This document shows positions 1-64,000 of a DNA stretch of 64,000 nucleotides, piece after piece. The stretch covers positions 86,656 to 150,655 of the forward strand of contig JAFWJF010000008.1 of the NCBI GenBank assembly GCA_017511715.1, in the 5' to 3' direction. Under the pieces are notes generated by a model. That model did no database searches. It worked only from the letters and a program-made list of their open reading frames with translations, and was not told the DNA's origin. Positions within the stretch are counted from its first letter, which is position 1; each line of letters starts with the position of its first letter. The position numbers and the translations under genes were made by a program. The stretch is from Alphaproteobacteria bacterium (GTDB lineage Bacteria; Pseudomonadota; Alphaproteobacteria; Rs-D84).

Positions 1-690
1 ACTGTTGAATTAACAACAGTTGATGAATTGATACCTCATATTGACGATATCAAAAAAACATGTATGCGTGAATTGGGTGCTTTATGTCATTTGACCATCG
101 CGCGTGATGAAACAAAGCCGTCTATTCCACGCTTGTCCAATCTTACAGAAGAACAAGCACGCGAAGTATGGGGACAGTTTGATTCTGCGATGTTTGATTT
201 CAAATTGCCTTTGTTTGAAAAAAAGCGTAAAGAATTTTGTTATGCAGGTAAATGGTCTTATTGTGTTGATTTTGGTACTGGAAATATGATCCAATGTTAT
301 GGTTGTGGTTTGGTCCAAAATATCTTTGAAGATTTAGAATCACCGATAAAATCTTGTCCAGTTGGCAAACATTGTCCAAATCCGCATTGTTGGAATAATC
401 ATGCGTTTTTATGTTTTGGTGATATTCCTGGTTTTACGGCACCAAGATTTTCTGAAATCAGAGATAGAATTTGTAAAGACGGTTCGCATTGGTTGAAACC
501 AGAATTTATGAATATCTTTAATCAAAGATTGGATGAAAATAATGTTCATTTTACAGAAAAAGAAATTGATAAAATAGAAAGAAAACTTAATCAAAAACCA
601 TTCAAATATTATAGATATTTGGTTTTAAGATTGCTTACATTTGGAAAATTAAAACAAAAATATACAAAAAAAATTGGAAAAATGGAGTAA
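1..690 (+). CDS. Radical SAM protein, C-terminal part (5' end outside window)
   Basis: The frame is open from base 1, so the gene starts upstream; the TTG at 28 is not a convincing start. The visible part has a Cys-rich stretch (CYGCG, SCPVGKHCPNPHC, then NNHAFLCFGDIP) resembling the auxiliary Fe-S (SPASM-like) tail of radical SAM enzymes found in polysaccharide loci. A basic tail follows. The core CxxxCxxC motif would lie upstream and cannot be seen. The next gene is a fucosyltransferase-like glycosyltransferase four bases away, which supports a role in surface glycan modification. The substrate is unknown. The family call rests on the Cys pattern only. Confidence 0.55.
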   Translation, partial: TVELTTVDELIPHIDDIKKTCMRELGALCHLTIARDETKPSIPRLSNLTEEQAREVWGQFDSAMFDFKLPLFEKKRKEFCYAGKWSYCVDFGTGNMIQCYGCGLVQNIFEDLESPIKSCPVGKHCPNPHCWNNHAFLCFGDIPGFTAPRFSEIRDRICKDGSHWLKPEFMNIFNQRLDENNVHFTEKEIDKIERKLNQKPFKYYRYLVLRLLTFGKLKQKYTKKIGKME

Positions 691-693
691 TAA

Positions 694-1596
694 ATGTGGC
701 AAAAATTAAAACATGCATTTAAACGATTCTATATCAAAAACTCTGTAAAAAGAAACAAAAAACAAGCAATCGTTATGATTGATGGTGGTATTTGTTCGTA
801 AATCCATCAATGGCGCATTGGGGAAGCGTTACGTGCAAAAGGTGTCGATGTCGAATATGATATTTCTTGGTTTGAAGAATATGGCAAAGATATTAATGGT
901 AAATTTGTTAGAAATTTTGATTTGTTAAAAGCTTTCCCACAAATAAATTTTAGAAAGGCAGACAGTGAAAAAATAAGATATTTCAAAAAACATTTTTCGT
1001 ATAATGAAAATATTGATGGGGTGCGCTTTATAAAGGCAAAATTACCAAAATATTTTGGTTGGTATTATCCATCATATTACCAAGATTTATTGCCGTTTAA
1101 GTATACTATTCCTTTATCAGTATTGGACAGCGAAAGTAAAAAAATCGCAAAACAAATAAAATCAGAAAAACATCCTGTTGGTGTTCATGTTCGGCGTGGC
1201 GATATGGCTGTTACACAACATAATTGGGTTGTGTGCCCACCTGAATATTTTGTAAATGCAGTTAAGTTTTTTATGAAGAAATATTCTAATGCTTCGTTTT
1301 ATTTCTTTTCTGATGAACCTGATTGGATTCAGGATAATATATTGCCATTATTAAGCAATATAAAAAATCCAATACATCTGGTTTCGCATAATGGTTCGGA
1401 CAAAGGTTATATGGATTTAGCTTTGTTGTCTTATTGTGAACATTTTGTTCAATCTCAGGGCAGTATGGCCAGATATGCAAACATGTTAAATCATAATAAA
1501 AATAAAATTTTGATTGCACCAGAAAAACCAGGCTCCGCAGAAATCAAAGTTTTACATAATTTATCTGATGTTATACCAAATCAAGTTATTAAATAA
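694..1596 (+). pseudogene. GT11-like alpha-1,2-fucosyltransferase interrupted by one in-frame stop
   Basis: Reading from the ATG at 694 gives a normal glycosyltransferase start, then TAA at 799-801 (codon 36). The same frame continues without another stop to 1596. The stop falls in the conserved N-terminal nucleotide-sugar loop (IDGGICS, stop, IHQWRIG), where a single CAA to TAA change would explain it. Downstream are the GT11 hallmarks: VGVHVRRGD, FYFFSDEPDW and a C-terminal segment ending near KILIAPEKP. GT11 enzymes move fucose from GDP-fucose onto glycans. Without readthrough only a 35-residue peptide is made. An internal start near 922 would lack the donor-binding loop. Recent inactivation, a reversible switch or a base-call error are all possible. 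Confidence 0.65.
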
Positions 1597-1600
1597 TAAA

Positions 1601-1620
1601 GGGGCGTTTGCCCCTTCTTT
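1601..1620. terminator. Rho-independent terminator, bidirectional
   Basis: GGGGC and GCCCC flank a GTTT-type loop, followed by a T-rich tract. It separates the glycan genes on + from the converging phage-tail genes on -. Confidence 0.7.
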
Positions 1621-1924
1621 ATGCTTTTGGATATTTTTCTTTAATTTCAGTAATTTTTTCTATCCATAAATTTGTATTATTTACTTTGTCCCAATAAATC
1701 ATATCTAATTGATCGGGAATTGATGGATATTCAGTTAATCTTTTTTCTGCATAAGTTTTTTCTGGTTCTGCTGGCGCATAACCTTTTTCGTACCAATTTC
1801 CGTTCCATGCTTGTTCAACATCCATTTTAACCATACCGATTGATTTATAAAAATCAGTATTTGTTCCGATTCCAACTGAACATTCTTTTGTTTCTGGGTT
1901 TATAATTTTAGCGTATTTTTTCAT
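1619..1924 (-). CDS. Phage tail-fibre-associated small protein
   Basis: A 101-residue protein with a C-terminal layout common in small phage proteins encoded beside tail fibres: a TYAEKRLTEYPSIPDQLDMIYWD-type segment (about residues 60-82) and a Lys-rich end. Relatives are annotated as tail fibre assembly or DUF4376-like proteins. It lies one base from the end of the tail-fibre-like gene on the same strand, so the two form a unit. No other phage genes are visible in the window. The family call is from pattern memory. Confidence 0.5.
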   Translation of the reverse strand: MKKYAKIINPETKECSVGIGTNTDFYKSIGMVKMDVEQAWNGNWYEKGYAPAEPEKTYAEKRLTEYPSIPDQLDMIYWDKVNNTNLWIEKITEIKEKYPKA

Positions 1925-1925
1925 A

Positions 1926-2876
1926 TTAAACTCCTTTCTTTGGGATAAAATAGGCAGATTTGCTATATCCAGATGATAAACTGCAGGTCAATACTTCATC
2001 TTTTTGGACGGCAAACATAGCAGCCTGTCTTCCGTTACCAGTTGCAGGCTGATAAATTGAATATATGTTGTTTACATAGGTTGCCAAAGAAGATTGATAA
2101 GCAAGATATGCAGATGCTGTATTAGAATACAAAGATAAGAACAAATATCCATCTTTTGGGCATGTATATGTGCCATTAACTGTTGTTGTTATCGCAACTG
2201 TAGCGCTGTTATCTGGTTGTGATAATGCAACAATATTAGTTTTACCTGTTGCTGATATGTTATTCACATCTGTATTGGTTTTGGATGTGCCGAGTGTGGA
2301 TATGTCTGTTGTATGCGTGCCGACTGTGCTTGTCAAAGTGTCCAAAGAATTAGTTAAATTGGTTATAGATGTCCCAAGATTAGTTATATTTGTGCGTATT
2401 GTTGTTATATCGCCTAAATCTTCGATTTGCCCTGTCACAGTATCTATTTCGTCCATAACAGCATTGATGCGTTCCAACAAATTTTGTGCGGTTGGCGCAT
2501 CTGTAAATTCGGCATAAGTTTGGGTAAAATCTGATAAATTAGCCTTGATATCTTTCAACAACTCAAAGAAATAATTCATATCTTGATTAACTGTTGTTGG
2601 ATCAAGCGCGACAGTTGGTTGATAATCGATAAGACGATTAAGTTGTAATTTACGTTCTATGGTTACGATGTCTGTCGATTTAGGTGCGCTTGCAAAATGT
2701 ATATGTCCACCAGTGAATGGAAAATCATTGTTATTTGTTCCTGGAATACAAAAAATACCGTAGCCGGTCGCAGCTGTGCCGTTTATTTTGACGACAATAT
2801 CTGCTTTGGAAAAAAACGGAAATGTAAAATAAAAGTCTTTGTTCCGCCCGTTTCCTATAAATGTATATTTGTTCAT
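1926..2876 (-). CDS. Tail-fibre-like protein
   Basis: A 316-residue protein. The first 120 residues resemble the tail-fibre attachment domain of T7-like and related fibres: an opening FIGNGRNKDFYFTFPF, a strand giving ADIVVKING, and HIHFASAPKSTDIVTIERK. A Thr/Asn/Leu-rich repetitive middle (about 130-215: TNLGTSITNLTNSLDTL) suggests a trimeric coiled or beta-helical shaft. The C-terminal 100 residues, rich in Tyr, Ser and Ala, would be the receptor-binding tip. The start is preceded by AAAAAGGATAAACT. A promoter and two hairpins with T-runs lie just upstream. This could be a prophage or tailocin remnant, or a domesticated adhesin. Confidence 0.6.
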   Translation of the reverse strand: MNKYTFIGNGRNKDFYFTFPFFSKADIVVKINGTAATGYGIFCIPGTNNNDFPFTGGHIHFASAPKSTDIVTIERKLQLNRLIDYQPTVALDPTTVNQDMNYFFELLKDIKANLSDFTQTYAEFTDAPTAQNLLERINAVMDEIDTVTGQIEDLGDITTIRTNITNLGTSITNLTNSLDTLTSTVGTHTTDISTLGTSKTNTDVNNISATGKTNIVALSQPDNSATVAITTTVNGTYTCPKDGYLFLSLYSNTASAYLAYQSSLATYVNNIYSIYQPATGNGRQAAMFAVQKDEVLTCSLSSGYSKSAYFIPKKGV

Positions 2877-2898
2877 AGTTTATCCTTTTTGTTATAAC

Positions 2899-2926
2899 AA
2901 AAAAGCCGCTGCAAAATTGCAACGGC
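2899..2926 (-). terminator. Hairpin with T-run just upstream of the tail-fibre-like gene
   Basis: Arms GCCGCTGCAA (2905-2914) and TTGCAACGGC (2917-2926) pair with one mismatch. On the minus strand a run of T follows. It lies between the promoter at 2968-2996 and the gene start at 2876. Confidence 0.55.
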
Positions 2927-2930
2927 AAAT

Positions 2931-2955
2931 AAAAAAACGACAGGAAAACCTGTCG
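2931..2955 (-). terminator. Perfect 7-bp hairpin with T-run in the tail-fibre leader
   Basis: CGACAGG (2938-2944) pairs with CCTGTCG (2949-2955). On the minus strand seven T follow. It starts within a few bases of the predicted transcription start, so it is an attenuator or a put-like element. Confidence 0.55.
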
Positions 2956-2967
2956 AATCTGTGGTGC

Positions 2968-2996
2968 ATTATATCATATTTTTAACAAAAAAGCAA
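2968..2996 (-). promoter_or_regulatory. Sigma70-type promoter for the tail-fibre-like gene
   Basis: On the minus strand, -35 TTGCTT (2991-2996) and -10 TATAAT (2968-2973) are 17 bp apart. Transcription would begin near 2961 and run straight into two hairpins with T-runs before the coding start. Confidence 0.6.
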
Positions 2997-3001
2997 TAAA
3001 A

Positions 3002-3027
3002 CAAAAACCGCCCTTATGGACGGTTTT
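3002..3027 (-). terminator. Terminator beyond the tRNA-linked element 1
   Basis: AAAACCG and CGGTTTT arms around CCCTTATGG. Read on the minus strand it ends in a T-rich tract. It lies downstream of the initiator tRNA and element 1. Confidence 0.6.
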
Positions 3028-3035
3028 GGAAATCT

Positions 3036-3170
3036 TGGTTGCGGGAGATGGAATTCGCGAAAATACAATTTTCGCGGCAACTGCGGATTTTTGCCGTTGG
3101 CAAACCGGCATACTACCGTCTGCCTAATCCTTGTTGTGAACCACCTTGTCTAGTTGATTCAAATCTCAAA
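3036..3170 (-). repeat. tRNA-linked element 1 (copies of tRNA-fMet 3' parts)
   Basis: The element lies downstream of tRNA-fMet and its terminator. Its far end (3036-3052) is an exact 17-base direct copy of the tRNA 3' end including CCA. At 3137-3145 is a 9-base copy of the T-arm 5' half (TGAACCACC on +). At 3158-3165 TTCAAATC is an inverted copy of the T-loop region. Between the T-arm halves is an insert with a perfect 9-bp hairpin (3056-3064 with 3068-3076) and the 11-mer GGCAAACCGGC (3099-3109), also found in element 2. The outer copies can pair, giving a folded RNA ending in CCA. Function unknown. Confidence 0.55.
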
Positions 3171-3182
3171 ATAAATTAAACA

Positions 3183-3210
3183 AAAAATACACCACTGGGG
3201 TGTATTTTTT
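3183..3210 (-). terminator. tRNA-fMet terminator
   Basis: AATACACC and GGGTGTATT arms flanked by A-run and T-run, seven bases past the tRNA 3' end. It is symmetric and could work in both directions. Confidence 0.75.
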
Positions 3211-3217
3211 ATTTAAC

Positions 3218-3294
<77 letters not shown>

Positions 3295-3306
3295 ATAAGC
3301 ATGATT

Positions 3307-3334
3307 ATTATATATCTTTAATCCTGTGTGTCAA
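3307..3334 (-). promoter_or_regulatory. Promoter of initiator tRNA
   Basis: On the minus strand a consensus TTGACA (3329-3334) and TATAAT (3307-3312) are 16 bp apart, 12 bases before the tRNA. Confidence 0.85.
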
Positions 3335-3368
3335 ACAAAAAACGCATTTAGTCTTATTTTTGTGGTGC

Positions 3369-3397
3369 TTGCATTGTGATTTTTTTACTGCTAGAAT
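3369..3397 (+). promoter_or_regulatory. Promoter of the lipid A operon
   Basis: TTGCAT, 17 bp, TAGAAT. Divergent from the tRNA-fMet promoter, with the first gene starting 20 bases after the -10. Confidence 0.7.
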
Positions 3398-3416
3398 TTT
3401 CTGAAAGGTACATAGG

Positions 3417-4160
3417 ATGAAAAAAGCACTTAAAAAAAGATTAAGACGTTTTTTTAGATTCTTTTATGGATGGGGCGTGATTCAATGGATTTTGGCCGTC
3501 GTTTATTATGTCCTTATATGGTTTGTGTATTTTACATCAAAAAAAGATATTAAAGGTTTGGAAATTTTACGCAAATATGCACAAAAACCCGCTATTTTTG
3601 TGTTTTGGCATGGGCGAACAATGATGCTGTCCCCGGTAATCGCGCTAAATCGTGTGCATGGGTATGCTATTGCAGACAGCAAAAAAGACGGTCGTGCGAT
3701 TGCTAAAATGGAGAAATTGTTTGGTCTTCGGACTATTTATGGTTCGTCTGATGGGGGCGGTGTAAATGTTCTGAAACGCGGTATAAGCGTTCTGAATAAA
3801 GGTAAATATTGTTTGGCTTTGTCGCCGGATGGCCCAAATGGTCCGTCTATGCGGTTTCATGATGGGGCGCTGTATTTTGCCAAGATGACTGGTGCGCCTA
3901 TTATTCCGGTTTGTTATTCGTCTTCGCGTCCTTGGTTCCAAAACCGATGGGACAGATATTTATTGACTAAACCTTTTTCGATTATTGCAGGGACAGTTGG
4001 CGAACCTATATTTATTGATCGCCGCACAAAAACAGAAGATTTCGAGAAAATTCGTAAAAACCTGGAAGATATTATGGTTAAACAGGCTTATGATTTGGAC
4101 AAAAGGTTTACTGATTTTAGGGTAGAGCAAGACTTAACACCTGAAAATTTCAAGCAGTAA
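3417..4160 (+). CDS. Lysophospholipid/lipid A-type acyltransferase, DUF374 family
   Basis: A 247-residue membrane-anchored acyltransferase. A basic N-terminus precedes a hydrophobic segment (about residues 17-40). The DUF374/LPLAT motifs follow: FWHGR near 65, a DSKKDGRAIAKM stretch, then LALSPDGPNGPSM near 140, with conserved PIIPVCYSSSRPW. In Alphaproteobacteria this family usually sits beside lpxK or kdtA and is thought to act on lipid A or envelope lipids. It is the first gene of an operon with lpxK (9-base gap), lpxC and a lipoprotein. The exact acyl acceptor cannot be read from sequence. Confidence 0.75.
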   Translation: MKKALKKRLRRFFRFFYGWGVIQWILAVVYYVLIWFVYFTSKKDIKGLEILRKYAQKPAIFVFWHGRTMMLSPVIALNRVHGYAIADSKKDGRAIAKMEKLFGLRTIYGSSDGGGVNVLKRGISVLNKGKYCLALSPDGPNGPSMRFHDGALYFAKMTGAPIIPVCYSSSRPWFQNRWDRYLLTKPFSIIAGTVGEPIFIDRRTKTEDFEKIRKNLEDIMVKQAYDLDKRFTDFRVEQDLTPENFKQ

Positions 4161-4169
4161 GGGCATTTC

Positions 4170-5096
4170 ATGAAAACACCAAAATGGTTCTTGAAAAGAA
4201 ATGTTATAGCGTGGGCTTTGACGCCGCTGTCGTTGTTTTACCTGATGGGCAGCAAATTTGTTTTCAATATGCGCAAAAAGCGTGAATATATATCGCGCCG
4301 CCCGATAATTTGTTTCGGAAATATTTTGTCTGGTGGCGTTGGCAAAACACCAATAGTTCGTAATGTCGCAAAATACTTTGATGCGCCGGTGGTTATGCGC
4401 GGATATAAAAAGTCAAAAGAAACAGCAGGTATAGGGGACGAAGCAAAGATGTTGTCAAATGATAATATCTTGGTGCATGTTGGAAATCGGAAAAGCAATT
4501 TGATTTTATTAAACAAACAAAAATCAAATACACCGATTATAATGGATGACGGTTTTCAGAATTCCGCTATAAAAAAAGATATATCTGTGTTGGTGTTCGA
4601 TGAAGCCATTGGTTTTGGAAATGGTTTTTTGTTGCCGGCTGGACCTTTGCGCGAGAAAAAAAATGCGCTATTGCGCGCTGATGCAATAATAGTTATTAAA
4701 AGAAAACACGCACAACCTGATTTTTCTTTGCCTATAAATATACCGGTGTTTTATGCAAAAAATACTGAAGTGTGTCCGTATGATAAAAATACATCAGTGA
4801 TTGCTTTCGCTGGTATCGGGTATCCTGAAAAGTTCTTTGATAATGTCCCGTGCAAAATAGTTGAAAAGATTCCTTTCCCAGACCATTATCAATATGGCGA
4901 TGAAGATATAAAAAAACTTATAGATTTGGCAAAAAAGAAAAACGCAAAATTGTTAACAACTGAAAAAGATTGGGTGCGTTTGCCAAAATGGGCACAGAAA
5001 GAAATAAAGTTTTCTGCATTGCAAACAGAAATAGAAAGTAAGTTTTATGATTGGTTAAAAGGAAAGGTAAATGAAATCAATAGCAAAAAAAATTAA
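4170..5096 (+). CDS. lpxK: Tetraacyldisaccharide 4'-kinase LpxK
   Basis: LpxK phosphorylates the 4' position of the lipid A disaccharide at the inner membrane. The 308-residue protein has an N-terminal membrane-associating helix (ALTPLSLFYLMGSKFVF), a variant Walker-type loop NILSGGVGKTPIVR near residue 52, and the family motifs DDGFQN (about 127), PAGPLREKK (about 150) and TTEKDWVRLP near 272. The length is normal. It overlaps lpxC by 26 bases in another frame, which suggests translational coupling. It lies in a lipid A operon without lpxA/B/D. Confidence 0.92.
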   Translation: MKTPKWFLKRNVIAWALTPLSLFYLMGSKFVFNMRKKREYISRRPIICFGNILSGGVGKTPIVRNVAKYFDAPVVMRGYKKSKETAGIGDEAKMLSNDNILVHVGNRKSNLILLNKQKSNTPIIMDDGFQNSAIKKDISVLVFDEAIGFGNGFLLPAGPLREKKNALLRADAIIVIKRKHAQPDFSLPINIPVFYAKNTEVCPYDKNTSVIAFAGIGYPEKFFDNVPCKIVEKIPFPDHYQYGDEDIKKLIDLAKKKNAKLLTTEKDWVRLPKWAQKEIKFSALQTEIESKFYDWLKGKVNEINSKKN

Positions 5097-6006
5097 ATTA
5101 TCTGGGGTCGGAATTCATTCTGGATTGCCAGTGAATATGGTTGTAAAACCATCAAGCAAGCCTGGTATTTTCTTTAGAAGAACAGATATTAAAAATTCAG
5201 ATTTAATACCTGCGCATTTTGATAATGTTGGCGAAACGCTGATGCGTAATACCACAATCGGTGATAAAAATGGCGCACATGTGCAGACCATTGAACATTT
5301 GATGGCTGCGCTGTTTGTGTCGGGTATAGATTCTGCGGTTATAGAAATAGATGGCGCAGAAACCCCAATCTTGGACGGTAGTGCATATGATTTTATAAAC
5401 GCTTTTGCAGATATCGCAACAAACCAATCTGGGATAAAAAAGATAATTGTTAAAAAGCCGATAGTTGCATATCGCAATGAATTAGTTAAAACAATGCCTT
5501 TTTGGAAAAGATTGAAAACAATAATTCTTAATCATACAATTTGGCGGCATGGTAACGGTTATGTAAAATTATCGCCAAACGAAAACGGTTTGTTAATAGA
5601 TGCAACATTAGTTTACAAGGATAAAATTATTGGAACTCAATCATATTCTTGTTTGCTGGACGGAAGTAAAAAATCTGTTGATAAATTCATCAAAGATATT
5701 TCCAAATCGCGCACTTTTGGAAAATATTCTGAATGGGAATATCTAAAAGCCCATGGTATGGGGCGCGGTGCAAATGAAAATAATGTAATTGCATTAAACG
5801 ATACAGGGGATGGAACTCTTAATAAATTATATTGTCCAGATGAATTTGTGCGCCATAAAATCATAGATGCCGTCGGAGATATGTTTACAAGTGGTGGTTT
5901 TATATATGGGCATTTGGAATCTTACAAAGGATCGCATGCGTTGAATAACTTGGTGTTGCGAAAATTATTTAGTGATGAATCTAATTATGAAATTGTTGAA
6001 AAATAA
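5071..6006 (+). CDS. lpxC: UDP-3-O-acyl-N-acetylglucosamine deacetylase LpxC
   Basis: Catalyses the committed step of lipid A synthesis, a zinc-dependent deacetylation. The 311-residue protein shows the zinc ligands in TIEHLMAAL (His near residue 75) and HKIIDAVGD (His/Asp near 265-269), and the catalytic His in GSHALNN near 290. GVGIHSG opens the N-terminal domain. The ATG sits inside the lpxK 3' end, after AAAGGAAAGG. A segment around residues 140-165 (KTMPFWKRLKTIILNHTIWR) is longer than I expect for the family. Confidence 0.93.
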   Translation: MKSIAKKIKLSGVGIHSGLPVNMVVKPSSKPGIFFRRTDIKNSDLIPAHFDNVGETLMRNTTIGDKNGAHVQTIEHLMAALFVSGIDSAVIEIDGAETPILDGSAYDFINAFADIATNQSGIKKIIVKKPIVAYRNELVKTMPFWKRLKTIILNHTIWRHGNGYVKLSPNENGLLIDATLVYKDKIIGTQSYSCLLDGSKKSVDKFIKDISKSRTFGKYSEWEYLKAHGMGRGANENNVIALNDTGDGTLNKLYCPDEFVRHKIIDAVGDMFTSGGFIYGHLESYKGSHALNNLVLRKLFSDESNYEIVEK

Positions 6007-6017
6007 AGGGGGAAGTT

Positions 6018-6332
6018 ATGAAAAAATTTTTAACATGGTCTTTTTTGTTTGTGTTGGCATCGTGTGCAACATCCACTGATGCAGGAACAGGCTTAATCAG
6101 ATTAGACAATGAACCAAAAAATTGTGAATTTTTATATACTATGAATTCCAGCGCAACCAGTTATAAATTAGCAGATGCTTATAATTATCTTGAAAAAACC
6201 ATATTGGAACAAGAAAAAATAGGCGATTCTTATTACGTAGTAAGCCAAAACACTGTTGAAAATCCTGATGCTGTTTTTGGCCCGAAAAACACATTTAAGT
6301 TCAAGGTAAAAGTTTATAATTGCCAAAAATAA
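6018..6332 (+). CDS. Small lipoprotein, unknown function
   Basis: A 104-residue protein with a lipoprotein signal: basic MKKF, a hydrophobic core and the lipobox VLASC with Cys at residue 15. The mature part has no motif I recognise. It is the last gene of the lipid A operon, 11 bases after lpxC, with AAAGGGGGAAG as ribosome site and a strong terminator after it. An envelope location follows from the lipobox; the role is unknown. Confidence 0.7.
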   Translation: MKKFLTWSFLFVLASCATSTDAGTGLIRLDNEPKNCEFLYTMNSSATSYKLADAYNYLEKTILEQEKIGDSYYVVSQNTVENPDAVFGPKNTFKFKVKVYNCQK

Positions 6333-6333
6333 T

Positions 6334-6359
6334 AAAAAGTCGTTTTTTACGACTTTTTT
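6334..6359 (+). terminator. Terminator of the lipid A operon
   Basis: AAAGTCGT / ACGACTTT hairpin followed by TTTTTT, two bases after the lipoprotein stop. Confidence 0.85.
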
Positions 6360-6422
6360 AGTATAAATTTCGGCTTTATTTTTTCAAGGCATTTGTGCTA
6401 TAATGCTTACAAAGAGAGAGAA

Positions 6423-7673
6423 TTGATAAAACAAGTAATAACTGTTCGTCATAAAAAATTTGCAACAGGACTGTTTTGGCAGCCCATGGGTGTTGGTAGC
6501 AATGCACGCAATTCTGCAAAACAGTTGGTAAAAACTTCAGATAAAAAATACGATTTCTTCACAGAGTATCGGTCAATGGTTGGTTTGGCATCTGCGCGGG
6601 ATGGGGCGCATTCTGGAATGCCAAGTGCTGCGGCTCAGATTGTAGATTATTTGTCTGAATTTATATCGTTTTTGGCTGTATTTAGTGTTGATGGATATTT
6701 TTATTTGGTTGCGGTAAGAAATGGAATAATTATTCGCGATATTTTGATTGAAAATGAAGAAGAAGCGCGAAAAGCTTTCACAGAACTGTCATCTATACCA
6801 GATTGGGGTGTTTTGATTGCGCCTTCGTCATGGGGAATACCAAAATCTCAAGAAAAAAGTATTTATGATTTGGTTGGAAACACTAATGTTGCGAAATTGC
6901 GACAAATAGGTTTGACGAAAAGTTTATTGCCTGCGATTTTAGGTGCAATTTTATTTATTTTGTTCGGTATGTATGTTTTGACCAGTCCTGTAAAAACAAC
7001 ATCTAATCGTGGCGCAAAGTTGAATACAGAATTGGCAAACGAATACAGAAGACAAATTGAATTGAAAAAACAGGAGGCCTTAGAAAAAAGATTGGCACAA
7101 GCATCTGCAGAGCAGTCTTTCCGATATCCTTATGATAATTTGCCGGGTGTTTATGAACGTGCAAATTTGTGTTATAAAGCAATTGCTTTCGTAATGCAAC
7201 CTATTGCAGGGTGGAATCAAACTTTGGCTAAATGTGATGGGGAATATGTGTCTGCAACATTTAGACGCGATTTTGGAACGCTGAACGATTTTTATGAAAT
7301 TGGGGGCGAATTGATGCCGGGTGCGATTGTGCAGCAAACATCAGAAGACGAAGTTATTGTTCGTGTTAAATTGCCAGCATTAGAAACGCACTCTTCATTG
7401 GATGAACGCGATTCTGCAACTGTTGCGCGTGATGTCGCCAGTATTTTTCAGCAAATAAATACACGGGCGGATATAAACAATGTTACGGATACAATTATGA
7501 ACAACGGTGTTGCAGAAACAATAAATGTCACAGAAGTTGCTGTGTCTTCTAAACTGATGCCGGCAGAGTTTATGTATGCTTTCAATGATTTCCAAGGTGT
7601 TTATATGTCATCTGTATCGTGGCGCGCAAATACAAGACTTTGGAATTATGAAGTTCTTATTTATACAAAATAA
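6423..7673 (+). CDS. pilO: Type IVb pilus accessory protein PilO (R64 type)
   Basis: Similar to PilO of the R64-like thin pilus system, an inner-membrane assembly protein. The N-terminal cytoplasmic part carries the family features GLFWQPMG, GLASARDGAHSGMPSAAAQ and a Trp-rich WGVLIAPSSWGIP. One membrane helix (LLPAILGAILFILFGMYVL, about residues 172-190) and a periplasmic domain with coiled-coil character follow. I chose the TTG at 6423 after AAAGAGAGAGA because the upstream ATG at 6393 lies in the likely -10 box TATAAT (6399-6404). First of pilO-P-Q-R, the same order as in R64. Confidence 0.75.
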   Translation: MIKQVITVRHKKFATGLFWQPMGVGSNARNSAKQLVKTSDKKYDFFTEYRSMVGLASARDGAHSGMPSAAAQIVDYLSEFISFLAVFSVDGYFYLVAVRNGIIIRDILIENEEEARKAFTELSSIPDWGVLIAPSSWGIPKSQEKSIYDLVGNTNVAKLRQIGLTKSLLPAILGAILFILFGMYVLTSPVKTTSNRGAKLNTELANEYRRQIELKKQEALEKRLAQASAEQSFRYPYDNLPGVYERANLCYKAIAFVMQPIAGWNQTLAKCDGEYVSATFRRDFGTLNDFYEIGGELMPGAIVQQTSEDEVIVRVKLPALETHSSLDERDSATVARDVASIFQQINTRADINNVTDTIMNNGVAETINVTEVAVSSKLMPAEFMYAFNDFQGVYMSSVSWRANTRLWNYEVLIYTK

Positions 7674-7685
7674 AAGGGCGAAAAA

Positions 7686-8363
7686 ATGTTGAAAAAATTA
7701 AATGTAATGATGTTTCTTTCTTTGTTTGTAATCGGTATGAGTATGAATGCATACGCATATGATGATTTCGATGTCGAAGAAGAAGTTGTTGTAGAAGAAA
7801 GTGTATCCGATGCGGATTTGGCAGATCAAATGTCTGCAAATGCATTGTTAAGTTATAATGAAAGTGGTTCTTTGTTCGAAAAGATAACCGTGTTGGAACA
7901 AGAAAAAGTTGTCGCCCAACTTGAAAAAGAACGCGCGCAACTTGATTTAGATTTGGAAAGATTAAATGCAGAAAAAATTAAATTGCAAATGGAACTTGAT
8001 ACGCTTTCCGGGCGCGCAGAACAACAACAACATGAATTGGAAGCGGCCAAGGCACAACTTGATATCCAAACCGAAAAGTTAAAACGTCAAATGGACAGTC
8101 TTGATGCGCAACCGGCAACAACAGTGGTAAAAGAACCGCAAAAACAAGAAGAAAGCGATGTAAGCAAAAAATATAAACTTATAAATGTTGTTGGAATCGG
8201 AAATCAATTACAGGCAACTTTGGAAGAAGTTGCGACCGGTCAAAATAAACGCATTGCGGTTGGTAAAGAACTTGATGGATATATCGTTAAATCTATATCT
8301 TTGAATGACGGTATTGTGTTTGAGAAAGACGGAGAAACAGAAAGTTTGAATATCGGAAAGTAA
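7686..8363 (+). CDS. pilP: Type IVb pilus protein PilP-like
   Basis: A 225-residue periplasmic protein with a signal peptide ending MNAYA near residue 22, an acidic stretch (DDFDVEEEVVVEE), then a long coiled coil of about 70 residues rich in Glu, Lys and Gln (ERAQLDLDLERLNAEK). The C-terminal 60 residues (KLINVVGIGNQLQATLEE to the end) form a compact beta domain like the homology region of PilP/GspC proteins. It lies between pilO and the pilus ATPase with gaps of 12 and 2 bases. It probably links the inner-membrane platform with the secretin. Position and architecture support the name more than motifs do. Confidence 0.65.
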   Translation: MLKKLNVMMFLSLFVIGMSMNAYAYDDFDVEEEVVVEESVSDADLADQMSANALLSYNESGSLFEKITVLEQEKVVAQLEKERAQLDLDLERLNAEKIKLQMELDTLSGRAEQQQHELEAAKAQLDIQTEKLKRQMDSLDAQPATTVVKEPQKQEESDVSKKYKLINVVGIGNQLQATLEEVATGQNKRIAVGKELDGYIVKSISLNDGIVFEKDGETESLNIGK

Positions 8364-8365
8364 TA

Positions 8366-9973
8366 ATGGCAAATTCTGACAATATTTTATCTGTGCCAAG
8401 TGGTTTAGAAAATGCAAACAGCAAAGATATACTTGATTATTTGTTTGCTAATAATAATCGCTTGTTAACCGCGTATGCGGCGGAATTTGCGTTACCCAAA
8501 GATACACAGAGTTTGGTTGCATATTTTTCTGGGGGTGAAATTATAATATCGCGAACGCATCGTTATGATGGGCGTGTGTTGTCTTTCCTTGATTTGTTGC
8601 ATAAAAAAAATCGTGTTGTCAAAGAACCTTTTTATTCTGATTTAGGACTGATATCTAATATATATAAAACTAATGACGAAATGCTGGGCAGTAATGTTCG
8701 TTCGCGTGTTGATTATGACAATCAGATGCAAAAAGATTTTGTTGATATAATTGCACGTGCTGCGGCACAAAAAGTTTCTGATATCCATATCGAAGTTGCG
8801 GACCAAACAACAATCTATTTCCGTATAGATGGCAGTATGCAACCAGTGTTCGAATATAATTCACAATGGGGTGAATCTTTTGTAAGGGCGGCATTCGCAT
8901 CGGCTGATATTTCTAATTCCAGTTATGCACAAAATGAATATCAAACAGCCCAGAAAGATGGGCGCACCCCGTTGCGTGGCACCAAAGATTTATACCTGCC
9001 GGCTGGTATTTTGGGTATAAGAATGCAATTTAACCCAATCGCTTTTGGTTCACAATATGTTGTTATGCGTTTGCTTTATGATAACCCAAGCGAAGGTATC
9101 AAGACAGAACAAGAATTTAATGAATACGAACAAAAACTTTTGTTGCGTTTGCGTTCTGCGCCGACTGGTTTGGTTATTGTTGCGGGGCCTACATCATCTG
9201 GTAAATCAACAACGTTGGTTCGCAATATGGCGTTGATGTTAAAGGAAAGAAGATATGAAATAAATCTTATTACAGTGGAAGACCCTGCGGAACAAAAGAT
9301 TTTTGGTGCACATCAAATGCCTGTTGTTAACGCAGTTAATGAAGAACAAAGGGAAGAAAAATTTACAGAAGCCCTTGCTGCTGCGTTGCGAAGCGACCCT
9401 GATACATTGATGGTTGGGGAAATAAGAACACTTTCTGCAGCACAATTAACTGTAAAGGGTGCGTTGTCTGGTCATAATGTTTGGACGACATTGCATGCAA
9501 ACTCTGCGATGGGTGCATTGACGCGTTTGTTGGATATGGGCGTGGAATCTTTCAAGTTGAAAGACGAAACAATGATGCGTGGTCTGGTGTCTATGCGCTT
9601 GTTCAAGAAACTGTGTCCATATTGTCGCGAAAGATTGGCAGACCATCATGATCATAGTGCATATAATCGTGTAAAAGAGGCCCTGGGTGATTTGGGATTA
9701 AATCAAACTTTTATTCGTGGCGCGGGATGTGAGCAATGTAATGGGTCTGGGACAATCGGTCGTATCAAGGCCGGTGAAATCATTATGACGAATAGTGAGT
9801 TTTTAAGTCTTGCACTTTCTGGCGATACCGAAGGTGCAGTGAAATATTGGTTGGAAAAAATGAACGGGCGCACACTGAAAGAAGCGGCGACAGAATTGAT
9901 GTTGCGCGGAATAATCGGTGTTGATGAACTGGAACGCTGGGTTGGTTTACTGGACAGACCATGGGTGTATTAA
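8366..9973 (+). CDS. pilQ: Pilus assembly/secretion ATPase PilQ (R64), GspE/PulE family
   Basis: A hexameric ATPase that powers pilin or pseudopilin assembly from the cytoplasm. In its 535 residues it has the N2 domain (SDIHIE), Walker A GPTSSGKST near residue 275, an Asp box (ITVEDPAEQ), Walker B-region TLMVGEIRTLSAAQL with the downstream TTLHAN His box, and a four-Cys zinc motif (CPYC then CEQC) near 415-455. It starts two bases after pilP. In R64 nomenclature PilQ is the ATPase, not the type IVa secretin of the same name. Confidence 0.88.
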   Translation: MANSDNILSVPSGLENANSKDILDYLFANNNRLLTAYAAEFALPKDTQSLVAYFSGGEIIISRTHRYDGRVLSFLDLLHKKNRVVKEPFYSDLGLISNIYKTNDEMLGSNVRSRVDYDNQMQKDFVDIIARAAAQKVSDIHIEVADQTTIYFRIDGSMQPVFEYNSQWGESFVRAAFASADISNSSYAQNEYQTAQKDGRTPLRGTKDLYLPAGILGIRMQFNPIAFGSQYVVMRLLYDNPSEGIKTEQEFNEYEQKLLLRLRSAPTGLVIVAGPTSSGKSTTLVRNMALMLKERRYEINLITVEDPAEQKIFGAHQMPVVNAVNEEQREEKFTEALAAALRSDPDTLMVGEIRTLSAAQLTVKGALSGHNVWTTLHANSAMGALTRLLDMGVESFKLKDETMMRGLVSMRLFKKLCPYCRERLADHHDHSAYNRVKEALGDLGLNQTFIRGAGCEQCNGSGTIGRIKAGEIIMTNSEFLSLALSGDTEGAVKYWLEKMNGRTLKEAATELMLRGIIGVDELERWVGLLDRPWVY

Positions 9974-9977
9974 AACG

Positions 9978-11048
9978 ATGAATAAACTTGAATTGCTTTA
10001 TGCAAAATTGGTTTTCAAGACAGATACAGAAAAGCGCATGGCAATATCGCGCAAGATTGCATCGCTTTTGCGTAATAATTTTACATTGATGGACGCGTTG
10101 CATCGTATTGAAATGATAGAATCTCATAATGGGCGTAAACCAAATGAACCATTTGCAATTGCAATGCGTGAAATTCAGAAAAATCTTGAACGCGGTATGA
10201 CTTTTGCCCAGGCGACATCTGGTTGGGTGCCAAGTGAAGAAACCTTGTTATTAACATCTGGGAATGTAAGCAGTCTGTTAATATCGTTGGAAAATATTGG
10301 TCGTGTTGTAAATGGTATAAATCGTATAAAGCGTGCGATGTTGACTGCGGTTGCGTATCCTTTGTTTTTGCTGGCTTTGACGGTTGCCATAATTGTTATG
10401 GTTGGAATTTATCTGGTCCCCCCGTTGGCAGAGGCTGCCGGCAGTGATGTTATTTGGCGTGGGACGGCTGCATCACTGGTTTGGGTGTCTGGTTTCGCAA
10501 ATAAGTATTGGCTTTCTGTGGCGGTCGTTTTTATGGTATTGGTTGCATTTGTTTGGGTGTCAATGCCAATATGGACTGGGAAAATCAGAACGTTTTTTGA
10601 CAGATTCCCACCATATAACACATATAAATTGCAGGTTTCAGTAAGTTGGTTGATGTCGTTGGCGGCAATGGTGTCTGCCGGTGTGTCTGTGCCAGACGCA
10701 ATGCGTTTGTTGGCTGATTCTGGGAACAAATATTTATCTGATACCTTGGAAGAAGCCTTACACTATATCGCAAATGGTGAAAATTTGGGAAGTGCGCTGG
10801 CGCTTACTGGTAGAAATTTCCCGAATGAAGAAATCATTGGCGATTTAATGATTTATTCTGATATGAACGATTTTGACAAGAACCTTAATCAGATAGCCCA
10901 AGATTATATGGAAGAATCTGTGCGTAAAATGGAAAGCATTTCAAGCGTTCTTAACAGTGTTGGAATTATATTGGTTTCTATCATAATCGGATGGGTAGTA
11001 CTTGGAACATTCCAGATGCAGGAACAAATTACATCTGTGTTTATGTAA
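9978..11048 (+). CDS. pilR: Pilus inner-membrane platform protein PilR (R64), GspF family
   Basis: The polytopic platform that couples the ATPase to pilin insertion. The 356-residue protein has the repeated GspF domains: RKIASLLRNNFTLMDALHR at the start, three strong membrane helices (about residues 125-150, 165-190 and 335-355), and second-domain LMSLAAMVSAGVSVPDAMRLL. The ATG at 9978 follows the pilQ stop by four bases; a longer frame from 9918 only overlaps pilQ. No pilin, prepilin peptidase or pilT-like gene follows; the next gene is a secreted Cys-rich protein. Confidence 0.85.
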   Translation: MNKLELLYAKLVFKTDTEKRMAISRKIASLLRNNFTLMDALHRIEMIESHNGRKPNEPFAIAMREIQKNLERGMTFAQATSGWVPSEETLLLTSGNVSSLLISLENIGRVVNGINRIKRAMLTAVAYPLFLLALTVAIIVMVGIYLVPPLAEAAGSDVIWRGTAASLVWVSGFANKYWLSVAVVFMVLVAFVWVSMPIWTGKIRTFFDRFPPYNTYKLQVSVSWLMSLAAMVSAGVSVPDAMRLLADSGNKYLSDTLEEALHYIANGENLGSALALTGRNFPNEEIIGDLMIYSDMNDFDKNLNQIAQDYMEESVRKMESISSVLNSVGIILVSIIIGWVVLGTFQMQEQITSVFM

Positions 11049-11066
11049 AAATTAAATATATTTATC

Positions 11067-11133
11067 CATCTGCTTGTTGTCGGCGCGTTTATGCAGGTTT
11101 ACTGCACCGCACTTGCCAACAACCGCGCATCTG
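11067..11133 (+). ncRNA. Candidate structured RNA motif, copy A
   Basis: In the 404-base gap after pilR. Outer stem GTTGTCGGC with GCCAACAAC, inner hairpin TGCAG/CTGCA. Copy B at 56066-56133 has the same length within one base, the same CTGCTTGTTGT start, CGCGTTYATG and CACTT blocks and GCGCATCTG end, but different stem bases that still pair (compensatory changes). In copy A the terminal GCGCATCTG can also pair with CAGATGCGC of the terminator hairpin downstream. I know no named family. Confidence 0.5.
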
Positions 11134-11155
11134 AACAATTCTATTTAATTTTTTA

Positions 11156-11178
11156 AACGGCGCAGATGCGCCGTTCTA
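11156..11178 (+). terminator. Terminator after copy A
   Basis: AACGGCGCA (11156-11164) pairs with TGCGCCGTT (11167-11175); the T-tract is weak. It would end pilR transcription. Confidence 0.6.
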
Positions 11179-11244
11179 ATTTATTTTTTTGATGTTTGGT
11201 TATTTTTCTCTTTTTTTTAATGTCAATGTTTGATAGAATTTAGA

Positions 11245-11440
11245 TGTCAGCAAGATTTTTGCTGATGGGGCTTCGAAACCTCTTAATACACAGTGTCCAA
11301 AAAGGACAATATCTCCAACTAAATTGGGTTGGAGGGGGCGATATATTATGAATAAGCCCGCTATTTTCTGTGTATTATAGTTTCGAACCTCCAACCGCTT
11401 GAATTTCATGCGGTTAATTTGTTTATAAACAAAAAGAAAG
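11245..11440 (+). promoter_or_regulatory. Highly structured 5' leader of the secreted-protein gene
   Basis: After a possible -10 TAGAAT (11234-11239) comes a 7-bp hairpin (11247-11253 with 11259-11265). A long closing helix follows, TTCGAAAC (11272-11279) plus AATACACAG (11285-11293) pairing with CTGTGTATT (11368-11376) plus GTTTCGAA (11380-11387). It encloses two more hairpins (TGTCC/GGACA; ATATC+TCCAAC with GTTGGA+GATAT). Then come AACCGC/GCGGTT and a 16-base palindrome around 11420. The leader is about 200 bases and ends at an AGAGAGGAAAC ribosome site. It looks like a cis-regulatory RNA; the ligand is unknown. Confidence 0.5.
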
Positions 11441-11452
11441 AGAGGAAACAAT

Positions 11453-12658
11453 ATGAAATCGAAAATAATAATGACCTCTATGGTCGGTTTGGCGTTTGCG
11501 ATGCCGGCATTCGCGGCGCCAAGTAAAACTTCCGAGACTTTTCCACAAAACGGTCAGATGCAGGAAGACACTAAATACATAGGTCAGGCAACACAAACGA
11601 ACCTGCACTCATACGAAGGACCGGTGACAGCAACCGCAAATTATACGGACACACCTTATACCGTAACGGCGGGAAATTATTTACCAATGTCATCGGAAAC
11701 GGTTGCACAATGTACCAGCGGTAATTATTGTCCGGGAATAAGTGGCACAGTAAATTACAGCACGTCAGCGAATCAAGGTTTAACCGCATGTCCAAATGGA
11801 TATGGCGCATCAGATTTGGGCGCAAGTGAAGATACACAATGTTATCGTTCGTGCAACAGTGCATATATAGGTAGCACTATCACCAGCACACCTGGTATAG
11901 CCCATGCAGACGGTATGGCAGGGAATGATTATTATGGTACTGGCACCGACACTTGTTATCCAACATCATGTGTTGCCGGCTGGCATTTGCGTACAGGGAA
12001 TTTCCTGCAAGATACAATCGGCCGCTCACATAACGTAAACTCGAGCTATGCTTATCAAAATGGCACTGGCGATGCTGGTTTTAACCAAAACACATACGGA
12101 ATAACGCAGAATAATGAATTTGTGGTAGATTTTGGCGAAAAAGGTAAAATACACGGATATGCCAAATGTAGCAATGTGGAAGGAACGAATAATAATGGGA
12201 CATGGACAAATCCAACGATATTAACAAACGCCCAAATAGGTACAGAAGCTGGTCGATACTGTTATTGTCATCTTGATAGTTATACCCCCGCTGGTAATGA
12301 CCAAACAATGCAGAGCTTGTCTTTGCCGTGGGTGTTCCACGTCGACAGGGGTGGCGCGGACGCTTGCGCGAGCGACTGTGCGTACAGATGTGTGTTTTCA
12401 ATTGATGAAACTAATGGCAGTTCTGATAGACTTTTTGCCTTCCGTGAAGCAGTTTTTGGTTTGTTTGATAGGTCTGGCTCAACATGTGATGCGAATGTTA
12501 TTTCTATTACATGGGATGGAGCGGACCAAACCGATATTGATGCGAATAATGCGGGACAATGCACATACGGTGGCGATATTAACACACCGAAAAAGGCTGT
12601 TCATGTTCCTGGAAAAACATTTGTCGGTTGGACATTCGACACACCAAGTGGAAACTAA
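11453..12658 (+). CDS. Secreted Cys-rich protein with GW-type C-terminal repeat, paralogue 1
   Basis: A 401-residue exported protein, the first of five paralogues in the window. The signal peptide ends AFA near residue 21. The family layout is: a Tyr/Ala-rich N-terminal module (ATANYTDTPYTVTAGNYLP), a Cys module (CTSGNYCPG, then ACPNGYGASDLGASEDTQCY), CYPTSC..GWH, a variable middle, a CYCHL and CASDC segment, and a C-terminal YGGDI..TP..VPGKTFVGW block resembling a Listeria/Bacteroides (InlB B-type) repeat. These modules suggest a disulfide-bonded surface or secreted protein. It lies after the pilus genes and has a structured leader; the link to that machinery is only positional. Confidence 0.7.
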   Translation: MKSKIIMTSMVGLAFAMPAFAAPSKTSETFPQNGQMQEDTKYIGQATQTNLHSYEGPVTATANYTDTPYTVTAGNYLPMSSETVAQCTSGNYCPGISGTVNYSTSANQGLTACPNGYGASDLGASEDTQCYRSCNSAYIGSTITSTPGIAHADGMAGNDYYGTGTDTCYPTSCVAGWHLRTGNFLQDTIGRSHNVNSSYAYQNGTGDAGFNQNTYGITQNNEFVVDFGEKGKIHGYAKCSNVEGTNNNGTWTNPTILTNAQIGTEAGRYCYCHLDSYTPAGNDQTMQSLSLPWVFHVDRGGADACASDCAYRCVFSIDETNGSSDRLFAFREAVFGLFDRSGSTCDANVISITWDGADQTDIDANNAGQCTYGGDINTPKKAVHVPGKTFVGWTFDTPSGN

Positions 12659-12673
12659 CAACCCACGCACAAC

Positions 12674-12701
12674 AAAAACCGCCCATCCGGGCGGTTGTTT
12701 T
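12674..12701 (+). terminator. Terminator of paralogue 1
   Basis: AACCGCCC / GGGCGGTT hairpin with ATCC loop and TGTTTT tail, 16 bases after the stop. Confidence 0.8.
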
Positions 12702-12702
12702 A

Positions 12703-12789
12703 ACCTCCCTCCCGGTCTGGCGACCGTACTCCCCCCAAGGGGAGAATTCTCCCTCTGCGAGGGAGGGGACCCGCAAGGGTGAGGGAGGG
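12703..12789. repeat. GC-rich multi-hairpin repeat, copy 1
   Basis: About 87 bases that fold as a closed multibranch element: outer CCTCCCTC/GAGGGAGG, hairpins GGTC-TGGC-GACC, CTCCCC-CCAA-GGGGAG, CTCCCTC-TGC-GAGGGAG and CCC-GCAA-GGG. Copy 2 keeps every stem with compensatory base changes. Base composition is far from the AT-rich surroundings, which fits a mobile REP/MITE-like intergenic repeat. Confidence 0.65.
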
Positions 12790-12821
12790 CGCATTCCAGA
12801 AAGCGCAAGTAATCTTGGAAT

Positions 12822-12910
12822 ACCTCCCTCCCGTCCTGACGGACGTACTCCCCCCAAGGGGAGAATTGAAAGTTCTCCTCCTGCGGAGGAGTACCCGCAG
12901 GGGGAGGTGG
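12822..12910. repeat. GC-rich multi-hairpin repeat, copy 2
   Basis: About 89 bases with the same layout as copy 1: outer ACCTCCC/GGGAGGT, GTCC-TGAC-GGAC, the identical CTCCCC-CCAA-GGGGAG hairpin, CTCCTCC-TGC-GGAGGAG, CCC-GCA-GGG. A 32-base spacer separates it from copy 1. Confidence 0.65.
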
Positions 12911-12933
12911 TCTTTTATAAAAAACTGCTCAAG

Positions 12934-12957
12934 CCACCCATCCCAAGAGGGGGAATT
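12934..12957. repeat. Possible truncated third repeat copy
   Basis: CCACCCATCCCAAGAGGGGG then AATT matches the central hairpin and AATT of copies 1 and 2 with changes; the flanking stems are missing. Confidence 0.3.
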
Positions 12958-12985
12958 ACACCGCCCATCCGGGCGGTGTTTTTTT
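12958..12985. terminator. Terminator between the repeats and the RusA-like gene
   Basis: ACACCGCCC / GGGCGGTGT hairpin, ATCC loop and seven T on +. It ends next to the stop of the minus-strand gene and may serve both sides. Confidence 0.7.
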
Positions 12986-13553
12986 ACACAATAAACGGCA
13001 GGTTTTCCAGTGTTCCTTCGGTGACACGAACATTTACATCAATTAGCATAAATACAGAATCTGGTGTTTTTTGTGCGTCACAAGGCAAGATATTTGGCGA
13101 CAGCAAATGGCTGGTGTTAACTGTTAATTTAGTCACCAAATGGTCATCGTCTAACAGTGTATAAATCGGTCCAATATCACGTGGTGTGTTTTGTCCGATT
13201 TCGTGTTCGTTTTGTGGGCATCGCAAACCATCAAGAATAGTTTTAACGCGGTTATCTATATCAGAATGGGGAACGCCCACGATTTCGGGGTGCATCAACA
13301 AAATATCCAATTCTGCTATCATTTTCAAGTTAGGACTTATAATTGGATTCCAGTCTATGCCACCAATGTGACGTGTAATAATGGGGCTTTTTTTAGCATC
13401 TGGCAGCATAAATTTAGTTAAATTGTTCCATGGTTGCAATGTTACCAGTTTTTTCAACTGGGGATGAAATTGCATCCGTATATCAGCAATATGTTGCGCG
13501 CGTTTTTTCGGGTTTGTTAATATGTCGCCATAATATAATAACTTGAATTTCAT
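12984..13553 (-). CDS. RusA-like endodeoxyribonuclease-family protein (tentative)
   Basis: A 189-residue protein. The segment HSDIDNRVKTILDGLR (about residues 97-112) followed by LLDDDHLVTKLTV (about 132-144) resembles the metal-binding DxDN..K..LD core of RusA-type Holliday junction resolvases, which are common on phages and mobile elements. The N-terminal half has no motif I recognise. It overlaps the upstream small gene by ATGA, so the two are coupled and divergent from gyrB. It may be a mobile-element remnant; the function is inferred from one motif. Confidence 0.45.
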   Translation of the reverse strand: MKFKLLYYGDILTNPKKRAQHIADIRMQFHPQLKKLVTLQPWNNLTKFMLPDAKKSPIITRHIGGIDWNPIISPNLKMIAELDILLMHPEIVGVPHSDIDNRVKTILDGLRCPQNEHEIGQNTPRDIGPIYTLLDDDHLVTKLTVNTSHLLSPNILPCDAQKTPDSVFMLIDVNVRVTEGTLENLPFIV

Positions 13554-13858
13554 TGTTTTTCCTTTTCTTTATTCAGATATTCTTGGAAAATGTCCAGTCC
13601 CATCGGGTGAACGCGGGGCGTTTTTGATTTGTATTGTATAACAACGGGAGCAGGGTGGCCGTTTACCATAATTTTTGCCTTCGCTAATTGCATTTTTTTC
13701 ATGGTTTTTTCGGCAAGTTCGGTGCTAACTTTGAATTTTGTCGCTAAAAAACGTTTTGTCAAAAAATCGTCCTTGGTAAAAACAATTGGTTCCCCGGATG
13801 ATCCGACCCGTTTCATGGTGCTTTTTCTTTCGTCTGTCAAATTAACTACGGCTAACAT
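13550..13858 (-). CDS. Small protein of unknown function upstream of the RusA-like gene
   Basis: A 102-residue, Lys-rich protein with no recognised domain. A predicted helical segment (LATKFKVSTELAEKTMKKMQLAKAK is split by no Gly or Pro) could be a small DNA-binding helix bundle. It shares a four-base ATGA overlap with the next gene and starts 85 bases from gyrB on the opposite strand. AAAAGGATAAAAAATG gives a usable ribosome site. Function unknown. Confidence 0.5.
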   Translation of the reverse strand: MLAVVNLTDERKSTMKRVGSSGEPIVFTKDDFLTKRFLATKFKVSTELAEKTMKKMQLAKAKIMVNGHPAPVVIQYKSKTPRVHPMGLDIFQEYLNKEKEKQ

Positions 13859-13885
13859 TTTTTATCCTTTTTTATACCTTTTTCC

Positions 13886-13914
13886 TTGCTAATTATATCA
13901 TAAATTGCTATGTT
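13886..13914 (+). promoter_or_regulatory. gyrB promoter
   Basis: TTGCTA, 17 bp, TATGTT, 28 bases before the gyrB start. Confidence 0.55.
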
Positions 13915-13942
13915 TTACCTAGCAAAAAGAAAGGATTTTTAG

Positions 13943-16342
<2,400 letters not shown>

Positions 16343-16361
16343 AATGTAAAAAAGGGGTGCG

Positions 16362-16565
16362 ATGCCGGACGATTTTATAAAAAATCATCATGGTATAAAT
16401 ATAAAATATCCGACATCGGACCAGGATAAAAATGCGCAAAAAATTAAAGATGATTTTAATAAAGCAAAACAAGCAATAATACGAAAAATAATTCAATCTG
16501 ATAATTCGGATGACAGGACCGCTGTTCGTGCAGTGATGGCCCAATTCAGAAAAACAAATGAATAA
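16362..16565 (+). CDS. Small hypothetical protein between gyrB and a DNA glycosylase gene
   Basis: A 67-residue, Lys/Asp-rich protein with no recognised domain and no signal. AAAAAAGGGGTGCG precedes the ATG. It overlaps the next gene by eight bases, so it is probably translated in one operon with it and ung. The C-terminal half (FNKAKQAIIRKIIQSDN) looks helical and basic. Function unknown. Confidence 0.5.
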   Translation: MPDDFIKNHHGINIKYPTSDQDKNAQKIKDDFNKAKQAIIRKIIQSDNSDDRTAVRAVMAQFRKTNE

Positions 16566-17226
16566 AATTTTTTCAGCATCTTGGTTAGACAATTTAGATA
16601 CGCGTTTGCGTGAAATGGGTTTGGACAGTGATGATAAATCTTTTGATGAAATTCGTGAAATCTTGTCTTGTCCGCCGCGATTGTCGCCAGATGAATTTGC
16701 CAGCAGTGTTTCTTATGTAATTTTGGCAAGTGGTTTTTCACAAAAAACAGCAAAAAAAATCCATAAAATAATAATGCAAAAAATGCCGGCAAACCCCGGC
16801 GATTTATTGAAAGTTTTTAATAATAAAAACAAGATAAACGCAATCTGTAAAGTTTGGAACAACAGACAAGATTTTTGTGATGGTTATTATAAGTGTGTGT
16901 CTTTGAATGATAAACTAGATTATCTGCAAAAGTTGCCACATATTGGAAAAATAACTGTAAATCATCTGGCACGAAATCTGGGCGAAAATGTTGTAAAGTA
17001 TGATATTTGGATACAAAGACTTGGCGTGCTATACGGTGGAAACAGGGCTTTAGAGAAGAAAATAGATAATGGAAAACTGGATGCAGATGTAAAAAAATGC
17101 TGTGATGAAATGTTTAATCATTTGGCGCATGAAACAGGTTTGCCGATTGGGTACATTGATGTCGTTTTATGGAAATCTTGTCAAAACGGTTTAATAAAGG
17201 AATTGAAAAATGGATGTGAAAATTGA
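16558..17226 (+). CDS. HhH-GPD-like DNA glycosylase family protein (tentative)
   Basis: A 222-residue protein with an endonuclease III-type helix-hairpin-helix: [20 protein letters not shown] (about residues 120-140), followed by [13 protein letters not shown], where the Asp sits as in the catalytic GPD/PVDxHV region. An upstream [21 protein letters not shown] matches the helical bundle of the family. It overlaps ung by 17 bases, which places two base-excision enzymes in one unit. No Fe-S Cys cluster is visible. The target base is unknown; an HhH protein without glycosylase activity is also possible. Confidence 0.6.
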
Positions 17227-17875
17227 ACCTTCTTGGAAAGATGCATTGAAAGACGAATTCGAAAAAGATTATTTTATAAAACTTACCGAATTTGTGCGCA
17301 GTGAATATTTGTCTGGGAAAACAATTTATCCAGAGGCAAAAAATATTTTTAATGCGTTTAATTTGTGCCCGCTTTCTAATGTAAAGGTTGTTATTATCGG
17401 ACAAGACCCTTATCATGAACCACATCAAGCGCATGGGCTTTGTTTTTCTGTGGAAAACGGGACTGATTTTCCACCATCTTTGATAAATATATACAAAGAA
17501 ATTGAATCTGATTTAGGGCATAAAAGTATTACAAATGGTGATTTGTCGGCATGGGCAAAGCAGGGCGTTTTATTGCTTAATTCTACTTTGACTGTGCGGG
17601 CACATATCGCGGCTTCGCATTCTGGAAAAGGATGGGAACAATTTACCGATGCGGTTATAAGGGCTGTAAACGAAACCCAAAAAAATGTTGTTTATATGTT
17701 GTGGGGTTCTTTTGCACAAAAGAAAGCAGAGTTTGTTGATAATCAAAATAATCTGATTCTTAAAAGCGCGCATCCATCACCGCTTTCTGCATATAGGGGC
17801 TTTTTTGGAAATCATCATTTTTCACGTGCTAATGAATATTTGGTTGAAAATGGTAAAACACCAATAGATTGGTAG
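17210..17875 (+). CDS. ung: Uracil-DNA glycosylase, family 1
   Basis: Removes uracil from DNA as the first step of base-excision repair. The 221 residues contain the water-activating loop [22 protein letters not shown] near residue 60, [10 protein letters not shown] near 120, and the Leu-intercalation loop [20 protein letters not shown] near 185, with the C-terminal PIDW. The length is normal. The start lies inside the glycosylase-like gene upstream, so translation is coupled. It converges with the pagL-like gene one base after its stop. Confidence 0.95.
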
Positions 17876-17876
17876 T

Positions 17877-18452
17877 TTAATAATTATATGTAAATCCCAG
17901 ACCATAAAAAGCATAAGAATTGTTTTCTTCGGCTGTATTAGCATTAGAAAAGTGTTGTATAAAGAATTCGGCAGACCATTGTTTGTTGATGTGGTATCCA
18001 AGCATTACCTTGAACTGAAATAATAACTTTGCCCCAAGGCGTTCGTTTTCTTGTGCTTGCAACCCAGCGCCAGCACCCATTGCGCCATAAATAATGTCGT
18101 TATCAAATAATAATATGTCTTCGGTTAAATAAATCATAGGAATAGTATAATCTTGCCATTTCCAACCGTATTTTTCGTGAAAGCCCAATGTTTCAGATAT
18201 ATTTATAGAACGACGGGCAGGGACACGAAAGAATTTTGTAGGTTGAGAATATGTAAATGTTGCGATATAAAATGGAACAGGGCGGGTTGGTGGTGGCAAA
18301 AGCCAACCCGTGTCAAAACCCTGACCGATACCAAAAGCCACTTGGTTTTGGTAATCCCCCATGAAAGTTTTATTTTCTGGCAATATGCTTTCATCTGCGA
18401 TTGCAGGCACAACCACACACAAAGCAAATAAAAGAGAAAGCAATTTTTTCAT
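17877..18452 (-). CDS. pagL: PagL-like lipid A 3-O-deacylase (outer membrane)
   Basis: A 191-residue outer-membrane beta-barrel candidate. I start at the ATG at 18452 (MKKLLSLLFALCVVVPAIA, signal peptide cut after AIA), since a longer frame begins inside a terminator. The C-terminal part has the PagL His-Ser region in FIQHFSNANT and an aromatic-ended strand GLGFTYNY. PagL enzymes remove the 3-O-acyl chain of lipid A and so remodel LPS. Alternating Tyr/Phe strands (YIATFTY, FQFKVMLGYHI) fit a small barrel. The Glu of the catalytic triad is not assigned with certainty. Confidence 0.6.
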   Translation of the reverse strand: MKKLLSLLFALCVVVPAIADESILPENKTFMGDYQNQVAFGIGQGFDTGWLLPPPTRPVPFYIATFTYSQPTKFFRVPARRSINISETLGFHEKYGWKWQDYTIPMIYLTEDILLFDNDIIYGAMGAGAGLQAQENERLGAKLLFQFKVMLGYHINKQWSAEFFIQHFSNANTAEENNSYAFYGLGFTYNY

Positions 18453-18497
18453 AGAGTATATTTTATCATAAAACGCGGAACAAAACAAACCCAAAAA

Positions 18498-18518
18498 AAA
18501 TCGGGACAAGCCCGATTT
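18498..18518. terminator. Terminator beyond the tRNA-linked element 2
   Basis: AAATCGGG / CCCGATTT hairpin with ACAAG loop, flanked by A and T runs. It would stop minus-strand transcripts passing element 2. Confidence 0.65.
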
Positions 18519-18524
18519 AATTTT

Positions 18525-18647
18525 TGGTAGCAGCACAAGGGATTGTTTCGCTGTGCTTCACTCCCTTGCAAAATTTGCCTGGCGGCAAACCGGCGTTATT
18601 CCGCCTTTTTGCTGCGGGTCGGACCCCTGTGCCGGTGTCCAAATCCC
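18525..18647 (-). repeat. tRNA-linked element 2 (copies of tRNA-Met 3' parts)
   Basis: Same design as element 1, downstream of the elongator tRNA-Met and its terminator. The far end TGGTAGCAGCACAAGGGATT (from 18525) is a diverged direct copy of the tRNA 3' end with CCA. TCGGACCCCTG (18619-18629) is an exact 11-base copy of the T-arm 5' half. GTCCAAATCCC (18637-18647) is an inverted copy of the T-arm. The insert has CAAGGGA/TCCCTTG (18536-18542 with 18562-18568) and the 11-mer GGCAAACCGGC (18584-18594) shared with element 1. Confidence 0.55.
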
Positions 18648-18660
18648 AGATGTCAAAATA

Positions 18661-18686
18661 AAAAATGACCACAAGGGTCATTTATT
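18661..18686 (-). terminator. tRNA-Met terminator
   Basis: AAATGACC / GGGTCATTT hairpin between A and T runs, five bases past the tRNA 3' end. The same design follows tRNA-Tyr. Confidence 0.75.
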
Positions 18687-18690
18687 ATTT

Positions 18691-18765
18691 TGGTAGCGGC
18701 GAAGGGATTCGGACCCCTGACCAAAGGATTATGATTCCTCTGCTCTACCACTGAGCTACGCCGCC
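18691..18765 (-). tRNA. tRNA-Met(CAU), elongator type
   Basis: A 75-nt cloverleaf with CCA: acceptor GGCGGCG/CGCCGCT, anticodon loop with CAT, T-stem AGGGG/CCCTT. The T-loop is TCCGAAT, so position 55 is C rather than the near-universal T. The paired 1-72 position argues against an initiator. A tRNA-Ile2 (lysidine-modified CAU) is less likely but not excluded. Confidence 0.85.
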
Positions 18766-18867
18766 AGTGCAACGAATTATAACAGAGTTTTTTCTATTTG
18801 CAACTAATTTATATGTATTAAATCTGTGGTTTTTTGTTATAATTGGTGTATCACAAAGGAGTTTGCT

Positions 18868-19119
18868 GTGTCCAGAATATGCCAAAGTTGTGCGATGCCA
18901 ATAGATGATGAAAAATTGTGGGGAACAAATAAAGATGGTTCCATGAATTCTGATTATTGTATCTATTGTTATAAGAATGGTGAATTTATAGATAAGGTGT
19001 CTATGCAAGAATATATTGAAAAAATGATTCCTTTTTCAGATCAGGCTGGCATGACCCCAGAACAGATGCGCCAATTTTGTGAAAATGTATATCCAACACT
19101 TAAAAGATGGAAAAAATAA
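18868..19119 (+). CDS. Zinc-ribbon domain protein
   Basis: An 83-residue protein with four Cys in a treble-clef pattern: RICQSCAMPID at the start and SDYCIYCYKNGEF near residue 32. This is the layout of the putative zinc ribbon family (Zn_ribbon_2), small cytosolic proteins of unknown role, followed by a helical MTPEQMRQF segment. GTG at 18868 is chosen because AAAGGAG lies seven bases upstream; a longer ATG frame from 18826 starts before any ribosome site. It is monocistronic, before tRNA-Thr. Confidence 0.75.
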   Translation: MSRICQSCAMPIDDEKLWGTNKDGSMNSDYCIYCYKNGEFIDKVSMQEYIEKMIPFSDQAGMTPEQMRQFCENVYPTLKRWKK

Positions 19120-19126
19120 TTAAGTG

Positions 19127-19154
19127 TTGATTTTTATCCCTTTACAGTTATAAT
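19127..19154 (+). promoter_or_regulatory. tRNA-Thr promoter
   Basis: TTGATT, 16 bp, TATAAT, ending 11 bases before the tRNA 5' end. It may also feed the aspS leader, because no clear terminator separates them. Confidence 0.75.
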
Positions 19155-19165
19155 TACTGGCAGTT

Positions 19166-19239
19166 GCCCTAATAGTCTAGTGGTAAAACACGTCCTTGGT
19201 AAGGACGAGTCGCAAGTCCGATTCTTGCTTAGGGCACCA
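19166..19239 (+). tRNA. tRNA-Thr(GGU)
   Basis: A 74-nt cloverleaf with CCA: acceptor GCCCTAA/TTAGGGC, anticodon stem CGTCC/GGACG with loop TTGGTAA (anticodon GGT), T-stem GCAAG/CTTGC. The T-loop is TCCGATT, with C at position 55 as in the elongator tRNA-Met of this window. Confidence 0.9.
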
Positions 19240-19306
19240 GAAATGCATTATCTATTTTGCGTTTGTTCGTTTTTGTTCAGGTCATGTATGTTTTATACAC
19301 TCCTAT

Positions 19307-19480
19307 CACAAAAACATCACAATCTGCAATATCTAATACATTTCTGATGCCTTACGGGCAGTTATATATTTTGTGTTTTATTAAATATGTTGATGCGACT
19401 GACAACCGCGGAGTATTTATGAAACAAAATAAAGTAAAAAAAGCAGGGTGGCACCGCGCGAAAAAATCTTAGCGCCCCTG
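19307..19480 (+). promoter_or_regulatory. T-box leader of aspS
   Basis: The sequence AGGGTGGCACCGCG (19445-19458) matches the 14-base T-box consensus AGGGUGGNACCGCG exactly. The variable base is C, so TGGC can pair with GCCA, the 3' end expected for tRNA-Asp (discriminator G). CAGGG at its 5' side pairs with CCCTG at 19476-19480, and GCGC with GCGC, forming the antiterminator. Upstream, CACAAAA (19307-19313) pairs with TTTTGTG (19369-19375), and GAC triplets at 19397 and 19401 are candidate specifiers for Asp. No T-run follows, so control may be translational: CGCCC could mask the AAAGGGTG ribosome site. Confidence 0.8.
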
Positions 19481-19550
19481 TATTTAAGATTTGAATTGGT
19501 GCCGCAATACCAGGAATTTTATCGCGACACTGAAACAAAAGGGTGTAAAA

Positions 19551-21320
19551 ATGCTTTCGTTAAAATCAAAGTACAGAACGCATACCTGTGGCGAATTAAC
19601 CGAAAAAAATGTTGGTGAAACAGTTACGCTTTCAGGATGGGTTCATCGTAAACGTGATCATGGGTCTTTGTTGTTCGTTGATTTGCGTGATAATTATGGA
19701 ATTACGCAGTGTGTATTTGATGGCGGGGATGAAAATTTGGAAAAAATTCGTCCTGAATCCGTTGTTAAAATTACCGGTAAAGTTGTTGCGCGCGACAGTG
19801 ATGCCATTAACGATAAAATACCAACGGGACATATTGAAATAAAATCTGAAAGTTGGGAAGTTTTGACAAATGCGGACGTTTTGCCGTTCCAAGTGTTTGG
19901 CGATGAAGACACAAGCGAAGAATTGCGTTATAAATATCGTTTCCTTGATTTGCGTCGTGAAAAATTGCATCACAATATTTTGATGCGCAACAAGATGATG
20001 AAGTGGTTGCGGGATAAAATGTGGGATATGGGCTTTAGCGAATTCCAAACACCGTTATTAACGGCTGATTCACCAGAGGGCGCACGTTGTTTCTTGGTCC
20101 CAAGCCGTTTGCATCATGGAAAGTTTTATGCGTTGCCTCAGGCACCACAGATGTTCAAGCAGTTGTTGCAAGTGTCTGGATTTGATAGATATTTCCAAAT
20201 AGCACCTTGTTTTCGTGATGAAGATTTGCGTGCAGATAGATTGTTGGAGTTTTACCAATTAGATATCGAAATGTCTTTTGTTGACCAAGGCGATATACAG
20301 GCTGTTGGGGAAAAACTGATGCCGGAATTTGTAAAAACTTTTGCGCCGGATGCAAATGTATATCCTGAAATTCCGCATATTTCATTTGATGACGCAATGT
20401 TGAAATATGGTTGTGATAAACCCGATCTTCGCAACCCGATTTTAATCAGCGATGTGACAGAAATATTCCGTGGTTCTGATTTTGGAATTTTTGCAAACGC
20501 TATAGAAAATGGCGCGGTTGTTCGTGCGGTGCCTGCACCAAAATCATCAGATAAACCGCGTTCTTGGTTTGATAAACTGGGCGATTATGCGGTAAAAGAA
20601 TTAGGACTTGGCGGGCTGGGCTATATTGTGTTTGCCGAAGAAGCCAAAGGACCTGTTGCTAAAAAACTTGATTCAGACAGAATTGCAAAATTGCACGAAA
20701 TTGCTGGCGATAATTCTTCGTTGTTCTTTATTTGCGATGAAGAAGAAAAAGCCGCAAAAGCAGCTGGTAAATTGCGTAATAAATTGGGTGCTGATTTAGG
20801 TTTGGTCAATCCGCGTGATTTTGCGTTTTGTTGGGTCGATAATTTCCCGTTCTTTGAACCAGACGAAGAACGTGGCGGTGCGCCAAAGTTTACGCACAAT
20901 CCGTTCTCTTACCCAATTGCGACATTGGAAGAATTGTCAACTAAAGATCCGTTTTCTATCAAGGCGGCACAATTCGATATGGTGTTAAATGGTATTGAAA
21001 TTTGCAGTGGCGGACTTCGTAATTTCAACCCAGAAGTTATGAAAAAATGTTTTGATATTGCAGGTTATCCAATTGAAGCCGTAGAACAAAACTTTAATGC
21101 GCTTTATACTGCGTTCCAATATGGTGCGCCACCACACGGTGGATGTGCATTTGGTATCGAAAGGTTGGTGTCTGAAATCTTGGGCGATGGTGAAAGCGTC
21201 CGTGAAATAGTTGCTTTCCCTGCGAATCAGCGCGGACAAGATTTGTTGATGGGGTCGCCAAATGAAGTGACAGAACAACAATTGCGTGATGTACATATCC
21301 AAGTACGCAAACGTGGTTAA
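19551..21320 (+). CDS. aspS: Aspartyl-tRNA synthetase
   Basis: Charges tRNA-Asp. The 589-residue class II synthetase has the N-terminal anticodon-binding OB fold (RTHTCGEL, GWVHRKRDHGSLLFVDLRD), motif 1 region FLDLRREKLHHN, motif 2 FQIAPCFRDEDLRADR near 215, the bacterial GAD insertion, and motif 3 GIERLVSEILG near 545. The wording FYALPQAPQMFKQLL is bacterial and the sequence reads as alphaproteobacterial, so the gene itself does not look foreign. The ATG at 19551 follows AAAGGGTGTAAAA. The T-box leader lies directly upstream, which is very unusual for a proteobacterium. Confidence 0.95.
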   Translation: MLSLKSKYRTHTCGELTEKNVGETVTLSGWVHRKRDHGSLLFVDLRDNYGITQCVFDGGDENLEKIRPESVVKITGKVVARDSDAINDKIPTGHIEIKSESWEVLTNADVLPFQVFGDEDTSEELRYKYRFLDLRREKLHHNILMRNKMMKWLRDKMWDMGFSEFQTPLLTADSPEGARCFLVPSRLHHGKFYALPQAPQMFKQLLQVSGFDRYFQIAPCFRDEDLRADRLLEFYQLDIEMSFVDQGDIQAVGEKLMPEFVKTFAPDANVYPEIPHISFDDAMLKYGCDKPDLRNPILISDVTEIFRGSDFGIFANAIENGAVVRAVPAPKSSDKPRSWFDKLGDYAVKELGLGGLGYIVFAEEAKGPVAKKLDSDRIAKLHEIAGDNSSLFFICDEEEKAAKAAGKLRNKLGADLGLVNPRDFAFCWVDNFPFFEPDEERGGAPKFTHNPFSYPIATLEELSTKDPFSIKAAQFDMVLNGIEICSGGLRNFNPEVMKKCFDIAGYPIEAVEQNFNALYTAFQYGAPPHGGCAFGIERLVSEILGDGESVREIVAFPANQRGQDLLMGSPNEVTEQQLRDVHIQVRKRG

Positions 21321-21338
21321 TGTTGCTTGTGATAAATG

Positions 21339-21367
21339 CACCCCGGTTTTATTCGGGGTGTTTTTTT
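21339..21367. terminator. aspS terminator
   Basis: CACCCCG / CGGGGTG hairpin followed by seven T. It also lies just past the stop of the minus-strand AsmA-like gene. Confidence 0.8.
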
Positions 21368-21368
21368 A

Positions 21369-23846
21369 TTAAAACTGATTGTGTATTTTTACAAATTCAC
21401 GCATGTATTCTGGATCAAAATGCAACATGATTTCTGAAAGAGAAAAATCACGTGAATCATTAGGATATATTATTAAATCTATTGGTTCAGGATCGGTAGA
21501 TGCGCCGCGCAAAATCAATTTCAATTTTGCTATCATTTCATTGTTTTCGATTTGTAATATACCTGTTGCATCTGTGTGTGGCATGGATAATGTAAATGGT
21601 TCATCTGTTTTTATGTCGCCGTTTTTATAAGTCCCGACAATATGCATTTTCTTTACAGGCGTGATGCCACCGGTTAATGCCTTGTACAGAGCGTATTCGC
21701 CACTTAAGATTGTTAGTTTTGGCGCAGATGCATAAAATTCTGCAAGCCCAAGGCCATAAAGTTTTCCGCCATCAAACGATACATCAAAAGTTCCACTTAA
21801 ATTGCTGATGATATCGTGTGCTATTTTTCCATATGTTTTCAATTTTATTTCAGCAGTAATTGCTGTATCAGAAATATTCAACGGCATGTTTTCTGGTAAT
21901 ATTTTTTCATTAAACATGAATTTGTTCAATTGAATATTTGTGTTATATTTTGTGTTGTCTTTATTTATTGTTGCTAATAAATTTCCACGATTGGAATCAG
22001 ATATAGAAAATGTTTGGATATTATCACGAAGTGAATATACAAAATTATTATATTCTGCATCTTTGTAAATTATTCTGTTCGCAGATAAGGCGACATTTAT
22101 ATTTGATTCAAATGGTAATAATATTGGATGGTTTGTAAAGAACGATAATTCTTCAAATTTTTCCAAAAAAGATTGATTTATAAATGGTGTGATATTTAAC
22201 ACGTCTGTTTTTAACGTGATAGATTTTCCAAATAACATTCCGGTAAGTTTATGACCTGCAATTTCAACCGTGAAATCAGAGATGTTCCCATTCTTGTAAT
22301 TCCCAGACAAAACATATGGCAGGTTGTTGAAAGATTGTAAATCTAGTTTGCGAGTTAATTGCTTGAAGTTTTCGCCACGCAATATAAAGAAATCTGAACT
22401 TTTAGACAATTGCCATTGTTTGGAATTTGGTGTAAAAATCATAGTCCCACTGATCCATACAAAATCACCAGATTCGTCTTTCATAAATTCCGGTAAGAAT
22501 TTTGGGTTAATTTTTGCCTGATTTAGAGATTTGTTATCAAGGTGCGTGTAATCGACGGTATAATCATTTTTACGCAGATGCAACGTTCCTGCCATGTCGG
22601 GATAATAAAATCTTACTTCGCCACTGGATGCCAGCTTTCGTATTGTCACAACGAATGGTTTCATGTCTTCATAGATTTCGGTCGAATAAACATCTGCGTT
22701 AATTACATCGTTGGTCACAGAAAAGACAGATGTGATATTGTTCCCATGAGAGAATTCTTTGCAAGACCAACTTTTTGGCGTACCGTTGAAAAGACATGTT
22801 GTGTGAAGTCCAGATAATGGACCAGCGACATTGACATCGTGTGCCCCATCTTTATCAACATATCCACCAAAAATATGTATGTTATCGGCGGTAATATTGT
22901 TTATTATTATTTTATTATCAACACAGACCGTATCTAGTTTCAGGTAGTTTATTCTTTGTTTCATAAATGTCATGTCGCCATAAAAATCTAAATCAAAAGA
23001 TGCGTTCTGCAATATCATCGGGTCCTGCATAAAAAACGACATATCATAGTTTATATTATTTGATTTTAATTTTACGATTCTGTACCCATCGTCCTTGAAT
23101 TCGATACTGCCATAGATGCCGTTGGCGGATATATCTGTAAAACTTACGCCATATCCACCATCCCAGGTAAAGTTTGCGTTTATTGGAAATCGTCCTACTA
23201 TGCGGGGTGTGTGAAAGTTAAACCATCGGTTAACGTCTTGGGCTATTATGCTTATGTGTCCGCGCGCGCCACCGTCTTTCAATAATTCCCCAGTTAGAAT
23301 TAAATCATTGTTTTTGTTTTTTATTACAAATTTATTGTTTGTGCTTTTTATTTCGTATTTGTGTTGGTCCGTGCGAACAAGTACATCAATGTTTTCTTTG
23401 GAAAAGTTCCCGTTAATAATATAGTATTCTTTGTTAAGGAATGTTATTTTGGAATCATTAACCAAAACATCGTTTTTTGATACAAAAGGAATAAGTTTTT
23501 CAATATAGATGTTTGCGCCATTTACCTGTATGTCGCCAGATATATTAGCGCGTTTGATATTGAATATTTCAATCAGTGGGAAATGAAATTCAATGGAAGA
23601 CACTGTGCCGTTGGGAATGCTTACATTGTGTGCAACAATTGATGCCTTGCCCATCAGAGAAAAATTAACATCGCCATGAATTTTTGCTTTGATACCTGTT
23701 TTAGAGAAAATGGTGTTTTCTATGGTCGGTTTAAGACTGTTAAGTGTTATCTGGGGCGGGACAACAATTACCGCCAATGATAAAAGTCCAACAAGTGCCA
23801 ATAAAAATAGCAATATTTTATTTTTGTATTTTGGTTCTGTAGACAT
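21369..23846 (-). CDS. AsmA-family envelope protein
   Basis: An 825-residue protein with one N-terminal membrane anchor (ILLFLLALVGLLSLAVIVV, about residues 11-29) and a very long beta-rich periplasmic part. The AsmA pattern is visible at both ends: PTIENTIFSKTGIKAKIHGDVNFSL after the anchor, and FDGGKLYGLGLAEF with TDATGILQIENNEM near the C-terminus. AsmA-like proteins are proposed to bridge the membranes and move phospholipids to the outer membrane. It is divergent from uvrB, with 47 bases between starts. Confidence 0.75.
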   Translation of the reverse strand: MSTEPKYKNKILLFLLALVGLLSLAVIVVPPQITLNSLKPTIENTIFSKTGIKAKIHGDVNFSLMGKASIVAHNVSIPNGTVSSIEFHFPLIEIFNIKRANISGDIQVNGANIYIEKLIPFVSKNDVLVNDSKITFLNKEYYIINGNFSKENIDVLVRTDQHKYEIKSTNNKFVIKNKNNDLILTGELLKDGGARGHISIIAQDVNRWFNFHTPRIVGRFPINANFTWDGGYGVSFTDISANGIYGSIEFKDDGYRIVKLKSNNINYDMSFFMQDPMILQNASFDLDFYGDMTFMKQRINYLKLDTVCVDNKIIINNITADNIHIFGGYVDKDGAHDVNVAGPLSGLHTTCLFNGTPKSWSCKEFSHGNNITSVFSVTNDVINADVYSTEIYEDMKPFVVTIRKLASSGEVRFYYPDMAGTLHLRKNDYTVDYTHLDNKSLNQAKINPKFLPEFMKDESGDFVWISGTMIFTPNSKQWQLSKSSDFFILRGENFKQLTRKLDLQSFNNLPYVLSGNYKNGNISDFTVEIAGHKLTGMLFGKSITLKTDVLNITPFINQSFLEKFEELSFFTNHPILLPFESNINVALSANRIIYKDAEYNNFVYSLRDNIQTFSISDSNRGNLLATINKDNTKYNTNIQLNKFMFNEKILPENMPLNISDTAITAEIKLKTYGKIAHDIISNLSGTFDVSFDGGKLYGLGLAEFYASAPKLTILSGEYALYKALTGGITPVKKMHIVGTYKNGDIKTDEPFTLSMPHTDATGILQIENNEMIAKLKLILRGASTDPEPIDLIIYPNDSRDFSLSEIMLHFDPEYMREFVKIHNQF

Positions 23847-23893
23847 TATTCTCTTTCCTTGTATTTTTATTATAATGAATTATATTAAGGTAT

Positions 23894-25903
23894 GTGAACA
23901 AAAAAATGAAAAAAGTTGAAAGTATTTTTTCAATGGTTTCTGACTTTGCGCCGATGGGGGATCAGCCAACGGCGATATCCGAATTGGTCGCGGGGGTGAA
24001 AGATGGCCGGAAATCTCAGGTTTTGCTGGGGGTGACGGGTTCTGGTAAGACTTTTACAATGGCAAATGTGATAAAAGAATTGGGTCGCCCAACAATGATA
24101 ATGGCACCAAATAAAATTTTGGCAGCGCAGTTATATACAGAAATGAAGGCTTTTTTTCCGCACAATCATGTTGAATATTTCGTGTCTTTTTATGATTACT
24201 ATCAACCAGAAGCCTATGTCCCAACCACAGATACTTATATTGACAAAGATGCGTCTATAAATGACCAACTTGACCGGATGCGCCATTCTGCAACGCGTGC
24301 CATGTTGGAAGAAAGGGACGTTATTGTTGTTTCGTCGGTTTCGTCTATTTATGGTATCGGTTCGCCAGAGCAGTATTCTGAAATGAAACTGGTATTAAAA
24401 GTTGGCGATAAAATATCAGAAAAAGATGTTATGCGCGCCCTTGTTGATATTCAATATAAAAGAAACGATGTGGGGTTTGCGCGTGGTGATTTTCGTGCGC
24501 GTGGTGATACACTTGATATATTTCCATCACATTCTCAAGACAGGGCGTGGAAATTATCTTTCTTTGGTGATGAAATTGACGAGATTTGGGAAATCGATAC
24601 CCTAACCGGTGGTAAATTGCATAAACTGGACAGGATAGTTGTTTACCCAAATACACACTATGCAACACCTATGCCGTCTGTATTACAGGCAATCGGGCAA
24701 ATCAGACAAGATTTAGAAGAACGCTTGAAATATTTTCATGACAATATGAAATATGTCGAAGAGCAAAGATTGCGCGAACGTGTGAATTTTGATATTGAAA
24801 TGATGGAATCTACAGGAACGTGTCGCGGCATTGAAAATTATTCAAGGTATTTGACAGGGCGTCTTCCGGGTCAACCACCACCAACGTTGTTTGAGTATTT
24901 GCCAAAAGACGCACTGTTGTTCTTGGATGAAAGCCATGTGACTGTTCCGCAAATCGGGGCAATGTCACGCGGGGATAGGGCGCGCAAGGAAACTTTGGCG
25001 CAATATGGTTTTAGATTGCCGTCATGTGTTGATAACAGGCCGCTTACTTTTGATGAATGGGACGCTTTGCGCCCACAGACTATATTTGTTTCTGCAACAC
25101 CTGCCGCGTGGGAATTGGAACAATCAAATGGTATAGTTTCTGAACAGGTTATTCGTCCAACTGGTTTGTTAGATCCGATATGCGAAGTAAGACCCACAGA
25201 ACACCAGGTTGATGATTTGCTTTATGAAGTGAAAAAAACCAAGGGGCGCGTAATTGTTACCACGTTAACAAAAAAAATGGCAGAACAACTAACAGATTAT
25301 TTCGTTGAAAATGGTGTGCGTGCGCGGTATTTGCATTCTGATATTGAAACATTGGAACGTATAGATTTGTTGCGCGATTTGCGCCTTGGGAAATATGACG
25401 TGTTGGTTGGAATCAACCTTTTGCGCGAAGGTCTTGATGTTCCGGAATGTGAATTAGTTGCAATTATGGATGCAGATAAGGAAGGTTTTTTGCGTTCAAC
25501 GCGTTCACTTATTCAGACTATTGGGCGCGCTGCACGTAATGCAAATGGACGTGTGATTTTATATGGGGATACAATAACGGAATCTATGCGCGCGGCGTTG
25601 GATGAAACATCACGCAGGCGCGAAAAACAACAAAAATATAACATTGAACACAACATAACACCAAAGACCATATCAAAGTCTGTGTTTGATGAAGTTAAAG
25701 AAAAAGAAGAAAAAACTGACAAAACACGAAAGTTTGTTTATAATAAAGATGGTGGTGTAATGGATGCAGAATCTTTGCAAAAGGAAATAAAAAAACTTAC
25801 CAAAGAAATGCAAAAGCACGCTGAAAATCTGGAGTTTGAACAAGCCGCACAAATTCGCGATTTGATTCATGCAATGGAAGACGATTTATTATTGGTGGAA
25901 TAA
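23894..25903 (+). CDS. uvrB: Excinuclease ABC subunit B
   Basis: The damage-verification helicase of nucleotide excision repair. In 669 residues: Walker [13 protein letters not shown] near 47, the UvrB signature YYQPEAYVP with the beta-hairpin region to about 120, LLFLDESH near 340, helicase motifs [21 protein letters not shown] and QTIGRAARN, and the C-terminal UVR motif [13 protein letters not shown]. The GTG at 23894 is preceded by TTAAGG; an ATG four codons on is the alternative. I see no GTTC-N7-GTTC SOS box upstream. Confidence 0.95.
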
Positions 25904-25916
25904 AAAGGAAAAGCTT

Positions 25917-26165
25917 ATGAATCTAAAAAAAGAAGAAGTTGTTCGTACAGATGGTGTGTACAGGTCGCAATTATATTCAAATTGGTTCGCTGCACAGATA
26001 ATAGTTAGACGTGGTGATTCTTATTTTAGAATAAGGTATCCGTATAATTCAGAAGAAAAAGCAAAACAAGCAATAGATTTTTTTAATAATAAAATACTGG
26101 TTTTGCCGCAAATAGATTATAAAGCAATAATTCATCAATGTGACAGGAACGGACATGTTAGATAA
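25917..26165 (+). CDS. Small hypothetical protein between uvrB and tsaE
   Basis: An 82-residue, basic soluble protein with no recognised motif. The ATG at 25917 follows AAAAGGAAAAGCTT. A longer frame reaching into uvrB is less likely. The pattern GVYRSQLYSNWFAAQIIVRRGDSY suggests a small beta-sheet fold, followed by a helical EEKAKQAIDFF segment. Its 3' end overlaps tsaE by 11 bases, so it is part of the uvrB-tsaE unit. Function unknown. Confidence 0.55.
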   Translation: MNLKKEEVVRTDGVYRSQLYSNWFAAQIIVRRGDSYFRIRYPYNSEEKAKQAIDFFNNKILVLPQIDYKAIIHQCDRNGHVR

Positions 26166-26562
26166 AAAAGAATATTTATTGAAGAATGTTAACGAAACTC
26201 GTGCATGGGCGCGCGATTTTGCAAAGACTTTGCATGCCCCGGTAACCGTTGCATTGCATGGTGATTTGGGTATGGGAAAAAGTGAAATAGCGCGTGAAAT
26301 AATAAAGACTTTGCGTGGCGCTGATACAGTTGTGCCAAGTCCGACATTTACACTGGTGCAAAATTATGATGGGATATCTCATTTTGATTTGTACAGAATA
26401 GGCGATGCGTCTGAATTGGAAGAAATTGGTCTGCAATATGCGATTGATAATGACATTACACTGATTGAATGGCCGGATGTTGCAAAGGACAAATTACCTG
26501 AAAACACAATTCATGTTTATATAACACAACAAGGTGATGGGCGCAAATTAGTGCTTCAATAA
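26155..26562 (+). CDS. tsaE: tRNA threonylcarbamoyladenosine ATPase TsaE
   Basis: The ATPase of the TsaB-TsaD-TsaE complex that makes t6A37 on ANN-decoding tRNAs. The 135 residues show Walker A HGDLGMGKSEIAR near 40, then VPSPTFTLVQNYD, HFDLYRI and LIEWPDVA, all family hallmarks. The ATG at 26155 is chosen for the aligned start MLDKKEY and the upstream ACAGGAACGG. It ends overlapping the converging ftsA-rpe gene by 15 bases. Confidence 0.9.
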   Translation: MLDKKEYLLKNVNETRAWARDFAKTLHAPVTVALHGDLGMGKSEIAREIIKTLRGADTVVPSPTFTLVQNYDGISHFDLYRIGDASELEEIGLQYAIDNDITLIEWPDVAKDKLPENTIHVYITQQGDGRKLVLQ

Positions 26563-28332
26563 ACTTTGTACCGCCAATGGAAAGTCCGGTGATTGTGCAA
26601 GGTATGAACCACTGACCAACAGGTCTGCACCTGCGTTCCAACAAAGTTTTGCCGTATCTTGATTGATTCCGCCATCAACACTTATCAAATATTTAAGGCC
26701 GTGTTTTTTGCGTGTGTAATTTAATGTTTTAATTTTCTTTATTATTTCTTGGTTAAATTCTTGTCCTGCAGCCCCTGGTTTTACAGCCATCACCATAACT
26801 TCATCAATTTGTTTTAATATTGGTACAAGTATTTCAACATTAGATTCAGGATTTAATGCAATTCCAACACGTTTCCCAGCATTTTTTACAATCTGTATTG
26901 CGTTTTTTACCCCTGATGTATTTGTTGAGATTATGACCGTATCTGCACCAGCGTTAATCGCATCGCGCGCCCAAACAGATGGACTTTCTGTCATTAAATG
27001 CACATGCAAGTGTGCTTTGGTTTTGGAACGTATGTTTGCTAATTCTTGTATTCCGCCGGCAATTTTATCAACATAGAAACCGTCCATTATATCAACGTGA
27101 ATCATCGATATTCCTGCACTGGCAAACATGGTGTATGTTGACATGTCATCCATATTAAAGCAAAGCGTGCTGGGTAATATCGGAATAAATTTTTGTTTTT
27201 TTGTTTTTTTCTTCGGCGTGAAGAAATGTGTTATTTTATTGAAAATATTTTGTATTTTTTCTTGCTTTTGTATGTATGCGTTTCTTTCGGGTAAGTGTGT
27301 ATCCCAGATGTATTCTGATAAGGCGTTTAGTGTCGCGCTGTCCCCCATATTATCAACTGGCAATTTGAATACATGTTCGAAAACGGTGTCGATATTGCTT
27401 GTTGTTGCGCCACCACCAGTAAGAATTATTTTTTCTGGTTTATATTGATTTATATATTTGATTGATTGTTCATATATTTCTGATATCAATTCTTTCAGTG
27501 TTGGAACAAAGATATCGTTTATATCTGCGCGTGAAAAAGATGCAAATTTTTCTGATGCAGATGCAGGGGTAAATCTGTCCATTTCATTAGGCATTGCATT
27601 TGCCACAGATATTTTTAATGTGTCTGCATCGTTGGGGCTGATTTTTAGTCCATCTGCGATTGCTTTTGTTATATTACGTCCACCGAATTTTATTTTATTA
27701 AAATATAACGGACCACGCATTGTCCAAATAGATATGGTTGTAAATTCGTTGCCCAAATCTATGAAAAAGATTTTTTCGTTTGGTTTGCGATAAATTGAGT
27801 TTTGTAAAAATGATGGGTCTAAGAATCCGCTTGATTGAATATAAGAGTGTCGCAACATATCGGACAAATATCGTGTTCTTTCGTTTTCATAAGAAATTAC
27901 ACTGAATATAGATTTTAACCATGTATCAATGTGTCCAATCGGTGAATTGTGTATGTTTTTTATGTGTTCTGTACCATAAAATACAGGAATAATATGCATC
28001 GCGTAAAAATTTTCCGGGGCACTTATTTTTGCAATTTGATGACGTAAATCAAGTTCGCTTATTTTGTGTTCGCCACCCCAAGATATTATGTCAGATATTG
28101 TCTTGAAATCAGCATTCCCAAAATTTCCAGTGATAAAAGCCGAATCAAAATGAGTGTTCAATTGTTGACCCAATTCATCAATAACACTTTGGAGTGCAAA
28201 GACAGTATTTGTGTTTTTTACAGAGTGCATTGCAGACTGAACAATTTTTGCGTCCCTTACACAATGTGCCAATCCCCGAACACCGTATGTTCCAATGTCC
28301 AAGCATAAAAAAGACGAATTAGCTAATTTCAT
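26548..28332 (-). CDS. FtsA fused to ribulose-phosphate 3-epimerase
   Basis: One uninterrupted 594-residue frame joins two normally separate proteins. Residues 1 to about 345 are FtsA, the actin-like protein tethering the FtsZ ring: LCLDIGTYGVRGL (phosphate 1), FIDLGNEFTTISIW (phosphate 2), GGRNITKAIADGL, and ILTGGGATTSNID (adenosine). A likely amphipathic, Lys-ended helix (IQNIFNKITHFFTPKKKTKK) follows where FtsA has its membrane anchor. Residues 382-594 are an Rpe-type TIM barrel: PSTLC, HVDIMDG, HVHLM, VKPGAAGQ and SVDGGI, keeping the metal-binding His/Asp set. There is no internal ATG or ribosome site at the junction near 27189. It overlaps ftsQ by ATGA. No ftsZ follows. Confidence 0.85.
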   Translation of the reverse strand: MKLANSSFLCLDIGTYGVRGLAHCVRDAKIVQSAMHSVKNTNTVFALQSVIDELGQQLNTHFDSAFITGNFGNADFKTISDIISWGGEHKISELDLRHQIAKISAPENFYAMHIIPVFYGTEHIKNIHNSPIGHIDTWLKSIFSVISYENERTRYLSDMLRHSYIQSSGFLDPSFLQNSIYRKPNEKIFFIDLGNEFTTISIWTMRGPLYFNKIKFGGRNITKAIADGLKISPNDADTLKISVANAMPNEMDRFTPASASEKFASFSRADINDIFVPTLKELISEIYEQSIKYINQYKPEKIILTGGGATTSNIDTVFEHVFKLPVDNMGDSATLNALSEYIWDTHLPERNAYIQKQEKIQNIFNKITHFFTPKKKTKKQKFIPILPSTLCFNMDDMSTYTMFASAGISMIHVDIMDGFYVDKIAGGIQELANIRSKTKAHLHVHLMTESPSVWARDAINAGADTVIISTNTSGVKNAIQIVKNAGKRVGIALNPESNVEILVPILKQIDEVMVMAVKPGAAGQEFNQEIIKKIKTLNYTRKKHGLKYLISVDGGINQDTAKLCWNAGADLLVSGSYLAQSPDFPLAVQSLLKH

Positions 28333-29018
28333 TTTCTTGTTTTTACCAAAATTCTTGCGTTGTCGCGCATGTCAATAATTTCAATATCGCGGGATAATAT
28401 TTTGTGCGTGTTGTCAAGGCGTTTTATTTTGCTGATTGCTGTGGCTGGTTCGTCTTCGGGCAGATATATAAGCGTGCCGTTTTTAGTATAGATGTTCCAG
28501 CGACGTGATTCAACCATGTACATATAGTCTATGTGTTCAGATAGACCAGATACAACATTGATGATTTCTGTAAAATTTTCAGGAACAGTGCCACGAAAAA
28601 CGATGGTATTTTTGTCGCGTTCTGTCGAAGGTGTTTCGATTCTTGTCCCGTCTTCGGACAGCGGATAATAATATACGCCATCGCTTAATTGAGCGGCAAC
28701 TTTGTGTTGTTCTGTTTTTATGATTATGTCACCGTTTGCCAGGCGGCGCACGGAAGATTTTTTTATTCCCGGAACCTTGGAAACACGGTGATTTATTTGA
28801 TACAAATCTGCTGATTTTATATTTGTTCCGCCGGTTATGCCAGTCGCCAAGCGTATCGGTTCAAGGTCTGCATTTTTAGAATCGCTTAATATGGATATGT
28901 GTTTTACCTCTGATACAGGTCCGCGCCCCATAATACTGGTTATAATGCGGACAGAAAAATACACCGCCAATATAATTGACGCAACAAAATACAGCCAAAA
29001 GAAAATGGTTTTCTTCAT
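28329..29018 (-). CDS. ftsQ: Cell division protein FtsQ
   Basis: A bitopic divisome protein linking early and late division proteins. The 229 residues comprise a short cytoplasmic start, one membrane helix (IFFWLYFVASIILAVYFSV, about residues 4-22), a POTRA domain (about 40-110, ending GIKKSSVRRLANGDIIIKTEQHKVAAQ) and the beta domain. It overlaps the start of the ftsA-rpe gene by four bases, as expected for a dcw cluster, but no mur or ddl genes precede it. Divergence is high; the call rests on architecture plus the partner gene. Confidence 0.8.
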   Translation of the reverse strand: MKKTIFFWLYFVASIILAVYFSVRIITSIMGRGPVSEVKHISILSDSKNADLEPIRLATGITGGTNIKSADLYQINHRVSKVPGIKKSSVRRLANGDIIIKTEQHKVAAQLSDGVYYYPLSEDGTRIETPSTERDKNTIVFRGTVPENFTEIINVVSGLSEHIDYMYMVESRRWNIYTKNGTLIYLPEDEPATAISKIKRLDNTHKILSRDIEIIDMRDNARILVKTRK

Positions 29019-29070
29019 AACAGGGTCTATTATATCACATTTTTAGAAAATAGCCAAACAAACAAGTGCT

Positions 29071-29451
29071 TTATTGTGCGCGTAACAAATAACCGCGTCT
29101 TAACATGCACTTACGATAATATCCAACCGTTCTTGATGCTTTGTTTGGTGGTACAGAAAGCAGTGCACGTTGCCCAACATCTTTGTATTCATTTGACTGA
29201 AACGTCACCCAAAGGCCATCCCAATCAGGCATTTGTGCGCTTTGATTTGGTGAAAGCAGTTTAGCGATACGCGAACGCGGGACATAATTATTGTCTTTTA
29301 TACCAAGGCATGATTTATGGTCACGAACAAATTGTTCGGTGGTTACAGCATCATTTTCCCAATTTAATATTGTCGCGTTATCTATCGACCCGCGATTGGC
29401 AGATGCGCAGGCTGTTAAAGCCAATAATAAAAATAAATATTTTGTTTTCAT
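29071..29451 (-). CDS. Lipoprotein of unknown function
   Basis: A 126-residue protein with a lipobox LTAC (Cys near residue 15) after a hydrophobic signal. The mature region has two further Cys (KSCLGIKD, RKCMLRRGY) that may form a disulfide, and ends YLLRAQ. The pattern of a GYYRKCMLRRGY end recalls small outer-membrane lipoproteins but I cannot name a family. It lies upstream of ftsQ on the same strand with a 52-base gap, so co-transcription is possible. Confidence 0.6.
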   Translation of the reverse strand: MKTKYLFLLLALTACASANRGSIDNATILNWENDAVTTEQFVRDHKSCLGIKDNNYVPRSRIAKLLSPNQSAQMPDWDGLWVTFQSNEYKDVGQRALLSVPPNKASRTVGYYRKCMLRRGYLLRAQ

Positions 29452-29527
29452 CTTTTATATTATAATTTAATTGCGTTTGTGTGGCAATAGTTTTTATAAT
29501 GTAAAAAAATAAACCAGAGGAAAGGCA

Positions 29528-29851
29528 ATGGCAATAAGTGTACAAAATTATATAAAGTTGGCTAATTTTTTCAATGAAATGTCACGCGTTTTGTCTGCGA
29601 TTTGTGTAGAAAAAGGCGGAATTGCGTTGGAAAATTATGTTGGTCGATTTTTTGCTGCAGATGTTTTGGAATATATTGTAGAATATGGAAACAGACTTAA
29701 AAAATCAGGCGCGCAAATTGATGCAAATGTTCTTGATGCGATGAATTTATTTGAAAAACAATTGGAAAAAGTGAAACATTTAGTGACTCCTAATCAAAAA
29801 CCAATATATGAAATGTCGCTGGAAGAGTTTGAAAAAATTATGAATATATAG
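29528..29851 (+). CDS. Hypothetical helical protein
   Basis: A 107-residue, soluble, probably all-helical protein (FFNEMSRVLSAICVEKGG; VLDAMNLFEKQLEKVKHL). There is no signal peptide and no motif I recognise. CCAGAGGAAAGGCA gives a good ribosome site. It lies 36 bases upstream of the secretin-like gene on the same strand, so it may belong to that transcription unit. Function unknown. Confidence 0.5.
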   Translation: MAISVQNYIKLANFFNEMSRVLSAICVEKGGIALENYVGRFFAADVLEYIVEYGNRLKKSGAQIDANVLDAMNLFEKQLEKVKHLVTPNQKPIYEMSLEEFEKIMNI

Positions 29852-29887
29852 TAATGTCATAAAATAAAGAAAGCAAAAGGAAGAAAA

Positions 29888-31216
29888 ATGGCACAAAATA
29901 AAATCTTGAAAACATTTGTTTTATGGGGTGCGGTATGTGCAATAATGGTTGCTGGTTGTGTGCAAAGACAACAAGAAGCACAGCTTTATGACACAATAAA
30001 TGTTGTAGAAAATACGGTAATAGATGAAACATCTGTGCCAATCTTTCCAAAAAAAGCCGCGCTTACAACTGATACGGCACGGCGATTTGCACTAGATTTG
30101 CCGAAAAGGTGTACTGTTGATTGGAATAACCAAAGTGTGGTAACTGTTGTTCCCGAAGAAAAAATTGAAATAGTGCGCCTTAATACCGGTGATGAATTGC
30201 CAGATTTGAAAGTGTCTGATTATGAGTTTAAGAAGATGTATGTAAAAGATGCGTTGGAAAAACTGTTAGAAGATACTGATATATCTGTTGTTGAAGATCA
30301 GGCAACTTTCGAGAAAATTTCTGGGACAATTTCAACCAGTTCTTTGACAGATGCGGTTGAATTGATGGCAAAGTTAGGGCGTGTGTACTATTCGTATGAT
30401 GCTGAATTTGGCGAAATTCATTTAACTGGTAATGGTAAATGGATGATAAAAATGCCAAAAGATGAAACGATGATAATGGCTATTTTAGACGCAATGCGCG
30501 GCGCAGATGTCTTGAATTTGCTGGTTAATTGGCAAGATAAAACAGTCGTTTTTGAAGGGAATTATCAAACAGAACGCGAAGTGTCAAAAATAATCGCAGA
30601 TGTTTCGTCAAAAAAATATGTTTTGGCGTGGGATATAGATGTTTATCGGGTCTATCCAAAAACAGATAACCCGATTATATGGATGAATATGTTGCCTGCA
30701 TTTGGGGAAAAGAATATTCGTATGTCTATACCTGGTGTTGTTGGACGCGCGTTGGTGGTAAGTCCGGAAATTAACACGAAAACATTACAAGAATTTATTG
30801 CGAGCCAAGCAAATATGGTTTTGGTTTCTCAGGGGACTTTTGCAATTCCAAATGGTTGGCAATCAAGATTTGATATCGGTCAATGTGGCAAAGAAGAAAG
30901 ACTTGAAACAGATTTGATAATCAGCGCAACTGGAAAATATGGCAATTATGGTGGATATAAAAAAATAGATGCAAAAATAGTGTTGTCCACGACAAATGGG
31001 GAATTATCATCATTTAAAATACCGTCTAATGTTGGGGATAATTATGTGATTGTTGGTATCCCAACGCATGCATTTGTGACAACTCCGGAAACGCTTATTT
31101 CTCCATTCGCAGAATTGGTTGTGTTTATGTCGCCACGTTTAATATCAATTGTTGATGCGGACGCTGCCGGTAAGATGCTGTCTGGGGACGAATTGCGTGA
31201 ATTCTTGAATCAATAA
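29888..31216 (+). CDS. pilN: Secretin-like outer-membrane lipoprotein, PilN (R64) type
   Basis: A 442-residue candidate for the outer-membrane pore of the type IVb pilus system. It has a lipoprotein signal (MVAGC, Cys near residue 22), as R64 PilN does. N0/N1-like segments follow (LKVSDYEFKKMYVKDALEKLLEDT; DAVELMAKLGRVYYSYD), and the C-terminal secretin domain ends in SPFAELVVFMSPRLISIV, close to the usual secretin ending. It is shorter than typical PilN. It lies about 19 kb from pilO-P-Q-R, and is followed four bases later by a Lol exporter gene. Confidence 0.65.
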   Translation: MAQNKILKTFVLWGAVCAIMVAGCVQRQQEAQLYDTINVVENTVIDETSVPIFPKKAALTTDTARRFALDLPKRCTVDWNNQSVVTVVPEEKIEIVRLNTGDELPDLKVSDYEFKKMYVKDALEKLLEDTDISVVEDQATFEKISGTISTSSLTDAVELMAKLGRVYYSYDAEFGEIHLTGNGKWMIKMPKDETMIMAILDAMRGADVLNLLVNWQDKTVVFEGNYQTEREVSKIIADVSSKKYVLAWDIDVYRVYPKTDNPIIWMNMLPAFGEKNIRMSIPGVVGRALVVSPEINTKTLQEFIASQANMVLVSQGTFAIPNGWQSRFDIGQCGKEERLETDLIISATGKYGNYGGYKKIDAKIVLSTTNGELSSFKIPSNVGDNYVIVGIPTHAFVTTPETLISPFAELVVFMSPRLISIVDADAAGKMLSGDELREFLNQ

Positions 31217-31220
31217 GGGG

Positions 31221-32483
31221 ATGAAAATGTTGTTTAGTGCGCTGGAAAAAAAGATTGCTTTCAGATATTTGCGCGCAAAAAAACGCGGTTTTGGGTCTGT
31301 CGTTTCGTGGGTGTCGTTGATAGGAATTACATTGGGTGTGGCAACTTTGATTGTTGTTATGTCTGTGATGGGCGGTTTCCACGATACTTTGCTGTCGCGT
31401 ATTATTGGTATGAATGGACATGTTGTTGTTTATCATCAAAATGGAACGATTTCTGATTATGATTTCTTGATAGATAAAATGCGCCAAAATAAAGTGGTGG
31501 AAAAATATGCAACTTCCATCGTTCCTATTGCAGAGGGGCAAATTATGGCATCTGCTAATGGGAACAATTCCGGGGCGATTGTCCGTGGTATTCGTATGCC
31601 TGATTTGATTTCCAAGACAAATTCTGGAACACGTATTTATGGCAAAAGTTTGGATAAAGTCAAAGACGGTGAATTGATAATAGGTTCTTCGTTATCGCGC
31701 AGTTTACGTGTGACATCTGGGGATAAAGTGTCGCTTATATCTGCAAATGGTGGAACGGCAACACCTTTTGGAACAATGCCGCGTATAATGGCGTATCCTG
31801 TGGTTTCTTCCTTTTTTGTCGGTATGTATGAATATGATAGTGGTTATATATTTATGCCGCTTTCAACAGCACAAAAATATTTGGGTATTGAAAATTCTGT
31901 AACACACATAGATTTATTTTTAACAGATGCAGAACAGAGTGAAACTGTTGTAAAAGCATTGGATGCTTTGCTGCCAGATGGCTTTGTTATTCGCGATTGG
32001 CGTGATTTGAATCGTGGTTTTGTTGGTGCGCTTCAGGTGGAATCAAGTGTGATGTTCCTTATCTTGTTATTAATAGTGATTGTTGCAGCATTTAATATTA
32101 TTTCTTCGCTTGTTATGTTGGTCAAAGATAAAAATAAAGATATTGCGGTGTTGCGTACATTTGGTGTGTCGCGTAAATCTATGATGAAGATATTTATATT
32201 ATCAGGAACATCCATAGGTGTTATTGGTGCGGCGTTTGGAACGTTGCTTGGGGTTCTGGTTGCTGTATATATCGAACCAATAAGAAAGTTTTTCCAATTT
32301 GTTACGGGACGCGATTTGTTTCCTGCACAGTTATATTCTTTGTCTGAATTGCCATCAAAATTAGTTCCGTCAACGGTTATAAGTATTGCGTTGATTGCGG
32401 TTGCGTTATCGTTTCTGGCAACGCTTTATCCGGCATGGCGTGCGGCGAATACAGACCCAGTAGAAACTTTGCGTAACGAATAG
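31221..32483 (+). CDS. Lipoprotein-releasing system permease LolC/LolE
   Basis: The membrane subunit of the ABC transporter that releases outer-membrane lipoproteins to LolA. The 420 residues have four membrane helices: one after the N-terminal FRYLRAKKRGFGSVVSW (about 25-48) and three in the C-terminal third (about 275-300, 320-345, 385-410), with a large periplasmic domain between. GMNGHVVVY and the late TLYPAWRAANTDPVETLR are family signatures. Only one permease gene is present, as in many alphaproteobacteria with a LolF-like protein. It is followed by lolD. Confidence 0.88.
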   Translation: MKMLFSALEKKIAFRYLRAKKRGFGSVVSWVSLIGITLGVATLIVVMSVMGGFHDTLLSRIIGMNGHVVVYHQNGTISDYDFLIDKMRQNKVVEKYATSIVPIAEGQIMASANGNNSGAIVRGIRMPDLISKTNSGTRIYGKSLDKVKDGELIIGSSLSRSLRVTSGDKVSLISANGGTATPFGTMPRIMAYPVVSSFFVGMYEYDSGYIFMPLSTAQKYLGIENSVTHIDLFLTDAEQSETVVKALDALLPDGFVIRDWRDLNRGFVGALQVESSVMFLILLLIVIVAAFNIISSLVMLVKDKNKDIAVLRTFGVSRKSMMKIFILSGTSIGVIGAAFGTLLGVLVAVYIEPIRKFFQFVTGRDLFPAQLYSLSELPSKLVPSTVISIALIAVALSFLATLYPAWRAANTDPVETLRNE

Positions 32484-32493
32484 GTGGTATGAA

Positions 32494-33204
32494 ATGGCAA
32501 GCATATTAAATTCTTTATCCAGAATATCGAAAAAAGATATAGTAATGTCTGTGCGTGATATTAAAAAGACGTTTATTGAAGGGGGGCAGCCATTAAATAT
32601 CTTGCGTGGTGGCGGATTTGATTTGTATCGTGGTGAAATAATTGCACTGGTCGGGCAAAGTGGTTCTGGAAAATCTACATTATTACAATGTGTTGGGTTG
32701 CTTGATAAGCCAACAGGTGGCGATGTTTTTATAAACGGTCATCCAATTGATAAAATTAGTGAAGAAACGCGTACAACATTGCGTCGGCAAAAGATTGGTT
32801 TTGTTTATCAAAAGCATAATTTGTTGTCTGATTTTACTGCGCTTGAAAATGTTGTTATGCCGATGATGGCAGAATGCGTTGATGAAAGCACTGCGAATGC
32901 GCGTGCAATGAAGTTGTTAAAGTTGGTAAATGTGGCACACAGGGCTTCGCATTTTCCAAATGAAATGTCAGGCGGAGAACAACAGCGTGTTGCGATTGCG
33001 CGTGCAATTGCAAATAATCCTGAAATATTGTTGGCGGATGAACCAACGGGAAGTTTGGACCCAAATCATGCAAGTGTGGTTTTTGATTTGTTGCTGAATT
33101 TGGTAAAAAAGTCCAAGATGTCTATGTTGTTTGTGACGCATGACATGAATTTAGCAAAACGTGCCGATAGAATAATTACTATCAAAGATGGTATTGTAAA
33201 ATAA
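32494..33204 (+). CDS. lolD: Lipoprotein-releasing system ATPase LolD
   Basis: The ATPase of the Lol exporter. The 236 residues contain Walker A VGQSGSGKSTLL near residue 55, Q-loop VYQKHNLL, ABC signature MSGGEQQRVAIARA near 155, Walker B ILLADEPTGSLD near 178 and the switch His in FVTHD. It begins ten bases after the permease gene. The LolCD-specific call comes from the partner gene and the MacB-type sequence. Confidence 0.93.
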   Translation: MASILNSLSRISKKDIVMSVRDIKKTFIEGGQPLNILRGGGFDLYRGEIIALVGQSGSGKSTLLQCVGLLDKPTGGDVFINGHPIDKISEETRTTLRRQKIGFVYQKHNLLSDFTALENVVMPMMAECVDESTANARAMKLLKLVNVAHRASHFPNEMSGGEQQRVAIARAIANNPEILLADEPTGSLDPNHASVVFDLLLNLVKKSKMSMLFVTHDMNLAKRADRIITIKDGIVK

Positions 33205-33227
33205 AAATAAAAAAAGGAGAGAGAAAA

Positions 33228-33869
33228 ATGAAAAATCAATATAATGAATCTAAAAAATATCGTGTATACGGCGTGATTGGCATGGTTGGGGTGTTTTTGA
33301 TAGGTGCACTTGTAGGATTTATATTGAATGGCACAGACCGTCCAAACAATTCAATTATGACAAAGGAACAGTGTGAATTTTTGACACAAAAAATGTCTGA
33401 TGCTATTAATTATGACCGTTATGAAGAAATAGGACAATTAAATAAAATTTATTCTGAAAATTGTTTGGGCAGAAATTTTGAGCAACCACAACAAAAAGTT
33501 GAAGAACAAAAATTACAAAAAACAACGTGTGAAAAAATAGAATCTTTGTTGGTTGAACGTTTATTACCGGTAGATGCATCAGATTCTGAATCGCATGTTG
33601 AAAACGCAAAAATTTTTGCGACTTTGTCTGAAAAGGGATGCCCAGAAAATACTGAAGATTATAAAACATTGGCAAAACAAGAATTAGAAATTGCACGTGC
33701 ATTGAATGATGACAGTTTGGATGATAAACAAGAATCAGTCGAAATAGTTGAAACTTATAAACGTTTGCAAATGCAGGCAGAGGCAGAACGTATGATTGAA
33801 AAAGCAAAAAAGTTGACCAATCCAGCAATAGATTTTATAATACAATTGGAAAAAATAATTGAAGAATAG
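33228..33869 (+). CDS. Single-pass membrane protein, unknown
   Basis: A 213-residue protein with one N-terminal membrane helix (VIGMVGVFLIGALVGFILNG, about residues 15-34). The outer part is Glu/Gln/Lys-rich and helical, with four Cys (EQCEFL, ENCLG, TTCEKI, KGCPEN) that could form disulfides in the periplasm. AAAAAAGGAGAGAG precedes the ATG. It follows lolD by 23 bases and likely shares its transcript. No family recognised. Confidence 0.6.
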   Translation: MKNQYNESKKYRVYGVIGMVGVFLIGALVGFILNGTDRPNNSIMTKEQCEFLTQKMSDAINYDRYEEIGQLNKIYSENCLGRNFEQPQQKVEEQKLQKTTCEKIESLLVERLLPVDASDSESHVENAKIFATLSEKGCPENTEDYKTLAKQELEIARALNDDSLDDKQESVEIVETYKRLQMQAEAERMIEKAKKLTNPAIDFIIQLEKIIEE

Positions 33870-33880
33870 GGTGGAAAATT

Positions 33881-34153
33881 ATGAAGACAAAAGTTATGAA
33901 AAAAACTGCAAAAGAAAACACAAAGTGCCATAAGTGGTTATGGCTTGCTTTGGCGTTTGTGTTGGGATGTTGCGTTGGTGGCACAACATATTATTTGGTG
34001 ACAAATTGGAATAATTTCTTTGTGATGTGTCCTGATGGCGTGCGCCCAGATAAAAACGGATGTTGTGCTGGTGAAGTTTATACTGATGCAGGAAACGGTT
34101 GGATGGTTTGTTGCCCGGATGGTGGCGATAATTGTTTTCCGCCAATGAAATAA
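33881..34153 (+). CDS. Small membrane-anchored Cys-rich protein
   Basis: A 90-residue protein with a basic start, one membrane helix (LWLALAFVLGCCVGGTTYYLV, about 20-40) and a short Cys-rich outer tail (CPDGVRPDKNGCCAG, VCCPDGGDNC). The CPDG..CC pattern looks like a small disulfide knot. It starts 11 bases after the previous membrane protein and ends the lolCD-containing unit before a strong terminator. Function unknown. Confidence 0.55.
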   Translation: MKTKVMKKTAKENTKCHKWLWLALAFVLGCCVGGTTYYLVTNWNNFFVMCPDGVRPDKNGCCAGEVYTDAGNGWMVCCPDGGDNCFPPMK

Positions 34154-34166
34154 ATATGTTGAAAAA

Positions 34167-34191
34167 ACACCGGTGTTTACCGGTGTTTTTT
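34167..34191 (+). terminator. Terminator of the lol unit
   Basis: ACACCGGT / ACCGGTGT hairpin, GTTT loop and T-run. Confidence 0.85.
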
Positions 34192-34195
34192 GATG

Positions 34196-34224
34196 TTGAT
34201 ATTTCTTTGGTGGTAGAATATAAT
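34196..34224 (+). promoter_or_regulatory. Promoter of the small 37-residue membrane protein
   Basis: TTGATA, 17 bp, TATAAT, 28 bases before the ATG at 34253. Confidence 0.75.
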
Positions 34225-34252
34225 CATAATGTGTCAAAAAAAGGAGTTGCAC

Positions 34253-34366
34253 ATGTTAACACTTATATTTGTTATTCTGAAATTGACCAACACGGTTAAT
34301 TGGTCTTGGTGGTGGATATTGTTGGCTTTGGCTTTGGACGGTGGGGTGTTTGGCCGTATTTTGTAA
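34253..34366 (+). CDS. 37-residue small membrane protein
   Basis: Short frame with its own promoter, a strong ribosome site (AAAAAGGAGTTGCAC) and its own terminator, so it is very likely a real gene. The peptide is nearly all one membrane segment: MLTLIFVILKLTNTVNW then a Trp cluster SWWWILLALAL and a short basic end GRIL. It resembles small phage or bacterial proteins labelled transmembrane Fragile-X-F protein, which have a KLT..I.WSWWWVL core. Function unknown. Confidence 0.7.
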   Translation: MLTLIFVILKLTNTVNWSWWWILLALALDGGVFGRIL

Positions 34367-34390
34367 TATCCATGAAATGCAAACTTTTCC

Positions 34391-34420
34391 AAGGGTGGCT
34401 TTTGCCACCTTTGTTTTTTG
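34391..34420 (+). terminator. Terminator of the small membrane protein gene
   Basis: AAGGGTGGC / GCCACCTTT hairpin with TTTT loop and a T-run (one-base bulge). Confidence 0.75.
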
Positions 34421-34461
34421 TTATTGCGCAAATTTTGTAAAATTCCTATAATGAAGACATC

Positions 34462-35418
34462 ATGAATAACCCGAAAGTATCAATTATTGTTCCAAACCAT
34501 AATTATTCAGATTTTATATCTGATGCGATTCTTTCAATCAAAGCACAGACATATCCTAATTGGGAATGTATAATCATAGATGATGCTAGTACAGATAATT
34601 CTGTTGGTGTGATAAAAAATTCAATTCGTGGGGATGACAGATTTAAGTTGGTTGTTAATCCTGAATCTGTTGGGGTTTCTGCCACGCGGAATATTGGTTT
34701 GGATATGGCAACAGGCGAATATATTGCGTTTTTAGATTCCGATGATTGTTATATGGAATATTTTTTAGAAATGTTGGTTGGTTTGGCGCAAAGAACAAAT
34801 GCAAGTATTGTCGGGGCAAGAACGGCTTTTGCAGGTTCTCGTTTCAAATTCAAGCCGTCTAATATAAAATGGAATATGAACGATTATGTGGTTTATGATA
34901 ACCCGATGGATATGGAAAAAGCACCACAAAATCGCAAATGGATTTGGATATGGCGCCGTATATATAAGCGCGATTTGTTGCAACAGGTTCGCTTTCATAA
35001 TGAAATGAAGATAAATGGTGATGATATTACATTTATGCTTGATTTATTGTACCGGGTTCCGAATGTGGTAGAATCAAATATTGCAGGGATTTATCATCGT
35101 GTTCATCCTTTGTCTATTACATCAAGTTATCAAAAATTCAATTTCGAACGTGTAAAAATGTTTCCGCGATTGTTTGAGCATATGCGGAAAAATCTTTTGG
35201 ATAAATACGATAAACCGTTTCTGAAATTATTATACAAGAATTTGTTTGGTTATATGTTGTCGGAATGTTTGGTTAAATATAGCGCAACATTAACAGAACA
35301 GAACAAGCAAGATTTGCGTGAATTGTTGTCGGAAGCATGCAATTTAATTGTAAAAGAATATTTGCCACGCGACCAACGATTGCTGTGCGAATATTTGGCG
35401 GGTATAAAATATGAATAA
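34462..35418 (+). CDS. Glycosyltransferase family 2
   Basis: A 318-residue cytosolic GT-A transferase for surface polysaccharide. N-terminal VSIIVPNHNYSDFISDAILSI binds the nucleotide sugar, IIDDASTDNS follows, and the metal-binding DSDD is in FLDSDDCY near residue 95. The C-terminal half (GDDITFMLDLLYR; YHRVHPLSITSSY) is typical of GT2 enzymes of LPS or capsule loci. It overlaps the next glycosyltransferase by eight bases. Donor and acceptor are not predictable. Confidence 0.9.
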   Translation: MNNPKVSIIVPNHNYSDFISDAILSIKAQTYPNWECIIIDDASTDNSVGVIKNSIRGDDRFKLVVNPESVGVSATRNIGLDMATGEYIAFLDSDDCYMEYFLEMLVGLAQRTNASIVGARTAFAGSRFKFKPSNIKWNMNDYVVYDNPMDMEKAPQNRKWIWIWRRIYKRDLLQQVRFHNEMKINGDDITFMLDLLYRVPNVVESNIAGIYHRVHPLSITSSYQKFNFERVKMFPRLFEHMRKNLLDKYDKPFLKLLYKNLFGYMLSECLVKYSATLTEQNKQDLRELLSEACNLIVKEYLPRDQRLLCEYLAGIKYE

Positions 35419-36361
35419 TGTAAATGTGTTATTTTGTTTTGATTCTAAGTTCTGGCGCATGGCGGCGGTGTCCATGGAATCATTGTTGTCAAAATGTAAT
35501 GATACAACGCGTGTCAAAATATATTGTATGGTTGCCCCGGGGACAGAAGGTCATGAAGAGATTGAAAAAATAGTAAAATCACATAAGACTGGGATTGGGT
35601 TAGTGTGGCGTGAAATCAAAGAAGAAGAAAACCCGTTCCAAAATTATGAGTTTTCCAGATGGAGTCCTGTGATATTTTATCGGTGTATCGCACATCGCAT
35701 TTTCAAGGACATAGATAAAATATTATATTTGGACAGTGATATTTTGGTTTGTCGTGATATATCTGAATTGTTTAATACAGACATAAGTGATTATGTTTTG
35801 GGTGGGGTGCGTGATATGGCGCCTGTGAACGACAAATATCATCCCCAGGGAATATTGATAAGGAATTTTTCTGAAAAATATCTGAACAATGGCCCGTATA
35901 TTAACAGTGGGGTTTTGCTTATAAACTTAAAGAAGATTGCAGAATACGAAAACCTTTTGTTTGAAACAAAAGTGCCACTTTATTACCCAGACCAAGATTT
36001 ATTAAATGCGGCATTTGTAGGTAAAATAAAAATATTGCCATTGAAATATAATTTAGCACCTGGGATACCTGTGCCGACAATATTCAAACCAGATGAAGTA
36101 CACGAAGCAATGTTGGGTGGACATGTGATAATACATTGTTATTCTGTGAAGCCTTTTGATTATGAACATGCCCCGGAACAACTTTATAAAATATTTTCAG
36201 AACACGCCACAAATATCGGCATGGATCCAAAGATGTTCTTGGAACAGGAAAAGCAACATGAGGCTAAACGAATAAAGGATACTTTTATTCCGAATGTAAA
36301 AATACAAAATAACATGATACTTTTTTATCATGATGGCGAAGAAATAAAAATTAAAATATAA
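35411..36361 (+). CDS. Glycosyltransferase family 8 (LPS-type)
   Basis: A 316-residue retaining transferase of the LgtC/RfaJ type. VNVLFCFDSKFWRMAAVSM opens it, the DxD motif lies in ILYLDSDILVCRDISEL near residue 110, YINSGVLLINLKKI near 160 and PDQDLLNAAFVGKIKILPLKYN near 195, with a late HVIIHCYSVKPF. GT8 LPS enzymes add galactose or glucose to the core. It is co-transcribed with the preceding GT2. Confidence 0.9.
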   Translation: MNNVNVLFCFDSKFWRMAAVSMESLLSKCNDTTRVKIYCMVAPGTEGHEEIEKIVKSHKTGIGLVWREIKEEENPFQNYEFSRWSPVIFYRCIAHRIFKDIDKILYLDSDILVCRDISELFNTDISDYVLGGVRDMAPVNDKYHPQGILIRNFSEKYLNNGPYINSGVLLINLKKIAEYENLLFETKVPLYYPDQDLLNAAFVGKIKILPLKYNLAPGIPVPTIFKPDEVHEAMLGGHVIIHCYSVKPFDYEHAPEQLYKIFSEHATNIGMDPKMFLEQEKQHEAKRIKDTFIPNVKIQNNMILFYHDGEEIKIKI

Positions 36362-36378
36362 CGTTTGGACAAAAGCAC

Positions 36379-36407
36379 TTGCATTAGATACCGGTGTGTG
36401 ATAAAAT
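36379..36407 (+). promoter_or_regulatory. Promoter of paralogue 2
   Basis: TTGCAT, 17 bp, TAAAAT, 19 bases before the ATG. Confidence 0.7.
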
Positions 36408-36426
36408 ATTCGCAAAGGAGAAAGGA

Positions 36427-37611
36427 ATGGAAAAAAATTTTTTGTTAACCAGTATGGTGGCGTTGGGTTTTGCAATGCCTGCATTTGCTGAAACTTTTCC
36501 GGCTGATGGATTGATGGGTGAAAACAAAACCTATGAAAATGCTGCAATCTATGACAATATGGGCGTGTATGACGGCACTGTTAATGCAGAGGCAGAATTT
36601 GTAGATGATGCGATTGCGCTTTCGCCGGGGGAATATTTGGCTGGGGGTTCAGACTCTGCTACGGCGACGGTGTGTTCAGCGGGTTATTATTGCCCTGGTT
36701 CTGTTGATTCTGTTGTTAATGACGGTACTGACCACGGTATGATTCAATGTCCAACTGATTATACTTCTGATTCTGGTGCAAGTTCGATTCTTCAGTGTTA
36801 TCAAACCTGCAATCTTGCTGATTTTCCGCATGCTTCTGCGGTGTCTGGCGGTTATTATGCTTTTGGTGCGGAATCATGTGCGGCAACATCGTGTGATTCT
36901 GGCTGGCATTTAGCAGATGTTGCATCCGTTGATAGTTCTTATGGTTGTGGTGTTAACAGTGAGGTTTCTCCTTATATTAGTATGAGTTCAGAAGCGTGGG
37001 CCTGTTCACCTAGTGTTAGTTCTGGCACCGATTCCAGTGTCGATTCTGGAACAAGTGTAAATTCTAGCGTTCCGTCTTCTGTTGGTTCCGGGACGATTCC
37101 GGGCAGATGGTCGGTTGGTTATAGTAATTATGCGCTTCGTGGTATGGCGCGCCTTAGCAGTACGTCTGGGTACGAAGCTACTCTTTCTAGCGACCCAAGC
37201 ACGACATCGACATCGAATTTGGGGGTTGAAGGCGGTGGTGGCCATTGTTGGTGCAATATAGTGGGATACAGAAGCGCTGACAGCCAGTGGTATGCGGTGG
37301 CTTCTTCTCCTTGGACATACGCGGGCAGTGTCGACACTGACAGCAACGCGCTTGGGAGTTGTGCAGCCCTTTGTGTCAACTTCATGGGCAATACTGGCGA
37401 GAAGGCGATAAGATTCCGTCGCACGATAAGAGGAGATGGGAGTGTTGTTAAAAGAATTTGTTCGCCAAATAAAATCACAATTAATTGGAGTAATGCAAGT
37501 CTAAGTCGGAGTGTGGTTGATTATAACGGCGATATTAAAACACCGGCCTCTGCAAAAGACATCCCGCTGGGAAAGAAGTTCAAGGGGTGGAAATTCAGCA
37601 CAGCAAATTAG
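36427..37611 (+). CDS. Secreted Cys-rich protein, paralogue 2
   Basis: 394 residues. The ATG at 36427 follows AAAGGAGAAAGGA; a longer frame starts in the promoter. The signal peptide ends AFA (residue 21). Modules: TFPADGLMGENKTYENAAIYDNMGVY-type N-terminus, CSAGYYCPG, CPTDYTSDSGASSILQCY, CAATSCDSGWH, a Ser/Val-rich variable stretch (about 200-240), CWCNIVGY, CAALCVNFMG and the C-terminal GDIKTP..PLGKKFKGWKF block. From about 36811 to 37490 the DNA matches paralogue 3 closely, but the differences are almost all amino-acid-changing. Probably surface exposed and under diversifying selection. Confidence 0.75.
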   Translation: MEKNFLLTSMVALGFAMPAFAETFPADGLMGENKTYENAAIYDNMGVYDGTVNAEAEFVDDAIALSPGEYLAGGSDSATATVCSAGYYCPGSVDSVVNDGTDHGMIQCPTDYTSDSGASSILQCYQTCNLADFPHASAVSGGYYAFGAESCAATSCDSGWHLADVASVDSSYGCGVNSEVSPYISMSSEAWACSPSVSSGTDSSVDSGTSVNSSVPSSVGSGTIPGRWSVGYSNYALRGMARLSSTSGYEATLSSDPSTTSTSNLGVEGGGGHCWCNIVGYRSADSQWYAVASSPWTYAGSVDTDSNALGSCAALCVNFMGNTGEKAIRFRRTIRGDGSVVKRICSPNKITINWSNASLSRSVVDYNGDIKTPASAKDIPLGKKFKGWKFSTAN

Positions 37612-37625
37612 TGCGCACTTTCAAC

Positions 37626-37660
37626 AAAAGGCCATCCAAATGGATGGCTTTTTGTTTTTT
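37626..37660 (+). terminator. Terminator of paralogue 2
   Basis: GCCATCC / GGATGGC hairpin with AAAT loop, then a long T-rich tract. Confidence 0.8.
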
Positions 37661-37700
37661 TTATAATAAAGGAAATTTGTTGCTAAACAAAAAAATATAT

Positions 37701-37729
37701 TTGCAATCGATATATCAAATGTGTTAGAC
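37701..37729 (+). promoter_or_regulatory. Promoter of paralogue 3
   Basis: TTGCAA, 17 bp, TTAGAC, 20 bases before the ATG. Confidence 0.55.
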
Positions 37730-37749
37730 TTCTTAGAAAGAGGAAAGAA

Positions 37750-38955
37750 ATGGACAAAAAACCACTGTTAACAAGTATGATTGCGCTGGGATTTGCGGTG
37801 CCTGCGTTCGCGGAAACTTTTCCGGCAGACAAATTAATGGGCGAAAACAAAGTCTATGAAAACGCCGCAATCTATGACAATATGGGCGTGTACGAAGGTG
37901 TTGTGTATGCAAACGCGGTGTACACAGACGCCGCATATAGTGTTTCGTTCGGTGAATATTTGCCTATGAATTCTGCAGATGTTGCAGGGTGTTTGAATGG
38001 GTATTATTGCCCTGGGTTTGTGGAACCTGTTAATTTTAGTTCATCAAATGACCAAGGCTTAACAAAATGTCCAACCGGATATACCTCTGATAGTGGTGCA
38101 AGTTCGGTTCTTCAGTGTTATAAAACCTGCGATGTTGCTGATTTTCCGCATGCTTTGGCGGTGTCTAATGGTTATTATGCTTTTGGTGCGGAATCATGTG
38201 CGGCAACATCGTGTGATTCTGGCTGGCATTTAGCAGATGTTGCATCCGTTGATAGTTCTTCTGGTTGTGGTGTTAACAGTGAGGTTTATCCTTATTTTGC
38301 GGTGAGTTCAGAAGCGTGGGCCTGTTCACATAGTGTTAATTCTGGCACCGATTCCAGTGTTAGTTCTGGAACAAGTGTAAATTCTAGCGTTCAGGCTTCT
38401 CTTGGTGACGGGGCGATTCCGGGTATGTGGTCGGTTGGTTATAGTGATTATGCGCTTCGTGGTATGGCGCGCCTTAGCAGTACGCGTGGGTACGAAGCTA
38501 CTCTTTCTAGCGACCCAAGCACGGCAACGACATCGTATTTGGGGGTTGAAGGTGGTGGTGAACATTGTTGGTGCAATATAGTGGGATACAGAAGCGCGGC
38601 AAGCCAGTGGTATGCGGTGGCTTCTTCTCCTTGGACATACGCGGGCAGTATCAGCGATGACAGCAACGCGCTTGGGCGTTGTACGACCCTTTGTGCCAAC
38701 TTCATGGGCAATACTAGCGAGAAGGCGCTAAGATTCCGTCGCACGATAAGAGGAGATGGGAGTGTTGTTAAAAGAATTTGTTCGCCAAATAGAATCACAA
38801 TTCATTGGAATGGAACAACCTCGCAATACGTTAATGCGAATAATGCGGGAACCGCCCAATACGAAGGTGATGTTCGGACACCTGTTATGGCAACACCGCG
38901 TCCAGGAAAGATATTCCAAGGGTGGCAATTCAGCAGGACTGCTCTGTCGGAATAA
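37750..38955 (+). CDS. Secreted Cys-rich protein, paralogue 3
   Basis: 401 residues, with a signal peptide ending AFA and the same module order as paralogue 2. The start (TFPADKLMGENKVYENAAIYDN) and residues from about 128 to 355 are nearly identical to paralogue 2, while the CLNGYYCPG segment and the C-terminus (NGTTSQYVNANNAGTAQYEGDVRTP) look more like paralogues 1, 4 and 5. This mosaic pattern suggests duplication with later recombination. About 31 codons differ non-synonymously against about four synonymously in the central 175 codons shared with paralogue 2 (counted by eye). Confidence 0.75.
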   Translation: MDKKPLLTSMIALGFAVPAFAETFPADKLMGENKVYENAAIYDNMGVYEGVVYANAVYTDAAYSVSFGEYLPMNSADVAGCLNGYYCPGFVEPVNFSSSNDQGLTKCPTGYTSDSGASSVLQCYKTCDVADFPHALAVSNGYYAFGAESCAATSCDSGWHLADVASVDSSSGCGVNSEVYPYFAVSSEAWACSHSVNSGTDSSVSSGTSVNSSVQASLGDGAIPGMWSVGYSDYALRGMARLSSTRGYEATLSSDPSTATTSYLGVEGGGEHCWCNIVGYRSAASQWYAVASSPWTYAGSISDDSNALGRCTTLCANFMGNTSEKALRFRRTIRGDGSVVKRICSPNRITIHWNGTTSQYVNANNAGTAQYEGDVRTPVMATPRPGKIFQGWQFSRTALSE

Positions 38956-38972
38956 TATTTATTCTTACAATA

Positions 38973-39000
38973 AAAAGCCACCCAAAAGGGCGGTTTTTTT
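38973..39000 (+). terminator. Terminator of paralogue 3
   Basis: AAAGCCACCC / GGGCGGTTT hairpin with AAAA loop (one A-C mismatch) and T-run. Confidence 0.75.
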
Positions 39001-39061
39001 ATTGCTTGTTTCGCTTTATTAATAAAATAAAAAATTAAGTATATTATTTATAATAAAACCC

Positions 39062-39090
39062 TTGTGTTAATTTTTTATTTTTTCTAAGAT
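39062..39090 (+). promoter_or_regulatory. Promoter of paralogue 4
   Basis: TTGTGT, 17 bp, TAAGAT, giving a leader of about 80 bases. An upstream TATAAT at 39049-39054 has no good -35. Confidence 0.5.
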
Positions 39091-39178
39091 AAATACATAA
39101 AGGGAAAAGGAAATAGGACGTTGATGTCATAAAAAGCCCAGAAAACAGCGATTTTTACATAAAAAAAGGAAGGGAAAA

Positions 39179-40426
39179 ATGAACAAAAAATTAATATTAA
39201 CAAGTATGCTGGCACTTTGTGCAGTGGGACCAGCGATGGCTATCACCAATGTGCAACTGGCAGACTATCCAGAAGACGGTATCGTAAAAGAAGACAAACG
39301 TTATCTTCAGGCGGCAACAAAAGACAAATTGGACGGGGTATATGAAGATGTTGTTTATGCGATTGCAGAATATGGTCCAATGGCTATTGCGGTGCCTGCC
39401 GGTGAATATTTGCCAAGAAGTCAAATTGACACAGTGGCATGTTTAGCAGGATATTATTGCCCAGGATCCGTAGGTTCTGTTGCATATAGCGAAACCGAAG
39501 ATCAGTTGCTGACCGCGTGTCCTGCCGATTATACTTCCGATGCCGGTGCCGAATCAAAAGCACAGTGTTATACGAATTCTGGTTGTGCAACCGTTAGAGG
39601 TGCATCAGGGATGACTGGGCACAATTATTGGGGGACCGCGTTCGATACATGTGAACCAACTGCGTGTGAACAGGGTTGGACTAAAACAGCCCATACCGAT
39701 GGTATAAGTGGTTCTGAATTGTATAAATTAGCAGGTAGTAACGGTTCTGATATTGTGTCTGCAACAGCAACAGCAGGTTCGCTTCCAGCAAACGCAATCA
39801 ATTTCTATTCGGGATTTGAAGCCGGTGGTTGGGGAATGAATTTTTCTGTTGATCAACAAGGCAGAATATTATCTGTATATGGTTCGTCATATTGTTCTTA
39901 TGATACAAGGGGTACAACCAACTATCAATCTGAAGCACCATATACGCTGACACAATCAGAAATCGAATCCTCGGGTCCTGGTAATGCGTGTTTCTGTAAA
40001 TTGAGCGCATATAAAGACAGTGCGAACGGCAATACATGGACAAATTTGTATTCTAATTGGTTGTATGCGGAACAATTTGGTTCAGGTTCTTGTGATTCTT
40101 CTTGTTCTGCAAAATGTGCAGAAGTTGTAAGACTTGCCAAAGATTCAAGCTATGTTAATTGGAGTAATGCATTGTTTAATGCGGCATCTGGGACAGTGTT
40201 GGCGCGTTGCGATGCTAATGTTATCAAGGTTAAATGGTATGGCACAACGCTTGCAAATGTCACAACAAATGAAGCAGGCACTGTCACATATGGTGGCAAT
40301 ATCAATACGCCTGTTGCGGCAGATGCATCACAAACACCGCGTGGAAAAGTGTTCCGTGGATGGAAATTCAGCAAAACTGTGCCATCAGATATACCGCAAG
40401 GTGTGCAACTGGCAAACCCAGACTAA
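39179..40426 (+). CDS. Secreted Cys-rich protein, paralogue 4
   Basis: 415 residues with a signal peptide ending AMA (residue 21). Family modules: YPEDGIVKEDKRYLQAATKD, VPAGEYLPRSQ, CLAGYYCPG, ACPADYTSDAGAESKAQCY, CEPTACEQGW, a divergent Gly/Ser-rich middle, CFCKLSAY, SCDSSCSAKC, and the C-terminal KVKWYGTT..NEAGTVTYGGNINTP..RGKVFRGWKF block. The last block is close to paralogue 5 at DNA level (AATGGTATGGCAC region), again pointing to exchange of C-terminal modules between copies. ATG after AAGGAAGGGAAAA. Confidence 0.75.
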   Translation: MNKKLILTSMLALCAVGPAMAITNVQLADYPEDGIVKEDKRYLQAATKDKLDGVYEDVVYAIAEYGPMAIAVPAGEYLPRSQIDTVACLAGYYCPGSVGSVAYSETEDQLLTACPADYTSDAGAESKAQCYTNSGCATVRGASGMTGHNYWGTAFDTCEPTACEQGWTKTAHTDGISGSELYKLAGSNGSDIVSATATAGSLPANAINFYSGFEAGGWGMNFSVDQQGRILSVYGSSYCSYDTRGTTNYQSEAPYTLTQSEIESSGPGNACFCKLSAYKDSANGNTWTNLYSNWLYAEQFGSGSCDSSCSAKCAEVVRLAKDSSYVNWSNALFNAASGTVLARCDANVIKVKWYGTTLANVTTNEAGTVTYGGNINTPVAADASQTPRGKVFRGWKFSKTVPSDIPQGVQLANPD

Positions 40427-40464
40427 TTATTTGGTCTGTGTTTCAATATGCAAATGCAACAAAA

Positions 40465-40490
40465 AAATCACCCAAGCGGGTGGTTTTTTT
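40465..40490 (+). terminator. Terminator of paralogue 4
   Basis: ATCACCC / GGGTGGT hairpin with AAGC loop and seven T. Confidence 0.75.
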
Positions 40491-40501
40491 GTGTAAAAGA
40501 T

Positions 40502-40530
40502 TTGTTATAAGACCCTTTTTGTGATAAAAT
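40502..40530 (+). promoter_or_regulatory. Promoter of paralogue 5
   Basis: TTGTTA, 17 bp, TAAAAT, 30 bases before the ATG. Confidence 0.65.
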
Positions 40531-40560
40531 AGTGTATACAAAGAGATTTTGCAGGAAGGG

Positions 40561-41799
40561 ATGATAAACAGAAAATCATTATTTACCAGTGTGTTTGCGT
40601 TGGGCTTGGTTTGCCCGGCGCTTGCGGTGGTACCAGAAGACCACAGGGTTGCTTTTCCGGCTAATAAACTTATGCTGGAAAATTATGAATATATCAATGC
40701 CGCCGTGCGCGATAATATGGACGGCGTATATGAAAACAATGATACAGTGTATGCTATCGCGCAATACGAAAAAATATTGTATGATGTTTTGGCTGGGAAA
40801 TATTTGCCCGCTGGCGCAACAGAAGCGGCAGATTGTACAGATGGTAATTATTGCCCCGGAATCGCAGATGGTGCTATGTATGATGAAACCAATAATCAGG
40901 GCTTGGAAAGTTGTCCTGATGGATATGCGCATTCTGATACGGGCGCAAATGCAAATACCCAATGTTATCGTTCTTGTAATATCGCAAATATGGGAACCGG
41001 TGGTTCTGTTGCAAATATTGAACACGCAACCGCATTAACTGGTAATGATTATTATGGCGGTATGGGCGATGGTTATGATACATGTGAACCATCAGAATGT
41101 GTCGAAGGTTGGCATTTGAAAACGCGCTCTGGTGTTTCTGAAATAACCAGTCAGTCATCTGTTACTGGTGTGAATAGCGCGATTATGCCCGATGGCGAAT
41201 ACAGTTTTCGGGAATATACTGGTGGTTCAGCATCCACGCATGATGCAACGTATTATGGTTTAACCGAAGGAACATGGGCGGTAGAATTTTCCAATGCCAG
41301 CACTGGTCGTGCCGCGATTGTGCGTGGAACTGCGCGTCTTAGCAAGGTAAATGGTTCGGTTAATGGCAGCACAAGAACAACCTTGACACAACTGGGGGCC
41401 GGTGGCGGAAATAATTGTTATTGTAAATTGACTGCATATCAAGAAATAGGTTCTTGGCATAATGTATCTTCTCCATGGGTGTATTTAGGATATGGCAACA
41501 CTGCGGAAGAATGTTTCCAGTATTGTGCAAATAGTGTTCGTGAGGTCGCTTCAAGTGATTTCAAGACCGCGTTGTTTAATGCCGCCTTTACACCAGCGAG
41601 TTGCGAAGCAAATGTGATTAAAGTTAAATGGTATGGTACAACTTTGACAGATGTTACAACAAATAATGCAGGCACTGTCACATATGGTGGCGATATCAAT
41701 ACGCCTGTGAAAGCCACAGTGCCACGCGGTCAGGTGTTCCGCGGATGGCGCTTCAGCAAGACGCAACCGGCAACAGGGACACCCGCAAATCCAGATTAG
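40561..41799 (+). CDS. Secreted Cys-rich protein, paralogue 5
   Basis: 412 residues from the ATG at 40561 (AGGAAGGG upstream; a TTG at 40549 is the alternative). The signal peptide ends ALA. Modules: AFPANKLMLENYEYINAAVRDNMDGVY, LAGKYLPAG, CTDGNYCPG, SCPDGYAHSDTGANANTQCY, CEPSECVEGWH, a variable middle, CYCKLTAY, CFQYCANS and the C-terminal KVKWYGTT..YGGDINTP..PRGQVFRGWRF block. Last of four tandem copies, each with its own promoter and terminator, so the copies can be expressed separately. Confidence 0.75.
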   Translation: MINRKSLFTSVFALGLVCPALAVVPEDHRVAFPANKLMLENYEYINAAVRDNMDGVYENNDTVYAIAQYEKILYDVLAGKYLPAGATEAADCTDGNYCPGIADGAMYDETNNQGLESCPDGYAHSDTGANANTQCYRSCNIANMGTGGSVANIEHATALTGNDYYGGMGDGYDTCEPSECVEGWHLKTRSGVSEITSQSSVTGVNSAIMPDGEYSFREYTGGSASTHDATYYGLTEGTWAVEFSNASTGRAAIVRGTARLSKVNGSVNGSTRTTLTQLGAGGGNNCYCKLTAYQEIGSWHNVSSPWVYLGYGNTAEECFQYCANSVREVASSDFKTALFNAAFTPASCEANVIKVKWYGTTLTDVTTNNAGTVTYGGDINTPVKATVPRGQVFRGWRFSKTQPATGTPANPD

Positions 41800-41800
41800 T

Positions 41801-41828
41801 AAAACCGACCATAAAGGTCGGTTTTCGT
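41801..41828 (+). terminator. Terminator of paralogue 5
   Basis: AAAACCGACC / GGTCGGTTTT hairpin with ATAAA-type loop; T-rich on + and A-rich upstream, so it may also stop minus-strand transcripts after element 3. Confidence 0.8.
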
Positions 41829-41830
41829 TT

Positions 41831-42033
41831 TGGTCGGAGCGGGTATGTTCCTTGATAAACAATAATCAAACCTAAATGCAAAAACTCTATTAAAAATATC
41901 CGTTTTTGCAGGTTTACTAATTGTTTATCTGCGTATTCACCATGCATATCTTGTTGGCTGTCGCCAACGAAAACTGTCGTTTTCAAACGGCACTTGCTGT
42001 GCCGTTGATATTCTGGTGTATCCACCCACTCCC
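41831..42033 (-). repeat. tRNA-linked element 3 (copies of tRNA-Tyr 3' end)
   Basis: A 203-base element past the tRNA-Tyr terminator. Its near end (42020-42033) is a 14-base exact inverted copy of the tRNA-Tyr 3' region. Its far end (from 41831, TGGTCGGAGCGGGTATGTTC) is a diverged direct copy ending in CCA on the minus strand. The ends pair as GGAGTGGGT with ACCCGCTCC. Inside are perfect hairpins: AACGGCAC/GTGCCGTT (41986-42006), GAAAAC/GTTTTC, GTTGGC/GCCAAC, and a nested stem ATAAACAAT, AAACCT, TGCAAAAAC (41855-41928). The extent of base pairing argues for a folded RNA or a recombination site. Function unknown. Confidence 0.55.
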
Positions 42034-42048
42034 TTTTTAACAAAATAA

Positions 42049-42072
42049 AAAATGACCCTTTGGGGTCATTTT
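42049..42072 (-). terminator. tRNA-Tyr terminator
   Basis: AAAATGACCC / GGGTCATTTT hairpin, six bases past the tRNA 3' end; same design as after tRNA-Met. Confidence 0.8.
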
Positions 42073-42078
42073 CTATTT

Positions 42079-42165
42079 TGGTGGGAGTGGGTGGATTCGA
42101 ACCACCTCAGTCTTAAGACAACAGATTTACAGTCTGCCCCGGCTCTCCAACTCCGGCGCACGCCC
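42079..42165 (-). tRNA. tRNA-Tyr(GUA)
   Basis: An 87-nt class II tRNA with CCA, anticodon loop ending the CAGACTGTAAATCTG stem-loop (GTA), long variable arm and T-loop TTCGAAT. The acceptor is GGGCGTG/CACTCCC with a C-T mismatch at pair 4-69; the inverted copy in element 3 has the perfectly matching GGGAGTG. Confidence 0.9.
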
Positions 42166-42187
42166 GAAACCACAAGAACCTTGTTCT

Positions 42188-42262
42188 TGGTGCGAGCAGA
42201 GGGAATCGAACCCTCATTTCAAGCTTGGAAGGCTTGCATTCTAGCCTTTGAACTATGCTCGC
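42188..42262 (-). tRNA. tRNA-Gly(UCC)
   Basis: A 75-nt cloverleaf with CCA: acceptor GCGAGCA/TGCTCGC, anticodon TCC in CTTCCAA, T-loop TTCGATT. It is 22 bases upstream of tRNA-Tyr in one transcript. Confidence 0.92.
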
Positions 42263-42283
42263 AACGATTTCATAAGCCCGTTC

Positions 42284-42311
42284 ATTATATCTTATTTTTT
42301 TATAAACGCAA
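42284..42311 (-). promoter_or_regulatory. Promoter of tRNA-Gly/tRNA-Tyr
   Basis: On the minus strand TTGCGT (42306-42311), 16 bp, TATAAT (42284-42289). Confidence 0.75.
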
Positions 42312-42315
42312 GCAT

Positions 42316-43914
42316 TTATTCAAGGACTTCAACTGCATCAATATATTTGCGTGAGACCTTTTCCAATTTCACAGGTTCAAATTCTTCATTTGTGACGATT
42401 TCTGGTTCTTCGCTGGCATAAATTTGTATCGGTGCATCTGCCATGGTTTCTGCCGTTTCGGATACATAATTTGCACCGATTGTTTTTGTTTTGTATTGTG
42501 ATTTACGCCGTAATGTTTCTGGAATCGTGATATAATCACCAGGATTAATTCCGCGTGTTCGTAATTCTTTTTCTGGGACAGGTGTCAAATCAGATGTGTT
42601 TATGCTATAGATTTGTGTCAAAAAGTTTGTTGGTGAATCTTTTAATGTTGTTGCTTCACCACTGCCATTTAATTCCATTATGCGTAATGCGCGTTCTGAT
42701 TCGCCCGATGGCTGAATTCTGAAAATACCAGTTGTGCCAATGTATCCACTTGGGTCAAACAAATATGCTTCTGTATTTGGTTGCGCATAAAGCATGCCAA
42801 GTGATAAATTGGCCGCATCATATCCAAACGCAGATAAATAGTCAGGGGTTTCACCGGCTACCATGTTGTAAAGAGAAACAAAATTATCAGTGATTTTTGG
42901 CAGTGTTGCGTATTTTGCACCACTTAATGAAAAATCAGATGCGATATCAGAACCGTTCCAAAGTGTCGTTCCATAAAATGCTGCATCGCGATTGCCAAGA
43001 CCATAATAACGCAGGAAAGAAGCAAGCGTTTTCGTGTCTTCGCCAGAACCAAGGAATAATATCGAATCATATGGTAATGCACCGAGTGTTTCTGTGCGTG
43101 ATATCTTTTCAAGTTGATGACGCAAGTTTGAACGTGTTGCGGCATCCAAAGATTCTTTGTTTATTATATCAGACAAAATTTCACGAGCGCGTGTGTTTGC
43201 GCTGCTGCGTGCGTTGTACATTGATGCGCGCATTGCAACATCTTTGATTGATTCTGAATTTCCAGATTTATAATAAAATAAACCGTTGATTGGTATGTTA
43301 TAGGCATCAGAAACTTTTGTCGCGGTTGCCGCCATAAGTTTTCCTGAATTATCATCTGGGGCCAGAACCAGCATATTTTTTGCACCGTCTTTTTGCATTT
43401 GTTTTACGATTGTTTCAATGCTTTGTGTTGGAATCAGATTCATTGTGAAAATGTTGTTGCCCAACGCATTTACATCAGATGTGAACGACAGTACCGGCGT
43501 TTTTGATGGTTTTATATTACGTAATGTAATTGCATCTTCGGCAAAAAGTGGACCAATAATAATATCTGGGTTAGTGTTAATCGCATCTTTTATAACCAAA
43601 TCACGATGTGATTTTTCGCCTGATAAATCATAGAAAGAAACATTTATGTTTCCCATAGGTTTTCGTAAAAAAGCCGTTTCAATGGATGTTTTGATGTTGT
43701 TGCCGACTGATTTAGCAGGGCCGCTCATTGGTAATAATACTGCAATATTTGCGTTTGGACCTGCGTCATCATAACCATAAAGCGACGAAGAAGAAAATCC
43801 GTTCTGAATATCTGTTGGTCCAGATGTAGCAACAGATACGGGTTTAACGACATGATTCGTGCCGCAAGATGCCAGCAAAACCGATAAAAAAATTAAAAAT
43901 TTATTCATATACAT
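42316..43914 (-). CDS. LpoA-like penicillin-binding protein activator (lipoprotein)
   Basis: A 532-residue outer-membrane lipoprotein (lipobox LLASC, Cys near residue 17) with a type 1 periplasmic-binding fold: NIAVLLPMSGPAKSVGNNIKTSIETAF, PDIIIGPLFAEDAITL, PVLSFTSDV and ILFLGSGEDTKTLASFLRYYGL. LpoA-type proteins activate class A PBPs. It is divergent from rsmI, the same pairing as lpoA/rsmI (yraM/yraL) in other Proteobacteria. The N-terminal TPR part of E. coli LpoA is absent, so a broader LppC-family role is possible. ATG after AGGATTTTCA. Confidence 0.78.
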   Translation of the reverse strand: MYMNKFLIFLSVLLASCGTNHVVKPVSVATSGPTDIQNGFSSSSLYGYDDAGPNANIAVLLPMSGPAKSVGNNIKTSIETAFLRKPMGNINVSFYDLSGEKSHRDLVIKDAINTNPDIIIGPLFAEDAITLRNIKPSKTPVLSFTSDVNALGNNIFTMNLIPTQSIETIVKQMQKDGAKNMLVLAPDDNSGKLMAATATKVSDAYNIPINGLFYYKSGNSESIKDVAMRASMYNARSSANTRAREILSDIINKESLDAATRSNLRHQLEKISRTETLGALPYDSILFLGSGEDTKTLASFLRYYGLGNRDAAFYGTTLWNGSDIASDFSLSGAKYATLPKITDNFVSLYNMVAGETPDYLSAFGYDAANLSLGMLYAQPNTEAYLFDPSGYIGTTGIFRIQPSGESERALRIMELNGSGEATTLKDSPTNFLTQIYSINTSDLTPVPEKELRTRGINPGDYITIPETLRRKSQYKTKTIGANYVSETAETMADAPIQIYASEEPEIVTNEEFEPVKLEKVSRKYIDAVEVLE

Positions 43915-43964
43915 TGAAAATCCTACTTTTTATATGTTATTATTCTACTATAAAAGGATTAAAA

Positions 43965-44750
43965 ATGCAATCGGGGCTTTATATTGTTGGAACACCTATT
44001 GGAAATTTATCAGATATGTCGCCACGCGCAATCGAAGTTTTGCAGTCTGTCGATTTAATTGCAGCAGAAGATACGCGCGTATTTGCTAAATTGGCACACC
44101 ATTTTGATATTAAAACAAAATCTGTTTCGTGTCATGAACATAATGAACGCGAGGTTGTAGATTCTTTGGTTGAAAAAATGTTAAATGGCATGGCAATCGC
44201 AACGGTTAGTGATGCAGGTATGCCGGGTATAAGCGACCCAGGATTTCGCCTTATACGTGCGGCACGCGCGGCACGTGTTCCTGTGTTCGTTGTGCCTGGG
44301 GCAACGGCGGCGATATCTGCGCTGGTGTTATCTGGGTTTCCGACAGACAGATTTACTTTCTGTGGTTTCTTTGATGAAAAAAAAGTGCGCGAAGACAATA
44401 AAATTCGCCATACAATTATCTATTACGAAAGTCCTAATCGTGTTATGGATACAATTAAAACTTTGGCAACGGTTATGCCAGAGCGACAGATTGCGATAGT
44501 TCGCGAAATTACCAAAATTCATGAAGAAACAATTATCGGCTATCCTGCTGATTTGGTGAATATAGATGCACCACGTGGGGAAATAGTGATTGTTGTTGCG
44601 CCCGCGCCAGATAAAAAAATGAGCGATGATGAAATAAGTGAAATTGTTAACGATATTGTGTCAAGTTCTACTAAATCTGCGGCAGCACAGTTGGCCGCGC
44701 GTGCGGGAATATCAAAAAAAGAAGCATATAAAAAATTGGTGAATAAATAA
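43965..44750 (+). CDS. rsmI: 16S rRNA (cytidine-1402-2'-O)-methyltransferase RsmI
   Basis: Methylates the ribose of C1402 in the ribosomal P site. The 261 residues show the tetrapyrrole-methylase fold: LYIVGTPIGNLSDMSPRAIEVL at the start, AAEDTRV, SDAGMPGISDPG near 85, VPGATAAISALVLSGFPTDRFTFCGF and YYESPNRV. The ATG at 43965 follows AAAGGATTAAAA; the longer frame has no sensible N-terminus. It overlaps engB by one base. Confidence 0.95.
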   Translation: MQSGLYIVGTPIGNLSDMSPRAIEVLQSVDLIAAEDTRVFAKLAHHFDIKTKSVSCHEHNEREVVDSLVEKMLNGMAIATVSDAGMPGISDPGFRLIRAARAARVPVFVVPGATAAISALVLSGFPTDRFTFCGFFDEKKVREDNKIRHTIIYYESPNRVMDTIKTLATVMPERQIAIVREITKIHEETIIGYPADLVNIDAPRGEIVIVVAPAPDKKMSDDEISEIVNDIVSSSTKSAAAQLAARAGISKKEAYKKLVNK

Positions 44751-45304
44751 TGATTAGATTTGTTGGCTCTTTCGAAACAGTTAAATCTTTGCCAAATACG
44801 CAATTCGCAGAATATGCATTTGTCGGGCGCAGTAATGTTGGGAAATCTTCACTTATAAATGCCGTGTTGGGCGAAAAGGTCGCGCGTACTTCTAATACAC
44901 CAGGACGCACGCAAAGTCTGAATTTGTTTAATATGGATGACAAATCAATGATTGTTGATTTGCCAGGATATGGTTATGCGCGTGTGTCAAAGGCTGATGC
45001 AATGCGTTGGTTGGAAAGATTGGAAGAATATCTGTTAAATCGTTCGCAGTTGCGCAGGCTGTTTGTGTTGATAGATTCGCGTATCGGACCAAAAGATTCT
45101 GATTTAGATTTAATGGACTTTTGTGATAAAAATGGAATCTGTTATCAAATTGTTTATACAAAAAAAGACAAAAAGATTCGTGAAAGCGAACAATTGAAAT
45201 TATCACATGAAAATCATCCTGCGATGGTGGAAAAAGTTTTGGAAACTTCTGCAGAAAAGAAATTTGGACTTGATGAACTAAGAGATATTATCGGTGTCAA
45301 ATAA
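44750..45304 (+). CDS. engB: Ribosome biogenesis GTPase EngB (YihA/YsxC)
   Basis: A small GTPase required for large-subunit assembly. In 184 residues: G1 FVGRSNVGKSSLINAV near 25, the G2 region TPGRTQSLN, G3 VDLPGYGYA near 70 and G4 YTKKDK near 135. The start overlaps the rsmI stop (TAATG) and its end overlaps addB by 11 bases, so rsmI-engB-addB is a coupled unit. Confidence 0.95.
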   Translation: MIRFVGSFETVKSLPNTQFAEYAFVGRSNVGKSSLINAVLGEKVARTSNTPGRTQSLNLFNMDDKSMIVDLPGYGYARVSKADAMRWLERLEEYLLNRSQLRRLFVLIDSRIGPKDSDLDLMDFCDKNGICYQIVYTKKDKKIRESEQLKLSHENHPAMVEKVLETSAEKKFGLDELRDIIGVK

Positions 45305-47774
45305 CAACGTTTTCAATGTTTCATGTCCGATGCATATGCTTGATGCGCTGTGGGGACAAATTGCACAATATAGTGATGATTTTTCGCGTGTTTTGGTTTT
45401 TTTACCTTCGCGCCGTGCAATCAGAAGTGTTGAAAGGTTTATAGTTGAAAAAATTGGACATGCTGTTATTTTGCCCGAACTTGTTCCGCTTGGCGAAGGT
45501 GCGGAAGATGAAGAAGAATCTTGTCCTGATACAATATCTAATCGTGAAAGAGTTATTGTCTTGGCACACCTTTTATCGATGGATGCAAATGTGAAAAATA
45601 TAGCAACTGCATTACCGTTGGCGCAAGATTTTATCCGTATGCAAGATTATATGGAAAACGAAGGTGTGCAGATTACAGATATAGATTGGACAGAAATAAT
45701 AGATGATAAATATGCAACCCATTTTCAGAACAAGGCGCAAATACTGAATATATTAAAACAATTGCCAAATGACAGATTGACGACAACACAAAAAAGAAAT
45801 CGTGATATTCGTGCGTGGAAAAAACACCTTGATAAATACGGTTGTGTTGTGGTGTGTGGCTCTACTGCATCTGTGCCTGCCACGGCGGATTTAATGGAAC
45901 ATGTCGCAGGCTTGCCAAATGGAAAAATAATTTTGTCTGGAAAAATATCTGGCGCAAAAGAAGATTTGGAATTAGATACAAATCCTTATCATAGTGAATA
46001 TTTGTTTTTACAAAGATTAGGTCTTGATGTTGATGATGTGCAAACAATTGATGTTGGAAAAAGTGCAATTGATATAATGAACATTGCGTTTGGAAATACT
46101 GGTGTGCATACAGACGAAAAATTAACTAATTGCAAATTGATAGAGTGTGCGCGTGAAAGCGAAGAAGCAAATGTTGCAACAGAAATAGCACGCCTGGCAA
46201 TAAAAGAAAATAAGTCTGTTTTGATAATTACGCCTGATGCTGCGGCAAACACAAGAATAAAATCAGAAATGATGCGTATGAATATCGATGCCGATTTTTC
46301 ATCTGGTTTGTCGGGAACGATGACTGATTTAGGGCGCGCGATATTAAATTTATTTGATTGGTGGGCTGAAAATAAAAACAGCGAATATGAAAAACTTTAT
46401 AAGCAAAGCGGTTATAATCTATTTAATATGCTGGTGTCGTTTGTTGATTCTGAAAACGGTTATGATTTTCAGCCAGACTTTACGATTGAAAACGAAAGTG
46501 ATATTCCAATTTGGAATGCGATAAAAGAAACTGCAGATATTTTGTGCGCAAATGATATTGTGTTAAGTATATTTGATGCGCGCAGTTTTGTCGCAGACGC
46601 AATCAGCAGTGTGTCAATTCGCCCAACAAAAACAGAAGATTGCAAAGTTTGTGTCCTTGGGACAATGGAATCACGTATGCAAACTGCGGATGTTATTATA
46701 TTAACTGGGCTTAACGAAGGGATGTTCCCGTCAACAGGATATGAAAATGCATGGTTGCCACGCAGTGTCGCAAAACAGATAGGATTGCCTTCGCCAAATC
46801 GCAAGGTGTCTTTGATGGCGCTCGATTTTATGAATTTGTCTTGTGGCAAGGAAGTTTATTGGTTGCGCAGTAAACAATCAGGAGGAACTTTAACGACAGA
46901 ATCAAGGTTCTTGTCGCGTGTTCGTGTAACGGTTGGTGATATTGAAAAAGATGATGTTATTCTTGAATCAGTGCGCGCCGAAGATGATGTGCCATATAAG
47001 CCACTTGATTATTCTGCACCAACACCACCGATTGATAAAACTGATGTTTTTGTTACGGAAATAGAATTGTTAATTCACAACCCTTATGCTTTTTATGTTA
47101 AACATATTTTAAGATTAAAACGAAAAGACGATTATTGGGTTTTGCCAGATGCACGTAATTTCGGAATCTTGGTTCATGACGTAATTGAAAATGCAAAAGA
47201 TTTTAACGCGCAAAAACTAATTGATGAAATGGATGCGCGTGCAAAGCAGGTGTTGCCAGATAATTCGATATTGTTTTATTTTTGGCACAAAAGATTCTGT
47301 GAAATTGCACCATTTGTTGAAAGTTTTTTCAAGAATAAACCAATTGAATATAAAGAAATATTAGGCAGTGTGAATATCGCGGGACGCAATGTTCGGGCGC
47401 GCGCTGATATTATATGGGATGGCGTTGTTATGGATATAAAAACAGGAAGCGCCCCAACAAAAAAACAATTATTGGATGGCACAATGCCACAGTTACCATT
47501 AGAAGCATTTATAATGCAAAATAATGGTTTCCCAATAAAAATGCGCGATGTTTCAATTACACCGGTATTGCAATTTTTACAGTTGAAAAATGGAATGCCT
47601 GATTTAATAGAATATGCTGACGATGTTGCGCAATCTATGATAGATAACTCTGTACAAAAAGTTCGTGAATTATTTGGACAGTACAGTACTGATAAAGTTG
47701 CATCATACGAATACCGCGAAAGCGTGGGGGCTAAATATCATGAATTTGATGATTTGGCACGCGTTGATGATTAG
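45294..47774 (+). CDS. addB: Double-strand break repair protein AddB
   Basis: The second subunit of the AddAB helicase-nuclease that processes DNA ends for RecA. The 826 residues match the alphaproteobacterial AddB form: N-terminal VLVFLPSRRAIRSVERF without a complete Walker A, ILTGLNEGMFPSTGYENAWLPR near 480, and a C-terminal PDDEXK nuclease domain with RADIIWDGVVMDIKTG near 705. The start is a GTG at 45294 inside engB. addA is not in the window. It converges with xth, overlapping four bases. Confidence 0.88.
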   Translation: MSNNNVFNVSCPMHMLDALWGQIAQYSDDFSRVLVFLPSRRAIRSVERFIVEKIGHAVILPELVPLGEGAEDEEESCPDTISNRERVIVLAHLLSMDANVKNIATALPLAQDFIRMQDYMENEGVQITDIDWTEIIDDKYATHFQNKAQILNILKQLPNDRLTTTQKRNRDIRAWKKHLDKYGCVVVCGSTASVPATADLMEHVAGLPNGKIILSGKISGAKEDLELDTNPYHSEYLFLQRLGLDVDDVQTIDVGKSAIDIMNIAFGNTGVHTDEKLTNCKLIECARESEEANVATEIARLAIKENKSVLIITPDAAANTRIKSEMMRMNIDADFSSGLSGTMTDLGRAILNLFDWWAENKNSEYEKLYKQSGYNLFNMLVSFVDSENGYDFQPDFTIENESDIPIWNAIKETADILCANDIVLSIFDARSFVADAISSVSIRPTKTEDCKVCVLGTMESRMQTADVIILTGLNEGMFPSTGYENAWLPRSVAKQIGLPSPNRKVSLMALDFMNLSCGKEVYWLRSKQSGGTLTTESRFLSRVRVTVGDIEKDDVILESVRAEDDVPYKPLDYSAPTPPIDKTDVFVTEIELLIHNPYAFYVKHILRLKRKDDYWVLPDARNFGILVHDVIENAKDFNAQKLIDEMDARAKQVLPDNSILFYFWHKRFCEIAPFVESFFKNKPIEYKEILGSVNIAGRNVRARADIIWDGVVMDIKTGSAPTKKQLLDGTMPQLPLEAFIMQNNGFPIKMRDVSITPVLQFLQLKNGMPDLIEYADDVAQSMIDNSVQKVRELFGQYSTDKVASYEYRESVGAKYHEFDDLARVDD

Positions 47775-48544
47775 TCTTTGATTTCCAACATTAAACCACA
47801 ATGGTCAGTTGGCTTGTCGGCCAATCTGGGGTCTTTATCTATTTCGCAATTTTTAACCATTTTGATTGCTGTTTTATTGCAAAGGAAATAGTCAAGGCGC
47901 AGACCTTGTTTATTGCCAACTGTATCGCGACCACGATATCCATACCATGTATAATCTATTGTGTCGGGGTGTTGCGCGCGCCATGCATCAACCCAACCTG
48001 TATCCAGCCATTCTTGCATAATGTCACGTGCCGCCGGTGCAGAAATAGACGAACCAACATAATTTTTCGGGTTCCAGATATCTCTATCTTCTATTGCGAC
48101 ATTAAAATCACCCGCGATAATGACAGGTTCTTCGCTGTCGATATATTGCGATATATAGTCTGTGAAAGCACGCATCCATTCTAACTTATATGGGAACTTT
48201 GGTGATTCTATGCAATCTCCATTTGGCATATATACATTTATCAGTCGAACGCGACCGTCAATTACTGTTTCCAGAAAGCGCGAATTTATATCAGGGTAGG
48301 TCGGCATGCCCATTGTGATATCTTCAATAGAGTATTTGGAAAATGTTGCAACCCCGTTCCAAGATTTTTGCCCAAAAACTTTTATATTATACCCATATGC
48401 ATCAAATAAATTATGTGGAAAATTAGCGTTTTCGACCTTTAATTCTTGGACAAGAATAGTGTCATATTCGTTTTTGCGTAAAATATCCATAAAACTTTCA
48501 ATGTGTGCACGAATTGAATTGATATTTAGTGTAAGTATTTTCAT
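47771..48544 (-). CDS. xth: Exodeoxyribonuclease III
   Basis: An AP endonuclease/3'-5' exonuclease of base-excision repair. In 257 residues: LTLNINSIRAH (metal-site Asn), VQELKVEN with the catalytic Glu near residue 34, VYMPNGD, IIAGDFNVAIEDRDI near 145, RLDYFLCNK near 215 and the C-terminal TDHCGLMLEI with the catalytic Asp-His. Full length. Its start is back to back with the acyl-CoA synthetase promoter. Confidence 0.95.
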   Translation of the reverse strand: MKILTLNINSIRAHIESFMDILRKNEYDTILVQELKVENANFPHNLFDAYGYNIKVFGQKSWNGVATFSKYSIEDITMGMPTYPDINSRFLETVIDGRVRLINVYMPNGDCIESPKFPYKLEWMRAFTDYISQYIDSEEPVIIAGDFNVAIEDRDIWNPKNYVGSSISAPAARDIMQEWLDTGWVDAWRAQHPDTIDYTWYGYRGRDTVGNKQGLRLDYFLCNKTAIKMVKNCEIDKDPRLADKPTDHCGLMLEIKD

Positions 48545-48546
48545 GT

Positions 48547-48575
48547 TTGCAATCTTTATTTTCTGGTACTATAAT
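48547..48575 (+). promoter_or_regulatory. Promoter of the acyl-CoA synthetase operon
   Basis: TTGCAA, 17 bp, TATAAT, 39 bases before the first ATG and just outside the divergent xth start. Confidence 0.78.
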
Positions 48576-48614
48576 ACACGATGTCCAATATAAAAACAAC
48601 AAGGATTTTATGTT

Positions 48615-50213
48615 ATGAATATGTATCAAGTGTTCAAGCAGGTGGCGAAAGAATCGCCAAATGCTCTGTTTTTGGTACGCGAAAAAATCACATTTAAGAT
48701 GGCTTTGGAATTGATTCATGCACGTGCAACGACATTGCGTAATGCCGGCGTGAAGAAAGGCGATGTAGTAGGGCTTTTGTCGCATAATATTCCGGAATTC
48801 CCATTAACTCTTTTCGCGATATGGTATTTAGGTTGTACGGTTCTTTTATTGGATACAAATTTAACCCCGTTTGAATATGATAATATGACCAAAACGGTTG
48901 GGTGTAAATTTGTATGTGCTGAAAAATCGTTCTTTTACAAGGCCAAAGGCTTTAAGTTTTTCGATATACAAACCCCAGACGAAAAGCCTGATGCAAAGTT
49001 GAAAGCGGCAGATTTGAAGTCTGATGATATTGCAACGTTGTCCTTTACATCGGGGTCAACCGGAAATCCAAAGGTTGTGCCGTTAACGCATGGCAATTTG
49101 AAATATTCTTCTGATTGTTATGCTGATATGGGTAATTGGATTCATAAAAACGAAATCATGTATGGATTTTTACCGCTGTATCACATATTTGGTTTTGCGG
49201 CTGGTATTTTGGCACCAATGCATTTCCATATGGGAATATTGTTGCAACCAACGGTTAATCCGCGCAATATTTTGGAAGATTTCAAGGTTTATAAACCACA
49301 TTGTATTCCGGCTGTGCCGCGTCTTTACGAAGTCTTTCGTAACAAGATTGTCCAAGGCGTCAAAGAAAAACATATGTGGTGGTTTGTGTCTTTTGTGTTG
49401 CGTCGTCAAAAATTCTTGCGTGCAATCGGGTTGGGTAAACTGGTTAAAAAAGTTCAAAAACCTTTGCGTGATATCTTTGGTGGACGCGTGAATTTAATGA
49501 TTGCCGGTGGGGCAGCAACAAAACCAGAGGTTGAAAAATTCTATGAATCGCTTGGTATCACATTTATTCAAGGATATGGAATGACAGAAACCGTTGGGCC
49601 ATTTTGCTGTTCACGTCCATCAAAGCATCGTGTGCCATTTGCTTTTGGAACACCTATTGGTTGTTCTGAATGTACAATTCGTGATGCCGATGATAAAGGT
49701 GTTGGAACTTTGTGGGTTCGTGGTCCCAATATTTTCAAGGGGTATCTGAATAACAAAAATGCTAATGAAGAATCTTTTGACAAAGACGGTTGGTTCAACA
49801 CTGGCGATTTAGTCTATATGGATAAATACAAACAGTACCATTTTGCAGGTCGTAAAAAACAAGTAATTGTTTTGGACAGCGGTAAAAATGTTTATCCTGA
49901 TGAATTGGAAGCCTTGTTCATGGAAATAGACGGTGTTAAAAATGTTGCTGTATTTGAACACAAAGTCAAAGACAAGACAGTGACTTATGCTGTATTCCAA
50001 GTTGAAAAAGGAACAAGTTTCTTGAAATTGGCAGCGCAGGTTGCGTTGGCTAATCGAAAAGTTGCGCCGTATAAATGGGTAACGCATTTTGCAATGACAA
50101 CAGATGATTTGCCTATGACCAGTACTCAAAAGGTAAAACATCACGAAGTGCGCCAAAATTTGATTGACGGTAAATATCCAGAAAATACGAATAAAATACG
50201 GGAGCGTTTATAA
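48615..50213 (+). CDS. AMP-forming acyl-CoA synthetase, tandem copy 1
   Basis: A 532-residue member of the adenylate-forming superfamily, probably a long- or medium-chain acyl-CoA (or acyl-ACP) synthetase. Core motifs: A3 TLSFTSGSTGNPKVVPLTH near 140, A5 IQGYGMTETVGP near 320, A7 DGWFNTGDL near 395 and A8/A10 GRKKQVIVLDSGKNVYPDELE with the late Lys in TSTQKVKHHEVRQ. No membrane helix. First of three copies starting MNMYQ. Its stop overlaps the next start (TAATG), so translation is coupled. Confidence 0.85.
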   Translation: MNMYQVFKQVAKESPNALFLVREKITFKMALELIHARATTLRNAGVKKGDVVGLLSHNIPEFPLTLFAIWYLGCTVLLLDTNLTPFEYDNMTKTVGCKFVCAEKSFFYKAKGFKFFDIQTPDEKPDAKLKAADLKSDDIATLSFTSGSTGNPKVVPLTHGNLKYSSDCYADMGNWIHKNEIMYGFLPLYHIFGFAAGILAPMHFHMGILLQPTVNPRNILEDFKVYKPHCIPAVPRLYEVFRNKIVQGVKEKHMWWFVSFVLRRQKFLRAIGLGKLVKKVQKPLRDIFGGRVNLMIAGGAATKPEVEKFYESLGITFIQGYGMTETVGPFCCSRPSKHRVPFAFGTPIGCSECTIRDADDKGVGTLWVRGPNIFKGYLNNKNANEESFDKDGWFNTGDLVYMDKYKQYHFAGRKKQVIVLDSGKNVYPDELEALFMEIDGVKNVAVFEHKVKDKTVTYAVFQVEKGTSFLKLAAQVALANRKVAPYKWVTHFAMTTDDLPMTSTQKVKHHEVRQNLIDGKYPENTNKIRERL

Positions 50214-51793
50214 TGAATATGTATCAATTACTTGAGAAAAATGTGAAAAGAAATCCAGAAACGTTGTTTTTGGTTCGTGAAAATGTGACTTATGCAGAAT
50301 TTCCAAAATTAGTTCAAGCACGTGCAACGACATTGCGTGATATGGGGGTAAAACCTGGTGATGTTGTGGGGCTTTTGTCTCATAATTTGCCACAGTTTCC
50401 AATAACCTTGTTTGCAATATGGTATTTGGGCGGAACTGTTTTGTTGTTGGATACAAATTTAACACCTGTTGAATACGACAATATGACTAAATTGACAGGG
50501 TGTAAATTTGTTTGTGCAGAAAAATCTTTCTTTTATGATGCAAAAGACTTTAAGTTTTTCGATATAGAAACGAAAGATAAAAAAACAGATGAAACACTAA
50601 AACCATACCCATTAAAAGATGAAGATATTGCGACATTGTCATTTACTTCTGGTTCAACAGGAACCCCAAAGATTGTGCCGTTGACACACTTTAATTTGGT
50701 TTCGTGTTCTGATAATTTGGAATATCTGAATCAATGGTTAAGACCCGGCGAAATGTTCTATGCATTTTTGCCACTTTATCATGTGTTTGGTTTTGCGGTT
50801 GGTTTTTTAGCACCACTTCATTTCGGTATGGGGATATTGTTGCAATCGACTATTAACCCAAATGCGATAATGGCTGATTTTGCGCAATATAAACCACAGG
50901 TAATACCTGCGGTGCCAAAGTTGTGGGAAATATTCCGTAAAAAGATTATTGAAGGCGTTAAGGCTAAAAAGAAATGGTGGTTGGTATCGTTTATTATGAA
51001 TAACCAGAAATTATTGCGCACGATGGGGATGGGTAAGTTGGTCAATAAAGTCTTGAATCAAATTCGTTCTGTATTTGGTGGTCGCGCAAGATTATTGGTT
51101 GCTGGCGGTGCTGCTACAAAACCAGAAGTAGAAAAATTCTATACTCAATTAGGTATGGCGTTTGTTCAAGGATATGGTATGACAGAAACTGTTGGACCAA
51201 TCTGTTGTTCAAGACCATTGAAAAAACGTGTTGCGTATGCGTTTGGTGCGCCTATGGGCGATACAGAAATACAAATTCGCAACCAAGATGAAGATGGTAT
51301 CGGAATGCTTTGGGTTCGCGGAAACCAAATCTTTGGCGGATATTTGAATAACGAAGAAGCCAACAAAGAATCTTTTGATAAAGAAGGTTGGTTCTGTACA
51401 GGCGATTTGGTCTGGCAAGATAAAAATGGCGAATTGCATTTCGCAGGACGAAAAAAACAAGTGATTGTTTTGGACAGTGGTAAAAATGTCTATCCTGATG
51501 AATTAGAAGGACTGTTCATTGAAATTGAAGGTGTTAAAAGTGTTGCAGTATTCGAACATGAAATAGGGGGCAAAACAGTCGCCTATGGCGTGTTCAGTGT
51601 TGAACCAGATATGACAATGGAAAAGTTGGCAGCCGCCGTTGCAAATGCTAACAAGAAAGTTGCATCATATAAATGGGTGACGCATTTTGCAATGACAACA
51701 GATGATTTGCCTGTGACAAGTACTCAAAAAATTAAACATCATGTTGTGCGTCAATGGTTAATTGATGGCAAATATACAGACAGACATGAATAA
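50213..51793 (+). CDS. AMP-forming acyl-CoA synthetase, tandem copy 2
   Basis: 526 residues with all adenylation motifs intact: TLSFTSGSTGTPKIVPLTH, VQGYGMTETVGP, GWFCTGDLVWQDKNGELHFAGRKKQ and the catalytic-Lys end TSTQKIKHH. Differences from copy 1 are spread through the substrate-pocket region between A3 and A5 (about residues 160-300), so the three enzymes may prefer different acyl chains. It ends 13 bases before copy 3. Confidence 0.85.
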   Translation: MNMYQLLEKNVKRNPETLFLVRENVTYAEFPKLVQARATTLRDMGVKPGDVVGLLSHNLPQFPITLFAIWYLGGTVLLLDTNLTPVEYDNMTKLTGCKFVCAEKSFFYDAKDFKFFDIETKDKKTDETLKPYPLKDEDIATLSFTSGSTGTPKIVPLTHFNLVSCSDNLEYLNQWLRPGEMFYAFLPLYHVFGFAVGFLAPLHFGMGILLQSTINPNAIMADFAQYKPQVIPAVPKLWEIFRKKIIEGVKAKKKWWLVSFIMNNQKLLRTMGMGKLVNKVLNQIRSVFGGRARLLVAGGAATKPEVEKFYTQLGMAFVQGYGMTETVGPICCSRPLKKRVAYAFGAPMGDTEIQIRNQDEDGIGMLWVRGNQIFGGYLNNEEANKESFDKEGWFCTGDLVWQDKNGELHFAGRKKQVIVLDSGKNVYPDELEGLFIEIEGVKSVAVFEHEIGGKTVAYGVFSVEPDMTMEKLAAAVANANKKVASYKWVTHFAMTTDDLPVTSTQKIKHHVVRQWLIDGKYTDRHE

Positions 51794-51806
51794 AGGTAGG
51801 TGTAAA

Positions 51807-53387
51807 ATGAATATGTATCAAAAATTAGAAAATGCTGTGAATCAATGGCCAGAAAATCTGTTCTTGGTTCGTGAAAATGTCACGTATTCACAGTTCTTGG
51901 AACAGGTGCGCGCACGTGCTGCGACACTTAATAAGCAGGGAATTAAACATGGCGATGTTGTCGGTGTGTTATCACATAATTTGCCACAATTTCCGTTAAC
52001 TTTGTTCGCAGTATGGTATTTGGGCGGAACAGTTTTGTTATTGGATACAAATTTAACACCGCTTGAATATGATAAAATGTGCGAAATCGCAGGCTGTAAA
52101 TTTGTTTGTGCAGAACCTTCGTTCTTTTATAAAACAGGCAAATTCAAGTTTTACGATATAACCAAGAAAGATGGTGATATTGATTATGATTTGCGTCCAT
52201 ATCCATCAGAATCAACTGATGTTGCAACACTGTCCTTTACATCGGGTTCAACAGGAACACCAAAGGTTGTGCCGTTAACACACTTCAATTTGACGGAATG
52301 CGCAAATTCTTTGGAAGATATGTCCGATTATTTCCATTCTGGTGATGTGATGTATGGGTTTTTGCCGCTTTATCATATATTTGGTTTTGCCATTGGTATT
52401 TTGGCAACAATTCACTATGGGGCATCCCTTGTTTTACAACCTACGGTTAATCCAAAATATATCTTGGACGATTTCAAGAAGTTTCAACCGCATGTTATAC
52501 CGGCTGTGCCACGTGTGTGGGAATTGTTCCGTAACAAGATTGTTAATACAATGAAAGAACAAGGTAAATGGAGGGTCGCATCGTTCATTTTAAGAAACCA
52601 AAAAACACTGAAAGATATGGGACTTGATTTCTTTGTGCGCAAAGTTCAAGAACCTATTTTGGAAGTCTTTGGTGGACGTGCAAAATTGTTAATTGCCGGT
52701 GGTGCAGCGACCAAACCAGAAGTTGAAAATTTCTATGAATCTTTGGGTATGGCTTTTATTCAAGGTTATGGTTTAACAGAAACCGTTGGGCCAATCTGTA
52801 TTTCCAAACCAACCAGCAAAAGATTGGCTTATTCGGTCGGCGCACCAACATCTAATAACGAATGCGAAATTCGTGATAAAGACGAAAACGGTGTCGGTGT
52901 TTTATGGTTGCGTGGTCATCAAGTGTTTAATGGATATTTGAATAATGATGAAGTTAATGCAACCGTGTTTGACCAAGATGGTTGGTTTAATACTGGTGAT
53001 ATGATGTACATGGATAAAAATGGCGAATTACATTTTGCCGGACGTAAAAAACAAGTGATTGTTTTGGACAGCGGTAAAAATGTTTATCCTGATGAATTGG
53101 AAGCCTTGTTCATGGAAATAGACGGTGTTAAAAATGTCGCGGTATTCGAACACAAGGTCGGCGATAAAACAGTTGCATACGGCGTGTTCAGTGTCGATAA
53201 AGATATGACACTGGATAAATTGGCAAAATGTATCGCAGAGCAAAATAAAAAAGTCGCATCATATAAATGGGTGACACATTTTGCAATGACAACTGAAGAT
53301 TTGCCAATGACCAGCACTCAAAAAATTAAACATCACGAAGTGCGTAAGAATTTGATTGCGGGTCAATATCCGGACAGAAAAGAATAA
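51807..53387 (+). CDS. AMP-forming acyl-CoA synthetase, tandem copy 3
   Basis: 526 residues from the ATG at 51807 (AAAGGTAGGTGTAAA upstream; the longer frame from 51762 runs inside copy 2). Motifs: TLSFTSGSTGTPKVVPLTH, IQGYGLTETVGP, GWFNTGDMMYMDKNGELHFAGRKKQ. A stretch of about 80 bases around 53051-53137 is almost identical to 49862-49948 in copy 1 (GGTAAAAATGTTTATCCTGA region), more so than flanking sequence, which suggests gene conversion. It ends the operon at a strong terminator. Confidence 0.85.
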   Translation: MNMYQKLENAVNQWPENLFLVRENVTYSQFLEQVRARAATLNKQGIKHGDVVGVLSHNLPQFPLTLFAVWYLGGTVLLLDTNLTPLEYDKMCEIAGCKFVCAEPSFFYKTGKFKFYDITKKDGDIDYDLRPYPSESTDVATLSFTSGSTGTPKVVPLTHFNLTECANSLEDMSDYFHSGDVMYGFLPLYHIFGFAIGILATIHYGASLVLQPTVNPKYILDDFKKFQPHVIPAVPRVWELFRNKIVNTMKEQGKWRVASFILRNQKTLKDMGLDFFVRKVQEPILEVFGGRAKLLIAGGAATKPEVENFYESLGMAFIQGYGLTETVGPICISKPTSKRLAYSVGAPTSNNECEIRDKDENGVGVLWLRGHQVFNGYLNNDEVNATVFDQDGWFNTGDMMYMDKNGELHFAGRKKQVIVLDSGKNVYPDELEALFMEIDGVKNVAVFEHKVGDKTVAYGVFSVDKDMTLDKLAKCIAEQNKKVASYKWVTHFAMTTEDLPMTSTQKIKHHEVRKNLIAGQYPDRKE

Positions 53388-53388
53388 A

Positions 53389-53414
53389 AAAAACCGGCGT
53401 TTGCCGGTTTTTTA
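53389..53414. terminator. Bidirectional terminator between acyl-CoA synthetase 3 and mnmE
   Basis: AAACCGGC / GCCGGTTT hairpin with GTTT loop and T-runs on both strands. Confidence 0.85.
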
Positions 53415-54704
53415 TTTCCCCAAACACAATCTTGAAAATGTGGCATCGGCAATTTCGTTAGTTGTTATTACTCCAAGTATTTTACCAATGCTATCTGCAG
53501 CACGTCGGACATGTTCTGCAAATATATCATAGTTGCCATCGTATTTAGTTGTTGCATTTTCCAATTCTCTGACAGTATCGTTCAACAATTCGTGCGTGCG
53601 TTCGTTGATTGCCAAACGCGATTCTGAACCGCCCATAAGGTAATGCATTTTTGTTTTGATAGATTCAAGTAATTTATCGAAACCTTCACCGTTTTTGACG
53701 GATGTATAGATTATATTTTTTGCGTTTTTTGTTTTCAATAAATCACTTTTGTTTATAACGGTGATTTCATTTTCGTTTATTGTTTTTGGAACAGAATTAT
53801 ATACATGTATAACTAAATCTGCATTTCTTGTTTCTTCGTGAGTGCGTTCGATTCCTATCCTTTCAATAGTGTCTGTCGCGTTGCGAATGCCCGCGGTATC
53901 AGACAGATTAACCAAGTATCCGTCAATGTCAATTTGCATTGATACAACATCACGAGTGGTCCCGGCAATATCAGAAACAATAGCACGATTAGAACCGACC
54001 AATTTATTGAATATTGATGATTTACCAACATTTGTTTCGCCAATCAATGCAATATTAAATCCGTTCTGAATCGCGCGTGATGCACGATAGCCAGCCATTG
54101 ATTCTTTGATTTCTTTTAATAACTCTTTTGTTTGAGATAATATTTTTTTGTCGATATCTTTGGGCAAATCATCAGAATCATAATCAAGTATTGCGGCAGA
54201 ATACGCAGATATTTCTATCATTTTTTCACGCCAATTTTTGTAAATAGTTGAATCTTTGCCGGTTAATGATTTTAATGCGTTTTGTCTTTGTTTGTCTGTT
54301 TGTGCATCAAGCAGCGCAACAAGTCCGTCAATATCGGATAAATCCATTTTGTTGTTATAAAATGCACGTCTTGAAAATTCACCGCGTGTTGCGATGCGGC
54401 AATTATGTTCGCGCAAGAAATCAAAGATTTTATTTATAACCGCAGGTGCACCATGAGAATAGATTTCTATAACATCTTCACCAGTAAAAGAATAGGGTGC
54501 ATTGAAAAATATTGCAATACATTGGTCTATTAAATCGGTATTGTCGTCACGAAAGTTTGTAAAATATGCGTGTCTTGGTTCAAATTCTTGTTTGTTTATA
54601 ATGCGTTCGAATAAAGAAGATAAATTATCACCACTTATGCGAACAACAGCAACGCCTGATTTTCCGTGCGCGCTTGACAATGCAAATATTGTATCGTTAT
54701 TCAT
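53412..54704 (-). CDS. mnmE: tRNA modification GTPase MnmE (TrmE)
   Basis: With MnmG it makes the xm5U34 modification of tRNA wobble uridines. The 430 residues hold the N-terminal folate-binding domain (GKSGVAVVRISG; ATRGEFSRRAFYNNKMDL), a helical domain with the inserted G domain (G1 IGETNVGKSSIFN near 215, DIAGTTRD, G3 LSDTAGIRN, G4 INKSDL) and the C-terminal Cys motif CLGK, complete. It lies five bases downstream of ruvA on the same strand. Confidence 0.95.
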   Translation of the reverse strand: MNNDTIFALSSAHGKSGVAVVRISGDNLSSLFERIINKQEFEPRHAYFTNFRDDNTDLIDQCIAIFFNAPYSFTGEDVIEIYSHGAPAVINKIFDFLREHNCRIATRGEFSRRAFYNNKMDLSDIDGLVALLDAQTDKQRQNALKSLTGKDSTIYKNWREKMIEISAYSAAILDYDSDDLPKDIDKKILSQTKELLKEIKESMAGYRASRAIQNGFNIALIGETNVGKSSIFNKLVGSNRAIVSDIAGTTRDVVSMQIDIDGYLVNLSDTAGIRNATDTIERIGIERTHEETRNADLVIHVYNSVPKTINENEITVINKSDLLKTKNAKNIIYTSVKNGEGFDKLLESIKTKMHYLMGGSESRLAINERTHELLNDTVRELENATTKYDGNYDIFAEHVRRAADSIGKILGVITTNEIADATFSRLCLGK

Positions 54705-54709
54705 GTTTT

Positions 54710-55282
54710 TTATTTTCCACTTATTTCTTTCAATGCCATTGGAACAAGTTTGGATATATCTGCACCCTGATTATTAGACACCAATTTTTGTGCCATGTCG
54801 ATAATATCCATGCGGCGATAGCCCAAAGATTCCAATGCCGCCAGTAAATCGGGTAAAACACCGCCCGCATCGGTTCCGCCAAAATCGAACGATGCGCCAC
54901 CCATTTTATTCTTTAATTCAACAATGATTTTTTCTGCGACTTTTTTACCAACACCCGGTGCGGTTGCGATTGTTTTTGCATCCCCCGTCGCGATAGCCGA
55001 TATAAGCGTGTCTGTTTTTATTGTTCCCATAATTGCCATGGCAACTTTCGGTCCAACACCAGATACAGTTGTTAATTGATTAAACAGGTTTTGACCGGCA
55101 AGGCTGCTGAAGCCAAATAACCTTATTGAATCTTCGCGGACAATAGTTTCTATCCAAAGTACGACAGTTGACTTTAATGTCAAGATTTCCGGTGTATAAA
55201 CCTTGTAACCAACGCCGCCTGTCATTAAAATAATGAAATCATCACCGATATAGTCAATTACACCTTGCAATTTTCCAATCAT
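54710..55282 (-). CDS. ruvA: Holliday junction helicase subunit RuvA
   Basis: The junction-binding tetramer that guides RuvB. In 190 residues: OB fold MIGKLQGVIDYIGDDFIIL, paired helix-hairpin-helix motifs TVSGVGPKVAMAIMGTI and APGVGKKVAEKIIVELKNKM, and the C-terminal domain III after a short linker. ruvB does not follow; mnmE does. Divergent from yebC by 50 bases. Confidence 0.94.
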   Translation of the reverse strand: MIGKLQGVIDYIGDDFIILMTGGVGYKVYTPEILTLKSTVVLWIETIVREDSIRLFGFSSLAGQNLFNQLTTVSGVGPKVAMAIMGTIKTDTLISAIATGDAKTIATAPGVGKKVAEKIIVELKNKMGGASFDFGGTDAGGVLPDLLAALESLGYRRMDIIDMAQKLVSNNQGADISKLVPMALKEISGK

Positions 55283-55332
55283 TTGTTATCCTTTTGATGT
55301 AATTTTAATATAATTAAATCAAAAGGTCAAAT

Positions 55333-56049
55333 ATGAGTGGACACAGTAAATGGCACAACATCCAGCATAAAAAAGGATTAGTTGATGCAGCGCGCAGTGG
55401 TTTGTTTACTAAACTGGCACGTGAAATAACTATGGCGGCAAAATTGGGTGATAAAAATCCTGATAATAACCCAAGGTTGCGTTTGGCAATTTTGCAGGCA
55501 CGTAAAGCGTCTATGCCTAATGATAACATCAAGCGTGCTATTGAAAAAGCATCGGGCAATAATACTGATAACTTTGTTGCGGTGCGTTATGAAGGATATG
55601 GCCCAAACGCCGTCCCTGTTATAGTAGAGGCTTTGACCGATAACCCGCGCCGTACAGTGCCAGAAGTGCGTAATATCTTTGCTAAAAATGGCGGAAATAT
55701 GGGTGAAGAAGGGTCTGTTGTTTTTATGTTTTCACATGTTGGGCAGATTATGTATCCTGCATCCATCGGCAAAACAGAAGACGAAATGATGGAATTGGTT
55801 ATGGAAGTTGATGCAGATAACCTGGAATCAAGCGAAGAAGGTTTTATTATTACAACAAAACCTGATAATTTCATGAATATACAAAAGGCTTTGGCTGATA
55901 AACTGGGTGAACCAGAAAACGCAGAAATCACATGGGTTCCAAATATGCCAATGGATTTGGATGATGAAGCCTATGCTAAAATCGAAAGACTGGTTGATGC
56001 GCTGGATGCGAATGATGATGTGCAGAAAGTCTTCACAGCCGCAGCGTAA
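55333..56049 (+). CDS. yebC: YebC/PmpR family regulatory/translation protein
   Basis: 238 residues, normal length. The family start MSGHSKWHNIQHKKG is followed by LFTKLAREITMAAKLGDKNPDNNPRLRLAI and a middle VRYEGYGPNAVPVIVEALTDNPRRT. YebC proteins act as transcription regulators and, in recent work on relatives, help ribosomes at difficult sequences such as polyproline. It neighbours ruvA as in many bacteria, but with divergent orientation. AAAAGGTCAAAT precedes the ATG. Confidence 0.95.
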   Translation: MSGHSKWHNIQHKKGLVDAARSGLFTKLAREITMAAKLGDKNPDNNPRLRLAILQARKASMPNDNIKRAIEKASGNNTDNFVAVRYEGYGPNAVPVIVEALTDNPRRTVPEVRNIFAKNGGNMGEEGSVVFMFSHVGQIMYPASIGKTEDEMMELVMEVDADNLESSEEGFIITTKPDNFMNIQKALADKLGEPENAEITWVPNMPMDLDDEAYAKIERLVDALDANDDVQKVFTAAA

Positions 56050-56065
56050 ACGAATTGAAACGGTG

Positions 56066-56133
56066 CACCTGCTTGTTGTTACCGCGTTCATGTAACTGGT
56101 TGTACACTTCACTTGGTAACAACGGCGCATCTG
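56066..56133 (+). ncRNA. Candidate structured RNA motif, copy B
   Basis: In the 3' region of yebC. Stem GTTGTTACC / GGTAACAAC is a perfect 9 bp; inner TGTAA..TTGTACA. It is the partner of copy A at 11067-11133: same blocks CTGCTTGTTGT, CGCGTTCATG, CACTT and GCGCATCTG, with compensatory stem changes (CGGC/GCCA against TACC/GGTA). Here the last block is the first arm of the terminator. Confidence 0.5.
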
Positions 56134-56145
56134 CGCCGTTTTAAT
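56122..56145 (+). terminator. Terminator after yebC
   Basis: ACGGCGCA (56122-56129) pairs with TGCGCCGT, TC loop, followed by TTTTAATT. It is merged with motif copy B. Confidence 0.75.
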
Positions 56146-56163
56146 TCGTTTCATTTTTATTAA

Positions 56164-56192
56164 AAAAACACCGGCATTTGCCGGTGTTTTTA
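56164..56192. terminator. Terminator shared with secB
   Basis: AACACCGGC / GCCGGTGTT hairpin, ATTT loop, T-run on + and A-run upstream; it serves secB on the minus strand. Confidence 0.8.
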
Positions 56193-56193
56193 A

Positions 56194-56643
56194 TTACTGA
56201 TTTGCAGGTTTTTGTTCTGCAGATTGTTTCTGTCTTTGTTCGTAAAGATCTGCAAAATCAACCAATGGCATAGAAAGTGGAGGAAAACCAGATTCCGCCG
56301 TTAATCTTGTCACCATTGCACGAACATATGGGAACAAAAGTGTTGGAACATCAATCAACAATGTTTTCTTTTTGGTTTCTTCGTCTTTTTCTTCGTATTG
56401 AACCATACCGGTATATGTAGATTCAATCATAAATACTGTTTTGTCGTCTTTTTCCAATTTAGAATGAACACGTGTAATCAAATCGACCATGAAAAGATTA
56501 TTTTCTGCGCCTTTGATATTTATGTCTATGTTTATTTCCATTTTTGCAGAACCAGAGTCCTGTTTGAAGAATAATTCAGGCACATTTGGGCTTTCGAAAG
56601 AGATGTCTTTCAAGAATTGAGATATAATATTAAACTTTGGCAT
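56194..56643 (-). CDS. secB: Protein-export chaperone SecB
   Basis: A cytosolic tetrameric chaperone that hands unfolded precursors to SecA, relevant to the many exported proteins here. The 149 residues begin MPKFNIISQFLKDISFESPNVPELF, and contain INIDINIKGAENNLFMVDLITRVHSK and LLFPYVRAMVTRLTAESGFPPLSMPLVDF, all typical. The ATG at 56643 follows AAAAAAAGGAGCAATCGT; the longer frame to 56688 is not used. Confidence 0.95.
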   Translation of the reverse strand: MPKFNIISQFLKDISFESPNVPELFFKQDSGSAKMEINIDINIKGAENNLFMVDLITRVHSKLEKDDKTVFMIESTYTGMVQYEEKDEETKKKTLLIDVPTLLFPYVRAMVTRLTAESGFPPLSMPLVDFADLYEQRQKQSAEQKPANQ

Positions 56644-56715
56644 ACGATTGCTCCTTTTTTTATCCATCGTTTTATGATAATATAGCATTAAGAAATAATT
56701 TTTACAAGTGGGGGG

Positions 56716-57819
56716 ATGATGAAAATGTCAATATTTAGCAATTTTATTCGTTTTGGCTTGGTCGCTGGCTTTGTTGCGTTGGTTTCGGGGTGTGATTTGT
56801 CGGCCCCGACACATCAAGGCGATGATTCCAAGGTGCCGTCGAATTTAACCGCCGTGTCTTATTCTGCTTTGCCCGGGTGGCGTGACGATGATGTGCGCTA
56901 TGCACTGCAGGCATTCCGTAATACTTGCAAGGCAAAAATACAATACAAAGGTTCTGTTATACCAGACCCAGAATTATTGCGCGAAAAATGTAATATGTTG
57001 CCCAGCAGTACTGCCGATGTGAAGACAGTTCGTGCATGGTTTGAATCTAATTTCCAGCCGTATCAGGTTTATAATGAAAACGGTGGTAAAACAGGGACTT
57101 ATACCGGGTATTATTCGCCTGTGATACCGGGATGTAGGACAAAAACCACACAATGTAATGAACCTATAATGGGCGTGCCTGTTGATGGGCGCAGTTATAA
57201 AGGAGTGCACAAGAAAGATATTGTAAATAAAAAAATTGGACGTATTTTGTATTGGGCGAATATGGTTGATGTACAAAACCTGCAGATTCAAGGTAGCGGT
57301 ATGTTGAAATTAGAAGACGGAACAATGGTTAAACTGAATTTTGCAGCCGTTAACGATATGCCGTTTAAATCTATTGGTGCACAATTGCAAGAACGTGGTA
57401 TTAAACCTGTGGGGGGGTATAGCGCGGATGCAGTCTGGACACATCTGAAACAAAACCCAAAATTAGCAAAAGAAGTTATTTACAATAATCCAAGATATGT
57501 GTATTTTTATGAAACACCGCAAAAAAGCGTGATTGGTAAGTTGGGAACACCGCTTTCTAAAATACGCAGTGTTGCGATGGATGACAGTTTGTATACATTG
57601 GGTTTGCCGGTGTATATAAACACAACACTGTCTGATGGGCGCGCGTTTAATCGTTTGATGATTGCGCAAGATACAGGTGGCGCAATAAAGGGGTGGATAC
57701 GTGCAGATATATTCTTTGGTTCGGGGGACGAAGCGTACAGGGTTGCGCATGGTCAACATGCCCAAGGACAAATGTTTATACTGATGCCAAAAGAATACAC
57801 TTATGTCAAACCAAGATAA
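56716..57819 (+). CDS. mltA: Membrane-bound lytic murein transglycosylase A
   Basis: Cleaves peptidoglycan glycan strands to 1,6-anhydro products. A 367-residue lipoprotein (lipobox VSGC, Cys near residue 26). MltA and 3D domains: GTYTGYYSPVIPGCR, IQGSGMLKLEDG near 195, and the C-terminal IAQDTGGAIKGWIRADIFFGSGDEAY with the catalytic Asp region near 320. Full length. It overlaps the DUF721 gene by 17 bases. Confidence 0.93.
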   Translation: MMKMSIFSNFIRFGLVAGFVALVSGCDLSAPTHQGDDSKVPSNLTAVSYSALPGWRDDDVRYALQAFRNTCKAKIQYKGSVIPDPELLREKCNMLPSSTADVKTVRAWFESNFQPYQVYNENGGKTGTYTGYYSPVIPGCRTKTTQCNEPIMGVPVDGRSYKGVHKKDIVNKKIGRILYWANMVDVQNLQIQGSGMLKLEDGTMVKLNFAAVNDMPFKSIGAQLQERGIKPVGGYSADAVWTHLKQNPKLAKEVIYNNPRYVYFYETPQKSVIGKLGTPLSKIRSVAMDDSLYTLGLPVYINTTLSDGRAFNRLMIAQDTGGAIKGWIRADIFFGSGDEAYRVAHGQHAQGQMFILMPKEYTYVKPR

Positions 57820-58138
57820 AAAAATAAATTTGGATGTTCGTAAATCAAGACCGCAAACTTTGGCTGCGGCGTTTGGCGGGGTGCTTGAAATATTTGGTGT
57901 GCGAACCAGTGACGCAGATTTGGCGAGAAATTGGGAAAAAATCGTGGGTGGTGATATATCAAAGATATCTAATGTTGTTGCAATAAAACTGTCCCGTGAT
58001 AAAAAATTTAATGTTGTGTTGCGCCCAATATCGCCTGCATTTGCGCTGGAATTATCTTATAAGATTGAAGAAATAAAAACAAAAATAGATAAATATTACG
58101 GGCGTGATGCGGTGGCAAAAATAACTATACGGAAATAA
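57803..58138 (+). CDS. DUF721/DciA-like protein
   Basis: 111 residues: RPQTLAAAFGGVLEIFGVR at the start, then LARNWEKIVGGDISKISNVVAIK and a beta-strand-rich KFNVVLRPISPAFALELSYKIEEI. This is the DUF721 domain, which includes DciA, the DnaB helicase loader of bacteria lacking DnaC/DnaI. It is translationally coupled to mltA and followed three bases later by ruvC. DciA activity is likely but not proven for every DUF721 protein. Confidence 0.75.
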   Translation: MSNQDKKINLDVRKSRPQTLAAAFGGVLEIFGVRTSDADLARNWEKIVGGDISKISNVVAIKLSRDKKFNVVLRPISPAFALELSYKIEEIKTKIDKYYGRDAVAKITIRK

Positions 58139-58141
58139 ATT

Positions 58142-58621
58142 ATGAAAAGAATTATTGGTATCGATCCTGGACTTTTACATACAGGTTGGGCAATAATAGA
58201 TGTCGCCGGTTCAACGCGAAAGTATATTGCCAGCGGTGTCATTTTGCCACCGACTAAATTACCGTTTTCAGAAAGATTGGCTTTCATTTTTAATGGTGTG
58301 CAAAATCTTTGTGATGAATTTAATCCAACAGAATGTAGTATAGAAGTTATTTTTGTTAATAAAAATGGCAGAACCACATTGTTGTTGGGGCACGCGCGTG
58401 CTGCCGCCATAACAGCGGTTGCTGTAAAAGATATACCGGTGTTTGAATATGAGGCAAATAAAATAAAGAAAGCTTTGACCGGGGTGGGGCATGCGGACAA
58501 AGACCAGATATATAAAATGCTGTCTATATTATTGCCAACCGCGCACCCAAAAACAGCAGACGAAAGCGATGCAATAGCAATCGCTTTAACGCATGCAAAT
58601 ACATCAAGATTTGATAAGTAA
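58142..58621 (+). CDS. ruvC: Holliday junction resolvase RuvC
   Basis: A dimeric endonuclease that resolves Holliday junctions. In 159 residues: IIGIDPGLLHTGWAII with the first catalytic Asp (residue 7), CSIEVIFVNKN with the Glu near 66, and the C-terminal TADESDAIAIALTHA with the last Asp pair near 143. Normal length. It is separated from ruvA by about 3 kb. Confidence 0.95.
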   Translation: MKRIIGIDPGLLHTGWAIIDVAGSTRKYIASGVILPPTKLPFSERLAFIFNGVQNLCDEFNPTECSIEVIFVNKNGRTTLLLGHARAAAITAVAVKDIPVFEYEANKIKKALTGVGHADKDQIYKMLSILLPTAHPKTADESDAIAIALTHANTSRFDK

Positions 58622-58675
58622 AAAAATCGTTTGTAAAATATTTATTTGTGCTATATTTGAATCTAGGGAGAAAAA

Positions 58676-59887
58676 GTGAGAAGAGAAAAATATCTTTCCA
58701 TAAGCAATAAAGTGACAGGTTTTTCTTTTGCAAATCTGGGATTGTTTACTGGTTTTGCGGGTGGTATTGTGCATGCGGTTTATTCGTTGGTGTTGCTTGG
58801 TATTTTCAAGATGTTTTTCAATGAAGAAATGGCATCTGCTGCGGTTGGTGTGTATGCGGCACTTTATGCGGCTTTTGCAGTAATTGTCGGCATTTTTTCT
58901 GCCCAGATTTTACGGTGGTTTACAAAAACAAGATTACTTTATATCACTATGGCTGCATTGGGTGCATGTTATTGCATGATGAGTTTTTCTGTAAAACCGT
59001 CAACTTTTATAATGCTTGATTATGTTGTATGTTTTGCATCCACAATGTTGGGGATATTGTTGCCGTTGTTTATGTCTGATTTTTCCAAGGGTATAGGAAT
59101 GGAAAATCTTAATGCACGCAAACTTTTGTGGGAAAATGTTGGTGCGTTTATTGCGCCTATGTTTGCGATGTTCGTTGTTAACTATTTTGATGATAATTAC
59201 AGAATGCCGTTGTTGGCGGCAGGTATAATATATTTTTCGGGGCTGTTGTTTTTCAAGCATTTTGGAATTGTTCAAGAAGACAAGGTTCTAAAGCCTGTTA
59301 ATATGCGCCGAACGATGCGTGCTTTGCGTATAACTGCAAAATCTTTCTTTAAGAAATCTGGGATGCTTCGTGCGTATGTTGTTAATTTTGGTTTTTACGC
59401 GTTGCGTGCGATGCGCCTTTTGTATGTGCCAATTGTAGTTATTGAAAACGGTTTTTCTAATGAAACACTTGGTATAATGTTATCAATTGGTATTTTGCCA
59501 TATATAATACTAGATTTATTTATGGGAAAAATGATAAAAAAACATGGCGTTAAATTGTGGTTAACAATTGGTTTTGTTTCGTTTGGTGTTTTTTCTTTGA
59601 TGGCCACAGTGGCAACAGGATATACTTTGTTGGCACTGTTTGTGTTGTGGCAAATTTCTGGCGCTTTTATGGAAGCATGTCATGATTTGTTGTTCTTTAA
59701 CGATATGCCAAAAACAGAACAGGCGCGTTTTTACGGCGTTTTCAGAACAAGCGTAAATTTCCCCAGCGTTATTGCACCATTGTTAGGTATGCTTTGTATA
59801 ACAATATTTGGTACTACGTCTGCAGTGTGGATAATCACTGCGATAATGGCGTTTTTGTCAACAATAATTTTGTGGTCAAAACGATAA
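58676..59887 (+). CDS. Major facilitator superfamily transporter
   Basis: A 403-residue membrane protein with about 12 predicted helices and a central cytosolic loop (about 195-225, RRTMRALRITAKSFFKKSG). A GKMIKKHGVKLWLTIG segment resembles the MFS loop motif between helices 8 and 9. The GTG start follows AGGGAGAAAAA. The substrate is unknown. It stands between ruvC and recA with its own short upstream region. Confidence 0.75.
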   Translation: MRREKYLSISNKVTGFSFANLGLFTGFAGGIVHAVYSLVLLGIFKMFFNEEMASAAVGVYAALYAAFAVIVGIFSAQILRWFTKTRLLYITMAALGACYCMMSFSVKPSTFIMLDYVVCFASTMLGILLPLFMSDFSKGIGMENLNARKLLWENVGAFIAPMFAMFVVNYFDDNYRMPLLAAGIIYFSGLLFFKHFGIVQEDKVLKPVNMRRTMRALRITAKSFFKKSGMLRAYVVNFGFYALRAMRLLYVPIVVIENGFSNETLGIMLSIGILPYIILDLFMGKMIKKHGVKLWLTIGFVSFGVFSLMATVATGYTLLALFVLWQISGAFMEACHDLLFFNDMPKTEQARFYGVFRTSVNFPSVIAPLLGMLCITIFGTTSAVWIITAIMAFLSTIILWSKR

Positions 59888-59895
59888 TATAGCCC

Positions 59896-59924
59896 TTGCG
59901 TTAAGCCTTTTTTATTAGTATGAT
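59896..59924 (+). promoter_or_regulatory. recA promoter
   Basis: TTGCGT, 17 bp, TATGAT. I see no alphaproteobacterial LexA box (GTTC-N7-GTTC) near it. Confidence 0.7.
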
Positions 59925-59951
59925 TTTGTTATAAAACGAAAGGGGTATTTT

Positions 59952-61013
59952 ATGGCAAAAAAAGAAGTTGTTAAAGAATCTGCGCCGGCAAAAAATCCTG
60001 CACTGGAATCTGCGTTGGCGCAAATACAAAAACAGTTTGGCAAAGAAGCCATTATGAAAATGGGCGATGGTTCTCAACAGAACATAGAAGCGATTTCAAC
60101 TGGTTCACTTGGGCTTGATATTGCGTTGGGGATTGGGGGGTATCCAAAGGGACGTATTGTTGAAATATATGGACCTGAAAGTTCGGGTAAAACAACATTG
60201 GCATTGCATGCGGTTGCTGAATCTCAAAAGAAAGGTGGCACATGTGCATACATTGATGCAGAAAATGCTTTGGACCCAAGTTATGCAAAAAAATTAGGCG
60301 TTGATGTTTCTAATTTAATTATCTCACAACCCGATTCCGGGGAACAAGCATTAGAAATCGCGGATACGTTAATTAAATCTGGCGCGGTTGATGTTGTGGT
60401 TGTTGATTCTGTTGCAGCATTGGTGCCAAAGGCTGAATTAGAAGGTAATATTGGTGATACTTACATGGGAACAACAGCGCGTTTGATGTCACAATCATTG
60501 AAAAAATTGGCTGGTTCTGTATCGCGCAGTAATACTTTGTTGATTTTCATAAATCAGATTCGTATGAAGATTGGTGTTATGTTTGGCAGCCCAGAAACAA
60601 CATCAGGTGGTAATGCGTTGAAATTTTATGCGTCTGTTCGTCTTGATATCCGTCGTACGGGCGCTATCAAAGATAAAGAAAATGTTATTGGTAATGAAAC
60701 GCGCGTAAAGGTTGTAAAGAATAAAGTTGCACCACCTTTCCGGACGGTTGATTTCAAGATTATGTATGGAGAAGGTATTTCCAGAATAAGTGAAATTTTG
60801 GATATGGGGGTTAAATATAACTTGATTGAAAAGGCCGGCTCTTTCTATTCTTATAATAATGAAAGAATAGGTCAAGGTGAAGCAAATGCACGTGCTTGGC
60901 TGAAAGATCATGAAGAAGCCCAAAAGGAATTGCTGGATAAAATTATGGCAAAGGCAAATGGTATTGCTGAAGAAATGACAACTGGGCCGATTGATGATGA
61001 TGAAGCAGAATAA
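59952..61013 (+). CDS. recA: Recombinase RecA
   Basis: Strand-exchange protein and SOS co-protease. In 353 residues: Walker [11 protein letters not shown] near 75, [18 protein letters not shown], Walker [18 protein letters not shown] near 145, loop L1 [14 protein letters not shown]2 region [22 protein letters not shown] near 215, and an acidic C-terminus DDDEAE. Full length, after CGAAAGGGGTATTTT. Confidence 0.98.
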
Positions 61014-61022
61014 TAATTTAAT

Positions 61023-61053
61023 CTGCGGGCTTTTGTGCCCGCAGGTTTGTTTT
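61023..61053 (+). terminator. recA terminator
   Basis: CTGCGGGC / GCCCGCAG hairpin (61023-61030 with 61037-61044), then GTTTGTTTT. Confidence 0.85.
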
Positions 61054-61075
61054 ATGTGTAAACGAAGGGGATAAT

Positions 61076-61981
61076 ATGAACATATCAAGATTTTTAGCAA
61101 TGAGTGATGTCGTGTTACGTGGACATATATTAAATTGGTTGTGGCGTTCGCGTGCCCACAGACACCAAGTGCGCAGTGATGTTATTTCTGACGTTTTGCC
61201 ACGATATTTCAAACGTTATTTGCCGGCTGCTGCTGCGATTCCAGAACGCAAAGTTGTAAAAGATGATAAAAATGAAAAAGTATGGACGCTTTGGTTGCAG
61301 GGCGAAGATAAAGCACCACCGTTGGTCAAAGCCTGTTTTCGTAGTGTTCGCCGTCATTTCAAGCAAGAATTAGTTGTATTAGATGAAAATACTGTTTTTG
61401 ATTACATAACTTTGCCCCAAGAAATTGTTGATAAATACAAGGCTGGTAAAATAGGGCATGCTCATTTTGCAGATATTTGTCGTGTTGAATTGTTGTATGA
61501 ACATGGTGGAATTTGGTTGGATGCAACGGGCTTTGTGACATCGCCGCTGCCAGATTGGATAGAAAAAGAAGATTTCTTTGTATTCTTGGCAGGGCAAAAA
61601 GTTGGCAGTCCATACAGTTTTATGCAAAATTGTTTTATTCGTGCGCGCAAAGGTGCTTATTTATTAGACGCTTGGCGGGCGATGATACTTGATTACTGGA
61701 TGCATGAAAATCACAACTTTGATTATTTTATGCATCAGTTATTATTCAAGACATTGGTAACGAATGATGAACGTGCAAAAAAATATTTCGCCAAGATGCC
61801 ACATGTTGATCAAGACCCCACTCATGCGCTTTGGTGGGCATATGGCGCAAAACCTTTTGATAAGAAGATTTTTGATGAAGTGACATCTGAAACTTTTTTC
61901 CAAAAGACAACTTATAACAGTCCTTGGGTAAAAAAAATAGTTCCTGGTACTTTTGCAGATGTTATGGTTAATAAAATGTAA
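61076..61981 (+). CDS. Capsular polysaccharide synthesis-type glycosyltransferase
   Basis: A 301-residue protein with the Caps_synth/GT32-like pattern: KVWTLWLQGEDKAPPLVKACFRSV near residue 65, then HAHFADICRVELLYEHGGIWLDATGFVTSPL near 130, in which the DxT/DxD-type WLDAT motif sits. Such enzymes add hexoses in capsule or LPS synthesis. First of at least four glycosyltransferase genes after recA. Confidence 0.8.
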   Translation: MNISRFLAMSDVVLRGHILNWLWRSRAHRHQVRSDVISDVLPRYFKRYLPAAAAIPERKVVKDDKNEKVWTLWLQGEDKAPPLVKACFRSVRRHFKQELVVLDENTVFDYITLPQEIVDKYKAGKIGHAHFADICRVELLYEHGGIWLDATGFVTSPLPDWIEKEDFFVFLAGQKVGSPYSFMQNCFIRARKGAYLLDAWRAMILDYWMHENHNFDYFMHQLLFKTLVTNDERAKKYFAKMPHVDQDPTHALWWAYGAKPFDKKIFDEVTSETFFQKTTYNSPWVKKIVPGTFADVMVNKM

Positions 61982-61993
61982 AAAGGAAATTTT

Positions 61994-63004
61994 ATGAAAC
62001 CAAAAATATCTGTGATTATACCGATGTACAATGTTGAAAAATATCTGAAAAGATGTTTGGACAGTGTGCAAAATCAGACTTTCCAAGATTGGCAGGCAAT
62101 TTGTGTTGATGATGGCAGCCCGGATAAATCTGGTGAAATTGCTGAAGAATACGCGTCGCGTGACAAAAGGTTTGTCGTTTTACACAAAAAAAATGGCGGT
62201 TTGTCTGATGCGCGTAATGCGGGTATGAAGAAAGTAAAATCTGAATATGTAATGTTTTTAGATAGTGATGATTTTATTCATCCTCAGACCATGGAATTTG
62301 CGTATGCCTTGGCGCAAAAAAATAATACCGATATTGTTTCGTGGTATAAAGATAAAATGTATCGCCCATGGTTGTTGATTCGTCATAAATTAGGACTGGA
62401 TACAGAAAGGGTGCTGCCGCGCGGAATAAAAAAACATTTTGATTTGGACAAAGTGAAATATTTTGTGGCAGAAAATATATTTGATCATTCTACGGAATTA
62501 TCGCGTGCGAAAACCAAGTGGGCGATAAAACATTGTTATGTTTGGCGACATTTAATAAAAACTGATTTTATTCGTGATATAGAATTTATCAAAGGTATTT
62601 TATTCGAAGATTTTCCATGGTGGTCAACAGTGATGTTGCGCCATCCAAGTGTGACAATAACTAATTTGCCATTTTATTATTATTATCCAAATCTGAATTC
62701 TATTGATATGGGTTCTAAGAAAGCAAAGAAAATAATTTCTTGGTTAACTGGATTAAAGGCATCTTTCGTTTTATACAAGGACACTGCGACCGATATCGAT
62801 ATGCAAAAATGGCAGGAAAATTATATGTGGCCTGTGATTGTTCGGCATATTGCACAAAAACTGAAAAACATAGATAATGAATCAGACAAAAAACAAATAC
62901 AAAAAATGTTGCAAGATTTAGATAACCTTGGGGTGTTCGCAAAACCAATCGGTAAAAATATAAGCAAATATGTAAACTTGATTTATAATTTTATTGGGAA
63001 ATAA
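61994..63004 (+). CDS. Glycosyltransferase family 2
   Basis: 336 residues: KISVIIPMYNVEKYLKRCLDSV at the start, VDDGSPDKSGEIAEEYASRD, KKNGGLSDARNAGM and the metal-binding FLDSDDFI near 97. The C-terminal part has LFEDFPWW, common in GT2 enzymes of the EpsJ/WcaA type. It starts 12 bases after the preceding gene and ends three bases before a close GT2 relative, which suggests duplication. Confidence 0.92.
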   Translation: MKPKISVIIPMYNVEKYLKRCLDSVQNQTFQDWQAICVDDGSPDKSGEIAEEYASRDKRFVVLHKKNGGLSDARNAGMKKVKSEYVMFLDSDDFIHPQTMEFAYALAQKNNTDIVSWYKDKMYRPWLLIRHKLGLDTERVLPRGIKKHFDLDKVKYFVAENIFDHSTELSRAKTKWAIKHCYVWRHLIKTDFIRDIEFIKGILFEDFPWWSTVMLRHPSVTITNLPFYYYYPNLNSIDMGSKKAKKIISWLTGLKASFVLYKDTATDIDMQKWQENYMWPVIVRHIAQKLKNIDNESDKKQIQKMLQDLDNLGVFAKPIGKNISKYVNLIYNFIGK

Positions 63005-63007
63005 AAT

Positions 63008-63784
63008 ATGAAAACAAAAATATCTGTGATTATACCTGTGTTTAATGGGGCAAAATATTTGCCAAGATGTTTAGATTCTTTGTTGAATCAGACTTTTCAA
63101 GATTGGGTGGCAATATGTATTGACGATGGCAGCACCGATAATACTGCGATTGTGTTGGATAAATATGCGACGCAAGATAAAAGGTTTATTGTTATTCATA
63201 AAAAAAATGCCGGGGTCAGCGCTGCGCGTAATGATGGTATAAAATTGGCAGAATCTGAATATATTCACTTTATGGATGCAGACGATATTTTGGATGCCGA
63301 TTATTATGAAAAGATTATGAAAACGGCCAATCAGATTAAAGCAGATATTTACGGGACAGGTTTTGTTTCAGATAGTAGGTATTCATCAAATCTGGTTTAT
63401 AAAAAAAGTCATGTTTTACAAACATTGTTTGCAAAATTGTTTTGGAGTCAGGCTTTGGTTAAGTCTTTCGTTTGGCGGTATGTTTTCAGAACAGATTTTA
63501 TCAAAAAAAACGGGCTTTGTTTTGACACAAATTTGATTTCACAGGAAGATGCGTTGTTTGTTTTGAATTCCTTTGTGTTAGCAGACAAGGTCGTTATTGT
63601 TCCAAATGTAAATTATCATTATATTTTCAATGAAAATTCCGCGCTTAATAAAAAGGGCAAGGCACATCATGATAAATTAAAACAGCAATACAAAATAGGC
63701 AAACAATATAAAATAAAATATGCCAAAGATAATAATGTCTTGTTTTTATGGCAATGGCGCAAAATTATAAAATTATTTTTCTAA
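63008..63784 (+). CDS. Glycosyltransferase family 2, shorter
   Basis: 258 residues: KISVIIPVFNGAKYLPRCLDSLLNQTF, IDDGSTDNT, KKNAGVSAARNDGI and FMDADDILD near 92. The first 100 residues are close to the preceding gene in protein and DNA, so they share recent ancestry; the C-terminal half differs (ISQEDALFVLNSF). It is short but has a complete catalytic domain. Its stop overlaps the converging gene by 12 bases. Confidence 0.88.
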   Translation: MKTKISVIIPVFNGAKYLPRCLDSLLNQTFQDWVAICIDDGSTDNTAIVLDKYATQDKRFIVIHKKNAGVSAARNDGIKLAESEYIHFMDADDILDADYYEKIMKTANQIKADIYGTGFVSDSRYSSNLVYKKSHVLQTLFAKLFWSQALVKSFVWRYVFRTDFIKKNGLCFDTNLISQEDALFVLNSFVLADKVVIVPNVNYHYIFNENSALNKKGKAHHDKLKQQYKIGKQYKIKYAKDNNVLFLWQWRKIIKLFF

Positions 63785-64000
63785 GATTTTTTTCAGATTA
63801 TTTTTTGATTCATTATACATTTCTTGGGAAAGTTTATTCAGTCCTTGATACAGTTTTGTATAGTGATTATCAGTCATCAAAATAGCCTGTTCCATGGCAT
63901 CTGTTAAATTGTTGCCTTGATAAACGATGGCATTTGTGTCATCAAAATCGTAAAAGTCCGCAAACTCTTTTTGGATAACAGGTATTTTATTAAAACCAAA
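63773..64000 (-). CDS. C-terminal part of a probable glycosyltransferase (gene continues beyond the window)
   Basis: The minus-strand frame is open from the window edge to TAA at 63773-63775, giving 75 residues. The segment IPVIQKEFADFYDF, then YQGNNLTDAMEQAILMTDNHYTKLYQGLNKLS resembles the end of GT4-type or other glycan-chain enzymes, where a glycine/asparagine turn precedes C-terminal helices. It converges on the glycosyltransferase cluster. The family is a guess from context; that it is coding is well supported by the long open frame and codon use. Confidence 0.5.
   Translation of the reverse strand, partial: FGFNKIPVIQKEFADFYDFDDTNAIVYQGNNLTDAMEQAILMTDNHYTKLYQGLNKLSQEMYNESKNNLKKILEK

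Follow-up and report, generated by a model that had tools for sequence, protein, structure and literature searches.

Tandem secreted paralogues that differ mainly by amino-acid-changing codons carry a domain that is a retroelement target in related genomes

Two neighbouring genes, here called A and B, lie in the 64,000-nucleotide stretch of alphaproteobacterial DNA analysed in this work (the window). Over a block of 226 codons the two differ almost entirely by changes of meaning, so that the question raised by the locus is what process would alter the proteins so often while leaving silent sites nearly untouched. The reading of the pair as secreted tandem paralogues, made in an original prediction from the DNA, is supported by codon alignment, family search and signal-peptide-like starts. 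The features on which the argument draws are as follows; VR denotes the variable repeat and TR the template repeat of diversity-generating retroelements (DGRs).

36427..37611, + strand: gene A, a secreted family protein of 394 aa with ATG at 36427 (codon alignment, family search, signal-peptide-like start)
36427..36489, + strand: signal-peptide-like N-terminus of gene A, MEKNFLLTSMVALGFAMPAFA, judged from its AxA-type end
36774..37488, + strand: putative homogenised tract in gene A, with few silent differences; its gene B partner is 38094-38808 (differences at offset 1320, identical runs)
36811..37488, + strand: gene A block with 36 nonsynonymous and 4 synonymous codon differences from gene B (codon alignment, omega and site-class tests)
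37300..37446, + strand: part of gene A homologous to the DGR VR of relatives (VR profile 2.1e-25; aligned with 19 template repeats)
37750..38955, + strand: gene B, 401 aa, tandem paralogue of gene A with a signal-peptide-like start
38131..38808, + strand: gene B partner of the block 36811-37488 (codon alignment, omega and site-class tests)
38620..38766, + strand: part of gene B homologous to the DGR VR of relatives (VR profile 2.6e-23; template-repeat alignment)
39179..40426, + strand: gene C, third tandem family member (family search, VR profile)
40549..41799, + strand: gene D, fourth tandem family member; ATG at 40561 is a likelier start than TTG at 40549
11453..12658, + strand: further family member in the window, apart from the tandem array (family match at G000:C5:98111-99295)

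Aligned by codon, the two blocks show no gaps, and the 40 differing codons divide exactly as the original prediction had estimated (about 36 changing meaning, about four silent). The 54 nucleotide differences fall on the three codon positions as 25, 18 and 11. Codons with two or three base changes, of which several had been remarked, number 12, against 4.0 in neutral simulation (maximum 11 in 5,000), while silent codons number 4 against 10.2 (P=0.018). Runs of identity between the differences reach 91, 63 and 48 nt, in agreement with the long identical blocks first described. The stretch originally marked out was about right, since the alignment ends just after 37488, past which genes A and B can hardly be aligned at all, although it was slightly short on the 5' side and lies inside two larger genes.

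Farther upstream, at 36427-36642, silent changes make up 21 of the 41 differing codons and omega is 0.24, as expected of ordinary constraint. Because silent divergence is low inside 36774-37488 and high outside it, a tract of about 710 bp appears to have been homogenised or exchanged recently, perhaps by gene conversion between the tandem copies; this upholds the earlier proposal that recent duplication or conversion keeps the remainder identical. Mixed-strain assembly is an unlikely cause, with the tandem genes on a single 169-kb contig of a source genome of 845 kb that is 97% complete and has 0% estimated contamination. Donation by other paralogues of the genome was considered and rejected, only A and B matching each other at the DNA level and the rest being far too divergent. 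An allele search of IMG/VR found no copy of the A/B sequence among viral contigs, and a scan of genome contigs with gene B alone as query gave no match. Overlapping antisense ORFs of 116 aa were also considered as a cause of frozen silent sites; they share their wobble position with the sense frame, and so leave the pattern unexplained.

Genes A and B are read as having a cysteine-rich N-terminal region, a variable domain, and a tail that resembles InlB repeats. The variable domain matches no family above cut-off in Pfam, NCBIfam or PHROG, and no sequence relative was found in PDB. Among 385 sampled genomes of the class, the domain occurs in this genus only, a genus of gut Alphaproteobacteria with genomes of about 0.9 Mb that is probably Candidatus Enterousia of the order Rs-D84. 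According to a published account, such bacteria probably live with other cells as symbionts or parasites (PMC12306168). The source organism, judged from its named relatives, would be an uncultured alphaproteobacterium of the ruminant gut. Its genome has 13 places that match the domain, mostly full-length family genes, and relatives have up to 26. The C-terminal tails of several members weakly match the InlB B-repeat or Listeria-Bacteroides repeat (PF09479, PF18998; best E 0.00086), but in A and B the matches listed are missing or fall short of the curated cut-off (PF18998 in gene B, 12.9 bits against 23.6; gene A, no match). Genes C and D are more distant family members. They share a 113-nt stretch that is 86% identical (40202-40314 and 41596-41708) just past the variable domain, a pattern opposite to that of A and B, with similar tails and different variable domains. 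Elsewhere, one IMG/VR contig encodes a 1669-aa protein ending in the variable domain plus tail (L124:828-5837); this contig is classed as viral, and bacterial genes are abundant on it. In several relatives a small secreted protein, cysteine-rich and related to the N-terminal region of the family (L066:4987-5577, with similar ORFs in L010, L013 and L015), is positioned between target and TR or adjoins family genes.

DGRs, and the excess of nonsynonymous variants that they leave in VRs, are well known, and remote targets are said to be missed (PMC8144416). Matches to the reverse transcriptase (RT) model RVT_1 occur in 51 of 156 genomes of the genus. Across 23 RT loci we identified 21 TR/VR pairs of 77-151 nt. 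Template adenines account for 277 of their 290 mismatches, and 102 of these 277 changes are A to T; mutation affects 53% of the adenines in the templates. By profile, the domain of A and B is present at nearly all of these loci, one exception being a pair without a domain match at L163, and 37300-37446 is therefore the homologue of a DGR VR. The VR profile that matches genes A and B also matches VRs and TRs of the relatives. In three genomes (G033, G032 and G073) a family gene adjoins the template repeat and reverse transcriptase, and several paralogues of another (G090) bear the NNC codon signature of AAC template codons. At L161 (1891-3400 against 4145-4277), a single open frame of 683 aa contains two VRs, both matched by one TR, with mismatches at template adenines in 13 of 13 and 18 of 18 cases. 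The cassettes of G033 and G073 include an ORF of 108-117 aa just upstream of the RT (L066:6075-6401; L086:1793-2146, reverse strand), which has no significant Pfam or PHROG match and may be a new accessory protein.

The domain is also common where the retroelement is not seen. Of 76 genomes that carry it and are at least 90% complete, about 46 lack an RT match, among them one that is a single contig at 99% (G003). RT presence and copy number may be inversely related, a suggestive pattern based on match counts that mix in fragments. Compared with DGR target proteins, A and B belong to the same family and have the same variable domain as targets that sit beside a TR, accessory ORF and RT; they differ in belonging to a genome without detectable RT or TR, in changes that lack an adenine-directed signature, and in divergence reaching about 490 nt farther upstream than the VR. 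At one locus of the source genome (L045, G000:C4:38495-41758), a slot between a VirB11-like ATPase and a PriA-like gene holds two small VR-domain proteins and no RT or TR; in G073 the same slot has a resident DGR.

The differences between A and B could be a footprint of retrohoming from a common template, left before the RT was lost or with the RT left unassembled. In favour of this, DGRs of the genus target the domain, omega peaks in the VR-equivalent part, and variation at adenine sites is three times that at thymine sites (0.23 against 0.075). Yet the adenine excess is found upstream of the VR as well, while in other paralogue pairs the asymmetry lies mainly within the VR; codon usage of exposed residues, or adenine-directed mutagenesis in the past, could explain it. 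In the source genome, RVT_1 gave 0 matches, a DGR RT protein query found nothing, and none of the 13 profile matches is a free-standing TR, although the same search recovers the TRs of G033 and G073. With completeness at 97%, the remainder of the genome could contain a DGR. So far as the assembly reaches, homology and the codon pattern are shown for the genes, as is the absence of RT and TR from the genome. With 19 TRs of relatives defining the columns, TR-adenine columns show no enrichment of differences (3 of 22, against 8 of 110 elsewhere; P=0.39). Of 10 AAC codons, 7 are the same in A and B, some of them in non-template states, so mutated codons are common to both genes. A/T pairs make up 3 of 37 adenine-containing differences (8%), against 37% in the true pairs (P=3e-4), and 23% of adenine sites differ, against about half of template adenines mutated in the true pairs. 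Most of the differences, moreover, lie before the VR, where no TR of the relatives reaches. Retrohoming as the source of these differences was rejected on the lack of RT and TR, the lack of enrichment, the proportion of adenine sites and the mismatched spectrum, and we regard it as unlikely. The suggestion of targeted variation in the original prediction thus holds to the extent that the domain is a target of mutagenic retrohoming in relatives, and fails for the A/B differences themselves.

What selection has done was assessed from two sequences, A and B. A single omega for the whole block is 1.81, not significantly above 1 (p=0.13); it is 5.5 for the VR-equivalent part (p=0.04), and 1.27, indistinguishable from 1, in the segment upstream of the VR, where ten other paralogue pairs give 0.04-0.55 against the 1.2-1.3 of A and B. 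Site-class models separate the block far more sharply. The comparison of M1a with M2a gives an LRT of 25.6, with 23% of codons at an omega of 18.6 and 77% near 0; restricted to the segment upstream of the VR, the LRT is 17.4, and for the N-terminal control it is 0.19, and the largest value in a null parametric bootstrap of 45 sets was 5.3. The strong diversifying selection first proposed, with a dN/dS above 1 in a formal test, is therefore backed firmly by site classes and weakly by plain omega, which exceeds 1 without significance.

Near-neutral drift after duplication, in which structural residues alone are kept, would account for the upstream omega of 1.27 being indistinct from 1. Such relaxed constraint is nevertheless quite improbable: M1a, with its neutral and constrained classes, fits far worse than the model with a fast class, multiply hit codons are three times as many as the 4 expected, and both genes are intact with their cysteines conserved. 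The site-class test is sensitive to multi-nucleotide mutation, which may inflate the LRT, and the adjacent differences, 13 within codons and 3 across, are near the split from random adjacency. Multi-nucleotide mutation, or patchy recombination with unsampled alleles, could mimic selection through clustered changes, as differences do cluster at short distance (29 gaps of 6 nt or less, against 20.9) and three of the four silent changes adjoin an amino-acid-changing codon, but we think it very unlikely, for changed codons are not significantly clustered (15 against 12.6, P=0.22), silent codons are still too few, and the genome's other paralogues are too divergent to be donors.

A model of the domain (pLDDT 84.6, pTM 0.67) predicts the VR as a strand followed by two cysteine-containing helices. 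Foldseek found no match to it at E<=0.001, and a fold search with the full-length model of gene A (pTM 0.40) found none. The best VIA match of the domain model is an oxidase-like fold (Z 4.2, rmsd 5.3, 93 aligned); no C-type lectin is among the matches listed, though the domain may still be of that kind. The C-type lectin fold is the one usually reported for DGR variable proteins (PMC8144416, PMC6328139). A and B resemble such proteins in carrying variable residues on the C-terminal part of a scaffolded domain, but differ in the predicted strand and two cysteine helices of the VR, and in that no solved fold was recovered.

We consider it rather probable that A and B carry a domain of the DGR-target type without a detectable DGR, homogenised between the copies and then diverged by point substitution under diversifying selection. 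The central to C-terminal domain is the one that other species of the genus hypermutate through DGRs, a DGR having presumably been lost in the source lineage. Gene conversion or recent exchange would have homogenised the domain tract of about 710 bp between the tandem copies; ordinary point substitutions, with diversifying selection on roughly a quarter of the domain codons, would then have separated them, while a scaffold of cysteines and of aromatic and hydrophobic codons stayed frozen. Without the retroelement, conversion would keep the tandem copies similar and selection would part their exposed codons. The product may be a secreted or surface binding protein with an exposed face pressed to differ between copies, the varied codons presumably being the exposed ones; a ligand-binding protein, on the surface or secreted, would fit at least as well as the surface antigen first proposed.

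In tandem antigen and adhesin families under diversifying selection, secreted paralogues lie side by side, blocks are homogenised, amino-acid changes are in excess and the same codons are hit repeatedly. Genes A and B share these traits, and differ in being built on a retroelement-target domain. More tentatively, the domain might be an undescribed, genus-restricted hypermutable one with a helical, cysteine-anchored variable part, common to active DGRs and to many copies in genomes without a DGR, where amplification, homogenisation and selection at the level of point changes would replace mutagenesis.

Through the DGR-target domain, a conspicuous codon pattern can be tied to a specific biological system. 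Because the genus has the same hypermutable domain both with and without a resident retroelement, the fate of DGR targets after RT loss is directly testable in it. The domain itself, for which the family and structure collections searched gave no match, may be one more scaffold able to withstand very extensive variation.
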